64,000 nucleotides of DNA from an uncultured Eggerthellaceae bacterium (GTDB lineage Bacteria > Actinomycetota > Coriobacteriia > Coriobacteriales > Eggerthellaceae): NCBI GenBank assembly GCA_944321455.1, contig CALULI010000006.1, positions 62,001 through 126,000 of the forward strand. Direction: 5' to 3'. Every line of letters begins with the position of its first letter. Positions within the stretch are counted from its first letter, which is position 1. The notes beneath the pieces are model-generated. The model had not been told where the DNA came from. It did no database searches and saw nothing but the letters and a program-made list of their open reading frames with translations. Both the position numbers and the translations under genes were made by a program. Shown here piece by piece: positions 1 to 64,000 of the stretch.

Positions 1-2
1 AT

Positions 3-464
3 GGCTATATGGCATCCATCGCGGAAGCAACCTTTGCAGCAGGCCTCTTGGTAGGATCAACAGTTTTAATGACCTTGGGTATTGGCAAAAAACTTACTCG
101 GTTGATTGCCATTGCCTGTATTTCATTTGGTATTTTGTGCGCGGTATCGGGCTTGATTTCACCAAGCTTGTTCTGGCTGTTCGCCGTTCTCTGTGCAGGC
201 ATGGGCCTTGTTTCCGCTTGGTTCAGCGGACCAATGATGACCCTGATCCAGCGCAACACATCCGAAGAAACCATGGGGCGCGTCATAGGATTAGTTAATA
301 CGGGTACCGCACTTGCAGGCCCGCTTGGCATTGCCGCAGGTGGCATTTTTGCCGAATTCATGGGCGTCGCGCCTTTTTTTGTTATCGATGGCATCCTGTG
401 TGCCTTCATTGGCATACTCATGGCAAGCTTCAAAAGCGTACGCAAGCTTGATTCGACAGACTAG
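3..464 (+). CDS. MFS transporter, C-terminal part (cut by window edge)
   Basis: The reading frame is open at the left edge, so only about the last 153 residues are visible and the true start lies upstream. What is seen is a string of hydrophobic helices ending in a short basic tail. A segment with M-T-L-I-Q-R-N-T-S-E-E-T-M-G-R-V resembles the cytoplasmic loop between late helices of MFS drug exporters of the macrolide-efflux type (MefA/MFS_3 style), and a glycine-rich helix follows. The role is probably proton-driven export of a small hydrophobic compound, but the substrate cannot be told. It converges with the UvrA-like gene on the other strand, with a 32-base gap and no clear terminator. 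Confidence 0.75.
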   Translation, partial: GYMASIAEATFAAGLLVGSTVLMTLGIGKKLTRLIAIACISFGILCAVSGLISPSLFWLFAVLCAGMGLVSAWFSGPMMTLIQRNTSEETMGRVIGLVNTGTALAGPLGIAAGGIFAEFMGVAPFFVIDGILCAFIGILMASFKSVRKLDSTD

Positions 465-496
465 CCAGAGCAAACCAACCAGGCTAATCAGACTAA

Positions 497-3139
497 CTAG
501 AGCACTTCCTTGAGGAATTTACCGGTGATGCTTTGCTTACACGCGCAAACTTCCTCTGGCGTTCCCGCGCACACAACCGTACCGCCCGACTCTCCGCCAC
601 CAGGACCCATATCAATAAGGTAGTCAGCATTAGCAATAACATCTAAATCATGCTCAATCACAACCACCGTGGCTCCGTTGTCAATCAAGCGCTGAAGAAC
701 GCCCAACAGGACTTCAACGTCAAGCGGATGCAAGCCAATAGTGGGTTCATCAAACACAAAAAGTGATGTGCTCTGAGAACGGTTAAGTTCGCTTGCCAAC
801 TTCAGGCGCTGGGCTTCCCCTCCTGACAGCGCAGGTGTTGCTTCGCCAAGCGTCAAATATCCCAGACCTAAATCATGCAGCACCTGCAACTTGGAAACCA
901 CGCGCTTCAAACCGCGTGTTGCCCTAAGCGCTTCATCAACCGTAAGCGAAAGAATCTCTGGAAGTGAATAGGCATTGAGGCTTTCAGCTTGATCATCCCC
1001 TTCAACAAAGCGCCTGATTGCATACGCATCCTGACCGTAGCGCGAACCCTGACAGTCAGGGCACGGAATATCAACATCGGGCAGAAATTGCACATCAAGA
1101 GAAATCTGTCCTGTTCCATCACAGGTTGGACAGCGAAGAGACCCTGTGTTGTATGAAAACGCGCCCGCCTTCAAACCCTTCGCCTTAGCTTCATCAAGCG
1201 CCGCAAAGGCTTTGCGCAGATCGTCCAGCACTCCTGAATATGTCGCGACCGTAGAGCGAACATTGGTACCAATAGGATTAGCATCAATCAGATTTGCGCG
1301 CTCAATACCATTGGCATGAATTTCGCGCACGTGATCGGGGAACGGCCGCGCTACAGAAGGGACTTTGGCAGCCAGAGCGCCTTTCTTGCCAGCAGCACTG
1401 CTAGCAGTTTTTTCTGCCGTGTGATTGCTGGCAGTTTTGCCTGCCGTGTGGGCTGCGTTTTCTGCAAGCACCTTAAGAGCAGGAATTAAGCTTTCCAGCA
1501 CCAGCGTGGTCTTGCCTGATCCAGAAACACCGGTAACCACCGTCAGCTTACCTTTCGGGATATGCACCTCCAGCGGCTTTACGGTGTGAATAGCATCCGT
1601 GTGAAGATATATCTCGCCTTCACCAAACAGATGATCCTTTGTAGCTCTATCACGTACGCGAATCTGTGCCTTGCCAGAAATGAAGGGCGCCGTACATGAA
1701 CGTGGATTTTCCAGCACCTCATCAAGCGATCCCTGCGCCACCACTTCGCCACCCTGCGCACCAGAGCGCGGACCCATTTCTATCAGGTGATCCACATGGC
1801 GAAGCACCTGTACGTCATGATCCACCACCACAACTGAATTGCCGTCGCTGAGCAGATCATCCATCACGCCCAGCAAGCCAACCACGTTGGATGGATGCAA
1901 GCCAATGGAAGGTTCATCCAGCACGTACAACACGCCCGTCGTACGATTGCGCACCGCGCGCGCAAGCTGAACGCGCTGACGCTCACCTGTGGACAGCGTT
2001 GAACTTGCACGGTCAAGCGTAAGGTAACCCAGCCCCAATTGCTGCAAGCGCTCAATAGGCTCAACCATTTCACCCACGATGGTCTGCGCCATCGCGCGAA
2101 CCACTTCAGGGCACTTTTCAGGAACCGCTTGAACCCACGCGCTCAGTTCATCCAGCGAAAACGTACACACATCAGCAAGAGACAGGCCATCAATTAATAC
2201 CGAACGAACACTCTTCGAAAAACGCGTACCACCGCAATCAGGACACGTATCTTCAATAAGGAATTTCGCCACACGAGCAAGACCTTTTTCATCATGAACT
2301 TTTGCTAGCGCATTTTCTACCGTATAGATTGCGTTGTAGTACGTGAAGTCCATTTCCGCAAAGGTATCGCCCTTTTTCGCCTTGTAAAGAATGTGCTTCT
2401 TTTCGGCAGGACCATGAAAGACAATGTCGCGCTCCTCAGGAGTGAGCTCCAAAAACGGCACGTTGGTGCGCACGCCCATAGCGCCGCACACCTGCTTCAT
2501 CAGATCCCACATCAAGTTGCCCCACGGAAGCACCGCGCCTTCATCAATAGAAAGCGACTCATCAGGCACAAGCGCTGCTTCGTTAACCTTGCGAACAATA
2601 CCTGTGCCACCGCAGGTTTCGCACGCGCCCGCACTGTTGAACGCCATGTCTTCTGCGCCCTTGCCGTAGAATTCAACGCCGCATTCAGGGCAAACAAAAG
2701 GCTGCTCAAGCGCTACGTTCATTCCAGGCGGCACATGGTGCCCGTTAGGACAACAGTGGCTACCTACGCGCGAAAACAAAAGGCGCAGTATATTAAGCAA
2801 CTCAGAGGAGGTGCCAAACGTAGAATGCACGCCAGGAACGCCAGGACGCTGGCGCAAAGCAAGAGCGGCAGGCACGTGAAGCACTTCGTCTACATGAGAG
2901 CGTCCGCTTTGCGAAATGCGGCGGCGCGTGTAGGTTGAAAGCGCATCAAGATAGCGCCGCGATCCTTCGGCATACAGCGTTCCCAACGCAAGCGAACTTT
3001 TGCCTGATCCCGAAACGCCCGCAATGCCCACCAGCGTATGGAGCGGAACATCGACCGAAACGTTTTTCAGGTTATGAGCACGCGCTCCACGAACTTCAAT
3101 ATAATGAGGCTCAGAAAAGGCTTTTTTCTTGTGTGACAT
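497..3139 (-). CDS. UvrA-like ABC ATPase, class II (no UvrB-binding domain)
   Basis: This is an 880-residue twin-ATPase protein of the excinuclease UvrA family. Walker A GVSGSGKSS is near residue 41 and a second (GVSGSGKTT) near 535. ABC signatures are STGERQRVQ near 385 and LSGGEAQR near 773. Zinc-finger CxxC pairs are seen (CPECG, CETCGGTG, CPDCGGTR, CPTCDGTG, CPDCQG). Canonical UvrA (about 940 residues) carries a UvrB-binding domain of roughly 115 residues after the first ATP site. Here only about 45 residues separate the ILRLLFSRVG segment from FNSAGACETCGG, so that domain is missing. That is the UvrA2/DrrC type, linked in the family to drug resistance or DNA-damage tolerance and not to standard repair. 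A low-complexity Ala/Thr/Lys insert follows the second Walker A. The RBS is weak; the start is ATG. Confidence 0.9.
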   Translation of the reverse strand: MSHKKKAFSEPHYIEVRGARAHNLKNVSVDVPLHTLVGIAGVSGSGKSSLALGTLYAEGSRRYLDALSTYTRRRISQSGRSHVDEVLHVPAALALRQRPGVPGVHSTFGTSSELLNILRLLFSRVGSHCCPNGHHVPPGMNVALEQPFVCPECGVEFYGKGAEDMAFNSAGACETCGGTGIVRKVNEAALVPDESLSIDEGAVLPWGNLMWDLMKQVCGAMGVRTNVPFLELTPEERDIVFHGPAEKKHILYKAKKGDTFAEMDFTYYNAIYTVENALAKVHDEKGLARVAKFLIEDTCPDCGGTRFSKSVRSVLIDGLSLADVCTFSLDELSAWVQAVPEKCPEVVRAMAQTIVGEMVEPIERLQQLGLGYLTLDRASSTLSTGERQRVQLARAVRNRTTGVLYVLDEPSIGLHPSNVVGLLGVMDDLLSDGNSVVVVDHDVQVLRHVDHLIEMGPRSGAQGGEVVAQGSLDEVLENPRSCTAPFISGKAQIRVRDRATKDHLFGEGEIYLHTDAIHTVKPLEVHIPKGKLTVVTGVSGSGKTTLVLESLIPALKVLAENAAHTAGKTASNHTAEKTASSAAGKKGALAAKVPSVARPFPDHVREIHANGIERANLIDANPIGTNVRSTVATYSGVLDDLRKAFAALDEAKAKGLKAGAFSYNTGSLRCPTCDGTGQISLDVQFLPDVDIPCPDCQGSRYGQDAYAIRRFVEGDDQAESLNAYSLPEILSLTVDEALRATRGLKRVVSKLQVLHDLGLGYLTLGEATPALSGGEAQRLKLASELNRSQSTSLFVFDEPTIGLHPLDVEVLLGVLQRLIDNGATVVVIEHDLDVIANADYLIDMGPGGGESGGTVVCAGTPEEVCACKQSITGKFLKEVL
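1400..1453. repeat. 27-base imperfect tandem repeat inside the UvrA-like gene
   Basis: Two adjacent 27-base copies (1400-1426 and 1427-1453) differ at a few bases. They are in frame and encode two nine-residue units, HTAGKTASN and HTAEKTASS, in the Ala/Thr/Lys insert after the second Walker A. The insert probably forms a flexible surface loop that can vary in length between strains. Confidence 0.7.
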
Positions 3140-3172
3140 GCCTTAACCCCTTACTCATAAAAGGACATCACT

Positions 3173-3538
3173 GTGCCCAAACTGGTCATTACATACCTAC
3201 TTGTCCAAGCGTTTTCGCTCGTTGCGTTTTGGGCCGTTTTAGATAGCGCTCATGCACTAGGATATACCATCCTGTTTATTGGAATTATCCAGCCTCTAAC
3301 TATTTTGGTTCTGTCATTTCTCATAACCAAAAAGAACTATCCAGGCAACTTGTACTGGTTAGCTGCTCCTGTTTTTGGATTAGGTTTTATGCTTCTGCCT
3401 TACTGCACCTTCGATTTGGCAAACATGTTAACAACAAGCAGCTTTTTAGCCCCTTCATGGATCATGTTTCTTGTTGGCGCTCTTCTTTCTGCTATCGGAC
3501 TTCTTGCTGGAACATTTTTGCGCGCCAAGAATGCCTAG
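3173..3538 (+). CDS. small four-helix membrane protein, unknown function
   Basis: This 121-residue protein is almost entirely hydrophobic, with four predicted membrane helices (about residues 3-25, 31-50, 58-80 and 92-115) and a short basic C-terminus (FLRAKNA). The start is GTG, placed eight bases after AAAGGA. I do not recognise the family; short four-helix proteins of this kind occur in many Gram-positive genomes as uncharacterised membrane proteins. It is divergent from the UvrA-like gene with a 33-base gap, so their promoters must overlap and they may be co-controlled. No catalytic residues or binding motifs are visible. Confidence 0.7.
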   Translation: MPKLVITYLLVQAFSLVAFWAVLDSAHALGYTILFIGIIQPLTILVLSFLITKKNYPGNLYWLAAPVFGLGFMLLPYCTFDLANMLTTSSFLAPSWIMFLVGALLSAIGLLAGTFLRAKNA

Positions 3539-3559
3539 CCATGTTTTCAAGCATGGCTT
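3536..3559. terminator. short hairpin between convergent genes
   Basis: Arms AGCCATG (3537-3543) and CATGGCT (3552-3558) pair around an eight-base loop at the junction of two convergent genes. The stem is short and has no proper T-tract, so it is only a possible bidirectional terminator. Confidence 0.35.
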
Positions 3560-3878
3560 AGCGATGAATGCGACCGAAATACCACGGTGCATGATACGGC
3601 AACGCTTCCACAAACCACCTGTTGGTAACATCCTGCCCGCTTACGTCTTGCTCTAAATATAGATGCGTTTTGCGGCGCCCAATTTGCACGGTATAGCGTA
3701 ATGTTCGCACCCCTTCACCAGGAAATGAATTGGCAATAGGATCCCCTAGCACACATTCAATCTGAAACGTGCGCCCATCAGGCCAGCACACGGAAAGAGG
3801 TACTACGGTCCCATCATCACGCCAACGCGCAATCACATCCACATAACGACGCGTAGTATGTGAATCAGGCAATGGCAT
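3558..3878 (-). CDS. hypothetical protein, divergent from the SOS polymerase
   Basis: This 106-residue soluble protein is rich in Arg, Trp and Tyr and has no signal peptide or membrane segment. It contains PLSVCWPDGRTFQIECVLG and a C-terminal WFVEALPYHAPWYFGRIHR stretch, suggesting a small beta-rich fold. A strong AAGGAGG lies 14 bases before the ATG, longer than ideal, but no other in-frame start exists between them. It is divergent from the Y-family polymerase, and the LexA-type box lies 47 bases upstream of its start, so it may belong to the same DNA-damage response. The function is unknown; small proteins of similar size are often found beside UvrX-type polymerases, which is the only hint. 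Confidence 0.65.
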   Translation of the reverse strand: MPLPDSHTTRRYVDVIARWRDDGTVVPLSVCWPDGRTFQIECVLGDPIANSFPGEGVRTLRYTVQIGRRKTHLYLEQDVSGQDVTNRWFVEALPYHAPWYFGRIHR

Positions 3879-3924
3879 AGTGGTTTTACGATCCTCCTTA
3901 CTTGCGCTATACTTTTCCTATACT

Positions 3925-3938
3925 AGAACAAATGTTCG
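3925..3938. promoter_or_regulatory. LexA/DinR-type SOS box
   Basis: AGAACAAATGTTCG contains the perfect GAAC-N4-GTTC palindrome (3926-3937) that is the core of the Gram-positive SOS box (consensus CGAACNNNNGTTCG). It lies 93 bases before the Y-family polymerase start and 47 before the divergent small gene. The position and target gene type both fit LexA repression. Confidence 0.8.
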
Positions 3939-4030
3939 TTATTTGAAAGCGAACAAAGCATGGAAATGTCGCGCACGCACCAGAAAATTAAACGGATTAA
4001 GGAAGCACTCATCAAGAAAGGAGCAGGCAC

Positions 4031-5416
4031 GTGACAGGCGCATCAAACACAGAAAAATGCTACCTCTGCATAGACCTGAAGTCGTTTTATGCCAGCGTCG
4101 AATGTGCCGACAACGGCTGGGATCCTTTCACCACCAAGCTGGTTGTAGCAGATCCTGAACGCAGCCAGACCACCATCTGCCTTGCCGTGTCTCCTGCCTT
4201 GAAAGCGCTGGGCGTACCAGGGCGTTGCCGCGTGTTCGAAATCCCTAAAGGTATTGACTATCACATGGCGCGTCCGCGCATGAAGCGCTACATGGAAGTA
4301 TCCACGCACATTTATTCGCTCTATTTGCGCTACGTCAGCCCGCAGGACATTCATGTCTATTCTATTGACGAATGTTTTATTGACGCCACGCCTTATCTGT
4401 CGCTTTATCACATGGATGCCGTCACCTTCGCCAAAACGCTTACTCAAACCGTTTTTGATGACACGGGCATTTGCGCCACAGTAGGCATTGGCCCCAATCT
4501 GTTTTTAGCGAAAGTGGCGCTTGATATTACTGCCAAACACACGCATGACGGCATTGGGATTTTGGACGAAACAAGCTTTAAAAAGCAGCTGTGGTTCCAT
4601 CGGCCTATTACTGATATTTGGAACATTGGCGCAGGCATTGCACGCCGCCTGGAAAAATATGGCGTTTACGATCTAGCGGGCGTTTGCGCCATGGACGAAC
4701 AAACGCTCTACAAGGAATTTGGTGTTAATGCCGAATTTTTGATTGACCATGCTTGGGGCCAAGAGCCTTGCACTATCGAACAAATTCACAACTACGTACC
4801 CGAAGGCCATTCACTTATGAATGGTCAGGTGCTCCCTTGTGACTACACCCTGGAAGAAACGCGCATGGTTATGCATGAAATGGTGGATGCCAGCGTGCTC
4901 GAGCTGGTTCAAAAAGGCCTGGTAGCGGAAAGTATTTCGTTGTCTATTGGCTATGCGCGCCCCAAAGGAAGCTTTGATCCCGAAGGCTCGCTCAACGCAG
5001 GCTTGCCGTCCCACACAGACTTGCCGCATGGTGTTGGTTCACCACATGGCGCAGGTACTGCCCGCGGACATCGTCGCTTTTACGCCCACACGGGCGGCAC
5101 GCGCAAGATTGGACGTTTGACTAATTCGGCACGCGTTTTGAAGCGCTGCTTTGAGGATCTTTTTGACGAAACCACCAGCGATGCCTTGCTTATTCGCCGC
5201 ATCAGTATTGGCTTTGGTGGCCTGCTGCCTGAAAAATATGCCACTGCCACGCTGTTTGATGACACAGATGCAGAAGACAAAGAACGTCGTCGCCAAAAGG
5301 CCATCATTGCTGTGCGCGAAAAATTCGGAAAAAATGCCATGCTTAAAGGTACGAGCCTCCAAGAAAAAGCTACCGCGCGCGAGCGGAATAACCAGATTGG
5401 AGGGCATCGTGCCTAA
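4031..5416 (+). CDS. Y-family DNA polymerase (UvrX/DinB-like translesion polymerase)
   Basis: This 461-residue protein belongs to the ImpB/MucB/SamB family of error-prone polymerases. The N-terminal motif CIDLKSFYASVE (residues 13-24) supplies the first metal-binding Asp, and YSIDECF (about 111-117) carries the catalytic Asp-Glu pair. A helix-hairpin-helix-like segment (WNIGAGIARRLEKYGV) and a C-terminal little-finger domain follow. It should copy past damaged bases during the SOS response. The GTG start has AAAGGAG seven bases upstream. It is preceded by a perfect SOS box and its end overlaps a YolD-like gene by eight bases, the arrangement known for Bacillus UvrX/YqjW with YolD-family partners. 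The length is typical (about 410-460). Confidence 0.93.
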   Translation: MTGASNTEKCYLCIDLKSFYASVECADNGWDPFTTKLVVADPERSQTTICLAVSPALKALGVPGRCRVFEIPKGIDYHMARPRMKRYMEVSTHIYSLYLRYVSPQDIHVYSIDECFIDATPYLSLYHMDAVTFAKTLTQTVFDDTGICATVGIGPNLFLAKVALDITAKHTHDGIGILDETSFKKQLWFHRPITDIWNIGAGIARRLEKYGVYDLAGVCAMDEQTLYKEFGVNAEFLIDHAWGQEPCTIEQIHNYVPEGHSLMNGQVLPCDYTLEETRMVMHEMVDASVLELVQKGLVAESISLSIGYARPKGSFDPEGSLNAGLPSHTDLPHGVGSPHGAGTARGHRRFYAHTGGTRKIGRLTNSARVLKRCFEDLFDETTSDALLIRRISIGFGGLLPEKYATATLFDDTDAEDKERRRQKAIIAVREKFGKNAMLKGTSLQEKATARERNNQIGGHRA

Positions 5417-5651
5417 GAAAGATTCCACAACAGAGGCTATTCCCGAGACAGTAAAACAAGATCTGCTCTCTGTGGCTGACCCCCAAGAAAAGGATTATCG
5501 AGCCAACATTCTTGCCGCCATTGAACGCAACACAAAAAACAATGGCCCCCATAAAGCACAGCCTCACGATAGTCGCGCGCGACAATTCATGCCCTTTGCT
5601 GCCCTAAAGGGTTATGCCGATATGGTTCAGCAAGAAGAAAGCAAGCGCTAA
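5409..5651 (+). CDS. YolD-like protein, partner of the Y-family polymerase
   Basis: This 80-residue protein starts at a GTG overlapping the last codons of the polymerase gene, with GGAGG six bases upstream, so the two are translationally coupled. The key feature is SRARQFMPFAALKGYADM near residues 54-71, matching the conserved RAxQFxPFAALKG core of YolD-like proteins. That family sits beside UvrX-type polymerases in Firmicutes and has been proposed as a functional stand-in for UmuD. The first 50 residues are charged and probably unstructured. A longer in-frame extension upstream exists but overlaps the polymerase gene deeply and lacks an RBS. Confidence 0.85.
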   Translation: MPKKDSTTEAIPETVKQDLLSVADPQEKDYRANILAAIERNTKNNGPHKAQPHDSRARQFMPFAALKGYADMVQQEESKR

Positions 5652-5661
5652 ACCGTTCCCG

Positions 5662-6174
5662 CTAGCGATAGGTCACCGTATCTTCTAGCGGCTTGCGGCT
5701 GTCATGATTTGGAAGAGGACCAGCACCTTCTGCGGCATAACCTAAGTCAAGCAGCATTAAAACTTCTTCGTTTTCGGGCAGGGCCATCTTCTCTTTTACT
5801 TCAGCGGGATCAAAGAAGTTAATCCAGCAACTTTCCACTCCCACATCCTTTGCCGCAAGCATCAAGTGTGTTGCCACAATGCTAGCATCTTCAACGCCCG
5901 AATCGCGCTGACCGCCGGGGTACACAAAGACGTTATCCGCATTAAACGCCACCACTAAAACCGTAGGCGCCCCATAGCGGCAAGGAGTTACCTCATCAAT
6001 AAGAGCCAGCGCTTCTTCGCTTTGCATAACGTAGATATGCTGCTCCTGTAAATTCTTTGCGGTTGGAGCCAAGCGTCCCGCCTCTAAAATGCATTGGAGC
6101 TGTTCGTCGGTAATCTGAGTACCGTCATATTTTTTGCAGGAATAGCGTTCTTTAACAAGTTCTTTGAATTCCAT
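5662..6174 (-). CDS. nitroreductase family FMN oxidoreductase
   Basis: This 170-residue nitroreductase-fold protein opens with MEFKELVKERYSCKKYDGTQITDEQL, the FMN-binding RxSxxxY-type start of the family. The middle has LAPTAKNLQ and the C-terminal half GVESCWINFFDPAEV, then LLDLGYAAEG. Such enzymes reduce nitro groups or quinones with NAD(P)H. The chosen ATG has AAGGAG seven bases upstream; a GTG-type start six codons earlier lacks one. It is the last gene of a flavodoxin-tetR-nitroreductase operon (29 bases after tetR), so it is likely induced by the compound that releases TetR. The substrate is unknown. Confidence 0.88.
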   Translation of the reverse strand: MEFKELVKERYSCKKYDGTQITDEQLQCILEAGRLAPTAKNLQEQHIYVMQSEEALALIDEVTPCRYGAPTVLVVAFNADNVFVYPGGQRDSGVEDASIVATHLMLAAKDVGVESCWINFFDPAEVKEKMALPENEEVLMLLDLGYAAEGAGPLPNHDSRKPLEDTVTYR

Positions 6175-6203
6175 AGCTATGCTCCTTTTCAAACATACGA
6201 CAT

Positions 6204-6830
6204 TTAATCTACTTGCAGCAACTTCTCAACACACGCGCAGACAAGTGATTCGATAGTTATATCAGGTGGCTGAATACCTGCTTCTTTCATCGCAGCAAGC
6301 TGCTTTTCAGAATGAAAGACATAGGGATAAACGCCATGCAAGAAAGACAGAAAACAATAGATACACTGATCAATCTGTGCAGAATTCCATTCTGGTTTCT
6401 TGGAGGCTAAAAGCCCGCGTAAAGCCTGGAGAAGCCGAGCATATACCTGTTTAAATTCAACGAGGTTTTCAATACGACTATTGTGCTCCATATCGTAGAG
6501 ATTCATAGCCAAAAGTTTGAGCATCTGGGAGCGTTTGGCAAGGCTTGCTCCCAGCGCTTGAGCAATCTGTTTATTTGAAACGAGGTCTTCATCCCTGTCT
6601 AAGACAAGTAAATCTTGCATCCACAGCTCATGCTCGCGCTGAAGAAGAGCAAGAAGAATTTCTTCTTTGGACTGAAAGTAGTTATACACGTTAGCGCGAC
6701 CAAACGAAACTTTGCTCGCCACCTGAGTCATCGTAATATCGTGATAGCTTTCTGTAGCGTAGAGCGCCTCACACGCATCAATTATTTCAGTACGGCGAGC
6801 TTCACTTTCCTCTTTTGAAATACGTGGCAT
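6204..6830 (-). CDS. TetR-family transcriptional repressor
   Basis: This 208-residue protein has an N-terminal TetR helix-turn-helix (residues about 12-58: DITMTQVASKVSFGRANVYNYFQSKEEIL) and a helical ligand-binding domain behind it. It lies between a flavodoxin gene and a nitroreductase gene on the same strand, with gaps of 56 and 29 bases. Two identical-type palindromes (TGACA-N3-TGTCA) lie in the promoter of the flavodoxin gene that heads this operon, so self-repression is the simplest model. The inducer is probably an electrophile, quinone or nitro compound, judging by the two redox enzymes it travels with; this is inference. Confidence 0.92.
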   Translation of the reverse strand: MPRISKEESEARRTEIIDACEALYATESYHDITMTQVASKVSFGRANVYNYFQSKEEILLALLQREHELWMQDLLVLDRDEDLVSNKQIAQALGASLAKRSQMLKLLAMNLYDMEHNSRIENLVEFKQVYARLLQALRGLLASKKPEWNSAQIDQCIYCFLSFLHGVYPYVFHSEKQLAAMKEAGIQPPDITIESLVCACVEKLLQVD

Positions 6831-6886
6831 CTCTGCAGCCCTGATTCCTGTCGTTTATTCCATCGTTTTTGAACAGTCCTTGCCGT

Positions 6887-7366
6887 TTACAATCCCAAAT
6901 CTGCAGCCCATAAACGAAGAGCCTGAGCGCTTTGGTGCCCATTGAGCATTTTGCCTGGTTTCACGATTGAGCCTTTTGCAATTTCGCCCATACGTTGAGG
7001 AGCCTTGCCCAATCCGCTACCACCGCTCGTTGCAAACGGAACGATTGTTTTACCTTCAAAATTATACGCTTCTAAAAACGTATCGATAATACGTGGTTCC
7101 ACATACCACCAAATAGGAAAACCAACGAAAACGGTGTGATACTGTTCCATGTTTTCAACTTCATTGGAAATAACAGGACGACAGGCATCGTCGTTCATCT
7201 CCAAGGAACTGCGACTTGAAGCGTTGTTCCAGTTTAGGTCTGCCGAAGAATAAGGCTGCTCTGGTTGAATTTCGAAGAGATCAGCATCAAGGGCATCAGC
7301 TAAAGCCCGTGCTGCCTTTGCCGTAGTGCCCGAAGCAGAAAAATAAGCAACTAAGGTAGAGGCCAT
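6887..7366 (-). CDS. flavodoxin-like FMN protein
   Basis: This 159-residue flavodoxin-like protein begins VAYFSASGTTAKAARALADAL, whose SxSGTTxxxA loop binds the FMN phosphate. FVGFPIWWYVEPRIIDTFLEAY and PFATSGGSGLGKA form the isoalloxazine loops. This form (often annotated as flavodoxin or NAD(P)H-dependent FMN reductase) is common in anaerobes and serves electron transfer in stress or quinone reduction. ATG has AAAGGAG eight bases upstream. It is first in the tetR-regulated operon, with operators over its -35 box and in its leader. No iron-sulfur motif or transmembrane segment is present. Confidence 0.9.
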   Translation of the reverse strand: MASTLVAYFSASGTTAKAARALADALDADLFEIQPEQPYSSADLNWNNASSRSSLEMNDDACRPVISNEVENMEQYHTVFVGFPIWWYVEPRIIDTFLEAYNFEGKTIVPFATSGGSGLGKAPQRMGEIAKGSIVKPGKMLNGHQSAQALRLWAADLGL

Positions 7367-7385
7367 AGTGAGCTCCTTTCATTAA

Positions 7386-7444
7386 TGACACGTTGTCACT
7401 ATTAACTTGAGAGTCACTCTACCTCTATACTGACATAGTGTCAA
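7386..7444 (-). promoter_or_regulatory. promoter with two TetR-type operators
   Basis: Two perfect TGACA-N3-TGTCA palindromes occur at 7386-7398 and 7431-7443, 45 bases apart centre to centre. On the minus strand a -35 TTGACA (7444-7439) overlaps the upstream palindrome, followed after 17 bases by a -10-like TAGAGT (7421-7416). The second palindrome lies between the expected transcript start and the flavodoxin RBS. The likely binder is the TetR encoded two genes in. Confidence 0.75.
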
Positions 7445-7498
7445 TATAAAACTGAGCCAAGATGCATGAAGCGATTTGTAAAAGTGGTCTTTGAGACA

Positions 7499-7531
7499 AA
7501 AATAAGCCCCGTTTTGCACGGAGCTTATTTT
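7499..7531. terminator. rho-independent terminator after mscL
   Basis: Nine-base arms AAAATAAGC (7499-7507) and GCTTATTTT (7523-7531) extend inward with a CCG/CGG pair. T-rich ends on both strands suit termination of mscL read on the minus strand and shielding of the tetR operon promoter. Confidence 0.75.
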
Positions 7532-7595
7532 GATAGCGCGAAATATCTTTAACTATGCCGCATTCAGCGCAACACAAGCGCTGATTTGGAAGTAT

Positions 7596-8087
7596 TTATT
7601 CTGCTTCCTTAGGAGTTGGAGCAGCTGGTTCAGCAAATTCACCAGCACAATGAGGACAACGTGTTGCGCCTTCTTTAACCTCTTCTAAGCAGAATGGGCA
7701 CGTTGGAGGAAGCATTTCAACTTCTACTTCTTCCCCATCCTTCTTCAAAACTTTCTTCGTGATGCCCTTGGTAAGACCAGCGCCAAGATTCTGGGCCTTA
7801 TTGAATGCCTTAACAATCGCAAAAACAACAGCAGCAACGATCAAGAAATTAATAACAGCACTAATAAAAGCACTGAAGTCAATGCTTACGTCGGTACCTG
7901 GCACAGCAATTGCCAAAAAGCTTGGAACCTCTGCGCTGCCCGTTGCCAGTTTAATGACAGGATCGATAATGTTGCTGGTAAAAGAAGTAACAACACCCGT
8001 AAAAGCGCCGCCGATGATAACACCAACTGCCATATCGAGTACGTTACCGCGATTAATAAATTCTTTAAATTCTGAGATAAGACCCAT
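7596..8087 (-). CDS. mscL: large-conductance mechanosensitive channel with C-terminal zinc ribbon
   Basis: Residues 1-100 are a standard MscL: MGLISEFKEFINRGNVLDMAVGV is the conserved amphipathic N-terminus and first pore helix, and a second membrane helix spans about 72-95. The channel opens under membrane tension to release solutes on osmotic downshock. Instead of the usual short cytoplasmic helix bundle, the tail (residues 128-163) carries C130-x2-C133 and C144-x2-C147, a treble-clef or rubredoxin-like zinc ribbon (CPFC...RCPHC), then an Ala/Pro-rich end. At 163 residues it is about 25 longer than E. coli MscL. Single-gene unit: its own leader upstream and a hairpin terminator downstream. 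Confidence 0.93.
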   Translation of the reverse strand: MGLISEFKEFINRGNVLDMAVGVIIGGAFTGVVTSFTSNIIDPVIKLATGSAEVPSFLAIAVPGTDVSIDFSAFISAVINFLIVAAVVFAIVKAFNKAQNLGAGLTKGITKKVLKKDGEEVEVEMLPPTCPFCLEEVKEGATRCPHCAGEFAEPAAPTPKEAE

Positions 8088-8408
8088 GTATACGCCTTTC
8101 TTGTTCTATCAAAATAACCAACGTGGAATCTTAACAAAGAATCGCTCTGATTCTTGCGCTCTGCTTACCCTCAATGAAAAGTTGAAGCCACTCTCCATTA
8201 CATCTTCATGTTGTGTGGGGATTCTTCTCTAAAAGCACGATGAGCAGGAAAAACTCCCCGCGAGAACAGAGATGATCGGGACCTCTATCTGAAGAAATGT
8301 GCCATCACCTGTAGATAGACATTGTGGATAGACACAACAATAGTGCGCCCTGACGGACGCACTATAAAATCGTTGCACTCAAATGCGTACTTGGTATTAC
8401 CTTTTTGT
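8088..8408. other. intergenic region upstream of mscL
   Basis: 321 bases without a gene. It holds the mscL promoter region, including a 17-base inverted repeat at 8138-8154 (AGAATC / GATTCT arms) 51 bases upstream of the mscL start, and the hairpin at 8340-8365. No small ORF with a convincing RBS, RNA gene or riboswitch-like fold is apparent. Confidence 0.5.
8340..8365. terminator. hairpin after the rubrerythrin gene
   Basis: Perfect eight-base arms ATAGTGCG (8340-8347) and CGCACTAT (8358-8365) lie 44 bases beyond the end of the rubrerythrin gene. The T-run on the minus side is poor (TGTTGTG), so termination is likely but not certain. Confidence 0.5.
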
Positions 8409-8969
8409 TTAGCCGAAGTAGCGCTTCAAAAGACCCTCGAATGCTTTGCCGTGACGAGCTTCATCGCGTGCCATTTCATGAACGGTGTCATGAATAGCAT
8501 CAAGACCAGCTTCCTTAGCGCGCTTAGCAAGATCAGTCTTACCAGCGGTTGCACCGTTTTCAGCCTCAACACGCATCTCAAGGTTCTTCTTGGTAGAGTC
8601 AGTTACAACTTCACCCAAAAGCTCTGCGAACTTAGCAGCATGTTCTGCTTCTTCGTATGCTGCCTTTTCCCAGTAAAGGCCAATTTCAGGATAACCTTCG
8701 CGATGAGCAACGCGTGCCATTGCCAAGTACATACCAACTTCGGTGCATTCGCCTTCGAAGTTAGCACGAAGATCGTTAACGATATCTTCGGAAACCTCAG
8801 GAAGCTTACCTACGCCTACAACGTGCTCAGCTGCCCAAGACATTTCGGTATCGGACTGCTTAATGAAGCGATCGCCCGAAACGCCACACTGAGGGCACTT
8901 GAAATCAGCTGGCAATTCGTCGCCGTCGAATTCTTCTACATAACCACAAACAGGGCATACAAATTTCAT
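8409..8969 (-). CDS. reverse rubrerythrin (rubredoxin domain first), peroxide-reducing
   Basis: This 186-residue protein has an N-terminal rubredoxin-like Fe(Cys)4 domain (C5, C8, C25, C28 in CPVCGY...CPQCGV). A four-helix rubrerythrin domain follows, with the di-iron ligands in [32 protein letters not shown] and [12 protein letters not shown]. In ordinary rubrerythrin the rubredoxin domain is C-terminal; this order defines reverse rubrerythrin, an NADH-linked peroxidase that protects anaerobes from H2O2 and O2. The start at the second ATG gives AAGGAG with a six-base spacer; the first ATG sits directly on the RBS. Single-gene unit with two palindromes in its upstream region. Confidence 0.93.
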
Positions 8970-9013
8970 AGTCATCTCCTTAAAGTTTGATTGGCTTTTC
9001 AGCCTTTAGCGTG

Positions 9014-9121
9014 CCAACATTTTGTTGGTCTCGCTTCAAGTAGTTACTATACGCCATTGCGCACAAAATAAAGGCCAGATTTGCAAAATTTTGTTACCAA
9101 TTTAGTAACATTTTACAAATC
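9014..9121 (-). promoter_or_regulatory. rubrerythrin upstream region with two inverted repeats
   Basis: On the minus strand a -10-like TATAGT lies at 9050-9045. Downstream of it, in the leader, is CCAACA-TTT-TGTTGG (9014-9028). Upstream is a long imperfect palindrome (9078-9121) with outer arms GATTTG/CAAATC and inner arms GTTAC/GTAAC. The latter also lies just past the end of the hydrolase gene and could serve as its terminator. The regulator is unknown; a peroxide or oxygen sensor would fit the target. Confidence 0.4.
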
Positions 9122-9135
9122 GGCAATCTTGAAGT

Positions 9136-9924
9136 CTATACCGAACGAGCTTCAATGCGCTCGTTCACTTCAGAAGAGGTAATCCTCCACTGTTCAGGAG
9201 CGCCAATGCTGCATTCCCCATCACCGTCTTGAGGACCATAGTCGCCAAACCCAGCGTGATTACCGCCCTCAATAACGTGCGTTATGGCATTGTGCGCAAG
9301 GTTGCCTGCATTTTCTTCTAATGCAGCGCGATTCAACACGCCATCGTTGCTGCCATAGATAATTTCGACATCAAGATTAGTGACAGAAAGATCACTTGCG
9401 GCATAGGCCGCCAGCAAGATAACTCCTTCCAATTCGCTTGGATGATTTGAAGCAAATTGTGCCGCCATGGCGCCACCAAGCGAATGTCCTGCAATCCACC
9501 ACTGATCCACCTTGGGAGCGCTATTCATGATGTCCGCTGCAGCATTAATACCAAAAAAGGCCAGGTTGAAGGGCATTTTGGCAATCACGCAATAATAACC
9601 CTGATCAGAAAGAACATCCGCCAAAGGCACATACGCATACGGATCAACCTTTGCGCCAGGATAGATCACAATGCCCACTTCAGCATCACTCTGACCAACG
9701 GCAATACTTCCATCAGTTTCAAGCAATTCTCCCGTTTCGCTTAATTCGGCCGCAAGCGCCGTGGCAGTATCACCCGCTTCGTAGTAATCAGATACGTAAA
9801 CCCCGAAACCAACGCCACTCATAACCACCAAAGCAATCAGCACAATAGCAAGGCGTTTGGGCCATCTGCGCTTTTTCTGATGGCGGTGTTCCTGTTTTTC
9901 CTGCGAAGTAGTTTCAAGGGTCAT
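9136..9924 (-). CDS. membrane-anchored alpha/beta hydrolase
   Basis: This 262-residue protein has a basic N-terminus and one membrane helix (about residues 24-45), so the enzyme domain faces outside. The triad is visible: GHSLGG with S148, D194 in YGSNDG, and H223 in GGNHAGFGDYG. The fold matches the short alpha/beta hydrolases of Pfam Abhydrolase_5 type (PGAKVDPYAYVPLADVL opening), generally carboxylesterases or carboxypeptidase-like enzymes of unknown natural substrate. ATG was chosen with GGGAG four bases upstream. A start five codons earlier lacks an RBS. Stands alone. Confidence 0.85.
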   Translation of the reverse strand: MTLETTSQEKQEHRHQKKRRWPKRLAIVLIALVVMSGVGFGVYVSDYYEAGDTATALAAELSETGELLETDGSIAVGQSDAEVGIVIYPGAKVDPYAYVPLADVLSDQGYYCVIAKMPFNLAFFGINAAADIMNSAPKVDQWWIAGHSLGGAMAAQFASNHPSELEGVILLAAYAASDLSVTNLDVEIIYGSNDGVLNRAALEENAGNLAHNAITHVIEGGNHAGFGDYGPQDGDGECSIGAPEQWRITSSEVNERIEARSV

Positions 9925-10182
9925 GGTGCTCCCAATCAATCGTTGTGCTTGTTTTCTCTTGTGCCGTCTGTCGTACGGCTCCTATGCAGCTTATAGATGC
10001 AGCTTACCTGTGCAGTTTATAGGTTATAGGAGTGGTTTACATTCTACTGAAGCATGCACTTTTTTCGAAAACACGCACGGCTTCGCCACCTTGGCCAGCT
10101 TGGCTCTCTTTGTCTTTGCGTGAAAGACAATACGCTTTGCTTTATACTCAGGTGCTACCAGTCACAAACCAAGGAGCACACC

Positions 10183-10590
10183 ATGATTTTTAACCTTATA
10201 GCAGTCGCAGTTGGCGGAGCCTGCGGTGCCGTGGTGCGCTACCTGGTAAGTGAAGGAATGAATATCTGGATTCCCAGCGAAAACGCCTTGTCCAATTTCC
10301 CCGTAGCAACCTTTCTTGTAAACGTGATTGGTTGCTTTCTTATTGGTATTGCCTCATGCTTTTTTGCACGCGATCATTTTGTTGGCAACGAAGCCTGGCG
10401 CTTCTTTGCTATTACCGGTGTGCTGGGTGGCTTTACTACCTTTTCAACCTTTAGCTGGGAAAGCATCACGCTTTTAGAAGCGCGCCCGCTTTTGGGCGGA
10501 ACGTATATTCTGGGCACCCTAGCACTGTGCCTTGTTGCCGCCTATGCGGGACGCGCTTTGGGAAAACTACTCTGGCAGACTAATGCCTAG
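10183..10590 (+). CDS. crcB: fluoride ion channel CrcB/Fluc
   Basis: A 135-residue, four-helix membrane protein of the CrcB/Fluc family, which exports fluoride as a dual-topology dimer. Family marks are GGACGAVVRYLVS near the start, N-x-x-G in VNVIGCFLIGI, and GVLGGFTTFSTFSWE, where the Phe and Thr residues line the pore and bind the central sodium. The start is ATG with AAGGAG six bases upstream; an open frame extends further upstream but has no RBS. I looked for a fluoride riboswitch before it and did not see one. It ends in a four-base convergent overlap with the next gene. Confidence 0.93.
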   Translation: MIFNLIAVAVGGACGAVVRYLVSEGMNIWIPSENALSNFPVATFLVNVIGCFLIGIASCFFARDHFVGNEAWRFFAITGVLGGFTTFSTFSWESITLLEARPLLGGTYILGTLALCLVAAYAGRALGKLLWQTNA

Positions 10591-11237
10591 TGCCACTCCA
10601 TCTTACGAACCACTTGAATGGATGGATCTACCAAAGGCTCAAACGCTTCGACGTCTTCTTTATTGCCAACTGCCGTGCCATAGTGAGTTGGCACCACAAC
10701 TGCTGGCTTGATGGTGTTAATAAAAGCCGCTGCCTGAGCTGGATCCATCGTATACGTGCCGCCAATAGGAATTAAAGCAACATCGCACGAAACCTTGTCA
10801 ATATCTTCATTTTCGTCCGTATCACCCGAAATGTAGAACGATGTGCCATCAAAGCCAACAAGGTAGCCCACCCACTTGTTCTCTTTCGGATGGAATTGCA
10901 AGCGCTCTGACTCCACGTTGTAAGCAGGCACCGCACTTACCGCAACGCCGCACACCTCAGTGGAGTCTCCTGCGTCGAGCAAAATGACACGAGCTGCACC
11001 AAGCGTTGCCACGTCCTGCTCAATTGTTGATGGAGCAATTACGACCGTGTGTTCGTTAGCTACTTTTTTGTAGTCCTCAGGAGAGAAATGATCGTAGTGG
11101 TTGTGCGTAATCAGTACCACGCTGGCATCATGCGGAGCATCCATAAGATCATAAGGATCACAATACACAACCGCACCACTGTTTGCTTGCAAACGAATAG
11201 CACTGTGGGTTAATACGCGAACAGCATCAAGATTCAT
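10587..11237 (-). CDS. MBL-fold metal-dependent hydrolase (UlaG-like)
   Basis: This 216-residue metallo-beta-lactamase-fold protein has the metal motif HNHYDH (H45, H47, D49, H50). ISGDTDENEDI and VVPTHYGTAVG supply the remaining ligands. The length and the short C-terminus match the UlaG-like branch (annotated as L-ascorbate-6-phosphate lactonase or generic MBL hydrolase); there is no flavin or DNA-binding domain. No ascorbate pathway genes are nearby, so the substrate is open. ATG with GGAGGGAAC upstream. The last bases overlap the crcB stop by four. Confidence 0.85.
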   Translation of the reverse strand: MNLDAVRVLTHSAIRLQANSGAVVYCDPYDLMDAPHDASVVLITHNHYDHFSPEDYKKVANEHTVVIAPSTIEQDVATLGAARVILLDAGDSTEVCGVAVSAVPAYNVESERLQFHPKENKWVGYLVGFDGTSFYISGDTDENEDIDKVSCDVALIPIGGTYTMDPAQAAAFINTIKPAVVVPTHYGTAVGNKEDVEAFEPLVDPSIQVVRKMEWH

Positions 11238-11383
11238 AGCAGTTCCCTCCTGTCAGATGCTTTGCCCTTTGTCAGGCGCTTTGCACTTTGTCTGTTGTGC
11301 ACGCTCCTATATTATGGAATCACTCATAACAAAATCAACCAGACTACCTTAAGACTACCTACCCGTTACCGTAAGAGGCTTTC

Positions 11384-13225
11384 ATAAAAACAGTCAAAAC
11401 GCTTCGTCATTATGCACTTTCTGGACTTGTCAGTATTGCCCTTGTGGCATCGTTTATCCCATATGCACCTGATTCTGCATTTGCTGAACCTTCCGTTGAT
11501 GTTACGTCTACCGCCACTACTGGCTCTGCCGCTGACACAGCACGTACCGCCACCGAATCGGTCTCTATCATTTTCACTAACGATGTCCACAGTGCCATTG
11601 ATGCTAGTGAAGGATCCGCTCTTGGCTATGCAGGTGTGGCCGCTTTTGTAGAGGATGCCGAAGCAGAGCATGGCAAAGACAATGTTACGTTGGTGGATGC
11701 AGGTGATGCCGTGCAAGGTGGATTAATCAGCACGGTCACGAACGGTGAAGCTAATATTGCCATCATGAACAAAGTTGGTTATGACTATGCGGTGCCTGGC
11801 AATCACGAATTTGACTATGGCATGGATCAGTTCCAGCTGTTTGCCAACACTCTTGACGCTCCTTATATTTCCTGCAACTTTGTCAAAACCGATTCAGGAA
11901 CCAACCAGCGCATGCTGGATGCCTATGAAATTGCTACCTATGAAAAGATTGACGATGGCAACCCCAATGATGGCGATGACGGTTTGAAGGTTGCTTTTGT
12001 GGGTATTACCACCCCTGAAACACTTACCTCGTCTACGCCAACCACCTTTCAAGATAGTCAAGGCAACTACATCTACGGTTTCTGCGCAGACAATCTTGCC
12101 GCAACGGTCCAGGATGCCGTTGATAGTGCCAAAAACACAGGTGCAGATTACGTGATTGTTGTTGGCCATTTAGGCAAAGATTATGTAAAAAGCGGCTGGA
12201 GCAGCACTGACATTATCCAAAACACCACCGACATTGCTTCCTATATTGCCGACATCAATAACCAATATGCCGCTGAATTCGATGAGGTAGTTGGCACGAC
12301 CGACTTTCCTCTTGTTTCAACTGATGCCGCCGGAAACGAAATTGTTCGCTACCAAGAAACCAATCTGGGAGATTTCATAGCAGATGCTATGCGCGAAAGT
12401 CTTGATGCTGAGGTTGCTTTTATCAATGGTGGTGGTGTCCGATCTAATCTTGATGCAGGCGATATCACCAAAGCAGATTTAATTAGAACACAGCCTTTTA
12501 GCAATAATCTTTCCTTGATTGAAACATCAGGTCAGTCAATTCTTGATGCCCTTGAGCTGGGTGCATCAAAGTGCCCCGAATCCGACGGCGGCTTTTTGCA
12601 AGTATCAGGCTTAACCTACACCATCAACACTGCCATTCCCTCTTCTGTAGTGGTAGATGAAAACGAAAACTTCGTCAGTGTTGCGGAACCGCGACGCGTG
12701 TCTGACGTAAAGATTAACGGCGTAGATATTGGCCCTCAAAAGATCTACCGTGTTGCCTCAATTAACTATCTGCTTTTCGAAGGCGGCAACGGCATGGCTA
12801 TGTTCAAGGATGTCACGGTTATCAACCGCGATGTCATGGTTGATAACCAAGCGCTGGTTAATTATCTCGAAAGCATGCCTGACAACAAAATTCCTGCCAC
12901 CTACCAAGATCCTGCAGGAAGTGGACGCATTTCCATTGTTTCTGAAACGCCTGAAGAAGGTGATGATGCGCAAGCTGGTCCAAGTGACACCCCAACAGAT
13001 CCAAGCGGCACTTCGACAGACTCCAATGTGGGCGGGTCAGGCTCAGATAACAATGCCACCAAGGGCCACACCGAAGGCCTACCCCAAACAAGCGATGATT
13101 CTCTGCGAATTATAGCGCCCCTTGTTATAGCAAGCGTCTTATCAAGCTTCGTACTTGCAGTGTTAGCGCTACTGTTCGCACGCAAGCGCAATACCACGTG
13201 CAAAACGCATCAGCGCATCCTGTAG
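11384..13225 (+). CDS. cell-wall-anchored 5'-nucleotidase / UshA-family phosphoesterase (ATA start proposed)
   Basis: This is a 613-residue exported phosphoesterase. The metallophosphatase domain is marked by FTNDVHS (about 64) and PGNHEFDYG (about 140). The 5'-nucleotidase C-terminal domain has INGGGVRSNL (about 347) and QPFSNNL. It should strip phosphate from extracellular nucleotides. The C-terminus has a Ser/Thr/Gly linker, then LPQTSD, a hydrophobic helix and a basic tail: a sortase signal with Ser where Gly is usual. The first ordinary start (GTG, 11444) falls inside the signal peptide. Read from the ATA at 11384, five bases after GAGG, there is a textbook signal peptide (KTVKTLRHY, hydrophobic core, SAFA|EP). 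Convergent overlap of 57 bases with the PatB gene. Confidence 0.85.
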   Translation: MKTVKTLRHYALSGLVSIALVASFIPYAPDSAFAEPSVDVTSTATTGSAADTARTATESVSIIFTNDVHSAIDASEGSALGYAGVAAFVEDAEAEHGKDNVTLVDAGDAVQGGLISTVTNGEANIAIMNKVGYDYAVPGNHEFDYGMDQFQLFANTLDAPYISCNFVKTDSGTNQRMLDAYEIATYEKIDDGNPNDGDDGLKVAFVGITTPETLTSSTPTTFQDSQGNYIYGFCADNLAATVQDAVDSAKNTGADYVIVVGHLGKDYVKSGWSSTDIIQNTTDIASYIADINNQYAAEFDEVVGTTDFPLVSTDAAGNEIVRYQETNLGDFIADAMRESLDAEVAFINGGGVRSNLDAGDITKADLIRTQPFSNNLSLIETSGQSILDALELGASKCPESDGGFLQVSGLTYTINTAIPSSVVVDENENFVSVAEPRRVSDVKINGVDIGPQKIYRVASINYLLFEGGNGMAMFKDVTVINRDVMVDNQALVNYLESMPDNKIPATYQDPAGSGRISIVSETPEEGDDAQAGPSDTPTDPSGTSTDSNVGGSGSDNNATKGHTEGLPQTSDDSLRIIAPLVIASVLSSFVLAVLALLFARKRNTTCKTHQRIL

Positions 13226-14332
13226 GGTTTCACGCGTACAAGCAAGATTCATACGTAAAAAGCCTGCACCCGCAGCACCGTAGCTTTCTCCCGTGCTTAA
13301 GACTAGACCCGTCTTTTCGCGCAAAAACGCATTGAGGTTCTTTGTGTCATGGGTAACCGCACGGCAATCAATCCAGAGCAAATAGGTTGCTTGGGCCTCT
13401 ACCGCATGAACCTCAGGCACCTGCTTCTCAAGAAATTCAGTTGCATACACACGATTTTCAAACAGATACGTGCGCGCTTCATCAAGCCATTCGTCGCCAG
13501 CCGTGAAAGCAGCTTCGGCTGCAGTGCAAGCAAAGACGTTACCTTCTGCTACTTCGTCATTGTTAAGTCCCCTATTTATCTGCCAGCGCATCGCAGGATC
13601 AGGAACCACCACCGCAGAGGATTGAAGACCTGCAATATTAAACGCCTTCGAAGGCGCAATAAGCGTCACGCTGTTGTTCGCGCATACCGCCGATGCCGAA
13701 ACAAAAGGAACATACTCCGTACCAGGAGCGGTAATATCGCAATGAATTTCGTCTGAGACCACCACAACGTGATGCTTTGCACACAGCTCACCCATGCGCG
13801 CAAGCGTTTCCTTGTCCCAAATTGTGCCAATAGGATTGTGGGGATTGCACAGAACAAACAGGCTCACCCGTGGGTTGGCAATCTTTTTCTCAAAATCTTT
13901 CCAGTTAATAGAATAGGCACCATCGGCATATTCCAGCGGGCTTTCTTCCACAACGCGCCCATTATTCACAATGGAATTAAAGAAGATGTTGTAGACCGGC
14001 GTCTGAATGAGCACCTTTTCGCCAGGATGAGTCAGACGGCGAACAATACTGGACAGCGCAGGCACCACACCCGTGCAAAAAGAAATCCAATCACGCTCAA
14101 AGTTCACGTGATGGCGGCGCTGCCACCAACCCTGAATTGCCTCATACCAGTTATCAGGCACAATGGTGTAGCCAAAAATCCCCTGATCAAGCTTGTCTTG
14201 AAGCGCCTTTTGAATGGCAGGAGCCGCTGGAAAGTCCATGTCCGCAACCCACAGCGGTAACTCGTTGGCGCCAACATCCCATTTCAGCGAATCTGTTTCG
14301 CGCCTGTTAGGTACGTGGTCAAAATCGAACAT
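13169..14332 (-). CDS. MalY/PatB-family PLP aminotransferase / C-S lyase
   Basis: A 387-residue fold-type I PLP enzyme. The start MFDFDHVPNRRETDSLKWD is diagnostic of the MalY/PatB group, which cleaves cystathionine or cysteine conjugates to pyruvate, ammonia and a thiol. Other marks are NPHNPIG, VVVSDEIHCDI, IAPSKAFNIAGLQ (PLP lysine near 228) and GFLRMNLACTRETL. ATG with GGGGAG three bases upstream. The last 19 codons overlap the 3' end of the nucleotidase gene on the other strand. DUF3737 lies 53 bases upstream on the same strand, so the two are probably cotranscribed. Confidence 0.92.
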   Translation of the reverse strand: MFDFDHVPNRRETDSLKWDVGANELPLWVADMDFPAAPAIQKALQDKLDQGIFGYTIVPDNWYEAIQGWWQRRHHVNFERDWISFCTGVVPALSSIVRRLTHPGEKVLIQTPVYNIFFNSIVNNGRVVEESPLEYADGAYSINWKDFEKKIANPRVSLFVLCNPHNPIGTIWDKETLARMGELCAKHHVVVVSDEIHCDITAPGTEYVPFVSASAVCANNSVTLIAPSKAFNIAGLQSSAVVVPDPAMRWQINRGLNNDEVAEGNVFACTAAEAAFTAGDEWLDEARTYLFENRVYATEFLEKQVPEVHAVEAQATYLLWIDCRAVTHDTKNLNAFLREKTGLVLSTGESYGAAGAGFLRMNLACTRETLQDALMRFARGIALACEQ

Positions 14333-14385
14333 ATACTCCCCTTTGCTGAAGCCTTTTCGTATTGGTCAGCTTGCTAGCGCATCAA

Positions 14386-15285
14386 CTAGCCAGCAGCACG
14401 CGAGGCAAACAGATCATGCGCATCGCATACATTGGACGCACACTTCGGTGCAAGGCGAATCTCTGTTTGCGAAGGATCAACATGTGGATCATCAAAGATT
14501 ACGTTGCCAATTCCTTCTGCCTCAATACGTCCATTGTAAGGATTTTTAACGCTATCAATAGTGCTTTCGATGATTGCATCAACATTGCAGCAGTATTCAA
14601 AACACAGATCGGTGTTAATCAGGCGGCAGTGTTCCATGGTAATGCCGTCCATGTAGCACATACCCTGTTCGCTTTCGATCGTGCAATTCACAAAGCGAAC
14701 GTTCTTTGCATTCCAGCCCAGGTATTCGCCTGAAATATAGGAATCCATTACCACGACGTTTTCCGCATTCCAAAACGCATCCTTGGAAAGCATCCGTGCA
14801 TTCTTGATGGTCACGTTGCGCGTCCCATCAAAGGAATAGTTGCCCACCAGCGAAAACCCATCAATGGTGATGTCCGTGCTGTTCATAGCGAAGTAGTCGC
14901 CATGAGCGCTCACCTGATTCATCACAATGCCCTCACAGTTCCACAGCGTTTCTTCAGCGTTAGGCATGGTGGTGTTGGTAAGCGTAATATCCTGTGAGCG
15001 CCTGAAGTTCTTCGGTGCTTCAATAATGGAATCCGTAATAGCAATGTGCTTGGTATACCACACGCCCGCACGCGCCATTTCAAACCACGTAGTGTTGGCA
15101 ATCTCTATGTTTTCGCTGTACCACAGCGGATACTTCCACTTGAAGGAGCTGTCAGACAAACGAATGTTGGTGCTTTCTTTCAGAGGCGATTCACCATCAG
15201 CAAAGGTGCAGTAATGAAGATCCAGATCGCACGCTTTAAACAAGGCGCGCTCGCCCGTAAATACCTGTTGCGTCATGCGTTTCAC
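14386..15285 (-). CDS. DUF3737 family right-handed beta-helix protein
   Basis: This 299-residue protein is built of repeated short strands of the form NxxxxNTxF/W, such as STNIRLSDSSFKWKYPLWYSENIEIANTTW in overlapping pieces, typical of a right-handed beta-helix. It matches DUF3737, a family found in many gut Firmicutes and Actinobacteria with no proven activity. There is no signal peptide, so it is probably cytoplasmic despite the pectate-lyase-like fold. Acidic and aromatic residues recur on one face (WYSENI, WYTKHI, WNAENV). A GTG start with AAGGA seven bases upstream is preferred; ATG three codons in is an alternative. Adjacent to PatB, as often seen in related genomes (from memory). Confidence 0.85.
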   Translation of the reverse strand: MKRMTQQVFTGERALFKACDLDLHYCTFADGESPLKESTNIRLSDSSFKWKYPLWYSENIEIANTTWFEMARAGVWYTKHIAITDSIIEAPKNFRRSQDITLTNTTMPNAEETLWNCEGIVMNQVSAHGDYFAMNSTDITIDGFSLVGNYSFDGTRNVTIKNARMLSKDAFWNAENVVVMDSYISGEYLGWNAKNVRFVNCTIESEQGMCYMDGITMEHCRLINTDLCFEYCCNVDAIIESTIDSVKNPYNGRIEAEGIGNVIFDDPHVDPSQTEIRLAPKCASNVCDAHDLFASRAAG

Positions 15286-15401
15286 GAAGACATCCTTTCT
15301 TTTCTGGTGTTACCAGTGATACTGAGATGTGATTATTCTGACACATTGTCAGCAAGAGCACTAATACTTATATAGCAGCCCTTGCCATAACTTTTAGGCA
15401 T

Positions 15402-15441
15402 AAAAAACAACGAGCGAACGTTGATTCACTCGTTGTTTTTT
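15402..15441. terminator. strong bidirectional terminator after degV-like gene
   Basis: Perfect 13-base arms AAAAAACAACGAG (15402-15414) and CTCGTTGTTTTTT (15429-15441) surround a 14-base loop, giving a T6 tract on either strand. It ends the DegV transcript on the minus strand. Confidence 0.85.
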
Positions 15442-15543
15442 AATCAAGATGAATGCCGATTGATAAACAACCGCGACTTATGGAGCGCTTTGACCTTTTG
15501 CGACGCCTTAAGATTCTACAGCGCTTTGATCTTTTGCTGTGCG

Positions 15544-16413
15544 TTAGTTTTTACGGTTAAAGCCAACACCCACAACGCGAGGACCCGCATTAGCAGCAAC
15601 GGCTGCACCAATCTGATACGCGCTTGAAGGAGGGTAACCAACTTTTTCCGTCATAAGCTTTGTGATCTTGTCACAATCTTCTTTGTTGTCACCATAAAGA
15701 ACTTCGTACGGTTCGCCCTCTGCCATGTCTTCCAATGCCAGATCAACAACCTTGTCAATCAGCTTGCGCTCACCGCGGCATTTAGCAGCCGTCGTAATTT
15801 CGCGATCAAAAATTTTCATGACAGGCTTAATGTTGAGTTTAGAGCCAACAAAGGCTGCTGCAGAAGGAATGCGGCCTGACTTGCCCGCATACTTCAAGTC
15901 ATAAATACCAAAGTAAATCTGACGCTTAGGAAGTGTTTCGGTCAGGTAATTCACAATTTCGGTAACGCTTGCACCGTTTTTGTTCATCTTTGCTGCTTGA
16001 ACAACAGGAGCACCGTAAACCGAGTTATAGCCCAAGCCGTCAAAGCAATGAATATGGAAGGTGTCCTTATGCTCTGGATGCTCGTCGTAGAACATATCAA
16101 CGGCCTGTACAGCATTGTCATAGGTTGAAGAACCCTTGGAATTGATAAGCACCAAAACCAGATCCTCCACACCCTTTTCAGCCTGCTTGGTATAAATCTC
16201 AATGAACTGGAAAGGCGTGATCTGTGCGGTGGTAGGAATTTCGTCGCACTGTTTCATCAAATCGAAGAATTCTTCGTTATTGAAATCAACACGGCTGATG
16301 TAGGATTTGCCTCCCAACGAAATAGGAAATGGAATAACGTCGATGTCGTATGCTTTTTCGTCTTCTACAGAAATGTCGCTAGCAGAATCGGTCATGATCT
16401 GGATAGTTGACAT
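15544..16413 (-). CDS. DegV family (FakB-like) fatty-acid-binding protein
   Basis: A 289-residue DegV-fold protein. The start TIQIMTDSASDIS and the segment PTTAQITPFQF, plus LKYAGKSGRIP, are the family signatures; Ser and Arg in these loops hold the fatty-acid carboxylate. In the characterised members (FakB) the protein presents exogenous fatty acids to the kinase FakA for phosphorylation and phospholipid synthesis. No FakA is in the window. One gene between its own leader and a strong terminator. Several DegV paralogues per genome are normal in this group, so ligand preference cannot be assigned. Confidence 0.9.
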   Translation of the reverse strand: MSTIQIMTDSASDISVEDEKAYDIDVIPFPISLGGKSYISRVDFNNEEFFDLMKQCDEIPTTAQITPFQFIEIYTKQAEKGVEDLVLVLINSKGSSTYDNAVQAVDMFYDEHPEHKDTFHIHCFDGLGYNSVYGAPVVQAAKMNKNGASVTEIVNYLTETLPKRQIYFGIYDLKYAGKSGRIPSAAAFVGSKLNIKPVMKIFDREITTAAKCRGERKLIDKVVDLALEDMAEGEPYEVLYGDNKEDCDKITKLMTEKVGYPPSSAYQIGAAVAANAGPRVVGVGFNRKN

Positions 16414-16603
16414 TAGCCTAGCCTTTCTATGTTCTTCTTAATTATCTACGTACTGTTGTAACGGTTTGCATGCGTGAGAATGTTTGGGCATAAGCAGGTT
16501 ACGCCTGTTGTGTGGTTTACAAGCAAACTTCTTTTCATTATATAAGGTGACGTGCCCGGTTCGCAGAATTGTCACACTTTACACAATCACTTTTTACAGG
16601 CGC

Positions 16604-17941
16604 TTATAAGCGTGCTGAAGTGGTGCTAGACAGCGAAAGGGTTTTGACAATTTCTTGTCCTAGAGCGTAGGCTAAAAGCGGTGGAATAGCATCTCCAATT
16701 TGTTCATATTGGTCCTGTTCAGGGTCGCTATGAAAGGACACATAGGGGCCTTCGAACACATACCAGTCAGGAAACGACTGCAAACGCGCTGCTTCACGCG
16801 GACTTAATCCGCGATTTGCCGTTGGGTGAATCATTTCATCAAGACAATGAGACGTTACCGTAAAGGATGGTTCGTCAAGCTTTAAGCGGCGGTTGCGTGC
16901 TGCGTACAGCTTGTGAGGAAAATATGCCTCCACTTCGTCCTGTTTGCCTATCTTACGCAGACGTTCGCTTGCTGTTTTCATGTTTTCGCCCTGCTTAATG
17001 CGCTCAAAACGGGCCAGCATTTTCTTAGTGTGACCAGGCGCTTTATGAGCGGTAAGCGTATGCTTGTCAAACGCAAGATGACGGGGCGGATCCGCTAAAT
17101 CACCGCGCATGCGGCACAAAAACTGTTCGCGTACCGATCCTTTTCCAAGGCTGCTCAGATCAAAGGTGTAGCGCGTGCTTGCCTTGCCCGCCGCAATACG
17201 CGGAAGATCCGTAATAGCATCGCGCACCGTGACGTACGGAAACGCTTTATCAGGGCCATACTGACCTTTTGGGTATTCGAAGGCCAGCTGAGGGTACGCG
17301 CAATTAAGGCCCACCAAGAAAAGACGTTCTCTATTTTGTGGCACGCCATACTCAATGGCTTTTAAGAGCACCTGTGATTTATCGCGCGAGACCAGCCTAA
17401 ACGATGGCTTACCGTCCTGGTCTTCCTCAAATTCATCGCAGATGAACTGATACATGGCGCCTGCCTTGCCATCCATCTTTTTCGAAAACAAACCTTTGAC
17501 GTTTTCGAATAAAAACATGGTTGCATTGACGTCTTTCGCAATACGAATGATGTTTTGATAGAGATGGTTGCGCTTGTCCTGCTCCTTGCGCGTTCCCGCC
17601 ATGCTGAAGCTTTCGCACGGCGCACCGCCTGTCACAATGTCAACCGTTTCCAGGTTGTAGCGCGCTTTGAGCAACTGCAGGATTACATCACTTGGGACCT
17701 GATTGATGTCGCCATAAATAAGAACAGGGTTGGTAGCAGGCTGTAAAAACGCATCCAACAGCGAAGGATCACGCTGGTATTCAGCAAAATCTAAAATATC
17801 GGCATGATGAGAATGAGCATACGTTTGCGCTGTCCAGTAACTCCATTCAACGGCAATAAGCGGCTGAATGCCTGCCCAACGAAACCCCGTAGCCAAACCG
17901 CCGGGGCCCGAAAATAGATCGATGCTGGTAAAGCGTTTTAT
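16604..17941 (-). CDS. C5-cytosine DNA methyltransferase of a type II R-M system (ATA start proposed)
   Basis: A 445-residue methyltransferase when read from ATA at 17941. Motif I is DLFSGPGG (residues 8-15). Motif IV is GGAPCESFS with the catalytic Cys near 107 (PCES in place of the usual PCQP). ENVKG, QNRERLFLVG and the C-terminal LSPREAARLQSFPDWY follow. No ATG, GTG or TTG exists in this frame between the upstream stop and motif I. An AGGAG lies exactly eight bases before the ATA, and the codons after it (KRFTSIDLFSG) match the normal N-terminus. It lies 52 bases after the restriction enzyme gene. Target sequence unknown; an MspI-like partner would suggest CCGG. Confidence 0.9.
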   Translation of the reverse strand: MKRFTSIDLFSGPGGLATGFRWAGIQPLIAVEWSYWTAQTYAHSHHADILDFAEYQRDPSLLDAFLQPATNPVLIYGDINQVPSDVILQLLKARYNLETVDIVTGGAPCESFSMAGTRKEQDKRNHLYQNIIRIAKDVNATMFLFENVKGLFSKKMDGKAGAMYQFICDEFEEDQDGKPSFRLVSRDKSQVLLKAIEYGVPQNRERLFLVGLNCAYPQLAFEYPKGQYGPDKAFPYVTVRDAITDLPRIAAGKASTRYTFDLSSLGKGSVREQFLCRMRGDLADPPRHLAFDKHTLTAHKAPGHTKKMLARFERIKQGENMKTASERLRKIGKQDEVEAYFPHKLYAARNRRLKLDEPSFTVTSHCLDEMIHPTANRGLSPREAARLQSFPDWYVFEGPYVSFHSDPEQDQYEQIGDAIPPLLAYALGQEIVKTLSLSSTTSARL

Positions 17942-17985
17942 AGCGAATTCTCCTGCCTTGATAATCCAAAATAATCAGTAGTCAT
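17938..17985 (-). CDS. possible 15-residue leader peptide before the methyltransferase
   Basis: An ATG eight bases after the restriction enzyme stop opens a 15-codon frame (MTTDYFGLSRQENSL). Its TAA stop overlaps the proposed ATA start of the methyltransferase as ATAA. It has no RBS of its own, but ribosomes ending the upstream gene could restart here and then again at ATA. It may equally be chance. Confidence 0.25.
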   Translation of the reverse strand: MTTDYFGLSRQENSL

Positions 17986-17993
17986 TATAGGGG

Positions 17994-19169
17994 TTAAAAG
18001 ACAATTTTGCCTTTAAGCTGAATGGACTTTCCTCGTTTTTTTGACGGATAGGTCCAGCCAAAAATGCTGCCGAATCCTGTTGTTCCATCGTTTTCCTTTT
18101 CCAAAAGACGGCAGTAATCTTCGGTCTTATGAACAGCAACACGGTACGAATTTTTATCGTGAACAATCAGATAATCGGCGCACTGCAGCGGCGTAAACGC
18201 AGGATCACCATGCCCTCCAAACACCCACCTATCAAGCTGAAACAGATAAGGTTTCAGCTCACGCGTGAGGGCATCGCGCTGCTTCTGCGTCATCTTCTGC
18301 ATGCTACCCGCACGCTGAAAGACCCGTAGAGCTGCTCGCAGAGAATCATTCGCTGAATCCAGCACATCAGCAAACGTATCAGCGGGATATTCGTGAACAC
18401 TCACGCTTTTTTGGGAGGTATTCTTAACGGAAAACGTCAGCGTGCGCATGGTCCCATTATCAAAATAAACCCAAGCAGCAACGTCTGTCTTAGGACTACC
18501 ACCACGGGCATTGGGCTTGATAGCGGTTGTTGCACTGATACGAACAAGATGATCAGGCCGAACATCACATACCTTCATAATTTCAGCAAAGATGTCATAC
18601 CAAAATCCAACGCGCGACGTGTCTCCTTTAAAACGCGCAACGTTTGATTCGCTCTTAAGAATGTCTTTAATCACTTCCTCAAAAGACTTTCCCTGCAAAT
18701 CATTGTTTGCACCCTTTCTGGATACCGCAGCAAGCTTTTTCGTGCCCAACTCGTAAAGTTCTTGCGTTGTCAAAACATCATCAAGTGCTGAAACAATACG
18801 TTTTGAACGAATTTCTACAATAGGTTCGTTCGAACGTTCATTGATCTTCTGCGAATCAGGCAAAATGAGATACGCATGCGTTGCGTACGGGTCAATCTTT
18901 TTGATATTAAACGCGTTCCATTGATGGGCGCGCACCCTATCTGAACTCAACGATGCCGTTGCGTAAAGAATTGCCTCTTCTCCATCAGCAAACGTAATTC
19001 CCATGTGGGCGAAGAACTGATCGGGATCATAGCCTGGATACCCATAGGTTGGCTTTTCCTGGACATGCACCACAGCACCCATTGTCTGCAGACGGTTCAC
19101 GGTATCACGCAGGGCCTGCTGAGCGCTTACTCCTGCGCGTGCCTTCTTGATGTTGTCTTCAGAACTCAT
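17994..19169 (-). CDS. type II restriction endonuclease, candidate MspI-like
   Basis: This 391-residue protein lies directly before the cytosine methyltransferase on the same strand. A PD-(D/E)xK-like core is suggested by GGSPKTDVAAWVYF followed by LTFSVKNTSQKSVSVH (coordinates about 18400-18490). The D-x14-18-(S/T)-x-K-N pattern and the C-terminal GFGSIFGWTYPSKKRGKS segment recall MspI-family enzymes, although MspI itself is shorter (262). The role would be cutting unmethylated foreign DNA. Its ATG overlaps the stop of the upstream LysR gene as ATGA, so it is translationally coupled to that gene. Nuclease identity rests on context plus this motif; the family call is tentative. Confidence 0.7.
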   Translation of the reverse strand: MSSEDNIKKARAGVSAQQALRDTVNRLQTMGAVVHVQEKPTYGYPGYDPDQFFAHMGITFADGEEAILYATASLSSDRVRAHQWNAFNIKKIDPYATHAYLILPDSQKINERSNEPIVEIRSKRIVSALDDVLTTQELYELGTKKLAAVSRKGANNDLQGKSFEEVIKDILKSESNVARFKGDTSRVGFWYDIFAEIMKVCDVRPDHLVRISATTAIKPNARGGSPKTDVAAWVYFDNGTMRTLTFSVKNTSQKSVSVHEYPADTFADVLDSANDSLRAALRVFQRAGSMQKMTQKQRDALTRELKPYLFQLDRWVFGGHGDPAFTPLQCADYLIVHDKNSYRVAVHKTEDYCRLLEKENDGTTGFGSIFGWTYPSKKRGKSIQLKGKIVF

Positions 19170-20053
19170 TTGGCCTCTTCCTTATCATCCATGCGCATGT
19201 ATTCCAAAAACTTCTGCGCGGCGCTTGACATGGCCTGATCACGCTTCCAAGCGAAATCAATACTGGACACAACGGGCGGATAGAGCAGGCGAAAAACAAG
19301 TCCGCTGCCCTCTTCTGCAGAAGCCAGCTTGTCAAAGGTCAAAACATACCCCGCATTCACACGAGCAAGCTGCACGGCATTAAAAACCAGATTGTACGTT
19401 GCAACAATGTCCGTTTCCTTGATGCCATCGCCAAACCAATGCGCAAGAGCGCCTGTTTTCATGGCTTGTTCAGACACAACGAGTGGCTTATCCACCAGAT
19501 CATCTGGCCCAATGAATTGCTTTTGTGCCAGAGGGTCATCTTCCTGCATAAACACGCCCCACGCATCCGTTGGCTTTAAGCGAATGTGTAGATAGCGATT
19601 AATTTCGGGATACGACATAAGCACCGCAAAATCATCCAGCCCGCGCTCAAGGCGCTCAATCACATCAACACTATTGCCGCTATGTAGGTGGAAACAAACT
19701 TGAGGGTAGGCCTCGCGGAATTTCTTGATGCGCTCTGCCACGACGCGCATGCCGTCGCTTTCGCCCGCGCCAATATACACGTCACCTTCAACCATTTCAT
19801 CCTTGATGAATTCGGCTTTTGTTTGATCGACCAAAGAAATTATTTCTTCGGCGCGCCTGCGTAAATACAGACCGCCTTCCGTTGGAGCAACGCCGCGGCT
19901 TTCGCGCATGAGCAACTTACAATCAAGTTCGCGCTCCAGGTCGGCAATCTGACGTGAAAGTGCCGGCTGCGTTACGTGAAGCACCTCAGCCGCACGCGAC
20001 ATGGACCCTTCTTCGCAAACCGCTAAGAAATAACGAAGCACGCGAACATCCAT
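19166..20053 (-). CDS. LysR-family transcriptional regulator
   Basis: A 295-residue full-length LysR regulator: the N-terminal winged HTH (MDVRVLRYFLAVCEEGSMSR... AAEVLHVTQPALSRQIADLE) covers residues 1-60. A two-lobed effector domain follows. It is divergent from the CMD-cupin gene with a 278-base gap, the normal arrangement for a LysR activator and its target, and such LysR/CMD-cupin pairs are common. Unusually its stop overlaps the start of a restriction endonuclease gene by four bases, tying the R-M pair to its message. ATG with AAAGGAG eight bases upstream. The effector is unknown. Confidence 0.93.
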   Translation of the reverse strand: MDVRVLRYFLAVCEEGSMSRAAEVLHVTQPALSRQIADLERELDCKLLMRESRGVAPTEGGLYLRRRAEEIISLVDQTKAEFIKDEMVEGDVYIGAGESDGMRVVAERIKKFREAYPQVCFHLHSGNSVDVIERLERGLDDFAVLMSYPEINRYLHIRLKPTDAWGVFMQEDDPLAQKQFIGPDDLVDKPLVVSEQAMKTGALAHWFGDGIKETDIVATYNLVFNAVQLARVNAGYVLTFDKLASAEEGSGLVFRLLYPPVVSSIDFAWKRDQAMSSAAQKFLEYMRMDDKEEAK

Positions 20054-20086
20054 GACTTCAGCTCCTTTAATGGTGGCCCTTTACGA

Positions 20087-20114
20087 GAGATCTCTTTTAA
20101 GAGATCTCTTTTAA
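20087..20114. repeat. 14-base tandem repeat in the LysR promoter region
   Basis: Two perfect copies of GAGATCTCTTTTAA (20087-20100, 20101-20114) with a partial third (GAG) lie 34 bases before the LysR start. Each holds the palindrome AGAGATCTCT. It may be an operator or a chance slippage product. Confidence 0.6.
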
Positions 20115-20187
20115 GAGCGATCCCTCCAATGACGGCCCCTAAAGGTAATCAATACCTATGATTTCTACTTATATCACAACATTAAAC

Positions 20188-20205
20188 ATAAGCAATTGCG
20201 CTTAT
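20188..20205. promoter_or_regulatory. candidate LysR binding site
   Basis: ATAAGC-AATTGC-GCTTAT is an interrupted palindrome with perfect six-base arms, midway between the divergent LysR and CMD-cupin genes (134 and 126 bases from their starts). Position and symmetry suit a LysR recognition site; the exact T-N11-A register is not clear. Confidence 0.45.
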
Positions 20206-20331
20206 TCGAAAAGCGTTTGACAATAAAAACAGTCTTAGAACGCATCAATTACTCAACGATGAAGACAGATTCGAAAACACATCAACCACTCAAACATGAA
20301 AACAATTTCGTAGCGTTTACAAGGAGGAATA

Positions 20332-21081
20332 ATGGTTAAACAAACTGCTGGGCGTGATCAGTTGGGCACTTTTGCTCCTAAATTTGCTGAGCTAAACGAT
20401 GATGTCTTGTTTGGCGAAGTATGGTCACGCGAAGACAAACTAAGCTTGAAAATGCGCTCCATCCTAACCGTTACCGTGCTGGTAAGCAAGGGCCTTGTTG
20501 ATAGCTCTTTCCAATACCATATGACAACCGCCAAGGCTAACGGTGTTTCGCGCGAAGAAATGGGTGAAATTTTAACTCACGTTGCGTTTTATGCGGGTTG
20601 GCCTAACGCATGGGCAGCCTTCCGCGTGGCGCTAGAGGTGTACGGAGACGAAGCAGATGATGGCGCAGCTGACACCTTCCAGCCCATGTTTGGTAAGGGC
20701 AATCCTAATGAAGCATACGCTCAGTACTTCATTGGCAATTCTTATTTGAATCCTCTTACCAATCCTGCTGAAGCAGGCGTTGGTCTGGCAAACGTCACGT
20801 TTGAGCCAGGATGCCGCAACAATTGGCATATTCACCATGCCGAAGAAGGCGGCGGGCAAATTCTTATTTGCACCGATGGCCGCGGTTGGTATCAGGAATG
20901 GGGCAAAGAGCCACAGCTGCTTACTCCTGGCACTGTCGTGGTAATTCCTGCAGGCGTCAAGCACTGGCATGGCGCTGCCGCTGATTGCTGGTTTAGTCAT
21001 ATTGCTTTTGAGGCACCAGGAAAAGGCTGCTCAAACGAATGGCTTGAGCCTGTTGACGATAGCCACTATCCACAGAAGTAA
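20332..21081 (+). CDS. carboxymuconolactone decarboxylase-like / cupin two-domain protein
   Basis: This 249-residue protein joins an N-terminal CMD/AhpD-like helical domain to a C-terminal cupin. The CMD domain (residues about 15-110: KMRSILTVTVLVSKG and EILTHVAFYAGWPNAW) lacks the CxxC pair of AhpD, so peroxiredoxin-reductase activity is unlikely. The cupin (about 135-245) has metal ligands in NNWHIHHAEEGGGQ and a final His in GVKHWHG. Such fusions are usually annotated as CMD family proteins and are thought to act on small carbonyl or lactone compounds. AAGGAGG precedes the ATG by four bases. Likely activated by the divergent LysR. A strong terminator follows. Confidence 0.9.
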   Translation: MVKQTAGRDQLGTFAPKFAELNDDVLFGEVWSREDKLSLKMRSILTVTVLVSKGLVDSSFQYHMTTAKANGVSREEMGEILTHVAFYAGWPNAWAAFRVALEVYGDEADDGAADTFQPMFGKGNPNEAYAQYFIGNSYLNPLTNPAEAGVGLANVTFEPGCRNNWHIHHAEEGGGQILICTDGRGWYQEWGKEPQLLTPGTVVVIPAGVKHWHGAAADCWFSHIAFEAPGKGCSNEWLEPVDDSHYPQK

Positions 21082-21102
21082 ATCTTGGCTATAGGGAAAA
21101 GT

Positions 21103-21135
21103 AAAGGGCGTTGATATTCATCAACGCCCTTTTTT
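21103..21135 (+). terminator. rho-independent terminator after the CMD-cupin gene
   Basis: Thirteen-base arms AAAGGGCGTTGAT (21103-21115) and ATCAACGCCCTTT (21120-21132) with a four-base loop, followed by T6 (21130-21135). It could also stop the converging PFP transcript. Confidence 0.9.
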
Positions 21136-21220
21136 GATCATAGGTCTGATCGTTCTCTACGAAATTCACAATGCGAAGATAGCTTTTTTCTGCATACGCA
21201 CGGTTGTGTGCGCTTTCCCG

Positions 21221-22429
21221 TTAACGCTTATTGAACGGAATGATTGTCTCAGGCAAACCATCTTTATAGATAAGCTTTGGTTCACCCGTAATAAGCGGCT
21301 TGTAGTAGGCAATGGCTTCTTCAGTAATGCCTTGATAGTCAGGTAAAATCCATTCCGTTGGGAAATGCTTAACCACGTTTGCAAATTCCTGAGCAGGACC
21401 CGCAAAGAACTGAGCACTGTACGCACCCGTTGCGTCTGTCGTGCGCTTAACGCCGACCACATGGGCCGTAAACTCAGGATTGCCACTGCGCATATGAGCG
21501 CTCATACCCAACTCATAGGCTTCAGTTACATCCACCAGGCTTTGCGCAAAGTTGCTTGAACGGGCTGCGCGGGAAAGATCCTGCACAATACCGCGCGGCA
21601 CAATACCCGCATCAATAATCATCTGCTTGATGACCGCACCAGCGCCGCCCAACACCGCATGAGCAAAACCATCGTGAGCGCTTGGCCCTGCAGAAACATA
21701 CGTGCCATCTGCGTAATGAGCGCCTTCGCTTACCACGATGTAGCATTCGCCCTTTTCGTCAAATTTCTTTTTAACTTCTGTCAGGAATTTGTCCTGATCA
21801 AAGTCAATTTCTGGCAGCACTAACAGGTCAACGTCCCCCGAAACACAGCAGCTGGCCGCCAACCAACCAGCATCACGGCCCATGGTTTCAAGAACGAATA
21901 CCTCAGGACGCGTATAGGCCGCATAGTCCAGATAGGTTGCATGCGTAATCTGGCACGCAATCTTTGCAGCAGACGGAAAACCAGGACAGTGATCAACGTT
22001 TACCAGGTCATTGTCAACCGTCTTAGGAATACCAATAAAACGCTGAGGCGTATTGTGTTCACGCGCCCATTCGGAAAGCGCATCAACGGTATCCATAGAG
22101 TCGTTACCGCCGATGTAGAACATCACCTCAATGTCGCGCTTGTTCATAACAGACACCAAGCGTTCAAAATCAGTGTCATTTCCACGCTTGAGCTTATAGC
22201 GACACGTTCCCAACGCCGACGACGGCGTCTGTTTAAGTAAATCTATTTCATGACCAGAAAGATTGGTCAAATCATACAGCTTGTCATCCAGCACGCCTTC
22301 GATACCATACAACCCACCATAGACATGCTCATAGAGTGGATTAAGTTGATTGGCGCGAATAACACCTGCCAAGCTTGCGTTAATAACTGCAGTTGGACCA
22401 CCTGATTGAGCTACCAAGCAATTCCCCAT
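21221..22429 (-). CDS. pfp: 6-phosphofructokinase, PPi-dependent type
   Basis: A 402-residue phosphofructokinase. MGNCLVAQSGGPTAVINAS is the phosphate-binding start, and IPKTVDNDL is the sugar-phosphate motif with the catalytic Asp. The nucleotide/PPi site reads YIGGNDSMDT, that is GGND in place of the GGDG of ATP enzymes; this is the hallmark of the pyrophosphate-dependent group. It phosphorylates fructose 6-phosphate reversibly, using PPi. ATG with GGGGGAG eight bases upstream. Single gene. A class III fructose-bisphosphatase is in the same window, so both directions of this step are covered. Confidence 0.9.
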   Translation of the reverse strand: MGNCLVAQSGGPTAVINASLAGVIRANQLNPLYEHVYGGLYGIEGVLDDKLYDLTNLSGHEIDLLKQTPSSALGTCRYKLKRGNDTDFERLVSVMNKRDIEVMFYIGGNDSMDTVDALSEWAREHNTPQRFIGIPKTVDNDLVNVDHCPGFPSAAKIACQITHATYLDYAAYTRPEVFVLETMGRDAGWLAASCCVSGDVDLLVLPEIDFDQDKFLTEVKKKFDEKGECYIVVSEGAHYADGTYVSAGPSAHDGFAHAVLGGAGAVIKQMIIDAGIVPRGIVQDLSRAARSSNFAQSLVDVTEAYELGMSAHMRSGNPEFTAHVVGVKRTTDATGAYSAQFFAGPAQEFANVVKHFPTEWILPDYQGITEEAIAYYKPLITGEPKLIYKDGLPETIIPFNKR

Positions 22430-22646
22430 ACGTTACTCCCCCTTTTGTCTACGTATTGTTGTTTATGTATCGCTTTATGTGCGCTTGTTTACGTACGTAA
22501 CGCTTACTTCTTAGTTTAATTAATCTTTGGCCTGATCAGTTCTTATCTTGCTAAATTATCCACTAGATTATTGGCTTACCAAAAACGACAGACATATTGG
22601 GCAGTTTGCAGCAGACAACGTATTGTCATAATGATTGACACACTAG

Positions 22647-23930
22647 CTAATTTGTCTCGGTTGGCGCTGTTCCACCACTGTCTGCACGGCTCGAATCATC
22701 AGGCGTGATAGACATACTCTGGAAACGATTCTCCATGTAATCATTGTCAAAGTATTTGCTGTAGAACCGCTCAACGGGCGCTGTCTGAGGGACATTTGAA
22801 ACACGCTCAAACCAACAGTCAAGTGCTTGAAGCGTCATAATAGCGTTCACTAGCATTAAAACTGCGCAAATCGTGGTAAAGGAATAGCGAATTTTCCACG
22901 GAATAATATTGATCAGCTTAAGCATACGAGGCAAGCAGAACTTAACCCACACAAGACCCAAAAAGCCCCACATCATCATGAATGGCGTTGATGTACGTCC
23001 TTGGAACAAAATGGCAATAGGATCGGGAACACCAAACAAAGTCATACCCGTATAGTCCCAGGCAACCGCGCCAAACGCCGTTTGCATAAACCAGCTGACC
23101 AAGGACTCGAACAAGCCACCAATAAGAGCAGCCACCAAAAAGATAATGACAGGATTTGACTTATAAAAGCGATTAAGTGCAACCGTCATTAATACCGCAC
23201 CGCAACCATAAATAGGCGAAAACGGACCGAAGAGCATACCCGCCCTATCCTGATATACCCCAGGATCAACCACGGTCATATGATAGATAACCTCGATAAT
23301 AAGACCCAGCATGCTGCAAACCACAAAAACCCAGAACAAGTTAAAGAAATTAAGCTGGATATAGCCTTTTCCTTCTGGGTCGCGGCCTAGCGTTCCTGCT
23401 TCAGCAGCATCACGATCTTGCATGCTGCGCAACTTGCGCTGCAGTGCACGTTCTTCAAGAAGCGACGGATCAAATGTTGTTGCAATAACCAGCAAAATGA
23501 CAAACTGGATTAGCGGCATGATCAGGTGAGAGCCAATACCTTGCAGCATCACGTCCAACACAATGCGTACAAAGGTAAGCAGAAGCAACACATAGGCCCA
23601 CCGTGTGGCATTACGTCTCCTGTTTTTCAGAAGAGCAATACCGAAGACAACCAAACACACCGCATTGATAACCACCACAATAAAGTCAACTACGGCAATA
23701 ATAGTGGCAAGCGTTGGGTCACTGCTGATAGTAACGGCATCTGAATGAGTAAGAATCGCCCATGCCAGCAAGCCAACAAACATAATGGCTGATGGAATAG
23801 TGGCAGCGCCGTCTAAAATGCATAAGATACCATACACCTTAAGCAAAAGAGGCGTCTTCTTTTTGGGTGAATCAAACGGTGATGATTCGTTATTTAAATC
23901 TGTCCCCGCTGTTGTTGTGGCGTTGGCCAT
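22647..23930 (-). CDS. ABC-transporter-permease-like membrane protein (PF06541 / CmpB-like)
   Basis: This 427-residue integral membrane protein has about ten hydrophobic segments. An N-terminal part carries four (residues about 25-160). The C-terminal core has NFFNLFWVFVVCSMLGLIIEVIYH, FGPFSPIYGCGAVL and WDYTGMTLFG, the conserved landmarks of the putative ABC transporter permease family PF06541. The family is widespread in Firmicutes and Actinobacteria and has no established substrate; no ATPase gene is adjacent. The ATG used (MANATT) has AAAGAG eight bases upstream; an in-frame GTG six codons earlier lacks an RBS. The tail is hydrophilic, Ser/Thr-rich. Confidence 0.82.
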   Translation of the reverse strand: MANATTTAGTDLNNESSPFDSPKKKTPLLLKVYGILCILDGAATIPSAIMFVGLLAWAILTHSDAVTISSDPTLATIIAVVDFIVVVINAVCLVVFGIALLKNRRRNATRWAYVLLLLTFVRIVLDVMLQGIGSHLIMPLIQFVILLVIATTFDPSLLEERALQRKLRSMQDRDAAEAGTLGRDPEGKGYIQLNFFNLFWVFVVCSMLGLIIEVIYHMTVVDPGVYQDRAGMLFGPFSPIYGCGAVLMTVALNRFYKSNPVIIFLVAALIGGLFESLVSWFMQTAFGAVAWDYTGMTLFGVPDPIAILFQGRTSTPFMMMWGFLGLVWVKFCLPRMLKLINIIPWKIRYSFTTICAVLMLVNAIMTLQALDCWFERVSNVPQTAPVERFYSKYFDNDYMENRFQSMSITPDDSSRADSGGTAPTETN

Positions 23931-24136
23931 GTATCTGCTCTTTCTCACACGCTTAGCTACCGTACCTATAGTGCCCCTCAGCGAACATGCCTAACACACA
24001 TGCAAAAAACGCACTACCTCTATTAAAACATGAGAGCGTTCAGTATCCAGTTCACTATTGGTTGACAATTGCGAGCGGTATCCAAAAAGACTAGACTGAT
24101 CAACCGATCATACATAAGAAAGAGGCACGAAAAACT

Positions 24137-25315
24137 ATGACCGAATGGCTTGTTAGGCATTTCGTTAAAAACTACGAAGATTCAGCAAATCCGCAGGTAA
24201 GAACACACTTCGGACAGTTCGCAGGTATTGTGGGTATTATCTGCAATACGCTGCTCTGTATAGGGAAAGGAATTATTGGCTTTCTTGTTGGCAGTGTGTC
24301 TATTATTGCTGATGCCTTAAATAACCTCTCTGATGCCGCAAGTAATGTCATTAGTTTGCTGGGCTTTAAGTTAGCAAGCCGTCCAGCTGACCCTGAGCAT
24401 CCCTACGGTCATGGCCGCTACGAATATCTTTCTGGCCTTGCCGTGGCTGTTGTCATTGTGATCATTGGCGTGGAACTGGTGCAATCTTCATTCAATAAGA
24501 TTCTCAATCCTACCGAAACCGAATTCAACATGGTGGTTGCCATCATCTTGATTGCTTCTATCCTGGTTAAGTTATGGATGATGGTGTTCAATCGTGCCAT
24601 TGGTAAACGCATTTCATCAACGACACTGGAAGCAACCGCTATTGATTCGCGCAACGATGTTATTACCACCGCCGTTGTTTTGCTTTGTGCCATTATTTCA
24701 AGCGCAACAGGCATTGATCTAGACGGCTGGGTTGGTATAGCCGTTGGTCTGTTCATCATTTACAGTGGCATTCAACTGGTTCGCGAAACTATAAGTCCCC
24801 TTTTGGGCAAGGCAGCAGAGCCTGAAGTGGTTGACCATATCCAACAGAAAATCATGAGCTATCCAGGTGTTTTAGGTACGCACGATTTGATGGTCCACGA
24901 CTATGGCCCTGGTCGCCAGTTTGCAAGCGCCCATGTTGAAATGGCAGCTGAAGCAGACCCTATGGAAAGCCATGACTTGATTGACAACATTGAACAGGAC
25001 TTCAAAAACGAAGAAGGTCTGATTGTCACCCTTCATTATGACCCCATTGTCACGGATGACCCTGAAGTGAAGGATTTACGAAACAAGATTGACCGCATGG
25101 TGAAAACCATTAATCCTATCTTGTCTATCCATGATTTACGCACGGTACCAGGACCTACGCATACCAATGTTATTTTTGATTGCGTAAAGCCTGCCGACCT
25201 TGCTATCAGTGATGACGATTTACGTGCAACCATCACCAAAAAGGTTAATGAAGAATACCCTCAAGCTATCTGCAAGATAACCATCGATCAAAGCTATGTA
25301 AGTTCCCATCAATAA
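24137..25315 (+). CDS. cation diffusion facilitator (CDF) metal exporter
   Basis: A 392-residue CDF transporter with six membrane helices and a cytoplasmic C-terminal domain. DALNNLSDAASN (first metal site, D/N-x3-D type) is followed by the HPYGHGRYEYLSG loop and, later, AIDSRNDVITT (second half of the transport site). The C-terminal ferredoxin-like domain (from about residue 220) has VHDYGPGRQFASAHVEM. Such proteins export Zn, Mn, Fe or Co by proton antiport. The length exceeds simple YiiP-like members by about 90 residues owing to an extended tail. ATG with AAGAGG ten bases upstream. Metal specificity is not readable here. Confidence 0.92.
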   Translation: MTEWLVRHFVKNYEDSANPQVRTHFGQFAGIVGIICNTLLCIGKGIIGFLVGSVSIIADALNNLSDAASNVISLLGFKLASRPADPEHPYGHGRYEYLSGLAVAVVIVIIGVELVQSSFNKILNPTETEFNMVVAIILIASILVKLWMMVFNRAIGKRISSTTLEATAIDSRNDVITTAVVLLCAIISSATGIDLDGWVGIAVGLFIIYSGIQLVRETISPLLGKAAEPEVVDHIQQKIMSYPGVLGTHDLMVHDYGPGRQFASAHVEMAAEADPMESHDLIDNIEQDFKNEEGLIVTLHYDPIVTDDPEVKDLRNKIDRMVKTINPILSIHDLRTVPGPTHTNVIFDCVKPADLAISDDDLRATITKKVNEEYPQAICKITIDQSYVSSHQ

Positions 25316-25446
25316 AGAGGGAGTTTTCACAAGAGGTATTTTCGCCTAATCCAATTCAATAAGATGAATCACGAACAGAAGTAAGCTGCTATCCTGGTAA
25401 TAATGCAAGAAAAAGCAAGTATTTCACCGTGATAAGGCAGGTCTTT

Positions 25447-26433
25447 ATGGGCTCAGCAATACAGAAACTCAAGCTGCTGTACCTCGCTGATATTTTCAAG
25501 CAGGAAACTGATAAAGAGCATGGCCTTACAGGCCCCCAGCTGATTGAAAGGCTGGCTGAACGCGGCATCGCAGTTGAGCGCAAAACGCTCTACAAAGATA
25601 TTGCTTTGCTCAAAACATACGGCTACGACATCCAAAAATATCCTCGCAGGCCTGTTGAATATGCACTAGCTTCACGAAAATTTGAAGATGGCGAACTGCT
25701 TCTTTTAGCTGACGCTGTTCAGTCCTCTAAGTTTATAACGCGCAGGAAAGCTAATGCCTTAGTTGACTCCATTGGTGAGCTTGGATCCAAATACTTAGCT
25801 AATTCGCTAACGAAGCGCATCCACGTTGAAGGCCGTATTAAAAACCAAAGTGAATCAGTGTTTTACAACATTGATCCAATTCAGCAAGCCCTTGCTCAAA
25901 AGCGCAAGATTGAATTCAAATACTTCAAATACGACGAAAAGAAACAGCGCATTCCCCAACATGACGGCGCATACTACTGCGAAACACCCGTGCAGTTAAT
26001 CTATATGGACAACTGCTATTACCTGATTGTCTGGAATGACAAACATGCGGACTTCGCGACGTATCGCGTAGACCGCATGGAAAAAATTCGTGTGTCAGAA
26101 GAGCCAGCCACCAAAAATGAACAAATAGCAACGTTTGACGTAGGTCAGTACGAACAGCGCATCTTTGGCATGTACAAAGACGACCCTGTTAAGGTTCGGC
26201 TTCATGTGTCAGCCGAAGCCATGAGTTCCGTCATTGACCGATTCGGAAAGGATGTTGATATTACTCCTGCGGAAGAAGGCTGGGCCAATGTCTACGTTAC
26301 CGTAATGCCAAGTCCCGTGTTCTTTGGATGGCTAGCTCAATTTGGATGCACTGTTACCCTTGACTACCCGCGGGATACTAAGCAGGAATACCTTAAGTAC
26401 CTGCAGAGTATCTTAGATGCCTATAAGGATTGA
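25447..26433 (+). CDS. WYL-domain transcriptional regulator
   Basis: A 328-residue protein: N-terminal winged HTH (KLKLLYLADIFKQETDKEHG... then ERKTLYKDIALLKTYGYDI, residues about 5-70), then a WYL domain (about 135-220; QKRKIEFKYFKYD... YLIVWNDKHADFATYRVDRM) and the WCX extension. WYL domains sense nucleic acids or small ligands and the family often controls DNA-damage or phage-defence genes. No defence genes adjoin it: the CDF transporter is upstream and the HIRAN protein converges from downstream, 27 bases apart. The ATG has AAGGCAGG five bases upstream; an earlier GTG start lacks one. Confidence 0.9.
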   Translation: MGSAIQKLKLLYLADIFKQETDKEHGLTGPQLIERLAERGIAVERKTLYKDIALLKTYGYDIQKYPRRPVEYALASRKFEDGELLLLADAVQSSKFITRRKANALVDSIGELGSKYLANSLTKRIHVEGRIKNQSESVFYNIDPIQQALAQKRKIEFKYFKYDEKKQRIPQHDGAYYCETPVQLIYMDNCYYLIVWNDKHADFATYRVDRMEKIRVSEEPATKNEQIATFDVGQYEQRIFGMYKDDPVKVRLHVSAEAMSSVIDRFGKDVDITPAEEGWANVYVTVMPSPVFFGWLAQFGCTVTLDYPRDTKQEYLKYLQSILDAYKD

Positions 26434-26460
26434 GCCTGCAAGACGTAATCCTTATAGCAC

Positions 26461-26814
26461 TTAAGCGTATACCGCCTGACTTTCCTGGTTGGTTTTGTCG
26501 GTGATATACACGTTAACGCGAACCTGCTTGCATGGTGAAGCTTGAGGATTAACCTGAACAACGTAGCATTCAAAAACATCTGTGTGGCCATACGTCATCA
26601 TGATTGATATAAGATCATTGCTATCACGCGGAACATAGCCAATCATGGTGCCTTCGTAGCACAACTTAATTGCGTGTGGGTCATAAGGATTGTCAGATTC
26701 CTGAACCATCTGAAGCTTGGTACCAACATTCAATTCGTCAAAAACAAATAAGCCTTCGTGGTACTGGAATCCTGCAACATAAAAGCTGTCAATATGTCTA
26801 CTTGGTTTATACAT
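26461..26814 (-). CDS. stand-alone HIRAN-domain protein
   Basis: This 117-residue protein is little more than a HIRAN domain: FYVAGFQYHEG opens it, and ESDNPYDPHAIKLCYEGTMIGYVPRDSNDLI is its conserved core. HIRAN domains bind single-stranded DNA 3' ends, known best in the helicase HLTF; bacteria carry small free-standing versions, often beside DNA repair or restriction genes. The chosen ATG starts just before the domain; a longer frame would run into the neighbouring gene. RBS is GGATGG with a ten-base spacer, weak. It converges with a WYL regulator. Confidence 0.78.
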   Translation of the reverse strand: MYKPSRHIDSFYVAGFQYHEGLFVFDELNVGTKLQMVQESDNPYDPHAIKLCYEGTMIGYVPRDSNDLISIMMTYGHTDVFECYVVQVNPQASPCKQVRVNVYITDKTNQESQAVYA

Positions 26815-26854
26815 TTCTCTTACACCATCCTTTAACGATGATGTAAGAGTACTA

Positions 26855-26894
26855 AAGAAAAGAAAACTGCCTGTCCTTGGCATTGGACAGGCAG
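26855..26894 (-). terminator. terminator of the D-2-hydroxyacid dehydrogenase gene
   Basis: Perfect ten-base arms CTGCCTGTCC (26867-26876) and GGACAGGCAG (26885-26894), with a T-rich stretch on the minus strand (TTTTCTTTTCTTT, 26866-26854) right after. Confidence 0.85.
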
Positions 26895-26902
26895 AGCATT
26901 TT

Positions 26903-27844
26903 TTAAATGGCGTTAACCTGATTTCCTTCAAGCCATGAATATAAATTGTTGAACACAATATCAGCGCGCTGCTCTAATGATTCTTGCGAAGCAAAACCGA
27001 TATGAGGTGTTACCAGCGTGTTAGGAGTGTGCAGCAATGGATGATCAGTTGCAAGCGGTGGCTCTTTTTCAAATACATCCAACGCCGCACCTGCAATCAA
27101 TCCTGACTCGAGTGCTTGTGCAAGGGCTTTCTGATTGACTACATCGCCACGTGCTGTATTGATAAGGATGGCCGATGGCTTCATCAAAGCAAGCTGTTCA
27201 CTATCAATCAAATGACGCGTCTGATCGGTCAGAGGACAATGGAGCGAAACAATATCAGACTCTTGCAACAATTCCTCAAGAGAAACCTGGCTATCAATTG
27301 AAGGATCATCAACGGTGCTGCGATTGTACGCAAGCGTTTTGCAACCAAACGCCTTGGCAAGCGTAGCAACCTTTTTGCCAATTGCGCCCGCACCAACAAT
27401 ACCAACCGTTTTACCACACAGCAAATTGCCCACCAGACCATCTTTCGTAGCGCCTTGACGACAACGCTGCTCGGTATCTTTGACATTGCGCAGCAACTGA
27501 ATCATGAAGCTGATGCACAATTCGGCAACTGCCTGGGTGGCATAACCAGATGCGTTGCTGATAGCAATGCCTTTTTCTTTTGCCTGTTCCACAGGAATAT
27601 GATCAACACCGGTAAACGCAACATTAATAAACTGTAGGTGATCAGCATTTTCAACCGCTACAGCATCTAAGGGCATATTGGCCAGCATAACAACATCAGC
27701 ATCGCTGCAACGTTCCTGCTGCACTGCAGGATCAGTGTTTTTGTCATATGCGGTAAAGGAGTGACCCATCTGCTCAAGTTTTTGAACCTGCGCCTGAATA
27801 ACGGAATCAGCCACACCTAAGCTTTCCAGCAAAACAATATTCAT
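26903..27844 (-). CDS. D-2-hydroxyacid dehydrogenase, NAD-dependent
   Basis: A 313-residue D-isomer 2-hydroxyacid dehydrogenase. The NAD-binding motif is VGIVGAGAIGKKVATLAKAFG (about 143-163), the family signature LMKPSAILINTARGDVVNQKAL carries the catalytic Arg, and HPLLHTPNTLVTPHIGFAS provides the catalytic His. It is intact and of standard length. Likely substrates are glycerate, phosphoglycerate-like or branched 2-hydroxyacids; sequence alone does not say. Starts at ATG with AAGGAG six bases upstream, divergent from the methyltransferase gene, and ends in a clear terminator. Confidence 0.92.
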   Translation of the reverse strand: MNIVLLESLGVADSVIQAQVQKLEQMGHSFTAYDKNTDPAVQQERCSDADVVMLANMPLDAVAVENADHLQFINVAFTGVDHIPVEQAKEKGIAISNASGYATQAVAELCISFMIQLLRNVKDTEQRCRQGATKDGLVGNLLCGKTVGIVGAGAIGKKVATLAKAFGCKTLAYNRSTVDDPSIDSQVSLEELLQESDIVSLHCPLTDQTRHLIDSEQLALMKPSAILINTARGDVVNQKALAQALESGLIAGAALDVFEKEPPLATDHPLLHTPNTLVTPHIGFASQESLEQRADIVFNNLYSWLEGNQVNAI

Positions 27845-27977
27845 GCATGCTCCTTACTCTTTATCTTCTGTCAGTAAATCAGAAATTACCAAGCGCGCAA
27901 AACGTATATGTATAGACGCATCAGTTTTATCGGTCGATGCCTTGAAAGGCAGCTTGCAGCTTAGTACTCTAAACATC

Positions 27978-28958
27978 ATGAAACAGTGCGGTGCAACAGA
28001 GACCACCATTGAAGTAGTCCTTCAGCCAGAAGGCAATGTTGAGCGTGCCCAGAGCTTAGCAGCTCATCTTGGTTTGCCGCTACGTATTGAAGAACCCTTG
28101 GGCAGCAAAGCACAAAGCAAAAGAGAGCCAAACAAAGCAACGCGTAATAACACCCGCCGCGACGAAAAGCTCTCCAGCACCAAAGAAACCGCTCTTCAAC
28201 TGCGCTTTTCTTCACGCGGGCTAGCACTTGCCCAGGAAAACATGGAGCTTGCGCTTGATTTCAACGACATGCAAAAACGCATCCAACCGGGCAAGCTTCA
28301 GCGTGAACTGTTAGTACGCGCCGCAAAAATCAAGCGCGCTGCCACCTGTGAGCATCCCCTAACTGCTATCGACACCACAGCAGGCTTGGGACAAGATTCC
28401 TTTTTGTTAGCAGCTGCGGGATTCAACGTGGTGATGTTTGAGCGCGACCCCATCATTGCTGCGCTTTTGGGCGATGCGCTTGCTCGTGCCTGCAGCAGCG
28501 CCAATGAAACCACAGCGGCCATTGCCAATCGCATGACGCTTTTAGAGGGCGACAGTATCACCGAGCTCAATGCTTTTGCTTCGCTCAATACACCTGCATC
28601 ACGCGACACATCCGCTTTACCCAATTCGTCTCCTTCGTTCGATGCGGCTTCCCTACCTCAGTCGTCTTTTTCAATCGATCCGTCCACTTTGCTCAAAAAC
28701 CGCCCCGATGTGGTTTACTTAGACCCCATGTTTCCCGAACGCAGCAAATCCGCTGCCGTCAAAAAGAAGTTCCAGCTGCTCCATCACCTGGAAAAGCCCT
28801 GCCAAGATGCTGAAGCACTCCTTGAAGCAGCACTCAAGATGCACCCCCACAAAATCATTATTAAACGACCCGCAAAAGGTCCTTATTTAGCAAATACCAA
28901 TCCAAGCTATTCGCTTAAAGGAAAAACAATCCGTTACGACTGCATTGTCCTTCCGTAA
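27978..28958 (+). CDS. rsmJ: 16S rRNA methyltransferase RsmJ-like
   Basis: A class I methyltransferase of the RsmJ (UPF0341, YhiQ) family, which methylates N2 of G1516 in 16S rRNA in E. coli. Visible marks are AIDTTAGLGQDSFLLAAAGFNVVMFERDP in motif I/II, VVYLDPMFPERSKSAAVKK in motif IV, and KIIIKRPAKGPYL near the end. At 326 residues it is longer than E. coli RsmJ (250), mainly through a Ser/Pro-rich insert (coordinates about 28580-28690) and a Lys/Arg-rich linker. The start is uncertain: this ATG lacks an RBS, whereas an ATG at 27843 would overlap the divergent gene and leave no promoter. A TTG start near 27942 is also possible. Confidence 0.82.
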   Translation: MKQCGATETTIEVVLQPEGNVERAQSLAAHLGLPLRIEEPLGSKAQSKREPNKATRNNTRRDEKLSSTKETALQLRFSSRGLALAQENMELALDFNDMQKRIQPGKLQRELLVRAAKIKRAATCEHPLTAIDTTAGLGQDSFLLAAAGFNVVMFERDPIIAALLGDALARACSSANETTAAIANRMTLLEGDSITELNAFASLNTPASRDTSALPNSSPSFDAASLPQSSFSIDPSTLLKNRPDVVYLDPMFPERSKSAAVKKKFQLLHHLEKPCQDAEALLEAALKMHPHKIIIKRPAKGPYLANTNPSYSLKGKTIRYDCIVLP

Positions 28959-29041
28959 AAGCTGCGTTTCCGTACAATAGAAGCATACAATCGCATTTTT
29001 GAATCGTATTCATTACTCGCATTCATTACAGGAGGCTGACT

Positions 29042-30997
29042 ATGGGAGCAGGAACCTCACGATTTATTGAACTTTTGGCTGAAGAATACCCCAGCGTTGC
29101 TGATGTTTCACGCGCCATTGCCTTAGGCAAACATGCGCTTACCTTCCCTAAGCCAACTGAACTTTTTTTGTCAGATATTCATGGCGAATATGAAGCGTTT
29201 GCTCACATCGTTCGCAATGGCTGCGGTTCACTCAAGCCCCATATTGGCGATGCTTTTGGTGATGTTTTAAGCGATGAAGAAAAAGAAACTCTGGCTACCT
29301 TAGTTTGTTATCCCGCCGAAAAAGCCCAGGCAGACATTGACGACTATGCCAACGAAGCTACCTATTATGGCGAAGCTATTGCAGAGTTGTTGGTGTTGCT
29401 AAATCACCTTTCACAGTTCCATCCTTATGACCGAGTGCTTGATCTGCTACCTGAAGATATTGGTGAGGCAATTGAAGAGCTTCTTTCCCAAACGCGCCTC
29501 CATGTTGCAGGATGCGTAAGCCGCGAATCACTGGACGCTCTGGCAAACAGCATTATTATTGCCAGCTTCATCAAGACTGGTAGCGCGCTTTATCTGATTG
29601 AAACGTTGGGCAAAACCATCCAGGATTTACTGGTAACTAGCATTCATGTAGTGGGCGATATTTATGATCGTGGTCCCGCTCCTGATCTGATCATGGAAGA
29701 AATGATCAATCACCCCCACATTGACGTTCAATGGGGCAACCATGACATTGTATGGATGGGTGCTGCCCTTGGTCAGCGTGGCTGCATTGCTCATGTGGTA
29801 CGTAACTGCGCCCGCTATGGCAATCTGTCCATTTTGACTGACGGCTACGGCATTAACATAATTCCCCTGGCAAATTTCGCCTTAAGTGCTTATGCCAATG
29901 ATCCCTGCGAAGGATACGCACTCAAAGGCAACCCTCAGCTTTCCCCGCAGGAAACTGACCTTAACATCAAGATTCAAAAAGCTATGGCAATTCTGCAATT
30001 TAAGGTAGAAGCTCAGCTGATTGACGAAAATCCGTCTTTTAATCTTGAGAGCCGCAAGCTGTTACACACTATCAACCGTGAAACCAATACTATCATCATT
30101 GATGGTGTTGAATACGACGTTAAAGATCCTGTATTTCCTACCGTAAATTGGGACGATCCGTACGCCTTGACTGACGAAGAAGAATACGTCATGACATCTC
30201 TGGAAAAAGCCTTCCAAAACTGTGAAAAGCTTCAACGCCACATTCGCTTCTTCCTTGATCGCGGCAGTCTCTACAAGATCAAAAACAACACGCTGATGCT
30301 CCATGCTTGCGTTCCTCTCAACGACGACGGAACACTTAAGGAAGTCGATATTTACGGCAAAACCTACAAGGGACGCGAACTGTTTGAAGCTGTTGATCGC
30401 TATGTTCGTACTGCCTTTTCTGCCACCGATGCGCAAAGCCGCAAGCGTGGCTGCGATCTTTTGTGGTACCTCTGGCTTGGCGAAGGATCTCCTCTATTCG
30501 CTAAAAGCAAGATGGCAACCTTTGAAATCTATCTGATTGAAGATAAGGCGGCACGCAAGGAAGTTAAGAATTCCTACTATTCGCTACTGGAAAACAAAGA
30601 GGTCATGTATACCATCTTTGAAGACTTTGGCATGGATCCTGAAGTGTCGCGCATTGTATGCGGCCACACGCCGGTTAAGGTAAAAGACGGCGAAGACCCT
30701 GTGAAATGCAATGGCCGCATTGTAGTTATTGATGGCGGCTTTTCAAGCGCTTACCAATCCACAACAGGCATTGCTGGCTTTACGCTGGTATCGAACGAAA
30801 AGGGCGTGGCCCTAGTTACCCACCAGCCATTTGAAGGCAAGCAGGCAGCTCTTGATCATAATGCTGACGTTCATTCAGCGCGCCGCATTCTTGAAGCAGC
30901 TGCACAACCACGCACCTTCGCTTCCACTGACGAAGGAGCACAGCTGAAACTTTACCTTACTGATCTTGAGGATTTGCTTTCGTATTATCAACACTAG
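29042..30997 (+). CDS. fbp: fructose-1,6-bisphosphatase class III
   Basis: A 651-residue enzyme of the Firmicutes-type FBPase class III, a metallophosphoesterase fold unrelated to class I FBPase. ELFLSDIHGEYEAF (metal ligands D, H), VVGDIYDRGPAPD, VQWGNHDIVWMGA and CGHTPVKVKDGE near the end are all present. It hydrolyses fructose 1,6-bisphosphate in gluconeogenesis. ATG with AGGAGG six bases upstream. The last 41 bases overlap the 3' end of the chloride channel gene on the other strand. Length matches the family (about 640-670). Confidence 0.95.
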   Translation: MGAGTSRFIELLAEEYPSVADVSRAIALGKHALTFPKPTELFLSDIHGEYEAFAHIVRNGCGSLKPHIGDAFGDVLSDEEKETLATLVCYPAEKAQADIDDYANEATYYGEAIAELLVLLNHLSQFHPYDRVLDLLPEDIGEAIEELLSQTRLHVAGCVSRESLDALANSIIIASFIKTGSALYLIETLGKTIQDLLVTSIHVVGDIYDRGPAPDLIMEEMINHPHIDVQWGNHDIVWMGAALGQRGCIAHVVRNCARYGNLSILTDGYGINIIPLANFALSAYANDPCEGYALKGNPQLSPQETDLNIKIQKAMAILQFKVEAQLIDENPSFNLESRKLLHTINRETNTIIIDGVEYDVKDPVFPTVNWDDPYALTDEEEYVMTSLEKAFQNCEKLQRHIRFFLDRGSLYKIKNNTLMLHACVPLNDDGTLKEVDIYGKTYKGRELFEAVDRYVRTAFSATDAQSRKRGCDLLWYLWLGEGSPLFAKSKMATFEIYLIEDKAARKEVKNSYYSLLENKEVMYTIFEDFGMDPEVSRIVCGHTPVKVKDGEDPVKCNGRIVVIDGGFSSAYQSTTGIAGFTLVSNEKGVALVTHQPFEGKQAALDHNADVHSARRILEAAAQPRTFASTDEGAQLKLYLTDLEDLLSYYQH

Positions 30998-32522
30998 CAA
31001 GACTACAAACAACGCCGCCACGATCGGCATAATCGCTAGCATCAGTACAATCGCTGGCGCTGACAACTTCAAAGTTGTTGGTGCCAGCGTTTTTGGTGGC
31101 AGCACGCTCACTGGCATCAGTAGCAAGAAGCGCAGCAGGAATGGGAAGAGCAGCGCCAATAAGACAGGCAAGACCCATCCAAACCACCACTTCAAGGGGA
31201 AAGCATAACAGCAACAACGCCATAGCTAAAAACGGTTTTCGCTGAATACCTGCCACCAACGTAGCAGTTGACACCGCAATACAGCAGAGCGGATCAACCC
31301 CCGCCAAAATGGCAACGCCATAACCACAAGAAAGACCCGCGAAAATGCAGGGGAAGAAATGGCCGCCCATCCAACCCATGTTCAAACACCACGGCGTGGT
31401 AACACACTTCATCAAGCCTGTTGCAATCAAGACGATAGCGCTCATGGTTTGCCACTGATCCATCAGTTCCCACGCTTGTATTTCGCCAGGGAAAAGCGTG
31501 TAAGGCAACAGCGATCCCACCAAACCAAGACCAAGACCTGCTAAAAGCGCACGCGTGACAGTAAATTTTTGCAGGGCGCGCCCCAGATGGGCAAACGTGA
31601 AATTAGCAGCATGATACATAAGTGCTCCCACATAGCCCAAGAGCACGCACGGTATAAGTACCCAGAAACTACCCCACGAAAGATGCTCTCCGCTAAAACG
31701 AGGAATACCTGATTCGCTACCAAAAAGAGAACCAATAAGCAAAGCGCCTGCAACGGCACCAAAGGCAGCAGCCACGTAGAGCACGATTTTTGCCCACAGT
31801 CTAAAATCGTAGGAAAGCGGATTGGGATTGCCTGAAGAGGTTACATCACGCGCCGAAGATTCATCGCGCAGCTCCCAGTCTTGTTTTGACAGCGCATCCT
31901 GCACCACCGCCACAATGCCTAACAGCGGCGTAATAAAAATAGCCGACAGCGCTGCACTTACGGTAACATCAGCAATTTCTTTGACGCGCAAGCCTGCTTT
32001 GCGCAAGGTTCGCCCAATCCAGCAGGTAGCAGAGGCAATAATGCCTGTCACACCTGCCTCAGGACCAATTGATCCACCAAACATCAGCGGCAAGAAAAAG
32101 CCCACGATGCTGCGGCCAAACCCTTTAATGCGATATTCACCTGTTTGTTTAATGCTTCCCATTACCACTTCAAGCGATTCAGGAACACCGCCAACAAAAC
32201 GGCTCCACAGACCAATGACAAGACCACCAAAACCGCAGACCACAACAGGCAACCACCACGAACTCACATCAGCCGTGCCCAAAACCTGGGCAATGGTGGG
32301 AGTAACGCCATTCCAAACAAAATCGGTAAGCGCAAGCGCTAGACGATATGCACCCCACGCAATAAAACCCACCAGAAAGCCAACAAGCACCGACAGAACA
32401 ATCATGCCAAAACTGGCCCCTACTTTGGTGGGTCCCGATTCAATAGCAACGCCATAATCACCCACATAGGGACGCTGGGGCTTTTTGTCCTTGTTCTTTT
32501 TGTTACTGTGTTTCTTCGGCAT
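30957..32522 (-). CDS. ClC-family chloride channel/transporter
   Basis: A 521-residue ClC protein with a Lys-rich cytoplasmic start and about ten hydrophobic segments. Filter motifs are GGSIGPEAGVTG (about 148-159, with the gating Glu; GSIGPEA replaces the common GxEGP), SGIPRFSG, and GGHFFPCIFAG (the GGxFxP loop). It exchanges chloride for protons or conducts chloride. The start ATG was chosen with AGGA eight bases upstream; the frame runs 57 codons further but without an RBS. The C-terminal tail lacks CBS domains and has an Ala/Asn-rich end. It converges on fbp with a 41-base overlap. Confidence 0.9.
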   Translation of the reverse strand: MPKKHSNKKNKDKKPQRPYVGDYGVAIESGPTKVGASFGMIVLSVLVGFLVGFIAWGAYRLALALTDFVWNGVTPTIAQVLGTADVSSWWLPVVVCGFGGLVIGLWSRFVGGVPESLEVVMGSIKQTGEYRIKGFGRSIVGFFLPLMFGGSIGPEAGVTGIIASATCWIGRTLRKAGLRVKEIADVTVSAALSAIFITPLLGIVAVVQDALSKQDWELRDESSARDVTSSGNPNPLSYDFRLWAKIVLYVAAAFGAVAGALLIGSLFGSESGIPRFSGEHLSWGSFWVLIPCVLLGYVGALMYHAANFTFAHLGRALQKFTVTRALLAGLGLGLVGSLLPYTLFPGEIQAWELMDQWQTMSAIVLIATGLMKCVTTPWCLNMGWMGGHFFPCIFAGLSCGYGVAILAGVDPLCCIAVSTATLVAGIQRKPFLAMALLLLCFPLEVVVWMGLACLIGAALPIPAALLATDASERAATKNAGTNNFEVVSASDCTDASDYADRGGVVCSLASVDNTKANPQDQ

Positions 32523-32637
32523 GATGAATTCCTGTTGAATTGGTAGCACGCCGTTCATTATCTGCAGAAAACAACGTACCCTTATATAATGCCATAAGAA
32601 CAAAGACAATCTTATTCGCTCAAAGGAAAGGTCTGAC

Positions 32638-33849
32638 GTGGACTTTAAAGAAAGAGAATTTGCTACCGCTCTGTTGGGCTCCGACATTAACACGTACAGC
32701 GTCGCGCGCGCATTTTACGAAGAATACCAAATCAAATCATACGTTTTTGGTAAGTATTGGAGCGGCCCGAGCATCAACAGCAAGATTGTCGAATACCAGG
32801 GCAACCCTTTGATGGATACCGAAGACGTGTTCCTGGAGCACATCACGGCTCTTGCCAAGCGTTTAAGCAACAAGAAAATTTTTGTTCTGGGCTGCGGCGA
32901 CAACTACGTCACCTTGATTGGTAAATGCAAAGACAAGCTGCCCGAAAATGTTATTGCCCCCTACATCAGCATTGACCTGATGAATCAGCTGGTCAACAAA
33001 GAACATTTCTATGAACTGTGCGAAAAGCTGGGTGTTGATTACCCCAACACCTTTATCTACAAGCCTGAAATGGGTCATGATTTTGATATTCCCTACGAAT
33101 ATCCGCTTATTTTGAAGCCAGCGGACAGCGTTGATTACTTCGCGCATTCCTTTGAGGGACAAAACAAAATCTACAAGCTGGCTTCTCGCCAAGAAGTTGA
33201 TGAAACTATCGACAAAATCTACCAGGCGGGCTATAGCTCTCATTTGATTATTCAGGACATGATTCCTGGTAATGACGAAAACATGCGCGTGTTGACGTCA
33301 TATTCAGGACGTGACAAGAAAGTCAAAATGATGTGCTTGGGCCATGTGCTTCTTGAAGAGCACACGCCTTTAGGTCTTGGCAACCATGCGTTAATCATGA
33401 CCGAAGACAACCAAGAGCTCTACCAACAGGCGCGTGCTCTTCTGGAAGAAATTGGCTTTACGGGCTTTTCTAACTTCGACATCAAATATGATCCACGTGA
33501 TGGCAAGTTCAAATTCTTCGAGATTAATGTGCGCCAAGGCCGCAGCAATTTCTACGTCACCAACGCAGGTTTCAACATTGCCCGCTATTTGGTTGACGAC
33601 TATATCTACGAAAAGGACATGGACTTTGTTACCTGCACCAACCCATCCCTTTGGATGGTGGTACCTAAAGGCGTTGCCTTCAAGTATGTTAAGGATGAAC
33701 AGTCCAAAAACCAGATGCGCGATTTGATCAGCCAAAGCAAGATGGTTAACCCCTTGTTTATGCGCGGTGATTTATCGTTTAAGCGCTGGAGTCATTTGGT
33801 GGTCAACCACCTTCGCCAGTTCAACAACTTCAAAACGTACTACAACTAG
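32638..33849 (+). CDS. ATP-grasp ligase resembling D-aspartate ligase (Asl family)
   Basis: This 403-residue ATP-grasp protein matches, from memory, the whole length of the Enterococcus faecium D-aspartate ligase Asl(fm): shared blocks are the LLGSDxNxYxxAR opening, GCGDxY, LINK/LVNKxxFYExCE, EYPLILKPADSVDY, IQDMIPGNDENMRVL, MMCLGHxLLE and the FEINVRQGRSNFYVT metal site. The family ligates D-Asp to the lysine side chain of peptidoglycan precursors to form the D-isoasparagine cross-bridge. A GTG start lies after AAAGGAAAGG. It forms a single-gene unit between divergent ClC and a terminator. No racemase is nearby, so the amino acid used is inferred. Confidence 0.8.
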   Translation: MDFKEREFATALLGSDINTYSVARAFYEEYQIKSYVFGKYWSGPSINSKIVEYQGNPLMDTEDVFLEHITALAKRLSNKKIFVLGCGDNYVTLIGKCKDKLPENVIAPYISIDLMNQLVNKEHFYELCEKLGVDYPNTFIYKPEMGHDFDIPYEYPLILKPADSVDYFAHSFEGQNKIYKLASRQEVDETIDKIYQAGYSSHLIIQDMIPGNDENMRVLTSYSGRDKKVKMMCLGHVLLEEHTPLGLGNHALIMTEDNQELYQQARALLEEIGFTGFSNFDIKYDPRDGKFKFFEINVRQGRSNFYVTNAGFNIARYLVDDYIYEKDMDFVTCTNPSLWMVVPKGVAFKYVKDEQSKNQMRDLISQSKMVNPLFMRGDLSFKRWSHLVVNHLRQFNNFKTYYN

Positions 33850-33894
33850 GCATAATTAACCCGCTGCAACACCTTTTCCTCTAGCCCACACAAC

Positions 33895-33922
33895 AGACCG
33901 CAGTCATAATTGACTGCGGTCT
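33895..33922. terminator. hairpin terminator after the ATP-grasp gene
   Basis: Perfect 12-base arms AGACCGCAGTCA (33895-33906) and TGACTGCGGTCT (33911-33922) with a four-base loop; the T-tract after it is poor. It also lies beyond the end of the ABC gene on the minus strand and may serve both. Confidence 0.7.
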
Positions 33923-34020
33923 TGTATTACGTATCTTTTGTTGCAACCAGATGCAATTCTCTCGTTGCAACCCGCTGCGATACAACAACATTTAAGCGCG
34001 GCGGCGTAACGCAAGCAGCG

Positions 34021-37000
34021 CTATTCGCTGCGCAATGCTTCTACCGGATCTTTCTTACTTGCCGACTTAGAAGGAATAAGACCGGCAATGAAAGTCAAGA
34101 ACACGCTGATCAGCACCAGAACAACTGCAGCCCCCAATGGCAGCTGAGCAATATTCGGCACATCAAAGAGTGCTTCAATAAGCGCACTTGCAGGAATACA
34201 GAGCAAGGCCGTAACGCCAACGCCTAAGAGACCCGCAATAAGGCCTTCGATGATGGTTTCGGCATTAAAGACACGCGAAATATCTTTCTTGCTTGCACCA
34301 ATAGCGCGCAGAATACCAATTTCTTTGCGGCGTTCCAAAACACTGATGTAGGTAATAACACCAATCATGATGGACGACACCACCAGCGAAATAGAAACAA
34401 AGGCAATCAAAACATAACTGATCATGTCAACAATCGTGGTGACCGAAGACATCAAGGCACCCACAATATCGGTGTAGGTAATAACCTTGTCCTCTTCGCC
34501 ATCGTCTTCCATCTGAGCGTTGTAGTTGTCCAAAATCTCAACCACATGTTCTTTGCTTTCGAAATCAAGCGGATAGATATCAATACCCGCAGGCTTGGCC
34601 TTGTCAGCATAGCCCAGCGTTGAAAGGTTGTTGTCATAGGACGATTCGCCGCCCGTCATCATGGTCATCATGAGCTCACCCAAGTCCTCTTCGTCCATGT
34701 TGACCTGGAAGGCATTGGCGAAAGCATTAGGGTCAATATTCATAGCGGATGCCATGTTAAGTGCCAGCTGAGCCATCTGTGCCTGCATAGCTCCTCCGAG
34801 CTGCTGCTCAAGTGCAGTGCCGAACTGACCCATCGTGGTAGAGATTGCTTGTGTCATGTATTGCTGGATAGCCGTGGAAAGTTGAGCTTGTACCGCTGAC
34901 TGCAACGCATCAGAAATCTGTGATTGAATTTGCAAAGCAACATTGCTGCCTACTTGTTGTTTTACCTGCTCTGCAATTGCAGCATCTAAGCTGCTTGTAT
35001 CTACCGCTTCAGCAATAGCATCGTTGAGCTTTTGCCGTGTTTCGCTAGCAGACAGATAGGCATTGAGCGCTGAGTTGAAGTCTTGATACTCAGAAACATG
35101 CGCTCCATACCATGGCCAGAATTCTTGAACCGTAGTCTTCATAGCCTCTGCCAGTTTTGCATCATCAATGTCAACCGAAGAATCAAGGCTGATGCTGCCC
35201 AAATCAAACGTCATGTTGGTCAGATCAACCTGACCCATATCGGGCTGAATAGACGACGCGTCAAAAGCAGGCAGCGAACTCATATCCACCGATACGTTTG
35301 ACAGGTCAAGGCTCATGTCTCCAAGGCCCTCAGTCAGCGCACTCTCATCAATCTGGAATGCAGCAGAAATAGCATTGCCGTCAATGGTGAAAAGCGAATC
35401 CATACTAAATCTTGACTCACCATCATCTTCACCAAAAGGCTTGCCTGTAAAGACATCGATAGAAGAATCAGCCAGCTGATCCTTAACAATCTGACTCTGT
35501 GCCGCCACATCAATCACGTGATCGGTCAATGACGCAGGATAGTTAATACCCGCTGAAAGCATAGAAGCATTAGCGTCCTCTTTTGGCTGAACAATGCCAA
35601 CAATAGACAAGTCTTCGCCGTTGTTAATCAGATCACGCATGTAGCTTTCGTTGTCAGTTTTGTCGCGCCATACGTCATACGAGCTGTCATATTGATAGTA
35701 ATCACACGCGTTGACCAACTTGAATTTGACATTCAGTATTTCGTCGTACGTTGGATCCGTTATATCGTCAGGTACCGCCACGTCTTCTTCAGCAACGAAC
35801 TGATCAACCATGGTGCTCAGCTCTTCTGAATCACGCAAACCAAGCGTATAGAGCATAAAGTCGCTCATGCTACCATTCTGAGTAAGCACCAACACGCATT
35901 CGTTGTAGTTGGTTGGCCAACGACCCGCTTTGACATCATATTGATTTTCATAGAGACCAGGATCACTCGGCATCTCATAGAATACGTCGGTCGACATGCT
36001 AGCACTCATAATGCTATTTGAACTAGTCCCCGAACCAAGACCCAATGACGAAAAGGATGTATCGGGATTGACTTGATGAATAGTTGAAGTATCAGAGCTA
36101 TACACCTGCGGCATTACGTCATAAGAATACTCGATTGACGATGTGTATTGTTCGATACCGCTCTGCCCACTATCAAAATAAGCTTTCAAGGATTCTAGAT
36201 CATTAGACGTCACGCTTGAAAGCATATTAGTAATCATGTTGATTACTTGGACGCGATCTTCGCCGCTAGAAGCGTTTGCGTCGGAGGCACCAGTACTATC
36301 GCCACCAGTACCATCACCGTCAGCACCGTCGGCGGCCTCTGTTCCATCCCCGCCTTCGCCATCAACCGATTCATCCGATGCGCCCACCATCATAGAAGTC
36401 AAATCAAAGCCACTGCTTTGAATTTGCAGCGGATATTCAGATAGCGTTTCTTCTTCAACGCTGGCTATATAGTTATTTACGCCGTTGGCCAAAGCCAAAA
36501 TAGCAGCAATACCAATAATGCCAATAGAGCCGGCAAACGCCGTCATGATGGTTCGACCTTTTTTGGTCATTAAGTTATTAAACGAAAGACCCAACGCCGT
36601 TAAGAAACCCATGCGTGTCTTGCGGATAGGCTTATCAGAGAGCTTCATCTCTTCTTCAGTGGGGTTGAAGGGGTTTGAGTCTTCGGTAATTACACCGTCA
36701 GCCAAATGAACAATACGCGTTGCATACTGTTCGGCCAGCTCAGGATTATGCGTAACCATAACAACCAAGCGGTCTTTAGCAATTTCGGTCAGCAAATCCA
36801 TGATCTGGATACTGGTTTTGGAGTCTAGTGCGCCCGTTGGTTCGTCAGCTAAAAGAATTTCGGGATCGTTAATCAACGCACGTGCAATAGCAACGCGCTG
36901 CATCTGACCGCCCGAAAGCTGACTTGGCTTTTTGTTGACCTGATCACCTAAGCCAACATCAGTCAAGGCCTGCTTGGCGCGCTCTTGGCGCTCTTCACGC

Positions 37001-37341
37001 GAAACACCCGAAAGCGTTAATGCCAGTTCAACGTTAGCCAGAATGCTCTGGTGCGGAATAAGGTTGTAACTTTGGAAAACAAATCCGACACGATTGTTAC
37101 GGAAGGTGTCCCAATCGCGGTCCTTATATTCTTTGGTGGAAATGCCGTCAATAATGAGGTCACCCGAATCATAGTGATCAAGGCCACCCACAATATTCAA
37201 AAGTGTGGTTTTACCAGAACCTGAGGGCCCTAAGATGGCAACAAATTCGTTATCTCGAAGATTAAGCGACACATCGTTGAGTGCATTTTGCACCAGGTCG
37301 CCCGTTTTGTAGGTTTTGCATACGTGCTGGATTTGAAGCAT
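34021..37341 (-). CDS. MacB-like ABC transporter, ATPase fused to FtsX-type permease with a very large extracellular domain
   Basis: This is one 1106-residue chain. Residues about 1-225 are a LolD/MacB-type ATPase (GPSGSGKTTLLN, LSGGQMQRVAIARAL, DEPTGALD). A first membrane helix lies near 260-285 (MTAFAGSIGIIGIAAILALANGV). About 670 outside residues follow, then three C-terminal helices with the FtsX signature VLERRKEIGILRAIGASKKDI. The outside part holds an acidic Gly/Asp/Thr spacer (near 330-355) and a Gln/Ala-rich amphipathic stretch (about 760-875) likely to form a coiled coil. Such type VII ABC proteins move no substrate through the membrane but work on envelope lipoproteins, peptides or antimicrobials. 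ATG with GAAGAG five bases upstream. Confidence 0.9.
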   Translation of the reverse strand: MLQIQHVCKTYKTGDLVQNALNDVSLNLRDNEFVAILGPSGSGKTTLLNIVGGLDHYDSGDLIIDGISTKEYKDRDWDTFRNNRVGFVFQSYNLIPHQSILANVELALTLSGVSREERQERAKQALTDVGLGDQVNKKPSQLSGGQMQRVAIARALINDPEILLADEPTGALDSKTSIQIMDLLTEIAKDRLVVMVTHNPELAEQYATRIVHLADGVITEDSNPFNPTEEEMKLSDKPIRKTRMGFLTALGLSFNNLMTKKGRTIMTAFAGSIGIIGIAAILALANGVNNYIASVEEETLSEYPLQIQSSGFDLTSMMVGASDESVDGEGGDGTEAADGADGDGTGGDSTGASDANASSGEDRVQVINMITNMLSSVTSNDLESLKAYFDSGQSGIEQYTSSIEYSYDVMPQVYSSDTSTIHQVNPDTSFSSLGLGSGTSSNSIMSASMSTDVFYEMPSDPGLYENQYDVKAGRWPTNYNECVLVLTQNGSMSDFMLYTLGLRDSEELSTMVDQFVAEEDVAVPDDITDPTYDEILNVKFKLVNACDYYQYDSSYDVWRDKTDNESYMRDLINNGEDLSIVGIVQPKEDANASMLSAGINYPASLTDHVIDVAAQSQIVKDQLADSSIDVFTGKPFGEDDGESRFSMDSLFTIDGNAISAAFQIDESALTEGLGDMSLDLSNVSVDMSSLPAFDASSIQPDMGQVDLTNMTFDLGSISLDSSVDIDDAKLAEAMKTTVQEFWPWYGAHVSEYQDFNSALNAYLSASETRQKLNDAIAEAVDTSSLDAAIAEQVKQQVGSNVALQIQSQISDALQSAVQAQLSTAIQQYMTQAISTTMGQFGTALEQQLGGAMQAQMAQLALNMASAMNIDPNAFANAFQVNMDEEDLGELMMTMMTGGESSYDNNLSTLGYADKAKPAGIDIYPLDFESKEHVVEILDNYNAQMEDDGEEDKVITYTDIVGALMSSVTTIVDMISYVLIAFVSISLVVSSIMIGVITYISVLERRKEIGILRAIGASKKDISRVFNAETIIEGLIAGLLGVGVTALLCIPASALIEALFDVPNIAQLPLGAAVVLVLISVFLTFIAGLIPSKSASKKDPVEALRSE

Positions 37342-37491
37342 GGGTGCTCTTCCCTTCATGAACTATGTAATGTGTGTTTATCCAACTATAACCATAGCTC
37401 AATCAGCACGCCGATCGCACGAGACATTCTCCTCACAAAAAATTGTTACCGAACAATCACCTACATTAACCTTGAACACACTCGAGCACTC

Positions 37492-38265
37492 TTAGCCCAG
37501 TTTGCTCAACTCAATCAACGCGTATGAATTACCCGTAACATCATCAAGCTCCACAACGGTGCGCTCATCATCACTGGCAACTGAAGGATGAACCGTATCG
37601 CCTAAACGGGCTGATGTCTTGAAGTCAACACGAATGCAGAAAGGATGCAGTTCTTCTGGCACCACATCAAGAGCAATCTGGACGTATTGGCTGTTGTTAA
37701 CGTGCTCATTTGTATCAATATGATGGCGCGCAATGGTTACAGGATCCAAAGGAGTAGTTGGCTCAAAAGGGATAACTTTTCGTTTTTCAGGTGGCATAGG
37801 CAGCGCCTGACCCAGACCGTACTTGTCCACGTGTTCCTGTTCGATGCGCAAAGGCTTGTTATGAGCCAAATCCATATAAGCCCATGTTGACTGAGCGCAA
37901 ACAATCACTTTGTCTGATTCATCAAGCAGATAAAAATTACGATCCGCAATCATGGAACGAAAACGAGAAGCAAACGTGCCAACCGTTACCCATTCAAACG
38001 CTTCAGGATAACGATCAATCACAATATGCCAGTGACACAACACCCACGCACGCCCTTGCTCAAGCAGCGTACGCACACCAACGCCTGCCACTTCAGAATG
38101 AAAGGTGCTACAGTCTTGAAACAAATCAATAAGCGCTGGTGCCTTGAGGCAGGAATGATGGTCGCACTGGCTATAGCGGATCTGCGTTTTAAATTCGTAG
38201 CGCACCGCTTCGTTTTGCTGGATAATCTCTTCTGCTGTAAGGGTTTGTGCTTCTGTCTCTTTCAT
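37492..38265 (-). CDS. acyl-ACP thioesterase family protein
   Basis: A 257-residue double-hotdog protein of the acyl-ACP thioesterase family (PF01643). The first hotdog begins YEFKTQIRYSQCDHHSCLKAPALIDLFQDCSTFHSE; the second has RHHIDTNEHVNNSQYVQIALD, with the Asn-His pair characteristic of the catalytic centre. It hydrolyses acyl-ACP or acyl-CoA to free fatty acid. Start chosen at the ATG with AAGG upstream (MKETEAQ); the longer frame would overlap the MFS-CBS gene. It follows that gene by 28 bases on the same strand, so the two are probably cotranscribed. Confidence 0.88.
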   Translation of the reverse strand: MKETEAQTLTAEEIIQQNEAVRYEFKTQIRYSQCDHHSCLKAPALIDLFQDCSTFHSEVAGVGVRTLLEQGRAWVLCHWHIVIDRYPEAFEWVTVGTFASRFRSMIADRNFYLLDESDKVIVCAQSTWAYMDLAHNKPLRIEQEHVDKYGLGQALPMPPEKRKVIPFEPTTPLDPVTIARHHIDTNEHVNNSQYVQIALDVVPEELHPFCIRVDFKTSARLGDTVHPSVASDDERTVVELDDVTGNSYALIELSKLG

Positions 38266-38293
38266 TCTTACCTTGCTTTCATTGCCTTCACAC

Positions 38294-40189
38294 TTATGCT
38301 GACACATCCTGTGATGCATTTTCCATAATATCAAGCGCTTTCATAATATTGCGCCTACTGAGTGTTCCTACAAGAATTCCTTCACGTACAACAGGTGCTT
38401 TCTTGATTTTCTTTTCCGATAGAACACGGAACGCATCTTCTGCTCGCTCATCAGCATCAACCGTAATAACAGACTTCGTTGCTAGCTTCATTGCTTCAAG
38501 CTCATAGGCGTTTTTGATGCGATCTTGAAAGCTATTGGTCTCAAACATGATGGCGTAGCCTGATCCTTCTTCGTAAGAAGATTCGTGACGTGCCAAATAT
38601 TTCAGAATGTCACCATCAGAAAGAAATCCCACAACATGCTGCGCGTCATCTACCAAAGGAAGCCCGCTGGTTTCGGTTTTTTGCATGATAGCTACTGCAT
38701 CGCGAATAGTAGCAGTTGCAGGCAGCATATCAGGCAGTGAATTCATAATGTCTGACACCACCCAAGGCCTATCAATGCCCGGCACCGAATCCGCCGTTAC
38801 TACCGTGGTTGTTTTTTTGTCACACACAAAGATGAAAATGATCAGCGCAATAATTACGATAAGCCCCAACATTCCCATAAAGGCCAAATGACAACCAACA
38901 TAGGATTGTTCAGCTGCAGGCGCATCAGCGCTTACATAAAGCGAAGAAAGAGCCGTCAAGCTAACCACGAACGCCGTGCCGAGCGAACTACCAATCTGTT
39001 CGATAGTGGAAATAATGGCATTACCATGAGGCAGATCAGTATTGGGAAGCGCATTGAGACCCCAGGTGTTAAGTGGGGTGATAAGCGCCTGAATACCTAA
39101 GCAGACAATGGTATAGGCAATGCACGCAACGATAAGAGACGTTGCATCACCAAGCAGCACATACGAAATACCACCTGCAAGCAACACAATCGCGCCCGTC
39201 AGCGCAATGCTACGGACCCCATACTTGTCAAACAGCTTACCTGATAGCAATCCGAAAAACGCGCCCAGCAAAGCACCTGGAAGCATGATTAAGCCAGACA
39301 CCGTTGCAGATGCCAAAAGTGCGTTTTGAATGTAGAGCGGAAAGAGCACACTGCCGCCAATGAGCGTGCCTTCCAAGAACAAAATGATGATGGTGATAAT
39401 CAAAAACTCTCGATGCTTTAACACACTTACATCAAGAATGGGATTGTCCAGCTTGAGCTGACGGCGGAAGAAAAGCGCAATAACCGCCGCACCAACCACA
39501 ATCAACACAAGAGGAACTGCGATTGTGGTGCTTGATGTTGAAATAGAAATGCCATAGAGCAAGCACACCATGCCCACCGCGATCAGCACCACGGACAACA
39601 CATCAAAGGTGGTGCGCTCGAATCCTTCGAATTTCTTCAATGCCGCCACCGCTGCTATAACCACACAAACAGCCAAGCACACAACTAACACAAACAGAGC
39701 ACGCCAGCCAATACTATCAACCAGAAGTCCTGAAACGGAAGGACCCATAGCAGGTGCAAAGCTGATGATAAGGCCTACCAAGCCCATGCCGACACCGCGG
39801 TTTTCACGCGGAAAGATCAACAAGATAAGCGCAAACACCATCGGCATGACCACGCCCGTTGCACATGCCTGAAGCACGCGACCCAGCAGCAAAAAGATAA
39901 AGCTGGGAGCAAGCGCGCACAAAGCCGTGCCTGCAGCAAACAAAATCATGCCGCCAATAAACAACTTGCGGGTAGAAAAGCGACCAATAAGATAAGCATT
40001 AAGGGGAATAATGACCGCTTCTACCAAAGCATAGCCACTGGTAAGCCACTGCACCGTCGTAGCACTTACCTGTAAATTGCCCATGATGGTAGGCAGAGCA
40101 GGTGTTAACAGGGTTTGGTTGAGCACCACCAAAAAGGCGCCTGCCAAAAGCACGGCCACCATAATAGTTTGCTGACGAGTAAGTCCCAT
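38294..40189 (-). CDS. MFS multidrug exporter (DHA2/EmrB type) fused to tandem CBS domains
   Basis: A 631-residue fusion. Residues 1-480 form a 14-helix DHA2 exporter (family landmarks LDQ-like FLVVLNQTLLTPALPTIMGNL, the GR-rich loop GRVLQACATGVVMPM and motif GPSVSGLLVD). Residues about 495-625 are two CBS units (VSDIMNSLPDMLPATATIRDAVAIMQ... and TKSVITVDADERAEDAFRVLSEKKIKKAPVV). CBS pairs bind adenosyl nucleotides and gate channels or enzymes, so export may be tuned to cell energy state; that is inference. ATG with AAGGAT four bases upstream. The thioesterase gene follows by 28 bases. Confidence 0.92.
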   Translation of the reverse strand: MGLTRQQTIMVAVLLAGAFLVVLNQTLLTPALPTIMGNLQVSATTVQWLTSGYALVEAVIIPLNAYLIGRFSTRKLFIGGMILFAAGTALCALAPSFIFLLLGRVLQACATGVVMPMVFALILLIFPRENRGVGMGLVGLIISFAPAMGPSVSGLLVDSIGWRALFVLVVCLAVCVVIAAVAALKKFEGFERTTFDVLSVVLIAVGMVCLLYGISISTSSTTIAVPLVLIVVGAAVIALFFRRQLKLDNPILDVSVLKHREFLIITIIILFLEGTLIGGSVLFPLYIQNALLASATVSGLIMLPGALLGAFFGLLSGKLFDKYGVRSIALTGAIVLLAGGISYVLLGDATSLIVACIAYTIVCLGIQALITPLNTWGLNALPNTDLPHGNAIISTIEQIGSSLGTAFVVSLTALSSLYVSADAPAAEQSYVGCHLAFMGMLGLIVIIALIIFIFVCDKKTTTVVTADSVPGIDRPWVVSDIMNSLPDMLPATATIRDAVAIMQKTETSGLPLVDDAQHVVGFLSDGDILKYLARHESSYEEGSGYAIMFETNSFQDRIKNAYELEAMKLATKSVITVDADERAEDAFRVLSEKKIKKAPVVREGILVGTLSRRNIMKALDIMENASQDVSA

Positions 40190-40314
40190 CTATCCTTATC
40201 CTTCAACTTTGATCTTTTGATTACTATTAGTTAGTCGTTGACGGTAAGTAACCTGTTTTGCGATTGACGATCACAACAGGAAGGCACACGGGCAACAGGA
40301 AAACGCACGGTATA

Positions 40315-40734
40315 CTACGCGCGATAGCATGCACAGTTGTTTGGAGTTTCGTACATTTCTACTTGCGCTACAGGCAAGCCCTGTTCGCGCAAGCGTTCAA
40401 AGAATAAACGCGCAAGATTTTCTGCTGTTGTACGCACAGGCAGCATTTTCAGCGTGAAACCTTCGCCAGTAAGCGCTTCAATGGTTGCTGGCTTGAGCGT
40501 TCCTTCTTCCACCAAAAAAGTGTGATCAAATTCTTCTGCCAAGGCACGCACGGCTTTTTTAAAAACCCCAAAATCAAGCACCATATCTTTCATGGTGCCC
40601 ACTTCTTGCAGGTCATCCTGCTCTAAGTAGACCACCACGCGCCAACGATGACCGTGAAGGTTTTCGCATTTACCGTAGTAGTCTGCCAAAAAATGAGCAG
40701 AATCGAAATATGCTTCTGTCTTTAATCCGTACAC
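40315..40734 (-). CDS. queD: 6-carboxytetrahydropterin synthase QueD
   Basis: A 139-residue PTPS-fold protein. Zinc ligands are H14 (DSAHF), H27 and H29 (NLHGHRW), and C23 in GKCENLHGH is the catalytic Cys typical of QueD rather than mammalian PTPS. It converts dihydroneopterin triphosphate to 6-carboxytetrahydropterin on the way to queuosine. The end, ETPNNCACYRA, contains the conserved ThrProxN motif. GTG start with AGAAAGG seven bases upstream. No other queuosine genes are in the window; the gene stands alone. Confidence 0.92.
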   Translation of the reverse strand: MYGLKTEAYFDSAHFLADYYGKCENLHGHRWRVVVYLEQDDLQEVGTMKDMVLDFGVFKKAVRALAEEFDHTFLVEEGTLKPATIEALTGEGFTLKMLPVRTTAENLARLFFERLREQGLPVAQVEMYETPNNCACYRA

Positions 40735-40840
40735 TCGTATGCCTTTCTGGTAAAACTACCTTGCAACTTTGCCTTAGTGCGAATGTAGAGCAAGTTACTA
40801 CGAAAGGCTAACGAATTAACAGACCCTCCACAATACGCGA

Positions 40841-41710
40841 TTAGTCAAGTTCAAAATCTTCAACCGTAAGAGGCATTTCTTGGCCCGTCCACAATTCGAA
40901 CTGCTTAGCGCCCTGATAGAAGAGCATAGGAATTCCGTTAATGTAGCGGCAACCCGCCTCTTCGGCCTGTTCAAGAAGCTTGGTTTTTTCAGGATAGTAA
41001 ATAGCATCTTGAACAACCATGCCGCAAGGAAAATACGACGAATCTGGAACAACCGACTGGCCTTCCAAATCATCCATGCCAACATTGGTGGTATTGGCTA
41101 ACAGCTGTGCCGTTGCCATTTCTGCTTTAAGAAGATTCTTGTCATTCAGATCACAAAGACGTGCGGTGCATTCACTTAAGCGGTTGATGTTGTCTACCAC
41201 TACTTCAGCATGATGCCAGGTCTTACCGCCCTGACGGTTAAACACAACCAGCTCTTTCAGGCCATAGTCCATAGCAGCCGTTACCGCAACAGCGCCACCT
41301 GCACCACCAAGACCAAGCAGAACCATCTTGTTGCCCTCAACCGAAACGCCCATATCTTCAAAGGCACGCAAGAAACCGTAGCCATCGGTGTTGTAGCCCG
41401 TGATAACGCCATCGTCATTTACCAGGGTATTCACCGCGCCAATAACTTCAGCAGTTGGATCAATCTTATCCAAATAGGGCAAGCACGGAATCTTGTTAGG
41501 CATAGTCAAACTGCAGCCGCGAATACCTAAGGTGCGCACTGCTTCCATTGCTTTACCAATGGTGGTTTCGTTCACGGTAAACGCCACGTACGCATAATCA
41601 AGCCCTGCCTTGGTGAAGCCTTTGTTATGAAGCTTTGGCGAAAAGCTGTGCTTAACAGGATCGCCAAACACGCAGCATACGCCCGTGCGTGCCGTTATAC
41701 GTGAAGTCAT
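40841..41710 (-). CDS. aroE: shikimate dehydrogenase
   Basis: A 289-residue AroE: GDPVKHSFSPKLHN (shikimate site), LTMPNKIPCLPYLD (catalytic Lys in the MPxK motif), NTDGYGFLRAFED, and the NADP site MVLLGLGGAGGAVAVTAA. It reduces 3-dehydroshikimate to shikimate in aromatic amino acid synthesis. The usual IGAVNT is present as VIGAVNTLV. ATG with AAAGG eight bases upstream. A single gene; no other shikimate genes adjoin it. A YdiB-type or quinate role cannot be excluded from sequence alone. Confidence 0.92.
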   Translation of the reverse strand: MTSRITARTGVCCVFGDPVKHSFSPKLHNKGFTKAGLDYAYVAFTVNETTIGKAMEAVRTLGIRGCSLTMPNKIPCLPYLDKIDPTAEVIGAVNTLVNDDGVITGYNTDGYGFLRAFEDMGVSVEGNKMVLLGLGGAGGAVAVTAAMDYGLKELVVFNRQGGKTWHHAEVVVDNINRLSECTARLCDLNDKNLLKAEMATAQLLANTTNVGMDDLEGQSVVPDSSYFPCGMVVQDAIYYPEKTKLLEQAEEAGCRYINGIPMLFYQGAKQFELWTGQEMPLTVEDFELD

Positions 41711-41823
41711 ATCAGTGCCTTTCTTGCCTAAACAGAACTTAAAGGGATTCTTTTCCGTAACTTAGTAAACCATAGCAACCTGCCACGTACGTTAACACTA
41801 CGTTACAACATGCAGGACCTGTC

Positions 41824-41856
41824 AAAAAAAGGCGCCATCCGAATGGATGACGCCTT
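41824..41856 (-). terminator. terminator of the DJ-1/PfpI gene
   Basis: Twelve-base arms AAGGCGCCATCC (41829-41840) and GGATGACGCCTT (41845-41856) with one mismatch and a GAAT loop, followed on the minus strand by T7 (41830-41824). Confidence 0.9.
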
Positions 41857-41896
41857 GTTGACGTATAACCTTTTATGCGCTCATACGCTTGTTGGT

Positions 41897-42475
41897 TTAG
41901 ATTTCGATCTTTGCACCCATCAGCTTTGCGAATTCGCGGCAAATTGCCGTATCACCTGGCCATGCAGGAGCAGTTACCAAGTTGCGATCAACTACTGCCT
42001 CATCCATTTCAGCCTCAACATAGGTGCCGCCCGCAAGGGTAACGTCAGAACCAACTGCAGGATATGCCGTTGCCTTGTAGCCTTCCAAAACGCCCGCTGC
42101 AGCCAAAACCTGAGGACCGTGGCAAATTGCAGCAACAGGCTTGTTCGCCGCAAAGAACTCACGCACAATTTCCAAGACGCGCTCATTCAAGCGAATATAC
42201 TCAGGAGCACGACCACCCGTGATAAACAGACCAACATAGTCTTCGGTGTTTACCGCATCAAAATCAGCCGTCAAAGCAAAGTTGTGACCACGAAGTTCGG
42301 TATAGGTCTGTTCGCCCAAAAAGTCATGAACAGCCGTTGCCACTACGTCGCCTGCCTTCTTGTCAGGACAAACAGCATCTACCTGATAGCCCAACATAGA
42401 AAGAGCCTGGAAAGGAACCATGGTTTCGTAGTCTTCGGTAAAATCGCCGCACAACATAAGAATCTTTTTCGTCAT
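41897..42475 (-). CDS. DJ-1/PfpI family protein
   Basis: A 192-residue class I glutamine-amidotransferase-like protein. The nucleophile elbow AAICHGPQ carries C118, and the upstream Glu of DFTEDYE supports it, as in PfpI/DJ-1. [11 protein letters not shown] forms the oxyanion loop. Members act as glyoxalases, deglycase-like or chaperone/protease proteins; the exact activity is unassigned here. Start: ATG after AAGGAG with a ten-base spacer, or TTG two codons earlier. Single-gene unit with a strong terminator. Confidence 0.9.
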
Positions 42476-42666
42476 ATGCAATCAACTCCTTATTCTTGTA
42501 TTGCATGTATGTATCCATAATAAAGTATTTCGTCCCAGTGTGAACGTGTTCACACTTTTCGCACGTAAGAGATAACGAATCTTTTACGTTCTGTGACAAA
42601 AAGACCGTTACCATACATAGTGAAAAGGTATTGGCCACAAAGTTGTATAAATCATCGAGGAGAACC

Positions 42667-43266
42667 ATGAATATCACCGTATATTGCGGATCTAATCCTG
42701 GACACAATCAGCACTTTAAGGATGCCGCCAAGGCATTAGGCGAATGGATTGCAAACGAAGGACACACGCTTGTATACGGAGGCAGCTCGGTCGGGCTAAT
42801 GGGTATTGTTTCGCAAACGGTTCTTGATTTAGGTGGCACGGTTATTGGTGTTGAGCCCCGCTTTTTTATTGAAGCAGGCGTTGCTCAGCATGACCTTACC
42901 GAACTTCACGTCGTTGAAACTATGAATGAGCGCAAAGCTAAGATGATTGAGCTGGGCGAAATTTTCATCACCCTGCCTGGCGGTATTGGCACGCTTGAAG
43001 AAGTGTCTGAAATTATGTCGCGCATCCGCTTGGGACTTGGCCCCTCTACCTGCTTCTTGCTTAACATTGATCACTTCTATGACAGCTTCAGAAACTACCT
43101 TCATGACATGATTGATGCAGGCTTTTTAGACCAAGTTGATCTTGACCGTTACCATTTTGTCGATAGCATTGAAGAGTTAGCAGTTCTGCTTGACCAAGAG
43201 CAGGCAAACCCAACAGAGCGGTTTGCCACGGCTGCTGAGCTCAATCCTGTCACGACACAACGGTAA
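42667..43266 (+). CDS. LOG family (TIGR00730) Rossmann-fold phosphoribohydrolase
   Basis: A 199-residue LOG-type protein: VYCGSNPG at the N-terminus, VYGGSSVGLMG, and the signature PGGIGTLEEVSE (about 104-115) with the catalytic Glu. Characterised members release the base from cytokinin or purine nucleoside 5'-monophosphates. The start ATG has GAGGAG four bases upstream; the longer frame lacks an RBS. First gene of a three-gene run with yigZ (four bases apart) and a FUSC protein (nine bases apart). Confidence 0.92.
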   Translation: MNITVYCGSNPGHNQHFKDAAKALGEWIANEGHTLVYGGSSVGLMGIVSQTVLDLGGTVIGVEPRFFIEAGVAQHDLTELHVVETMNERKAKMIELGEIFITLPGGIGTLEEVSEIMSRIRLGLGPSTCFLLNIDHFYDSFRNYLHDMIDAGFLDQVDLDRYHFVDSIEELAVLLDQEQANPTERFATAAELNPVTTQR

Positions 43267-43270
43267 CACG

Positions 43271-43888
43271 ATGGATTCTTACACAACGATACAAGGCAGC
43301 GCCACCGCTGAAATAGTCGAAAAGAAAAGCCGCTTCATTGCTTCGGTTTGCCATGTGGAAACGGAAGAGGAAGCGCTTGCCTTTTTAGAGAAAATTCGCG
43401 CCGAAAACCGCATGGCACGTCACAACGTGTATGCCTACGTTTTGCGCAACGGGCGTGTTCGCTATTCAGATGATGGCGAGCCACAAAAGACAGCAGGCCT
43501 TCCCACCCTTGAAGTAATTCAACATGCTGGAATCACTGACATCATTGTGGTAGTTACCCGCTACTTTGGTGGTATTTTGCTTGGTACGGGTGGCTTAGTG
43601 CGCGCCTACACCCAAGCAACACAACAGGGTCTTGAGGCAGCTGAAAAGGTAGTAATTTCACGCTGCGTCGACATTACCCTTACCCTTGCCTATTCACTCT
43701 ACGAACAGGCAACGCGCTTAGCTGGCGACACCAACGCAAAAATCATTGACACATCCTTTACCGATGAAGTCACTCTGACCCTGCGCATGTTGGCAGGCAC
43801 CGAAGATGCCTTCACTTCAAAAATAACGGAGCTGTGCCGCGGAAACGAACGCCTCATCATCAGCGAAGCATTTGATGCTCCTTTCTAA
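43271..43888 (+). CDS. yigZ: YigZ/IMPACT (UPF0029) family protein
   Basis: A 205-residue protein with the IMPACT/YigZ domain: EKKSRFIASVCHV, ARHNVYAYVL, RYSDDGEPQKTAGLPTLEV and ITDIIVVVTRYFGGILLGTGGLVRAY are the conserved blocks. A ferredoxin-like C-terminal domain follows. The family is linked to translation or ribosome-associated regulation, but its biochemical role in bacteria is not settled. It starts four bases after the LOG gene, with only a weak RBS, so translation coupling is likely. Confidence 0.92.
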   Translation: MDSYTTIQGSATAEIVEKKSRFIASVCHVETEEEALAFLEKIRAENRMARHNVYAYVLRNGRVRYSDDGEPQKTAGLPTLEVIQHAGITDIIVVVTRYFGGILLGTGGLVRAYTQATQQGLEAAEKVVISRCVDITLTLAYSLYEQATRLAGDTNAKIIDTSFTDEVTLTLRMLAGTEDAFTSKITELCRGNERLIISEAFDAPF

Positions 43889-43897
43889 GGAAACCTC

Positions 43898-45940
43898 ATG
43901 GCAGCTGCTACCAAACAAGCACCGAACAAGATAACGCCCAAACAAGTGGGCGCTAAGTTTGTGAACAACCTGCCATTTCTTATCTTTTTCGCCGTCCTGT
44001 TCTTTACCGAATATCTGCTCTTTGGTGTATCGGACGCACTCATCGGCATTGCGTTTTTGTTCTTTGCCCGCAACATGGTTAACGAACCAGGGCTGTCCTT
44101 TGCTAACTACGCGCACCGCGTGGCATGGTTTTTTGTGATGAGCATGGCATCCACCCTTGCAGGACTGCACCCCGTGCTTATGGTGGGTGTTACGCTGGTA
44201 TACCTGTTTTTTGTCACGCTGTTTAATTCTGACGATTATCTTTCGCGCAATTACTACTGGTTAGGCATGGGATATTTGCTGCTGCTTATTTATCCTGTCC
44301 AGGTTGACGATATCTGGATGCGTGTAGTGGCAACCATCATTTCCATTGTGATGACAACTGCCTTTGTTTACCTCATGCGTGCAATTGACGCCAAAACGGG
44401 ACGTGTCAACATTTTCAAACGCGACCGCAGCTACGTAAAACGCGCGTTTGATGATGTGGGCGCTCAGCTCCAAGCACTGGTTGCGGTAAGCAAGCAGGGC
44501 AAGGATACCGCCCCCGCTCTTGATAACACCAACTTTGCTGCAGACGGAACCGAAACGGAAAACATCCATCCCACGCAAACCTATGGCATTGCGCAAGAAT
44601 ACGCCCGTTGCGAATATGCCACCGTCTTTAGGCAAGGCGGTCTTTTATCAGGAAGGCAGTCCTATACGTTTGCGCTCCTTCTTTGCTGTGAGCAAATTGC
44701 CGACATGATTCACGCCATGGCTTTGCGTGCAGAGCGCGTTACCGAAGAGGAACGCCACTATTTCGAAGATCTTGCTGATGTGTTTCTTGCCTATGGCCAA
44801 GGCAGCGTCAAAAGTGTCTCGCAAATGGTTGCCCGCTTGGAGGAATTCATCCGCACGCATACGCTGCCGAGCACCTGCAACGAAGAAGCGTGGACGGGTG
44901 TGTTAGCGGCCCTGGTGCGTACCTTGCGCGATACGCGTCTTTCCACTGATAATCACACACCCTTTATCAAAAGCATCAAGTATCGCTTCCATTTTCTTCG
45001 TGACAACGTGGGGCTTCGTCATACGCAAACCCGCTTTGCGCTGCAGATGAGCATCACCGTTACCATTGGCATGATTATCAATGTGCTGCTGACCCACTAC
45101 GCGCAGGCACAAATGGCAATTTGGATTCCTCTGACGTCCTTTACCATGCTTAACACCTACCGCGATGAAACGCTTAAAGCTACCCGCGATAACATCATTG
45201 GCACCTTCTTGGGTATTGCGGTGTTTGTCCTGTTCATCCACTTTATTCCTGCCTCTATCCGCATGCCTATCGTGGTTATCTTAAGTTACGGCATTATCCT
45301 GATGGCGCTTGGCCCCATTCCGTCCATCACCGCAGGCACCCAAATGGCGCTGGCTGCCCTCTACCCTATGGCCACCTTGGGCGACACACTGGTAAGCCGC
45401 CTGGTCCTGGTTGTTCTTGCCGTCAGTTGTGTAATGATGCTCATCTTTGTGGTGATGAGCACCCACCGCAGCAACACTATTCATGCCAAGGTACGCGAAT
45501 TGGAGCGCATTGATGTTCGCTTGGTGCAGGTAATTCGCACGGGAATCAAGACGGGACGCGTTAACTTGTGGCGCACCGCCCAGCTGCTCTACTACATGCA
45601 CATGAATTCGTGGCTGTTAGAATCGCTGGCGAAGTCCCTCGATAGTGCCGCTACCGCCAAGCACAACCTCAAACGTCAGGCAGAACTCCAACAGCTGCGC
45701 GCTGATATTCGCACGGTTTTGCAGGCAAACTATCGCTTTGGCATGGAGGCCGAACACGCCGTTATGCTGCTGGATCCCCGCCGCTCAACTGATATTGGCA
45801 AAACCCAAACAGCTACCACCACCTGGTCTAACCCCGATACCACCGATCGCATTGAACACATTGATGCCACGTCTGAGCGGCTTGATAAAAAAATGCTCGA
45901 ACTTGAAAAGATGCGCTATCTAGAAGAAGACGACGAATAA
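43898..45940 (+). CDS. FUSC-family membrane protein
   Basis: This 680-residue protein has two blocks of membrane helices (about residues 25-165 and 375-530) separated by a cytoplasmic helical region, and a charged C-terminal domain. This is the layout of FUSC/YccS/aromatic-acid-exporter proteins. The second block starts LRHTQTRFALQMSITVTIGMIINV, the typical FUSC entry segment, and contains WIPLTSFTMLNTYRDETLKATRDNIIGTFLGI. The family is thought to export aromatic or other organic acids. ATG with AAGGAAA upstream, nine bases after yigZ. The last 60 residues are hydrophilic and may be a short coiled coil. Confidence 0.88.
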   Translation: MAAATKQAPNKITPKQVGAKFVNNLPFLIFFAVLFFTEYLLFGVSDALIGIAFLFFARNMVNEPGLSFANYAHRVAWFFVMSMASTLAGLHPVLMVGVTLVYLFFVTLFNSDDYLSRNYYWLGMGYLLLLIYPVQVDDIWMRVVATIISIVMTTAFVYLMRAIDAKTGRVNIFKRDRSYVKRAFDDVGAQLQALVAVSKQGKDTAPALDNTNFAADGTETENIHPTQTYGIAQEYARCEYATVFRQGGLLSGRQSYTFALLLCCEQIADMIHAMALRAERVTEEERHYFEDLADVFLAYGQGSVKSVSQMVARLEEFIRTHTLPSTCNEEAWTGVLAALVRTLRDTRLSTDNHTPFIKSIKYRFHFLRDNVGLRHTQTRFALQMSITVTIGMIINVLLTHYAQAQMAIWIPLTSFTMLNTYRDETLKATRDNIIGTFLGIAVFVLFIHFIPASIRMPIVVILSYGIILMALGPIPSITAGTQMALAALYPMATLGDTLVSRLVLVVLAVSCVMMLIFVVMSTHRSNTIHAKVRELERIDVRLVQVIRTGIKTGRVNLWRTAQLLYYMHMNSWLLESLAKSLDSAATAKHNLKRQAELQQLRADIRTVLQANYRFGMEAEHAVMLLDPRRSTDIGKTQTATTTWSNPDTTDRIEHIDATSERLDKKMLELEKMRYLEEDDE

Positions 45941-46102
45941 ACAAATCTAAACTTTACTTAAAATTCAAATTTTTGCTCCATTTGCGTCTCATTAGGAGTA
46001 ATATTTGCTTTGACAGAAAACGTCTGTCCTTTCTTGTCTTTAGCAAAGCACCCATAACGTGGCGGGCATCCAACGGGCAGACCGAGCAAGAAAGGGGCTA
46101 TC

Positions 46103-47107
46103 ATGACTGCTTCTAACCCTACCCCTGGCACTGGCGGAGAAATCTATCTTCCTTACAGCGAACGCACAGGAGCCGAATCAACGGTCTATTTCACGCGTGA
46201 TCTTTCTGCAGAAGGACTGCGCAAAATCTACGAGCGTGTCAACGAAACTGTTGATGGCAAGATTGCGGTCAAGCTTCATACGGGTGAACAGCATGGCCCT
46301 AACATCATCCCGCGACCTTGGGTTAAATCGCTCATTGAAAACGATCTGCCCAATGCCACCATCGTAGAAACCAACACGTACTACGAAGGCGACCGCTACG
46401 CCACCGAACAGCATCGCGAAACGCTCAAGGTTAACGGCTGGACCTTCTGCCCTGTGGACATCATGGACGAAGAAGGAGTAACTACTTTCCCTGTTGAAGG
46501 CGGTAAATGGTTTGATGAAATCCATGTTGGCAAAACGCTTGAAAACTACGATTCACTGTTTGTTTTAACGCATTTCAAGGGTCATACCCAGGGTGGCTTT
46601 GGCGGATCTGCCAAAAACATTGGTATTGGCTGTGCCGATGGTCGCATTGGCAAAAAGGAAATACATACCACCCCTGGTTCAGACGATATGTGGGATATTA
46701 GCGACGAAGAATTTATGGAACGCATGATGGAATCGGCTAAGGCAATTGCTGATCATTTTGGCGACAACATTACCTACGTAAATGTTATGCGCAACATGTC
46801 CGTATCATGCGACTGCGAAGGCACCGCTGCCATGCCTGTTGTGACACCAAATGTAGGTATCTTAGCATCACGCGACATTCTTGCGATTGATCAGGCATGC
46901 GTTGACATTGTCTATGCTCTTAACGAAGAAGATCATAAGGACTTGGTTGAGCGCATTGAATCGCGTCATGGCCTGCGTCAGCTTTCCTACATGAAAGAAT
47001 TAGGCATGGGCAATGATAAGTATCATCTGATTGATATTGACAACAATGATGCTGAAATTACCGCCCGTGACGCCGCAAAAGACGCAGTTCCTTTCGTCGA
47101 AGAGTAA
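46103..47107 (+). CDS. DUF362 protein
   Basis: A 334-residue DUF362 protein: KIAVKLHTGEQHGPNII, VETNTYYEGDRYATEQHRE and LTHFKGHTQGGFGGSAKNIGIGCADGRIGK are the recognised conserved blocks. Many DUF362 proteins carry ferredoxin-type CxxCxxC clusters; here I see none, only scattered cysteines (SCDCEG), so this is the cluster-free type. Function is unknown. AAAGGGG precedes the ATG. An aldo/keto reductase follows by 45 bases and is probably cotranscribed. Confidence 0.85.
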   Translation: MTASNPTPGTGGEIYLPYSERTGAESTVYFTRDLSAEGLRKIYERVNETVDGKIAVKLHTGEQHGPNIIPRPWVKSLIENDLPNATIVETNTYYEGDRYATEQHRETLKVNGWTFCPVDIMDEEGVTTFPVEGGKWFDEIHVGKTLENYDSLFVLTHFKGHTQGGFGGSAKNIGIGCADGRIGKKEIHTTPGSDDMWDISDEEFMERMMESAKAIADHFGDNITYVNVMRNMSVSCDCEGTAAMPVVTPNVGILASRDILAIDQACVDIVYALNEEDHKDLVERIESRHGLRQLSYMKELGMGNDKYHLIDIDNNDAEITARDAAKDAVPFVEE

Positions 47108-47152
47108 CCCTATCCACACGCAAGAAGAGGAAACGAAAAAAGGAGACGATCT

Positions 47153-48169
47153 ATGGAATACACCACCCTGGGCTGGTCAGGAATAGAAATTTCAAAACTT
47201 TGTCTTGGCGGCATGAGCTTTGGTGAGCCTTCGCCAAAGTTTCACCAGTGGACTATTGGACCAAAAGAAACTGAAGACGTTATTGGCTATGCCTATGAAA
47301 ACGGAATCAACTTTATTGATACGGCTAATTGCTATGCTTTTGGAACCAGTGAAGAATACATCGGTCGCGCGTTAAAGCGCCTTGATATTCCCCGTGACAA
47401 AGCGGTCCTGGCCAGCAAGGTGTATTTCAACGAAGGCCGCCTTTCCCGCGCTGCGATCCTGCGCGAAATTGACGGCACGTTAGAGCGCCTTGGCACGGAT
47501 TATCTTGATCTGTATATCATCCATCGTTTTGATTATGACACGCCCATCGAAGAGACCATGGAAGCGCTGGATTCGCTCGTGAAAGCTGGCAAGGTTCGTG
47601 CGTTGGGCGCAAGCGAAATGTATGCCTATCAGTTCTACAACCTGCAGCAGTGTGCGAAATACAACGGCTGGACTCCGTTTACCAGCATGCAGTGCCACTA
47701 TAATCTGCTCTACCGCGAAGATGAACGCGAAATGATTCCTGTCTGCCGTCAGTTCGACGTGGCACTGACACCTTACAGTCCTCTTGCATCAGGTCACTTG
47801 ACGCGTCCAATCTGGGACTTCGATTCTAAGCGCTCTGTAACCGACACCACCATGCAACAAAAATATGACCGTGACCACGAACGTGATATGCCTATTGTTG
47901 ATCGTGTTGCCGAAGTTGCCCAACAGCACAACGTACCTATGGCACAAATTGCATTGGCTTGGCATTGGGCGCGTGGCGTTGAGTCTCCTATTATTGGCTG
48001 TTCAAAACCAGCACGCGTCGAAGACGGCATTCAAGCACTTGAGATTACTTTGTCAGACGAAGAAGTAGCGTATCTGGAAGAGCCCTACGAAGCTCACGAG
48101 CTTGTTGGTCCGCTGGGACGTCCTGGTGAAAAGGAATTGGCAGGCACAACTGAACCCACCAAAAACTAG
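47153..48169 (+). CDS. aldo/keto reductase
   Basis: A 338-residue TIM-barrel aldo/keto reductase. The catalytic tetrad shows in NFIDTANCYAFGTSEEYIGRAL (Asp and Tyr), VLASKVYF (Lys) and YIIHRFDYDTP (His). GWSGIEISKLCLGGMSFGEP is the usual start, and IIGCSKPARVEDGIQAL binds NADP(H). It belongs to the YajO/YhdN-like group that reduces carbonyl compounds. ATG with AAAGGAG seven bases upstream. Second in a pair with the DUF362 gene; a hairpin terminator follows. Confidence 0.93.
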   Translation: MEYTTLGWSGIEISKLCLGGMSFGEPSPKFHQWTIGPKETEDVIGYAYENGINFIDTANCYAFGTSEEYIGRALKRLDIPRDKAVLASKVYFNEGRLSRAAILREIDGTLERLGTDYLDLYIIHRFDYDTPIEETMEALDSLVKAGKVRALGASEMYAYQFYNLQQCAKYNGWTPFTSMQCHYNLLYREDEREMIPVCRQFDVALTPYSPLASGHLTRPIWDFDSKRSVTDTTMQQKYDRDHERDMPIVDRVAEVAQQHNVPMAQIALAWHWARGVESPIIGCSKPARVEDGIQALEITLSDEEVAYLEEPYEAHELVGPLGRPGEKELAGTTEPTKN

Positions 48170-48199
48170 ATCATAGAGGTTTTAACCTCATTGTATGCT

Positions 48200-48241
48200 C
48201 GAGACATCATGGCAACGCTATCAACCTGTCATGATGTCTCG
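48200..48241 (+). terminator. hairpin terminator after the aldo/keto reductase gene
   Basis: Perfect 12-base arms CGAGACATCATG (48200-48211) and CATGATGTCTCG (48230-48241) around an 18-base loop, then CGTTGTTTTG. Lies between two convergent genes, so both may use it. Confidence 0.75.
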
Positions 48242-48257
48242 CGTTGTTTTGTCGGCT

Positions 48258-48548
48258 TTATGCGCGCTTGTCAGCTTCTAACTGCTGTGCCTGGCGAGCG
48301 CGTTTGAGCGCATCATGTGAAAAATCCACCAGTTGCTCGGCGTCTTTGAGAAGCACTTCCCCCGCATGAGTCAGCGTGAGACCTTGGCGGCTGCGATGAA
48401 AAAGAGTGAGATCAAGACGTGCTTCAAGAGAATTCATTTGCTTAATGATGGCAGTTGGTGTTACACCAAGCACTTTAGCAGCACCTGAAAAGCTGCCCGC
48501 TTTAGCAACCTGGATAAAGGTATCAAGCTGAGAGTTGTAGAGCGTCAC
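48258..48548 (-). CDS. LysR-type DNA-binding domain only (truncated or mini-LysR)
   Basis: A 96-residue protein that is just the LysR winged HTH: LDTFIQVAKAGSFSGAAKVLGVTPTAIIKQMNSLEARLDLTLFHRSRQGLTLTHAGEVLL, then a short linker helix and a stop. A normal LysR regulator has about 200 more residues of effector domain; nothing like it is found after the stop, where a terminator and another gene lie. The RBS (AAGGAGG, nine bases from a GTG) is intact and the frame clean, so it may still be expressed as a dominant-negative or effector-free binder. Otherwise it is a decayed remnant. Confidence 0.75.
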   Translation of the reverse strand: MTLYNSQLDTFIQVAKAGSFSGAAKVLGVTPTAIIKQMNSLEARLDLTLFHRSRQGLTLTHAGEVLLKDAEQLVDFSHDALKRARQAQQLEADKRA

Positions 48549-48627
48549 CCCCAAAGCACCTCCTTCATGATCTCAATGATGTCATGCCGTTATTCGGCTT
48601 ACAGGATACCATTCATCCGTATACAAC

Positions 48628-48655
48628 AAAGGCCAGAGACAAATCTCTGGCCTTT
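48628..48655 (-). terminator. hairpin terminator after the Usp gene
   Basis: Perfect 12-base arms AAAGGCCAGAGA (48628-48639) and TCTCTGGCCTTT (48644-48655) with a four-base CAAA loop, just past the Usp stop on the minus strand. T-tract short. Confidence 0.75.
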
Positions 48656-48684
48656 GGATTTTATCGAGAAAGGATGCTCAACAA

Positions 48685-49551
48685 TTATTGTTCTTTTTTA
48701 CCCGTAGGAACAATAACCGTTGGAACAGTCAAGTTAAGCAAAACACTGTGCGTAATGGAGCCAAACAGTGCACGGCCCAATGCGTTGCGGGAGTGGGTGC
48801 CAAGAACAAGCAAGTCGCAGTCCTTGCATTCTTCCAGCAAAACGCGGGTTGGAGAAGAGCCTTCAATTGCTTCGCCCTTAATGTCCATGTCAGGATACAT
48901 TTCCTTAAGCTGAGCAACTGCTTCATCAAGCGTGCGCTGGAAACGATCACCCACAGGACCAAGGCCGCCACCCAAAGCCTCGGATGAACGAGACAAGAAT
49001 GCAGGCAAGCCCCAAGCGGAAACCAACTTCAGTGGCTTATCAAATTCGAATGCCCGCTCTGCACCAAAGCGAATTGCGTTAACGCTTACTTCGTCAGGAC
49101 CGACACCAACCATGATGCCATTGCCTTCATATTCAGGATCATAGTCAGCAGGAACAACAACGGTAGGAGTGGTGGTTGATACCGAAACGCGCAAACCCTT
49201 AGCGCCGCCGATGGTTTCGCCAATGGTCTTACCATGGTGAGAACCAACAACAATCAGATCAAAGCTTTCAGCAGCGTCAATGAGCGATTCAACAACTTCA
49301 CCGCGAACAACCTGGGTTTCAATTTGAAGGTGTGGGTAGCGCTCATGAACCGTCTGCTCAGCAGAAATCAAAGCAGCGTTTGCCGCTCCAGTCATGGTCT
49401 TTTCTGCAAGACCCATTTGGCGTTCAACGCTTGGCTCAATGATTGCCAAAAGCGTCAAGCTGGCATCTTCGCGATCAGCGCATTTAGCTGCCCAAGCCAG
49501 CGCATGTTCACCACGAATACTGCCGTCAACACCAACAAGGATGCTCTTCAT
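48685..49551 (-). CDS. tandem universal stress protein (two UspA domains)
   Basis: This 288-residue protein has two Usp domains, residues about 1-140 and 150-285. Each has a start of the type ILVGVDGS or GIMVGVGP, and each ends with the nucleotide-binding loop: GSHHGKTIGETIGGAKGLRVSVSTTTPTVVVP, and GTHSRNALGRALFGSITHSVLLNLTVPTVIVP (G-x2-G-x9-G-S/T type, ATP-binding). It is the last gene of a PiT-small membrane protein-Usp set, suggesting a link between phosphate transport and stress. The start at MKSILVG is chosen because it begins the first strand; the longer frame reads into leader sequence. Confidence 0.92.
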   Translation of the reverse strand: MKSILVGVDGSIRGEHALAWAAKCADREDASLTLLAIIEPSVERQMGLAEKTMTGAANAALISAEQTVHERYPHLQIETQVVRGEVVESLIDAAESFDLIVVGSHHGKTIGETIGGAKGLRVSVSTTTPTVVVPADYDPEYEGNGIMVGVGPDEVSVNAIRFGAERAFEFDKPLKLVSAWGLPAFLSRSSEALGGGLGPVGDRFQRTLDEAVAQLKEMYPDMDIKGEAIEGSSPTRVLLEECKDCDLLVLGTHSRNALGRALFGSITHSVLLNLTVPTVIVPTGKKEQ

Positions 49552-49577
49552 AATACTTCGTCGCCTTCCTTTCGGGC

Positions 49578-49811
49578 CTAATGGAAAATAGGAATCATTA
49601 ACCAGAGTGCGAACAGAACAATAAAGACGCATGCCGTAAAGCACAGAACTGAACCAACGCGGGTCAGGATGTGAGGGCTTCCCGAAGCGTCAACCGTTGC
49701 ACCCTGATACCAAAGGCGCAAACCCATTGCGTAGAGAAAAGCAATAATGCTTGCTACGCCTACCGCTACGATAAGGACGGTAAAGAAACTGATAACTTCA
49801 GATGTAATCAT
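49578..49811 (-). CDS. small two-helix membrane protein
   Basis: A 77-residue protein with two membrane helices (residues about 6-31 and 50-75) joined by a short hydrophilic loop (RLWYQGATVDASGSPHILTRV). I do not recognise it. It sits between the PiT transporter gene (20 bases upstream) and the Usp gene (26 bases downstream to its start) on the same strand, so it is very likely cotranscribed. It could be an accessory subunit of the transporter; nothing in the sequence shows this. ATG with a GGGAGAG-type RBS. Confidence 0.75.
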   Translation of the reverse strand: MITSEVISFFTVLIVAVGVASIIAFLYAMGLRLWYQGATVDASGSPHILTRVGSVLCFTACVFIVLFALWLMIPIFH

Positions 49812-49831
49812 AATTCAATCTCTCCCTTCCC

Positions 49832-51007
49832 TTAAGCAGCCTGAGCTTGAGTTGGTTTTGTTTTAGGTGCCTCATCATCAGGGTTGAGTTTAACCTCAGC
49901 CTGATCGTTAACGTTCATCGCGTTAACAGGGTTACGACGCGACAGACGGAAGATGATGAAGGCAACAATTGCGCCAATCACAGCTACCGCAATCGTACCA
50001 GGAAGACCCATCTTAGCAAGTGCACAAGCAGCAGCACCAACTAAAGCAGCAGCTGGGAAAGTTACCAACCAAGCAATAACCATCTTACCAGCAACGCCCC
50101 AGTTTACGGGAGCGCCCTTTTTGCCAAGGCCAACACCGATGATAGAACCGGAGCAAACCTGCGTGGTAGAAAGAGCAAAACCAAGGTGAGAAGAAACCAA
50201 AATGGTTGCTGCGGAAGAAGCTTCAGCAGCGAAGCCCTGTGGCGTGCTGATTTCCGTCAAGCCCTTACCAAGGGTACGGATAACGCGCCAACCACCCATG
50301 TAGGTACCAAGTGCAATAGCGAAACCGCAAGCAGCGATAACCCACAATTGAGGATCAGAGCCAGAAGGCTGAACGCCAACAGCGATCAGCGTCAAGGTGA
50401 TGATACCCATGGTCTTCTGAGCGTCGTTGGTGCCGTGAGAAAGAGCAACCAAGCAAGCCGTTACGGTCTGACCGTGACGGAAACCGCTATCGACGTTTTC
50501 GGGATTCATCTTCTTTGTAATAAAGGTTATGACCTTAATCGCTAAACACGATGCCAAGCCTGCAACCAAAACAGAAACGAGAGCAGGAATCAGGATCTTG
50601 GTAAGAACGCCCATGAAGTTAACGCCTTCTACGCCAGCGCCTACGATAACAGCGCCTACAAGGCCACCAAACAAAGCATGGGAAGAACTGGAAGGAAGAC
50701 CTACAAGCCAGGTGAGCAGGTTCCAAATAATAGCGCCCATAACACCGGCGAAAATAAACTCGGGTCCAATATAGACTTCCGATTCATTAATAAGACCACC
50801 TGAAATTGTGTTTGCAACTTCAGTTGACAGGAAAGCGCCGATCAAGTTCAAAGTACCTGCTGCAATAACAGCGGTCTTTGGCTTCAGGGCACCTGTAGCA
50901 ATAGATGTTGCCATAGCATTGGCTGTATCGTGGAAGCCGTTGGTGAAGTCGAAAATCAAAGCAACTGCGATAACAAGACCTACTACAACAAGAGTTGTAA
51001 TATCCAT
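49832..51007 (-). CDS. pit: inorganic phosphate transporter, PiT family
   Basis: A 391-residue PiT permease. Both family repeats are visible: DFTNGFHDTANAMATSIATGALKP near the N-terminus, and HGTNDAQKTMGIITL in the second half. Ten or so hydrophobic helices surround a central charged loop. It takes up metal-phosphate with a proton or cation. First gene of a three-gene unit (pit, small membrane protein, usp). The start at MDITTLV has GGGAACAGC upstream. The upstream region has a candidate PHO box and promoter on the minus strand. Confidence 0.95.
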   Translation of the reverse strand: MDITTLVVVGLVIAVALIFDFTNGFHDTANAMATSIATGALKPKTAVIAAGTLNLIGAFLSTEVANTISGGLINESEVYIGPEFIFAGVMGAIIWNLLTWLVGLPSSSSHALFGGLVGAVIVGAGVEGVNFMGVLTKILIPALVSVLVAGLASCLAIKVITFITKKMNPENVDSGFRHGQTVTACLVALSHGTNDAQKTMGIITLTLIAVGVQPSGSDPQLWVIAACGFAIALGTYMGGWRVIRTLGKGLTEISTPQGFAAEASSAATILVSSHLGFALSTTQVCSGSIIGVGLGKKGAPVNWGVAGKMVIAWLVTFPAAALVGAAACALAKMGLPGTIAVAVIGAIVAFIIFRLSRRNPVNAMNVNDQAEVKLNPDDEAPKTKPTQAQAA

Positions 51008-51096
51008 GCTGTTCCCATTCCCCTTTCTCAAATACTCATGTCAGATATGAACCTGGATTTCTACCCGCTGAAATCCGAATTGCACACTAACACTGG

Positions 51097-51147
51097 GTAT
51101 AAAGGGGGTTGTTTGATTTATGTAACATGATGTTAAATAAATCTTAA
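51097..51147 (-). promoter_or_regulatory. candidate PHO box and promoter of pit
   Basis: On the minus strand three hexamers are spaced exactly 11 bases apart: TTAAGA (51147-51142), TTAACA (51136-51131) and TTACAT (51125-51120), matching the TT(A/C/T)A(C/T)A-N5 direct repeat of PhoP boxes. The last is also a plausible -35, with TTATAC (51102-51097) as -10 after 17 bases. Together with the pit gene 90 bases on, this suggests phosphate-starvation control. Confidence 0.6.
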
Positions 51148-51243
51148 ATTTGTCTTTCATATTGGTGCTTTTTATAGACCCTCTGCCTATCTATTCGAAT
51201 CAATCAATAAACTGTCAAATCAAGCATCAGGGTACCCTCCCCC

Positions 51244-51355
51244 AACGTTCAAAGAAATACCATAAAGTTCAATTTTGAACTGTGCTATAGTATCTGAAAT
51301 TGAACTTTGAACTTTTTGATTTTGAAGTTCACTGAAAATTGAACTTTTTGGTTCA
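51244..51355. repeat. cluster of GTTCAA/TTGAAC half-sites upstream of the XRE-aminotransferase gene
   Basis: A perfect 16-base palindrome AGTTCAATTTTGAACT (51266-51281) is followed by TTGAAC at 51300, 51307 and 51339. GTTC-type sites run the other way at 51247, 51327 and 51351. The cluster fills the 120 bases before the ATG. The geometry (several half-sites, spacing 7 and 32) looks like an operator array, and the nearest candidate binder is the XRE domain of the gene it precedes. The GTTC-N6-GAAC order differs from an SOS box. Confidence 0.65.
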
Positions 51356-51368
51356 GAAATGAGGCGCT

Positions 51369-52931
51369 ATGGCTCAAAATACCTTTGCAGAGCGTTTAAA
51401 AGAAGCGCTCGTGGCAAAAAACTATAAACAGGCTGATCTTATTCGCATTGCTGCCGAACGCGGAATCAAGCTGGGTAAGAGTCAGGTAAGTCAGTACGTA
51501 AGCGGCAAAACACTTCCCCGCCACGATGTTGCTTCTTCTTTGGCGCAGATCCTCGACGTGCAAGAAGCATGGCTGTTAGGCAACAGCATTCCTGCCTCTG
51601 CCGAAGGCGAGCACGCAGATTCTTCTGATGCCGCCTCAGGAAAATCCCCTTCCCCACAGACAGCATCCGCTACCACCAATGACCCATCTTCGATTTCAAG
51701 GAGCTCTTCCATGCGTGAATTTAAAAAGTCCTCAAAGCTTGACAACGTACTCTATGACGTCCGCGGACCTGTTGTGGACGAAGCAGCAAAGATGGAAGAA
51801 GCGGGCACCCGCATTCTGAAACTCAACATTGGCAACCCTGCTCCTTTTGGCTTCACCACCCCTGATGAAGTTATCTGGGACATGCGCCAGCAGCTGGCAG
51901 ACTGCCAAGGCTATTCCGATTCGAAGGGTCTTTTTGGTGCACGTAAGGCAATCATGCAGTATGCGCAGCTCAAGCACATTCCTAATGTGACCATGAATGA
52001 TATCTATACGGGAAACGGCGTCAGCGAACTTATTAACATCTGTATGTCAGCATTGTTAGACAACGGTGATGAAATTCTGATTCCGTCCCCTGACTATCCA
52101 CTGTGGACCGCATGCGCAACGCTTGCAGGCGGCAACGTTGTTCACTACATGTGTGACGAACAGGCGGAATGGTACCCCGATATTGATGACATCAAGAAAA
52201 AGATTACCAACCGCACCAAGGCAATTGTCATTATCAACCCCAACAATCCAACGGGTGCGCTCTATCCGCGTGAGCTTCTGGAAGAAATTGTTGAGATTGC
52301 GCGCCAAAACCAGCTGATCATTTTCTCTGACGAAATTTATGATCGCCTTGTTATGGATGGCGAAGAGCACGTATCTATTGCTTCGCTGGCACCTGATCTG
52401 TTCTGCATCACCTTCAGTGGCCTGTCCAAGTCTCACATGATTGCAGGCTTCCGCATTGGTTGGATGATCTTGAGCGGCAATAAAGATTGTGCACGCGATT
52501 ATATCTTGGGTCTCAACATGCTTTCGAACATGCGCCTGTGCTCCAATGTTCCTGCACAGTCCATTGTGCAAACGGCTCTTGGTGGTCATCAGAGCGTTAA
52601 CGACTACATTGTTCCTGGCGGACGCATCTACGAGCAGCGCGAATACGTTATTGATGCGCTCAACAGCATCCCTGGCATTAGCGTTGTGAAACCAAAAGCG
52701 GCATTTTACGCGTTCCCACGCATTGATGCTAAGCGCTTCAATATCACCAACGACGAAAAGTTTGCCTACGATCTGCTGCGCGAAAAGAAGCTGTTGATTG
52801 TTCAAGGCAGCGGCTTCAACTGGGAGCAGCCTGACCACTTCCGCATTGTGTATCTGCCTCGTATTGAGGTGTTGAAGGATGCGATGGACAAGCTGGGTGA
52901 TTTCTTAAGCACGTATCATCAGCGCGCGTAG
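51369..52931 (+). CDS. XRE helix-turn-helix fused to alanine-type aminotransferase; internal start likely
   Basis: This 520-residue fusion has three parts. Residues 1-75 are a Cro/C1-type HTH (FAERLKEALVAKNYKQADLIR... and KSQVSQYVSGKTLPRHDVASSLAQIL). A Ser/Ala/Pro linker spans about 76-112. Residues 115-520 are a complete class I aminotransferase of the AlaA type (NIGNPAPFGF, NPNNPTGALY, SDEIYDRL, PLP lysine K354 in SGLSKSH, GFRIGW). AlaA makes alanine from pyruvate and glutamate. An AAGGAG with a seven-base spacer and ATG lies at 51698-51713, exactly at the start of the enzyme part, so a free 406-residue enzyme may also be made. Unlike MocR fusions, the DNA-binding part is XRE, not GntR. Upstream lies an operator-like array. 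Confidence 0.9.
   Translation: MAQNTFAERLKEALVAKNYKQADLIRIAAERGIKLGKSQVSQYVSGKTLPRHDVASSLAQILDVQEAWLLGNSIPASAEGEHADSSDAASGKSPSPQTASATTNDPSSISRSSSMREFKKSSKLDNVLYDVRGPVVDEAAKMEEAGTRILKLNIGNPAPFGFTTPDEVIWDMRQQLADCQGYSDSKGLFGARKAIMQYAQLKHIPNVTMNDIYTGNGVSELINICMSALLDNGDEILIPSPDYPLWTACATLAGGNVVHYMCDEQAEWYPDIDDIKKKITNRTKAIVIINPNNPTGALYPRELLEEIVEIARQNQLIIFSDEIYDRLVMDGEEHVSIASLAPDLFCITFSGLSKSHMIAGFRIGWMILSGNKDCARDYILGLNMLSNMRLCSNVPAQSIVQTALGGHQSVNDYIVPGGRIYEQREYVIDALNSIPGISVVKPKAAFYAFPRIDAKRFNITNDEKFAYDLLREKKLLIVQGSGFNWEQPDHFRIVYLPRIEVLKDAMDKLGDFLSTYHQRA
51698..51713 (+). promoter_or_regulatory. internal ribosome binding site and start for the aminotransferase part
   Basis: AAGGAG (51698-51703), a seven-base spacer and an in-frame ATG (51711) lie inside the fusion gene. 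The codons that follow are the natural N-terminus of an AlaA-type aminotransferase (MREFKKSSKLDNVLYDVRG). Its strength equals that of real starts in this window, which is unexpected inside a gene. Confidence 0.65.
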
Positions 52932-53024
52932 TTCAAGGGTTTTGGCTCAGCGAGCTACCCTAACGTGCATAGAGCGGGGCGCATAGTCCAGCGTGCTAAC
53001 CACGCTCATAATTCAACGTACACT

Positions 53025-53050
53025 GAACAGCGCTGAACTCAGCGCTGTTC
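53025..53050. terminator. hairpin between convergent aminotransferase and amidase genes
   Basis: Perfect ten-base arms GAACAGCGCT (53025-53034) and AGCGCTGTTC (53041-53050) with a six-base loop, ending at the amidase stop. No long T-tract, so a modest bidirectional terminator. Confidence 0.5.
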
Positions 53051-53853
53051 TATTGTCCGTCGTGGGTGCGATACTGCTGGTAGTTAGCAAGATACGTGGC
53101 AAATTCAGCTGAGGTATCTGAATTACCCGTGCGCCACGCCTTATGGTCAATAATGTCGCTTTCGAAACCATAGTAGGCATCAATGTAGGCAATCAGGGTA
53201 TCCAGCGCTTCAAGCTGTGCAGCAGGATAGTCGGTATCCGTCGCGCCCACATGGACCATCTCAATACCAATAGAATACGAATTCATGCCATAGTCCGATG
53301 CCCATGATCCAATAGGTGTGGTGCCCACCTTGTCATCGCGCGATTCGTCTTCCACTCCATACTGGGCGTTATGACCCGTGTCACCAAAACCAGCGTGATG
53401 GGCAATAGTATCAAGCGGCACGCACTGCACAATGGTTCCATCTTTATTAATAATGAAATGAGCAGCAACGCCTGCCCCATTACCATCCCAGTAATCCACA
53501 ACACCTGCAGCGCTCGTGTTGCTTTCGGTGTCATGCAACACAATGTACTTCTGATAGTCAGCGCCCTTTTCGCCATGAGCAAACGAATCACGATAGTCTT
53601 CTGTGATACTCAGCTGCGCGCGAAGCTCTTCAGCAGTAGGCTCTTGGGGCTCTTCGGGAACCTCTTCAGCAGGCGTGTCATTAACTTCCTGATCAAATGA
53701 CGTGCTCTCTTCTTCTTGCTGATTAGCAGCACAGCCACTCAACGAACACGCCAGCGCACCTGCCACCAGCACCGTACCCAACACAACAAGAATGCGGCGC
53801 ATAACTCCAAAAGAGCTAATACGAAATGAATTCACCTGGTTTTGAGTAAACAC
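53050..53853 (-). CDS. N-acetylmuramoyl-L-alanine amidase, lipoprotein
   Basis: A 267-residue exported lipoprotein: the hydrophobic signal ends in LSGC with the lipid-bearing C41. A Glu/Pro-rich acidic spacer (residues about 47-78) follows, then an Amidase_2/PGRP-fold domain. Zn ligands are in YIVLHDTES and HKAWRTGNSD, with HHAGFG and IGIEMVH in between. It cleaves the amide bond between N-acetylmuramic acid and L-alanine in peptidoglycan. The GTG start has AAGGA eight bases upstream; the in-frame ATG at 53802 has GGAG too close. Convergent with the aminotransferase gene. Confidence 0.88.
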   Translation of the reverse strand: MFTQNQVNSFRISSFGVMRRILVVLGTVLVAGALACSLSGCAANQQEEESTSFDQEVNDTPAEEVPEEPQEPTAEELRAQLSITEDYRDSFAHGEKGADYQKYIVLHDTESNTSAAGVVDYWDGNGAGVAAHFIINKDGTIVQCVPLDTIAHHAGFGDTGHNAQYGVEDESRDDKVGTTPIGSWASDYGMNSYSIGIEMVHVGATDTDYPAAQLEALDTLIAYIDAYYGFESDIIDHKAWRTGNSDTSAEFATYLANYQQYRTHDGQ

Positions 53854-53899
53854 GAACTGTTTCCTTTGTCTTTTACTGGGCTAACTTGCAGGATTTCAT

Positions 53900-53939
53900 G
53901 ATACTACGCAGATCAAAACGATACTACGCAGATCAAAAC
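53900..53939. repeat. 20-base perfect tandem duplication
   Basis: GATACTACGCAGATCAAAAC occurs twice back to back (53900-53919, 53920-53939) in the 252-base space between the divergent amidase and HD-HelD genes. It lies 47 bases upstream of the amidase start and may change promoter spacing or duplicate a regulator site. Confidence 0.8.
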
Positions 53940-54105
53940 AAGCGTTTGACCAAATGAGAGTTTTTCATAAACATCTCTTACCTTTTTTCGCAGCCTTGAA
54001 TAAAGCGCTAGAATGACGTTTGCACTTTAACGCACTTGCTGAAACCAACAGGTGCTCACGGTTGCGCACCACAATAGGCGCTGCGCGTTTGCGTCAGGAG
54101 GAACT

Positions 54106-57100
54106 ATGGTAATTGATAGATCACAGGCTCTTGAACGGTTCAAAGCCTACACGTCGCACTACGATCCTCAAAACCACAAGATCGCCCTTAAAATTGATCA
54201 TTCCCTGCGCACGGCTGCCTTGAGTGAGCGCATCGCGCAAAGCCTTGATCTTTCTGCCGAAGATGTAGACTTGGCATGGCTTTGTGGCTTGCTGCATGAC
54301 ATTGGGCGCTTTGAGCAAATTCGTCGCTGGAATACGTTTAGCGACGCTAAATCTACCAGCCATGCTCAGCTCAGTGTTGACGTTTTATTTGAAGCCCCTT
54401 CAGCTGATATGTTTGATACAGCCACTGTTGCGGGTTCATCCGATGTCACTGCTGCGTCTGAAACGCATGGCTCAGCTGACACCACCCACGAAACACCGCT
54501 CATCCGCACCTATGTGGCAGACAATTCTGAAGACAACCTTATTAAAGCAGTCGTTGGTCTTCATGGCGTCTTTCGTCTACCTGAGGGGTTAGATGCGCGC
54601 ACCAAGCAATTCTGCGACATCATTCGCGACGCTGACAAACTAGATATCCTGCACACCATCACCATCAATACGCCGTTTGATCTGTTTGGGGCAACGGATG
54701 AAGAATTCCGCGCAAGCACCCTTTCTGTTGAGGCGAAGCAGGCGTTTTACGACCATTGCTGCCTCCAAAAGTACGAGCGCCACTACCCTGCAGACTATCT
54801 GATTGGCTTTTTGTGCTTTGCCTATGAGTTGGTCTATCCCGAAAGCTTGCATATTGTTGCCGAAGATGGCTATTTGATGCAGCTGTTTACTGCTCCGTTT
54901 GGGCTGACCTTTACCAACACAGACACCGCCGAAGAAATCATGGTGATGCACCAACACATGCGCCATTGGCTCTCTGGCGAAATTGCAAAATCGGACCCCA
55001 TCTTTGATGCCGAACAGCAGCATCTCACACAAACCTACGAAACCCTTCACGCCATGGAGCTTTCCTTGGCACGCGCCATCCAAAAGACCGCCGAAGAGGC
55101 AGCGGCCGATAAAGAAAGCATGGCAGAAGAGGTAACCGCGAACTTCAGCAGCTATGGCGAAGCGCAAGAAACGTATATTGACTACGCGGTTATTAACAAC
55201 GTCATTCAGGCTTACAACCTTCTTCAAGACGCTCAGACTCAAAAGCTCAACGACGTAGCGCTTTTACTTAAGCAGCCTTACTTCGCCAAGATTGCGCTGC
55301 GCTTCAAGGAAGGCCAGGAACCTAAGGAACTCTATCTTGGCAGCACGGGATTGTCTGACGAATCCTACAAGCGCCTGGTGGTTGACTGGCGATCTCCTGT
55401 GGCTGAGGTCTACTACAACCAAGTTAATGGACCCACGTCATACGTTGCCAACGGACGCACCATCAACGTTGATTTGGTGCTGCGCCGCCAGTTCGATATC
55501 ACGCGCGACCACCTCAATGCGTACTTTGACACTAACATTGCCATCCAAGACGAACTCTTGCTGGATTCGCTTTCAAAGCAGCGCGGCGCCCACATGCAGG
55601 CCATTACCGCTACCATCCAGAAAGAACAGAACGAAGTGATTCGCTACGATGACGTGCCAGCCCTTTTGGTGGCAGGTATTGCGGGCAGTGGTAAAACGTC
55701 GGTGCTGCTTCAGCGCATTGCCTATCTGTTCTACCAGCAGCGCGAAACGCTGGATGCTTCTGAGATCTACCTGATTACGCCCAACGACGTGTTCCGCACC
55801 TACATCAATAACGTGTTGCCTGATTTGGGCGAAAAGAATCCGCGTTCCTATACGTGGACGGAGTTCGAAGATTATCTGATGCCCGCCAACCACAACCGTG
55901 GCATGGCATCAATTGATCTGGAAACGTTCAGGCAGATTGATAAAGCGGTCGCTTCGTTTACCTTTGAAACGAAGGACTTTAAGGAACTTATTGTGGGTGA
56001 TCGCCGTCTGTTCTCCAGCGCTCAAATCCACAAGATTGTCGATAAGTTTTCGCACCTTCCCGCAGGACCGCACCTGGTAACGCTGGTGCGCGAAGAAATG
56101 CTGAAGCGTCTTGATAAACGCATCACACAGCTTTCTGCTGAAGAGAGCATCATCAACGAAATCATGGCGCTTGATGTTAACGAGCAGCTGCGTCTATTCC
56201 ATGAAACAGTCGATCCGCAAGATGACGAAGAAGCACGCGCCTATGCGCTTGTGTACTTGAAGGACCTGTTTGCGCCTGCTCTTCGCATTATTGAACGTGA
56301 CGAATGGCTGCGCATGGACCGCATTGGCATGCGTCTGCTGGGGAAAGAAAGTTTGCTGCCCGTTGAGTGGCTGTACTTGAAAATTGCTATCACAGGCATG
56401 GGTAATCCAAGCGCTAAGTATGTCATGGTTGATGAAGTGCAGGATTATTCGGCAGCTCAGCTTATTATCTTGGCGCGTTATTTCAGACGTGCTCACTTCT
56501 TGTTGTTGGGTGACGAAAATCAGGCCATCAAAGACGGCACGGCAACCTTTGACGATATTCGTGAAATTTTCACCGCCGAACGTGGCGGTATGGACACCTG
56601 CCGTTTGCTGACCAGCTATCGCTCTTCACCTGAAATTACCGACCTGTTTGCAAGCCTTGCTAACACTCGCGAAGGCGTGACCATATCTTCCATTCAGCGC
56701 CCTGGCATTAATCCTGTACTGTTTGCGTGCGAATCAGAAGAGGACCACCTTGCGCGCTTGAGTGAGGTTATTGAAGATGCGCAGGCGCACGTGGGCTTGA
56801 CGGCTATCATTGTGCCACACACGTATCTGGCAAAGCGCTATGTCAAAAAGATGAATGAAACCAACGCGCTGGAAAACAACACTCCTGCGATTATCGAAAA
56901 CTATGATCGCTTGCCTGATAAAGGTGTCTTCTTTGTAAGTTTGGCGCTGGCGAAAGGTTTGGAGTTTGACCACGTGGTTATCCCTGACGTAAGCGCCCAG
57001 GTGTTTGACGAAAGCGATCTGGCCCGCCACCAGCTCTACACCACCATCTCGCGCGCAACCCGCAAGGTAACGCTTCTTTCCCGCGGAGCCGTCACGCCTT

Positions 57101-57135
57101 TGCTTGATGGAGTGCTGGAACCAACCATCAACTAA
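54106..57135 (+). CDS. HD-domain phosphohydrolase fused to HelD-type helicase/RNA polymerase recycling motor
   Basis: One 1009-residue frame. Residues about 1-250 are an HD domain (H32, then LLHDIGRFE with H64-D65, IIRDADKLDIL), of the metal-dependent nucleotide phosphohydrolase type. From about 330 a HelD-like UvrD superfamily helicase follows: the family signature DWRSPVAEVYYN (427-438), Walker A GIAGSGKTS (K530), Walker B VDEVQDY (D776-E777), SYRSSPEI, and the C-terminal motif LAKGLEFDHVVIPD with TTISRATRKV. HelD frees stalled RNA polymerase from DNA. Its N-terminal coiled-coil arm (DKESMAEEVTANFSS region) is shorter than in Bacillus. ATG with AGGAGG four bases upstream. I know no named HD-HelD fusion. 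Confidence 0.88.
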   Translation: MVIDRSQALERFKAYTSHYDPQNHKIALKIDHSLRTAALSERIAQSLDLSAEDVDLAWLCGLLHDIGRFEQIRRWNTFSDAKSTSHAQLSVDVLFEAPSADMFDTATVAGSSDVTAASETHGSADTTHETPLIRTYVADNSEDNLIKAVVGLHGVFRLPEGLDARTKQFCDIIRDADKLDILHTITINTPFDLFGATDEEFRASTLSVEAKQAFYDHCCLQKYERHYPADYLIGFLCFAYELVYPESLHIVAEDGYLMQLFTAPFGLTFTNTDTAEEIMVMHQHMRHWLSGEIAKSDPIFDAEQQHLTQTYETLHAMELSLARAIQKTAEEAAADKESMAEEVTANFSSYGEAQETYIDYAVINNVIQAYNLLQDAQTQKLNDVALLLKQPYFAKIALRFKEGQEPKELYLGSTGLSDESYKRLVVDWRSPVAEVYYNQVNGPTSYVANGRTINVDLVLRRQFDITRDHLNAYFDTNIAIQDELLLDSLSKQRGAHMQAITATIQKEQNEVIRYDDVPALLVAGIAGSGKTSVLLQRIAYLFYQQRETLDASEIYLITPNDVFRTYINNVLPDLGEKNPRSYTWTEFEDYLMPANHNRGMASIDLETFRQIDKAVASFTFETKDFKELIVGDRRLFSSAQIHKIVDKFSHLPAGPHLVTLVREEMLKRLDKRITQLSAEESIINEIMALDVNEQLRLFHETVDPQDDEEARAYALVYLKDLFAPALRIIERDEWLRMDRIGMRLLGKESLLPVEWLYLKIAITGMGNPSAKYVMVDEVQDYSAAQLIILARYFRRAHFLLLGDENQAIKDGTATFDDIREIFTAERGGMDTCRLLTSYRSSPEITDLFASLANTREGVTISSIQRPGINPVLFACESEEDHLARLSEVIEDAQAHVGLTAIIVPHTYLAKRYVKKMNETNALENNTPAIIENYDRLPDKGVFFVSLALAKGLEFDHVVIPDVSAQVFDESDLARHQLYTTISRATRKVTLLSRGAVTPLLDGVLEPTIN

Positions 57136-57268
57136 CACACCACCAAGCGCAATGAAATATTGCGTGTTTCGCACGTGTGGCAACCCTGAAGCTGCTCTGT
57201 GACCGAAAAACCGTTACGTGAGTAAAAGATCCCGTGTGACCAAAAAGCCGCCGTGTGACCAAACGCAG

Positions 57269-58615
57269 TTATTCGCCTTCCCCATTATGAAGCGCCTCAA
57301 ACTTGGCCTTCATGGTGGGGTTGTTTTTCGTGAGCTTCTTAATGGTGAGCGCTTCGGCTTTATCGTTAGCAAGACGCAGATTGTTTTCGCTGCCGATCAA
57401 AGCTTCTTTGGTCTTCATCAAGTGGTCGATCGTCTTGTCAATTTCTTCAATTGCCTTGCGGAATTTATCACTCGCAAGACGGTAGTTACGACCAAACTTC
57501 TGCTTGAAGTCGTCCATTTCTTCTTCGAAATGCGTGATGTCAATGTTTTGCTGGCGAACCATTGCAAGCTCTTGCTTATACGCAAGCGAATTGAGTGCGG
57601 CGTTGCGCAAAATACTGATCAACGGAATGAAAAACTGCGGACGAATGACATACATCTTGTCATAGCGGTAGGACATATCAACAATACCCGTGTTGTAAAG
57701 TTCGTTGTCAGGCTCCAAAAGCGTAACCAACACCGCATACTCACATTTCTTTTTCGTGCGGTCAGAATCAAGCTTTTTCAAGAAGTCTTCGTTTTTATGC
57801 TTATGCGTTGAATCATCCTGTTCGTTTTTCATTTCAAACATGATTGAGATAATTTCGTTACCCGCTTCATCTTCTTCGCGGAAAATGTAGTCGCCTTTGC
57901 TGCCCTGAGAAACATCATTGTCCTTTTCGAAATATGCATGAGGAAATGCCGTGGCGCGCAAGCGATTAAATTCAATTTCACAGTGCTGCTCCAACGATTC
58001 GCCCAGCATCTTGGTAGACAGACGAGCCTTCATGTCGCGATAGCGCTCAATTTCCTGTTCCTTATAGGCAATCATTTCATCCTTGGCGCGCAACTTTTCA
58101 GACATCTGAACCTTGAGTTCATTTTCCATTTGGTTTTTTTCGGCCTCTTTAATCTTGAGCTGCGAAGCAAGCGAATCGCGCTCTTTTTCAAGCGCCGTCT
58201 TTGCTTGCGTTACCGCTAGCTGCTTTTCTGTATCAAAAGCAGCACGCTCAGATTCAAATGCCTGGGCTTGGGTGGAATACTTCATTTCATAGGTCTGCTT
58301 CTGGGCAGCGTATTCGGCATCAAACGCTTGCTTTTGGGCTTTTTGTTCGGCCTTGAATGTTTGCTGCTGAGCCGCTAGCTGCTGCTCAAGTTCAGCAATG
58401 CGTGCCTGCGTTTGTGTCAGCTCTTTTTCCAAAGAGCTTTTTGTATCAGCAATGGCAAGTTTGACAGCCTGGTCCTTTTCAACCTTCATCATCTGCTGTC
58501 GCTGTTCAATTTCATGAGCGAATTCTTTATCGCGAACCTGCTTCACAATGGCCGAAAAGCCCGATTCATCAACTTGAAAGACTGTTCCGCAATGAGGGCA
58601 TTTTATTTCGTTCAC
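57269..58615 (-). CDS. DUF2130 coiled-coil protein with zinc-ribbon start
   Basis: A 448-residue protein of the DUF2130 family. [16 protein letters not shown] at the start resembles half of a zinc ribbon. A long Gln/Lys/Glu-rich coiled coil (about residues 30-190, including [24 protein letters not shown]) leads to the conserved core ([47 protein letters not shown]). The core has D...E-x-K spacing like a PD-(D/E)xK nuclease, which has been suggested for the family, but no activity is proven. GTG start chosen with AAGG; a GTG three codons earlier is possible. Follows the C1 protease gene by 24 bases. Confidence 0.82.
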
Positions 58616-58639
58616 GTCTACCACCTTAATACGTGTTGC

Positions 58640-60832
58640 TTAGCGAATCTTGCTTTTACGACGGGCAATAAGAGACACTGCCGCAGACCCAACAAGAACA
58701 CTGAGGGTAAGCGGTATAGCTACCTGAGAATCGCCCGTATGAGGAAGACCTTCCTTATTGTCAGATGATCCAGCAGTATCAGATTGCTGGTTATTGCCAC
58801 TGGGATCATCTTCACTTGGGACAACAGGTTCATCACTTGGATCGTCGGGATTTCCAGGATCAACAGGCTCCTGCACAGGATTCGAAAAAGCCTTGATGGT
58901 CAGATTGCCAATTGCTTCGTTTTGCACAATGGTAGCTGGATCAGAACTATCGCGAACAGTTGGCGCGTTAGCAGCTTCGCCCGCAGGATTACCCGCAGCT
59001 TCGCCGTCTCCTGTTTCACCTTCCAAGCTTGCGGCAATATCAGCCACATCTACCCAGACGTCTTCATCGCCCGCTTTCATTTTCAGGAAGCTTTCCCCTT
59101 CGCCAACATAAAGCTGAGCAGGATACACGTAGGGTTTTTCTATTATCTGATACGGAATATCGTTGTCCGTCAGCGTAATTTCCACGCTATACGTTGAGTC
59201 TGCATCAATCGCCACTGCTTCATCAAGAGCAACGGTATACCAACCAAAACGACCCAGCTGAAGGGTTTGTTCGTGCGCTAACGTGCCGCTTTCAGGATTG
59301 TTTGGATCCTCAAGATTGGTGTAAACCTTAATGTTCACATCGGTGTTGTCATACATGGTCCACAGTCCAACCGCTTCAAGGGTTTCTGCCTGATCAACGC
59401 TAAACACGTTTGCGCCAGAAGAAAGCGATTGCCCCGCCTCTCCATACGAAAAAACATCTCCTACGGCCGCATCATACTGATGGACTATCTCATATTCTTT
59501 TTCTCCATCAGTGGTATCTTCGAGTGCCATTACGGATGGCGAAGATATGGTTTTCTCATAGTAGGAAAGATAGAATATGCCGTCGTCGCCCATGTTGAGC
59601 GACTTTCCTTCAGCGTTAGTCGCTGATGTGCCGTACGAATTTTTCATGATCCAGGCACCATCGCCTTTAGGGACGATGTAGTTGGTTCCCTTGTATTCTT
59701 CAACAGTAGCAATATCTTTGTCGTACGCTTTTTCTGACCCATCGTCATTTAAAAGCGGTGTTGCAAAATTCCAACGAGAATACGTATCATCCCAGCCCAC
59801 TGCTAGAACCACATGATTAACTTGCTGGCTGACCGTCCCTTCTCCGTTTACATCATCCGCATCGTAAATCCAGTAATTTGGCAAGAGAACGTAGTCTTCC
59901 GAAGCATATTGAGGATCTTCCTCGCGGGGAGACGCATGATAATACGGCGAAGAAGCCTCAGCGGTGTAGTAGAGGAAATTAAACGCGCCTTCATCGTGAA
60001 TTGCCTGTTTTAATTCCTGTACAGCGGCCATTGATGTTTCGTCGTTCCAAGGACGCTCAACCTTCCTTCCGTCTTCACTAATGTTAATAACAGGCGTAGG
60101 TTCATGAAGCGATACTGCATGATCAAGCCTCAACTCTGACGAATCATAGTTCTCGGCAACACTTTCCGCAGATTTCCTGCAGCCATTAACAAAGCCATCA
60201 AGGCTTGCATAAGGAGCATATGCAGCAGAAGAAAAGGTACCTTCATCAGAAATACCTTTGCCTGCCGCTAACGTGCTCGTAGCAAAAAACCAATTTCCTG
60301 GCGTTAGATACCCATAAGCATTGTCAAAGGTCATATAAGAGTCGTTATCAGACGCAATAATTTCTTCACCGTCAAGCGTTCCGTCTTCGGTGCGGCCATT
60401 AAAGGTGCCATACACTACCTGAGCTTCTGCATAATTAGGCTCCGAACTAACAGGATCACTTACCTGTTGCTGCTTAAGCGCTGCTGACTCCAGGGAACCT
60501 ATTGCAGCAAAAGTCCAGCACGATTGCGTACTGCCTTGAAACTTAACTTCCGTATAGGGAGCCGTGTAGCTTTCAGGAAGATCGCTCAAGGTTTGCACAC
60601 CCGACGCAATCCCCCTGTTGATAAGTTGCACATACCCCTCTTCGTTCACGAACCAGCGCTCATCTTGCGAATCTTCGAAAATCTGAACAAGATTAAGCGC
60701 CTCATCAAGCGCGGCTTCATAGCGAGGATCTTCGGCAGGATCAGCCGATGCAAGTGATGGAGACAGCGCCACGGCAGGAACCAGCGCAGCGACCACCAAA
60801 ACTGAAGTAAATTTCTTTGCGATGCTTTTCAC
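58640..60832 (-). CDS. sortase-anchored papain-like (C1) cysteine protease
   Basis: This 730-residue exported protein has a signal peptide (AALVPAVALSPSLASA|DP, cleavage near 30). A C1A-type protease domain follows, with catalytic C105 in GSTQSCWTFAAIGSLE, His near 339 in QVNHVVLAVGWDD, and Asn near 397 in WIMKNSYG. A C-terminal beta-rich lectin-like region lies at about 430-600. A Pro/Asp/Glu linker, then LPHTGD, a hydrophobic helix and RRKSKIR form a sortase signal. Such lectin-domain C1 proteases are surface enzymes of Gram-positives; substrates are unknown. The gene is monocistronic or leads the DUF2130 gene (24 bases). ATG with GAGGAGAC upstream. Confidence 0.92.
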   Translation of the reverse strand: MKSIAKKFTSVLVVAALVPAVALSPSLASADPAEDPRYEAALDEALNLVQIFEDSQDERWFVNEEGYVQLINRGIASGVQTLSDLPESYTAPYTEVKFQGSTQSCWTFAAIGSLESAALKQQQVSDPVSSEPNYAEAQVVYGTFNGRTEDGTLDGEEIIASDNDSYMTFDNAYGYLTPGNWFFATSTLAAGKGISDEGTFSSAAYAPYASLDGFVNGCRKSAESVAENYDSSELRLDHAVSLHEPTPVINISEDGRKVERPWNDETSMAAVQELKQAIHDEGAFNFLYYTAEASSPYYHASPREEDPQYASEDYVLLPNYWIYDADDVNGEGTVSQQVNHVVLAVGWDDTYSRWNFATPLLNDDGSEKAYDKDIATVEEYKGTNYIVPKGDGAWIMKNSYGTSATNAEGKSLNMGDDGIFYLSYYEKTISSPSVMALEDTTDGEKEYEIVHQYDAAVGDVFSYGEAGQSLSSGANVFSVDQAETLEAVGLWTMYDNTDVNIKVYTNLEDPNNPESGTLAHEQTLQLGRFGWYTVALDEAVAIDADSTYSVEITLTDNDIPYQIIEKPYVYPAQLYVGEGESFLKMKAGDEDVWVDVADIAASLEGETGDGEAAGNPAGEAANAPTVRDSSDPATIVQNEAIGNLTIKAFSNPVQEPVDPGNPDDPSDEPVVPSEDDPSGNNQQSDTAGSSDNKEGLPHTGDSQVAIPLTLSVLVGSAAVSLIARRKSKIR

Positions 60833-60999
60833 AAAAGTCTCCTCGCTCTACGGAGCAGCAATGCGTACTAAGGACAGGTAGCGTGCTGGATAATGTCGCT
60901 GTCGTGTGATTACAAACGTAGGACCATTGTATGCGTTATATCCACCTCATGCACTGATATAATAGGAAAACAAACCCTCTACCGTAAGGCAGGACTACT

Positions 61000-61764
61000 A
61001 TGACTGACTCGCTTGTTCTGACCGAAGTAAAAGGCTGCGCTGCCTATGTCACCTTGAATCGCCCGCCCTTAAACATCATCACCATCGAAATGCTTGAGCA
61101 ACTTCGCGATGCCGTTACCTGGGCCTTTGATCAAAAGAAGTCTCTCGTTGTTATCACGTCAAACGGTCGCGCGTTTTCTGCTGGTGTCGATATTGACTCG
61201 CACGAAGAAGAGGCACTGAATTACGCCAACGATGTGCTGCGTGAAATTTTGATCATGCTGTGGACTAACGAAATTCCTGTTATTGCCGCCGTTGATGGGT
61301 ATGCGCTGGGTGGAGGGTGCGAATTAGCCATGTCGGCTGACTTGGTCGTTGGTTCTGAGCGTGCCGAAATTGGCCAGCCTGAAGTAGCGGTTGGTTCTCT
61401 TGCCTGCTTTGGAAGCAGCATCTTGCCGCGCAAAATTTCTCACTCCCATGCCATGGAAGTGTTGCTCACAGGCAAGCGCTTCAACGCACAGGACTGCTAC
61501 CGCATGGGCATGCTGAACGCTATTTTGCCTACCGAAGATTTTGCACAACACGTTGAAGAATACGTTTCACAGTTTGAAAAGCTTTCACCGTTGATGCTTG
61601 CCAAAACAAAGAAGTCCGTCATTGTAGGCGATGTTCCTGACCGCGTGGCAGGTGTTATGGCTATCGACAAAATCAGCCGCGAAGAAGTAACGCCTTCCTT
61701 TGATGCTAAAGAAGGTATGGAAGCCTTTTTCGAAAAACGCGAACCACGCTGGCGCGGCTGCTAG
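61000..61764 (+). CDS. enoyl-CoA hydratase/isomerase family protein
   Basis: A 254-residue crotonase-fold protein. NGRAFSAGVDIDSHE carries the CoA-binding and oxyanion-hole segment (FSAGVDI), and AAVDGYALGGGCELAMSADLVVGSERAEIGQPEV the second oxyanion hole and one catalytic acidic region. It is a complete crotonase of usual length, probably a hydratase or isomerase in acyl-CoA metabolism; the substrate is not evident. No beta-oxidation partners are nearby. It converges on the Trm9-like methyltransferase gene with a four-base overlap. Its ATG follows GTAAGGCAGG. Confidence 0.9.
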   Translation: MTDSLVLTEVKGCAAYVTLNRPPLNIITIEMLEQLRDAVTWAFDQKKSLVVITSNGRAFSAGVDIDSHEEEALNYANDVLREILIMLWTNEIPVIAAVDGYALGGGCELAMSADLVVGSERAEIGQPEVAVGSLACFGSSILPRKISHSHAMEVLLTGKRFNAQDCYRMGMLNAILPTEDFAQHVEEYVSQFEKLSPLMLAKTKKSVIVGDVPDRVAGVMAIDKISREEVTPSFDAKEGMEAFFEKREPRWRGC

Positions 61765-62519
61765 CGCTTTTCAAACACCAGATAGGTATTAAGGTCGTGC
61801 GTTCTGCCGTCAGCGCAGAAGCGCTCCTTTAATACAGCAACATCAGCCACCGCTGCCACCAGATCATCAATTTCACCCTCCGAAAAGCTGTGGCAATAAC
61901 GATACTGATGCTCTTTGTTCTTCCATCCCAAAAGGTAGTCGCCACTGTCTAAGGTTGGAAGGTGCAGATATGCCTTGGCGTCTTCGGTGGTCTTTTGTGC
62001 GCGCGTGGCCATACTTTCGTTTTTCATAAACTGCCAAAGTGAAACCATGACAAGGCCCGACGGGCATGCGGCATCCACTAGCAAGCGAAGCAGACGGGTG
62101 CGATTTTCCGGGCTTGGCACATGGTGAAAAAAGCCAAACGACGCCACTACATCACCCTGAGGAAGCGCAAGTCTGTCCTGAAACAGATCACTCACAATAT
62201 CGCAGGCGTGAAACGTGACCGCATCCTTAGAAGATTTCTGAGCAAGCAGATCAACACAGTTATCAAGTGCGGTAAACGAAAGCGGCACTTCAGGCAGAGC
62301 GCGCGCTAAAAAACGCTCAAAGCGCAAATTGCCACTTGCGACATCAACAACATGCAAGCCCTGAGTGTGGTCATGCGCAGCACCAAGCGCCCCAATCAAT
62401 TTGGCACAGCGATGCCAACCTGGCCAAGGAGCCTGGCGCGTCTCAGAAAATGACGCAGCATTTTCTGCATAAAACGCGGTGTTTAACGCATTGAGTCTTT
62501 CTGCAAGCGATCTATCCAT
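61761..62519 (-). CDS. Trm9/ALKBH8-like class I methyltransferase
   Basis: This 252-residue protein follows the layout of Trm9-type tRNA wobble-uridine methyltransferases. Residues 23-35 read SFSETRQAPWPGW, the F-S-x-T-R-x-x-P-W-P segment of yeast Trm9 and human ALKBH8. FGFFHHVP (128-135) matches the Trm9 VVHHW block. GDYLLGWK (193-200) stands where Trm9 has QDVFVPW, and YRYCHSFSEGEI (206-217) where it has YRYYHLYREGEL. Motif I is VVDVASGN instead of a D-x-GCGxG form. Trm9 turns cm5U34 into mcm5U34 after Elongator acts. It is divergent from an Elp3 gene by 41 bases. The eukaryotic partner Trm112 is not seen here. Confidence 0.78.
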   Translation of the reverse strand: MDRSLAERLNALNTAFYAENAASFSETRQAPWPGWHRCAKLIGALGAAHDHTQGLHVVDVASGNLRFERFLARALPEVPLSFTALDNCVDLLAQKSSKDAVTFHACDIVSDLFQDRLALPQGDVVASFGFFHHVPSPENRTRLLRLLVDAACPSGLVMVSLWQFMKNESMATRAQKTTEDAKAYLHLPTLDSGDYLLGWKNKEHQYRYCHSFSEGEIDDLVAAVADVAVLKERFCADGRTHDLNTYLVFEKR

Positions 62520-62560
62520 CGCTATCCATTGTAGCGTCAGACTTGCTACAATTACTTTTC

Positions 62561-64000
62561 ATGGAAGAGCTTTTGAAAGACATACTTGAAAAATTGCGCT
62601 CGGGCGAACAGCTGGACGCTAAAGAATTAGCAAAGCTGCTCAATCAACACAATCGTGCGTTGGCGCCCGACCAAAAACACTATGCCAAAAAGCGCCTTCT
62701 GCCCTACTACTTCAAAATCAAAAACAATCATCCTGATCAGTGGCAATCGTGGAATGTGAGCCCTGAACTGGAACAACAGCTTATTGCCTTGCTCCAGGTA
62801 AAACCGCGCCGCACCGCATCGGGTGTGGCAACCATTACGGTTATCACCAAGCCAGCGCCCTGTTCCAGCAATTGTATCTATTGCCCTAATGATCTGCGCA
62901 TGCCGAAAAGCTATCTAAGCGACGAACCTGCCTGCCAGCGCGCAGAGCGCAACTGCTTTGACCCCTATCTGCAGGTTGCGTCACGCCTGCGGACCCTCAA
63001 TCAGATGGGTCACGTGACGGACAAGGTTGAGCTTATTGTGTTGGGTGGCACCTGGTGTGATTACCCCAGCGCCTACCAAATTTGGTTTATTACCGAACTC
63101 TTCTGCGCGCTTAATGACGACCAAGCAATTGAAGCGCATGCCCAGAAGCGACGCGACACCTATAAAGCGCTTGGCATAAGCAACAAGCCAAAAGATTGCA
63201 TTGCCCACGTTGCCGAAGAGCAAGAGCGCGTCAACGGCGGAACACACACGTACAACCAAGCAATTAAAACACTCTATACCGAAGACCCTGCATGGACTGA
63301 AGCGGCAACGTTTCAACACGCAACCCTGGATGATCTGAAACGCCAGCACACCCTGAATGAAACAGCAGCACATCGCGTGGTGGGCTTGGTGGTGGAAACA
63401 CGCCCTGACACCATCACACCTGAGCGTCTTTCGCTGCTGCGCACCTTGGGTTGCACCAAAATTCAGATGGGCGTGCAAACGCTTGATCCTGACATCCTGA
63501 AGCGCAACCATCGCAGCATCACGCCTGAGCGCATCCAGCGCGCCTTTGAACTCACGCGCCTGTTTGGCTTTAAGATCCATGCTCACTTCATGGTGAACTT
63601 GCTGGGTTCAACCCCTGAAAACGACAAGCGTGACTACCTGCGATTTGTGAGCGAAAAGCCCTGGCAGCCTGATGAAATCAAGCTCTACCCCTGCGCGCTT
63701 ATTGGACAAACCGCGCTCTGTGATCACTACGATGACGGCACCTGGGTACCCTATGACGAAGAAACCTTGGTAGATGTGTTGGTGGCAGACACCTTAGCAA
63801 CGCCTGCGTATGCACGCATATCGCGCATGATTCGCGATTTTTCCGCCAAAGACATTGTGGCGGGCAATAAAAAAGTGAACCTGCGCCAGCTGGCGGAAGA
63901 GCGCACCGCTACCCAGAGAAGCACCATTCAGGAAGTGCGTCAGCGCGAAATTAGCACATCGCAGATTAATCCTGAAACGCTGACGCTTGATATTGTGCGC
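62561..64000 (+). CDS. elp3: Elp3-like radical SAM tRNA uridine-34 modifying enzyme (3' end cut by window edge)
   Basis: 480 residues are visible. Residues 1-80 form a helical start with a tRNA-binding-like basic patch (KRLLPYY). KPRRTASGVATITVITKPAPCSSNCIYCPN holds the radical-SAM cluster C101, C105, C108 (C-x3-C-x2-C). FDPYLQVASRLRTLNQMGHVTDKVELIVLGGTWCDYP, VGLVVETRPDTI and GCTKIQMGVQTLDPDILKRNHR match Elp3 throughout. DIVAGNKKVNLRQLAEER and VRQREIST reach the junction where the acetyltransferase domain begins. Elp3 loads a carboxymethyl precursor on U34 of tRNA. Whether the acetyltransferase domain is complete lies beyond the window. Starts at ATG, 41 bases from the divergent Trm9-like gene. 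Confidence 0.92.
   Translation, partial: MEELLKDILEKLRSGEQLDAKELAKLLNQHNRALAPDQKHYAKKRLLPYYFKIKNNHPDQWQSWNVSPELEQQLIALLQVKPRRTASGVATITVITKPAPCSSNCIYCPNDLRMPKSYLSDEPACQRAERNCFDPYLQVASRLRTLNQMGHVTDKVELIVLGGTWCDYPSAYQIWFITELFCALNDDQAIEAHAQKRRDTYKALGISNKPKDCIAHVAEEQERVNGGTHTYNQAIKTLYTEDPAWTEAATFQHATLDDLKRQHTLNETAAHRVVGLVVETRPDTITPERLSLLRTLGCTKIQMGVQTLDPDILKRNHRSITPERIQRAFELTRLFGFKIHAHFMVNLLGSTPENDKRDYLRFVSEKPWQPDEIKLYPCALIGQTALCDHYDDGTWVPYDEETLVDVLVADTLATPAYARISRMIRDFSAKDIVAGNKKVNLRQLAEERTATQRSTIQEVRQREISTSQINPETLTLDIVR

What the first reader, a model, noticed from the sequence alone, without database searches (positions are those of the whole stretch)
54106..57135. HD phosphohydrolase fused to a HelD-type RNA polymerase recycling motor
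Seen: one uninterrupted frame with an HD domain (H32, H64, D65 and a later IIRDADK) and then a full HelD helicase with DWRSPVAEVYYN, Walker A and B and late helicase motifs. Known: HelD clears stalled RNA polymerase, and HD domains cleave nucleotides such as dNTPs, cyclic dinucleotides or (p)ppGpp-like molecules. Inference: the fusion could couple a nucleotide signal or nucleotide clearance to transcription recycling. The HD part could also be a toxin-like or alarmone-hydrolase module. I cannot name a characterised protein of this build.
Basis: partly seen in the sequence, partly recalled or inferred. Interest (0 to 1): 0.75.

Follow-up and report, generated by a model that had tools for sequence, protein, structure and literature searches.

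The report
One-off HD hydrolase–HelD protein fusion
In one actinobacterium of the order Coriobacteriales, the gene for a metal-dependent phosphate-cutting enzyme has become joined, with no gap, to the gene for HelD, a motor that rescues stuck RNA polymerase; both halves look intact, but the join was found in none of the other genomes searched, so whether the halves work together is unknown.

Summary
In detail: window 54106-57135 (+) is one open frame of 1009 aa with an HD domain (1-~290) and a complete class I-type HelD (~296-1009). Profiles, PDB sequence matches and AlphaFold models agree on both halves. The HD half keeps every residue invariant in 30 homologues and the full two-metal "H…HD…H…H…D" signature (H32, H64, D65, H86, H153, D177). 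The HelD half keeps 143 of 147 near-invariant positions. The junction is scarless, at the natural end of one protein and the natural start of the other; HD hangs from the base of HelD's secondary-channel arm by a short low-confidence hinge. In 397 Coriobacteriales genomes, 252 have HelD, 108 have this HD family and 56 have both; only this genome shows the fusion, and none of 56 HD loci examined contains helD. The HD copy groups with a stand-alone HD gene of the same genus, so the fusion is probably young. Best reading: a real, lineage-specific two-enzyme fusion. Coupling of nucleotide hydrolysis to RNA polymerase recycling is not excluded, but comparative genomics does not support it; the alarmone-hydrolase and toxin readings lack evidence. 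New variant of a known kind; moderate interest.

The parts
54106..57135 (+). fusion gene, 1009 aa, HD phosphohydrolase + HelD
   Evidence: uninterrupted frame; Pfam/NCBIfam/PDB matches
54096..54101 (+). ribosome-binding site AGGAGG shortly before ATG 54106
   Evidence: sequence
54106..54975 (+). HD domain, residues 1-290 (AF2 pLDDT 91)
   Evidence: Pfam HD E 9e-10; model and PDB matches 2pq7 Z 14.9, YpgQ Z 13.8; 30 homologues aligned
54199..54201 (+). H32, predicted metal ligand
   Evidence: nearly invariant (90% or more) in 31 rows; invariant in 9
54295..54300 (+). H64-D65, HD motif
   Evidence: invariant
54361..54363 (+). H86, predicted ligand of a second metal
   Evidence: invariant
54562..54564 (+). 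H153, predicted ligand of a second metal
   Evidence: invariant
54634..54636 (+). D177 in RDADK, predicted metal ligand
   Evidence: invariant
54976..54996 (+). junction/hinge, residues 291-297; no start codon with a strong ribosome-binding site here
   Evidence: pLDDT under 50 at 293-297; sequence
54997..55272 (+). secondary-channel-arm coiled coil of HelD (helices 298-343 and 350-389; tip near S348-E352)
   Evidence: full-length model; aligned to B. subtilis HelD
55384..55398 (+). DWRSP motif (residues 427-431), HelD hallmark without the class III insertion
   Evidence: PMC8655204
55684..55698 (+). Walker A GSGKT (residues 527-531)
56431..56445 (+). Walker B / motif II DEVQD (residues 776-780)
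54976..57132 (+). HelD part, residues 291-1009
   Evidence: model residues 296-1007 align to 6wvk_H 4-769, Z 17.6, 572 aligned, rmsd 16; 143/147 near-invariant HelD columns kept

Best explanation
This is a real, young, lineage-specific gene fusion. It makes one polypeptide with two complete enzymes: an HD-superfamily metal-dependent phosphohydrolase (residues 1-290) and a class I-type HelD RNA polymerase recycling motor (296-1009). Inferred workings: the HelD half pushes its arm into the RNA polymerase secondary channel and uses ATP to clear nucleic acids from stalled polymerase, as in B. subtilis. The HD half keeps a two-metal active site and hydrolyses a nucleotide-type phosphoanhydride or phosphoester; the substrate is unknown. 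HD is tethered to the outer (base) end of the first arm helix by a flexible hinge, so it would ride at or near the mouth of the secondary channel. Shown: the frame, the domain identities, intact motifs, scarless junction and rarity. Inferred: both catalytic activities and the placement on RNA polymerase. Not shown: that one activity controls the other; comparative data favour a fusion that merely co-expresses the two enzymes.
For: One frame from one strong ribosome-binding site; no strong internal one at the junction. HD and HelD profile and PDB matches. HD model pLDDT 91, nearest solved folds 2pq7 and B. subtilis YpgQ. H...HD...H...H...D residues kept: H64, D65, H86, H153, D177 invariant and H32 nearly so in 31 rows. 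HelD half keeps 143/147 near-invariant columns and aligns with 6wvk_H 4-769. The full-length model puts HD before helix 298-343, whose far end is the arm tip, with a pLDDT < 50 hinge at 293-297. The fusion holds the genome's only HelD and only detected copy of this HD family. The HD sequence is sister to the stand-alone HD gene of congener G003 (95/90 support).
Against: Neither activity is tested. One genome only; no second strain was available to confirm the join. The full-length model has pTM 0.46, so the HD orientation is not determined. The HelD match is below NCBIfam's equivalog cut-off, but no genome of the genus exceeded it.
Confidence: 0.72

Rival explanations
1. Functional coupling: the HD enzyme, held at the secondary-channel mouth (the NTP entry pore), clears or senses a nucleotide there, or HelD docking switches HD on, so that a nucleotide signal and polymerase recycling act together.
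For: The model places HD at the outer base of the secondary-channel arm. Both active sites are kept. The fusion holds the genome's only copies of both. A NUDIX nucleotide hydrolase gene lies 74 bp upstream of helD on a Butyrivibrio plasmid, a single anecdote.
Against: No HelD in 56 HD loci; co-occurrence 56 versus 68.6 expected; only one fusion. The same HD family is fused to an unrelated SDR-like protein elsewhere.
Confidence: 0.2
2. Assembly or base-calling error joins two adjacent genes, or two distant pieces, into one frame.
For: No relative examined has the two genes together; no reads or second strain available.
Against: The junction lies at the exact end of HD and start of HelD, in frame, inside a 523-kb contig of a 99.7% complete genome; a random chimera would not be expected to land there. 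A miscalled stop would still require the otherwise unseen adjacency.
Confidence: 0.04
3. The HD half is a (p)ppGpp hydrolase of the SpoT kind, or a toxin-like module.
For: SpoT's hydrolase is also an HD fold; secondary-channel factors and ppGpp act on the same enzyme (general knowledge).
Against: SpoT HD is mononuclear H...HD...D (PMC8177086), whereas this family carries two further invariant histidines. A Rel structure appears only as a weak Foldseek hit (rank 43, E 1.6). No antitoxin-like partner: the gene stands alone between divergent and convergent neighbours.
Confidence: 0.06
4. The HD half binds a nucleotide or metal as a sensor or scaffold and no longer catalyses.
For: Only that activity is unproven.
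Against: All columns invariant in the homologues, metal ligands included, are kept.
Confidence: 0.1

Closest known systems
HelD class I (B. subtilis HelD, PDB 6WVK/6ZCA; Coriobacterial HelDs)
   Same: Collinear from residue 4 of B. subtilis HelD to near its end; DWR[A/S]P, Walker A/B and late motifs kept; long arm coiled coil.
   Different: Carries a 290-residue HD enzyme before the arm. The arm tip lacks B. subtilis D56/D57 (S348/S349 here); only E60 is matched (E352). Most sampled Eggerthellaceae HelDs also lack acids in those two columns.
Stand-alone Coriobacterial HD proteins (about 255-320 aa), e.g. G003 C7:713-1594
   Same: Full-length homology (37-51% identity), same metal-ligand set, same C-terminal helix; G003's is the sister sequence.
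   Different: Not fused; varied gene neighbours; a divergent subgroup is fused to an SDR-like protein instead.
B. subtilis YpgQ (Mn-dependent (d)NTP pyrophosphohydrolase)
   Same: Among the nearest solved folds: Z 13.8, rmsd 3.8, 180 residues.
   Different: 12% identity; YpgQ is mononuclear H...HD...D (PMC8177086) and lacks the two further histidines of the dinuclear signature.
YqeK (Ap4A hydrolase)
   Same: Extended H...HD...H...H...D dinuclear signature (PMC8177086); YqeK structure 2o08 found at Z 10.7.
   Different: Rmsd 6.3 to 2o08; no TIGR00488 match listed for the fusion, and the genome has a separate YqeK.

Membership tests
HelD (RNA polymerase recycling motor, class I-type) | DWR[A/S]P motif without the class III insertion | tested here: met
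   DWRSP at 427-431; class definition from PMC8655204
HelD (RNA polymerase recycling motor, class I-type) | Walker A lysine and SF1 helicase motifs | tested here: met
   GSGKT 527-531, DEVQD 776-780; 143/147 near-invariant columns kept
HelD (RNA polymerase recycling motor, class I-type) | long N-terminal arm coiled coil for the secondary channel | tested here: met
   helices 298-343 and 350-389 in the model; aligned to 6wvk_H from residue 4
B. subtilis HelD equivalog (NCBIfam NF041464) | score above the curated cut-off | tested here: not met
   348 bits versus 419; none of the 4 genomes of the genus reaches it, so it marks divergence of the Coriobacterial branch. Claimed here as a HelD homologue of class I type, not as the BACSU equivalog
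HelD (RNA polymerase recycling motor, class I-type) | binds RNA polymerase and releases nucleic acids with ATP | not testable with these tools
   needs biochemistry
HD metal-dependent phosphohydrolase superfamily | HD fold with H...HD...D ligands | tested here: met
   Pfam HD above gathering cut-off (39.3 vs 22 bits); model; H32, H64, D65, D177
Dinuclear HD phosphatase (YqeK-like signature) | H...HD...H...H...D | tested here: met
   H86 and H153 invariant in 31 rows; rule from PMC8177086
YqeK proper | TIGR00488 match | tested here: not met
   no TIGR00488 match listed at E up to 1 for the fusion or at E up to 0.01 for the HD half; a separate YqeK over cut-off is at G000 C3:97317-97835
HD-GYP / cyclic-nucleotide-type HD phosphodiesterase | H...HD...H...HH...D | tested here: not met
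   H153 is followed by G here and S in most homologues, not H
SpoT/RelA (p)ppGpp hydrolase | mononuclear site without the extra histidines | tested here: not met
   two further invariant histidines
SpoT/RelA (p)ppGpp hydrolase | hydrolyses (p)ppGpp | not testable with these tools
   needs an assay

The most novel reading that the evidence does not exclude
A nucleotide hydrolase permanently carried on an RNA polymerase recycling factor, sitting at the NTP-entry pore of the polymerase, so that clearing a nucleotide and clearing a stalled polymerase are one event: a direct link between nucleotide metabolism and transcription rescue that I could not find described.
Probability: 0.15. Interest if true: 0.7.

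Novelty: new variant of a known kind. Interest (0 to 1): 0.36.

Why it matters
No HelD carrying an extra enzyme domain was found in the HelD survey read here or in the collections searched. If the halves are coupled, the protein would reveal a nucleotide that matters when polymerase stalls. If they are not, it is a clean example of how HelD tolerates an N-terminal 33-kDa domain, which itself constrains how HelD docks on RNA polymerase.

Tried and rejected
Search for the fusion elsewhere: genome contigs (80 HelD loci kept, none with HD), order and phylum samples, plasmids and phages (HelD matches begin at residue 289 or later in the listed rows; one HD-only match in the phage collection, 31.6% identity), viral contigs (and an exact junction 36-mer): no second fusion. 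Firmicutes whole genomes could not be centred on. HD-helD operon idea: tblastn of HelD against 56 HD loci (356 kb) found nothing. Conserved gene neighbourhood of HelD in Coriobacteria: none useful; spurious frames on the opposite strand of high-GC DNA obscure the table. The pth-HD-mfd-like neighbourhood in genus g27 (Pth and Mfd recognised by eye only) looked suggestive of an RNA polymerase link, but pth-mfd is a common pairing (from memory) and HD's neighbours differ elsewhere; set aside. Promoter scan upstream: no more hits than in shuffled sequence. Mixed HD+HelD alignments first misaligned one half; the one used for the full-length model aligned both.

Full report
The observation. Window 54106-57135 (+) is one open frame of 1009 codons starting just behind AGGAGG. 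It stands alone between a divergent amidase-like gene (53050-53853, -) and a convergent gene (57269-58624, -). Pfam finds an HD domain at 30-134 (E 9e-10) and helicase domains from 505 on. NCBIfam finds HelD_BACSU from residue 300 (E 8e-104, 348 bits against a cut-off of 419), and PDB sequences give B. subtilis and M. smegmatis HelD.

The HD half. Thirty homologues from Coriobacteriales align along residues 1-290 at 37-51% identity. H64, D65, H86, H153 and D177 are invariant and H32 nearly so. This is the extended H…HD…H…H…D set that a review of the superfamily uses to diagnose a dinuclear metal site (PMC8177086), rather than the mononuclear set of SpoT or YpgQ or the H…HD…H…HH…D set of HD phosphodiesterases. 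An AlphaFold2 model (pLDDT 91; the only long low-confidence stretch is 105-126) is all helical. Foldseek finds no match at E <= 0.001, but structural alignment of its candidates places the model with 2pq7 (Z 14.9, rmsd 4.0, 165 residues) and B. subtilis YpgQ (Z 13.8, rmsd 3.8, 180 residues). These Z values are only modestly above the level that mostly helical models can reach by chance, so the assignment rests mainly on the HD profile and motif. The substrate cannot be read from this. The genome has a separate YqeK, so this is not its Ap4A hydrolase of that family.

The HelD half. Residues 296-1007 align with residues 4-769 of B. subtilis HelD in the complex with RNA polymerase (Z 17.6, 572 residues, rmsd 16; the large rmsd probably reflects domain orientation and low-confidence torso regions). 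It keeps 143 of 147 columns that are near-invariant among 38 sampled HelDs. The DWRSP motif has no class III insertion, and Coriobacterial HelDs were placed in class I by a published survey that attributes them to transfer from Firmicutes (PMC8655204). In a tree the HelD half falls among Eggerthellaceae HelDs (fork of 18 rows with SH-aLRT 99), while the HelDs of two congeners (G001, G002) lie in another clade.

The junction. Stand-alone HD proteins end at about the equivalent of residue 290, and the HelD homology begins at about 296. No start codon with a strong ribosome-binding site lies at the join, although in-frame ATG/GTG codons occur at 279-285. In the full-length model (pLDDT 77, pTM 0.46) the HD's last long helix ends at 290, residues 293-297 are under pLDDT 50, and the first arm helix runs 298-343 to a tip at 344-349. 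HD therefore hangs from the outer end of the arm, not from its tip. From the published complexes (PMC7749165, PMC7749167) I infer that this end lies outside the secondary channel; whether a 33-kDa domain fits there without clashing was not computed.

Census. In 397 Coriobacteriales genomes HelD occurs in 252 and the HD family in 108; 56 have both, against 68.6 expected if independent. Only the window's genome has a fused frame. None of 56 HD loci (356 kb; overlapping stretches of the same genomes included) contains HelD, and none of 80 HelD loci from genome contigs contains the HD. The phylum sample (396 genomes) adds nothing outside the order. Plasmid and phage collections show HelD matches without HD. 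The genome has a single HelD and a single detected member of this HD family, so the fusion holds the only copy of each. The HD sequence groups with the stand-alone HD of a congener (95/90), so the fusion is probably younger than the genus. The same HD family is also fused to an NAD-epimerase-like protein in another genus, which suggests it can fuse with unrelated partners.

Reading. Shown: one frame, two complete and constrained domains, a scarless junction, great rarity. Inferred: both activities, and placement of HD near the secondary-channel mouth. Not shown: coupling. The lack of co-occurrence, adjacency or a second fusion weighs against a long-standing functional partnership but does not exclude one arising here. 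An assembly fault is unlikely because the join lies exactly at both protein borders inside a 523-kb contig, but only reads can settle it.

Literature. The HelD survey contains no mention of fusions or extensions, and full-text searches combining HelD or RNA polymerase recycling with HD domain returned nothing relevant. The library holds open-licence papers only, so absence there is weak evidence.

Noticed in passing
window 53900-53939: Perfect 20-bp tandem duplication (GATACTACGCAGATCAAAAC twice), 166 bp before the start codon of the fusion; no other copy in the window. Could be a regulatory site or a slippage scar.
   Followed up: partly
L142 3411-6055: On Butyrivibrio plasmid pNP243 a NUDIX hydrolase gene lies 74 bp upstream of helD, another nucleotide hydrolase beside a HelD.
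   Followed up: no
L161 (G209 C38:33362-34141); similar open-frame lengths in G204 and G214: A divergent member of the same HD family forms the C-terminal half of a ~600-aa protein whose N-terminal half looks, by eye, like an NAD-dependent epimerase/SDR.
   Followed up: partly
window 55147-55161 (residues 348-352): The HelD arm tip here, and in most sampled Eggerthellaceae HelDs, lacks the D56/D57 pair that, with E60, was tied to rifampicin protection in B. subtilis (PMC12802891); here only the E60 position is acidic.
   Followed up: partly
L105, L106 (genus g27): The stand-alone HD gene lies in a pth/mfd-like neighbourhood (recognised by eye), next to another RNA polymerase-acting translocase.
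   Followed up: no
window 51369-52931: Aminotransferase with an N-terminal helix-turn-helix-like region in one 520-aa frame (by eye).
   Followed up: no
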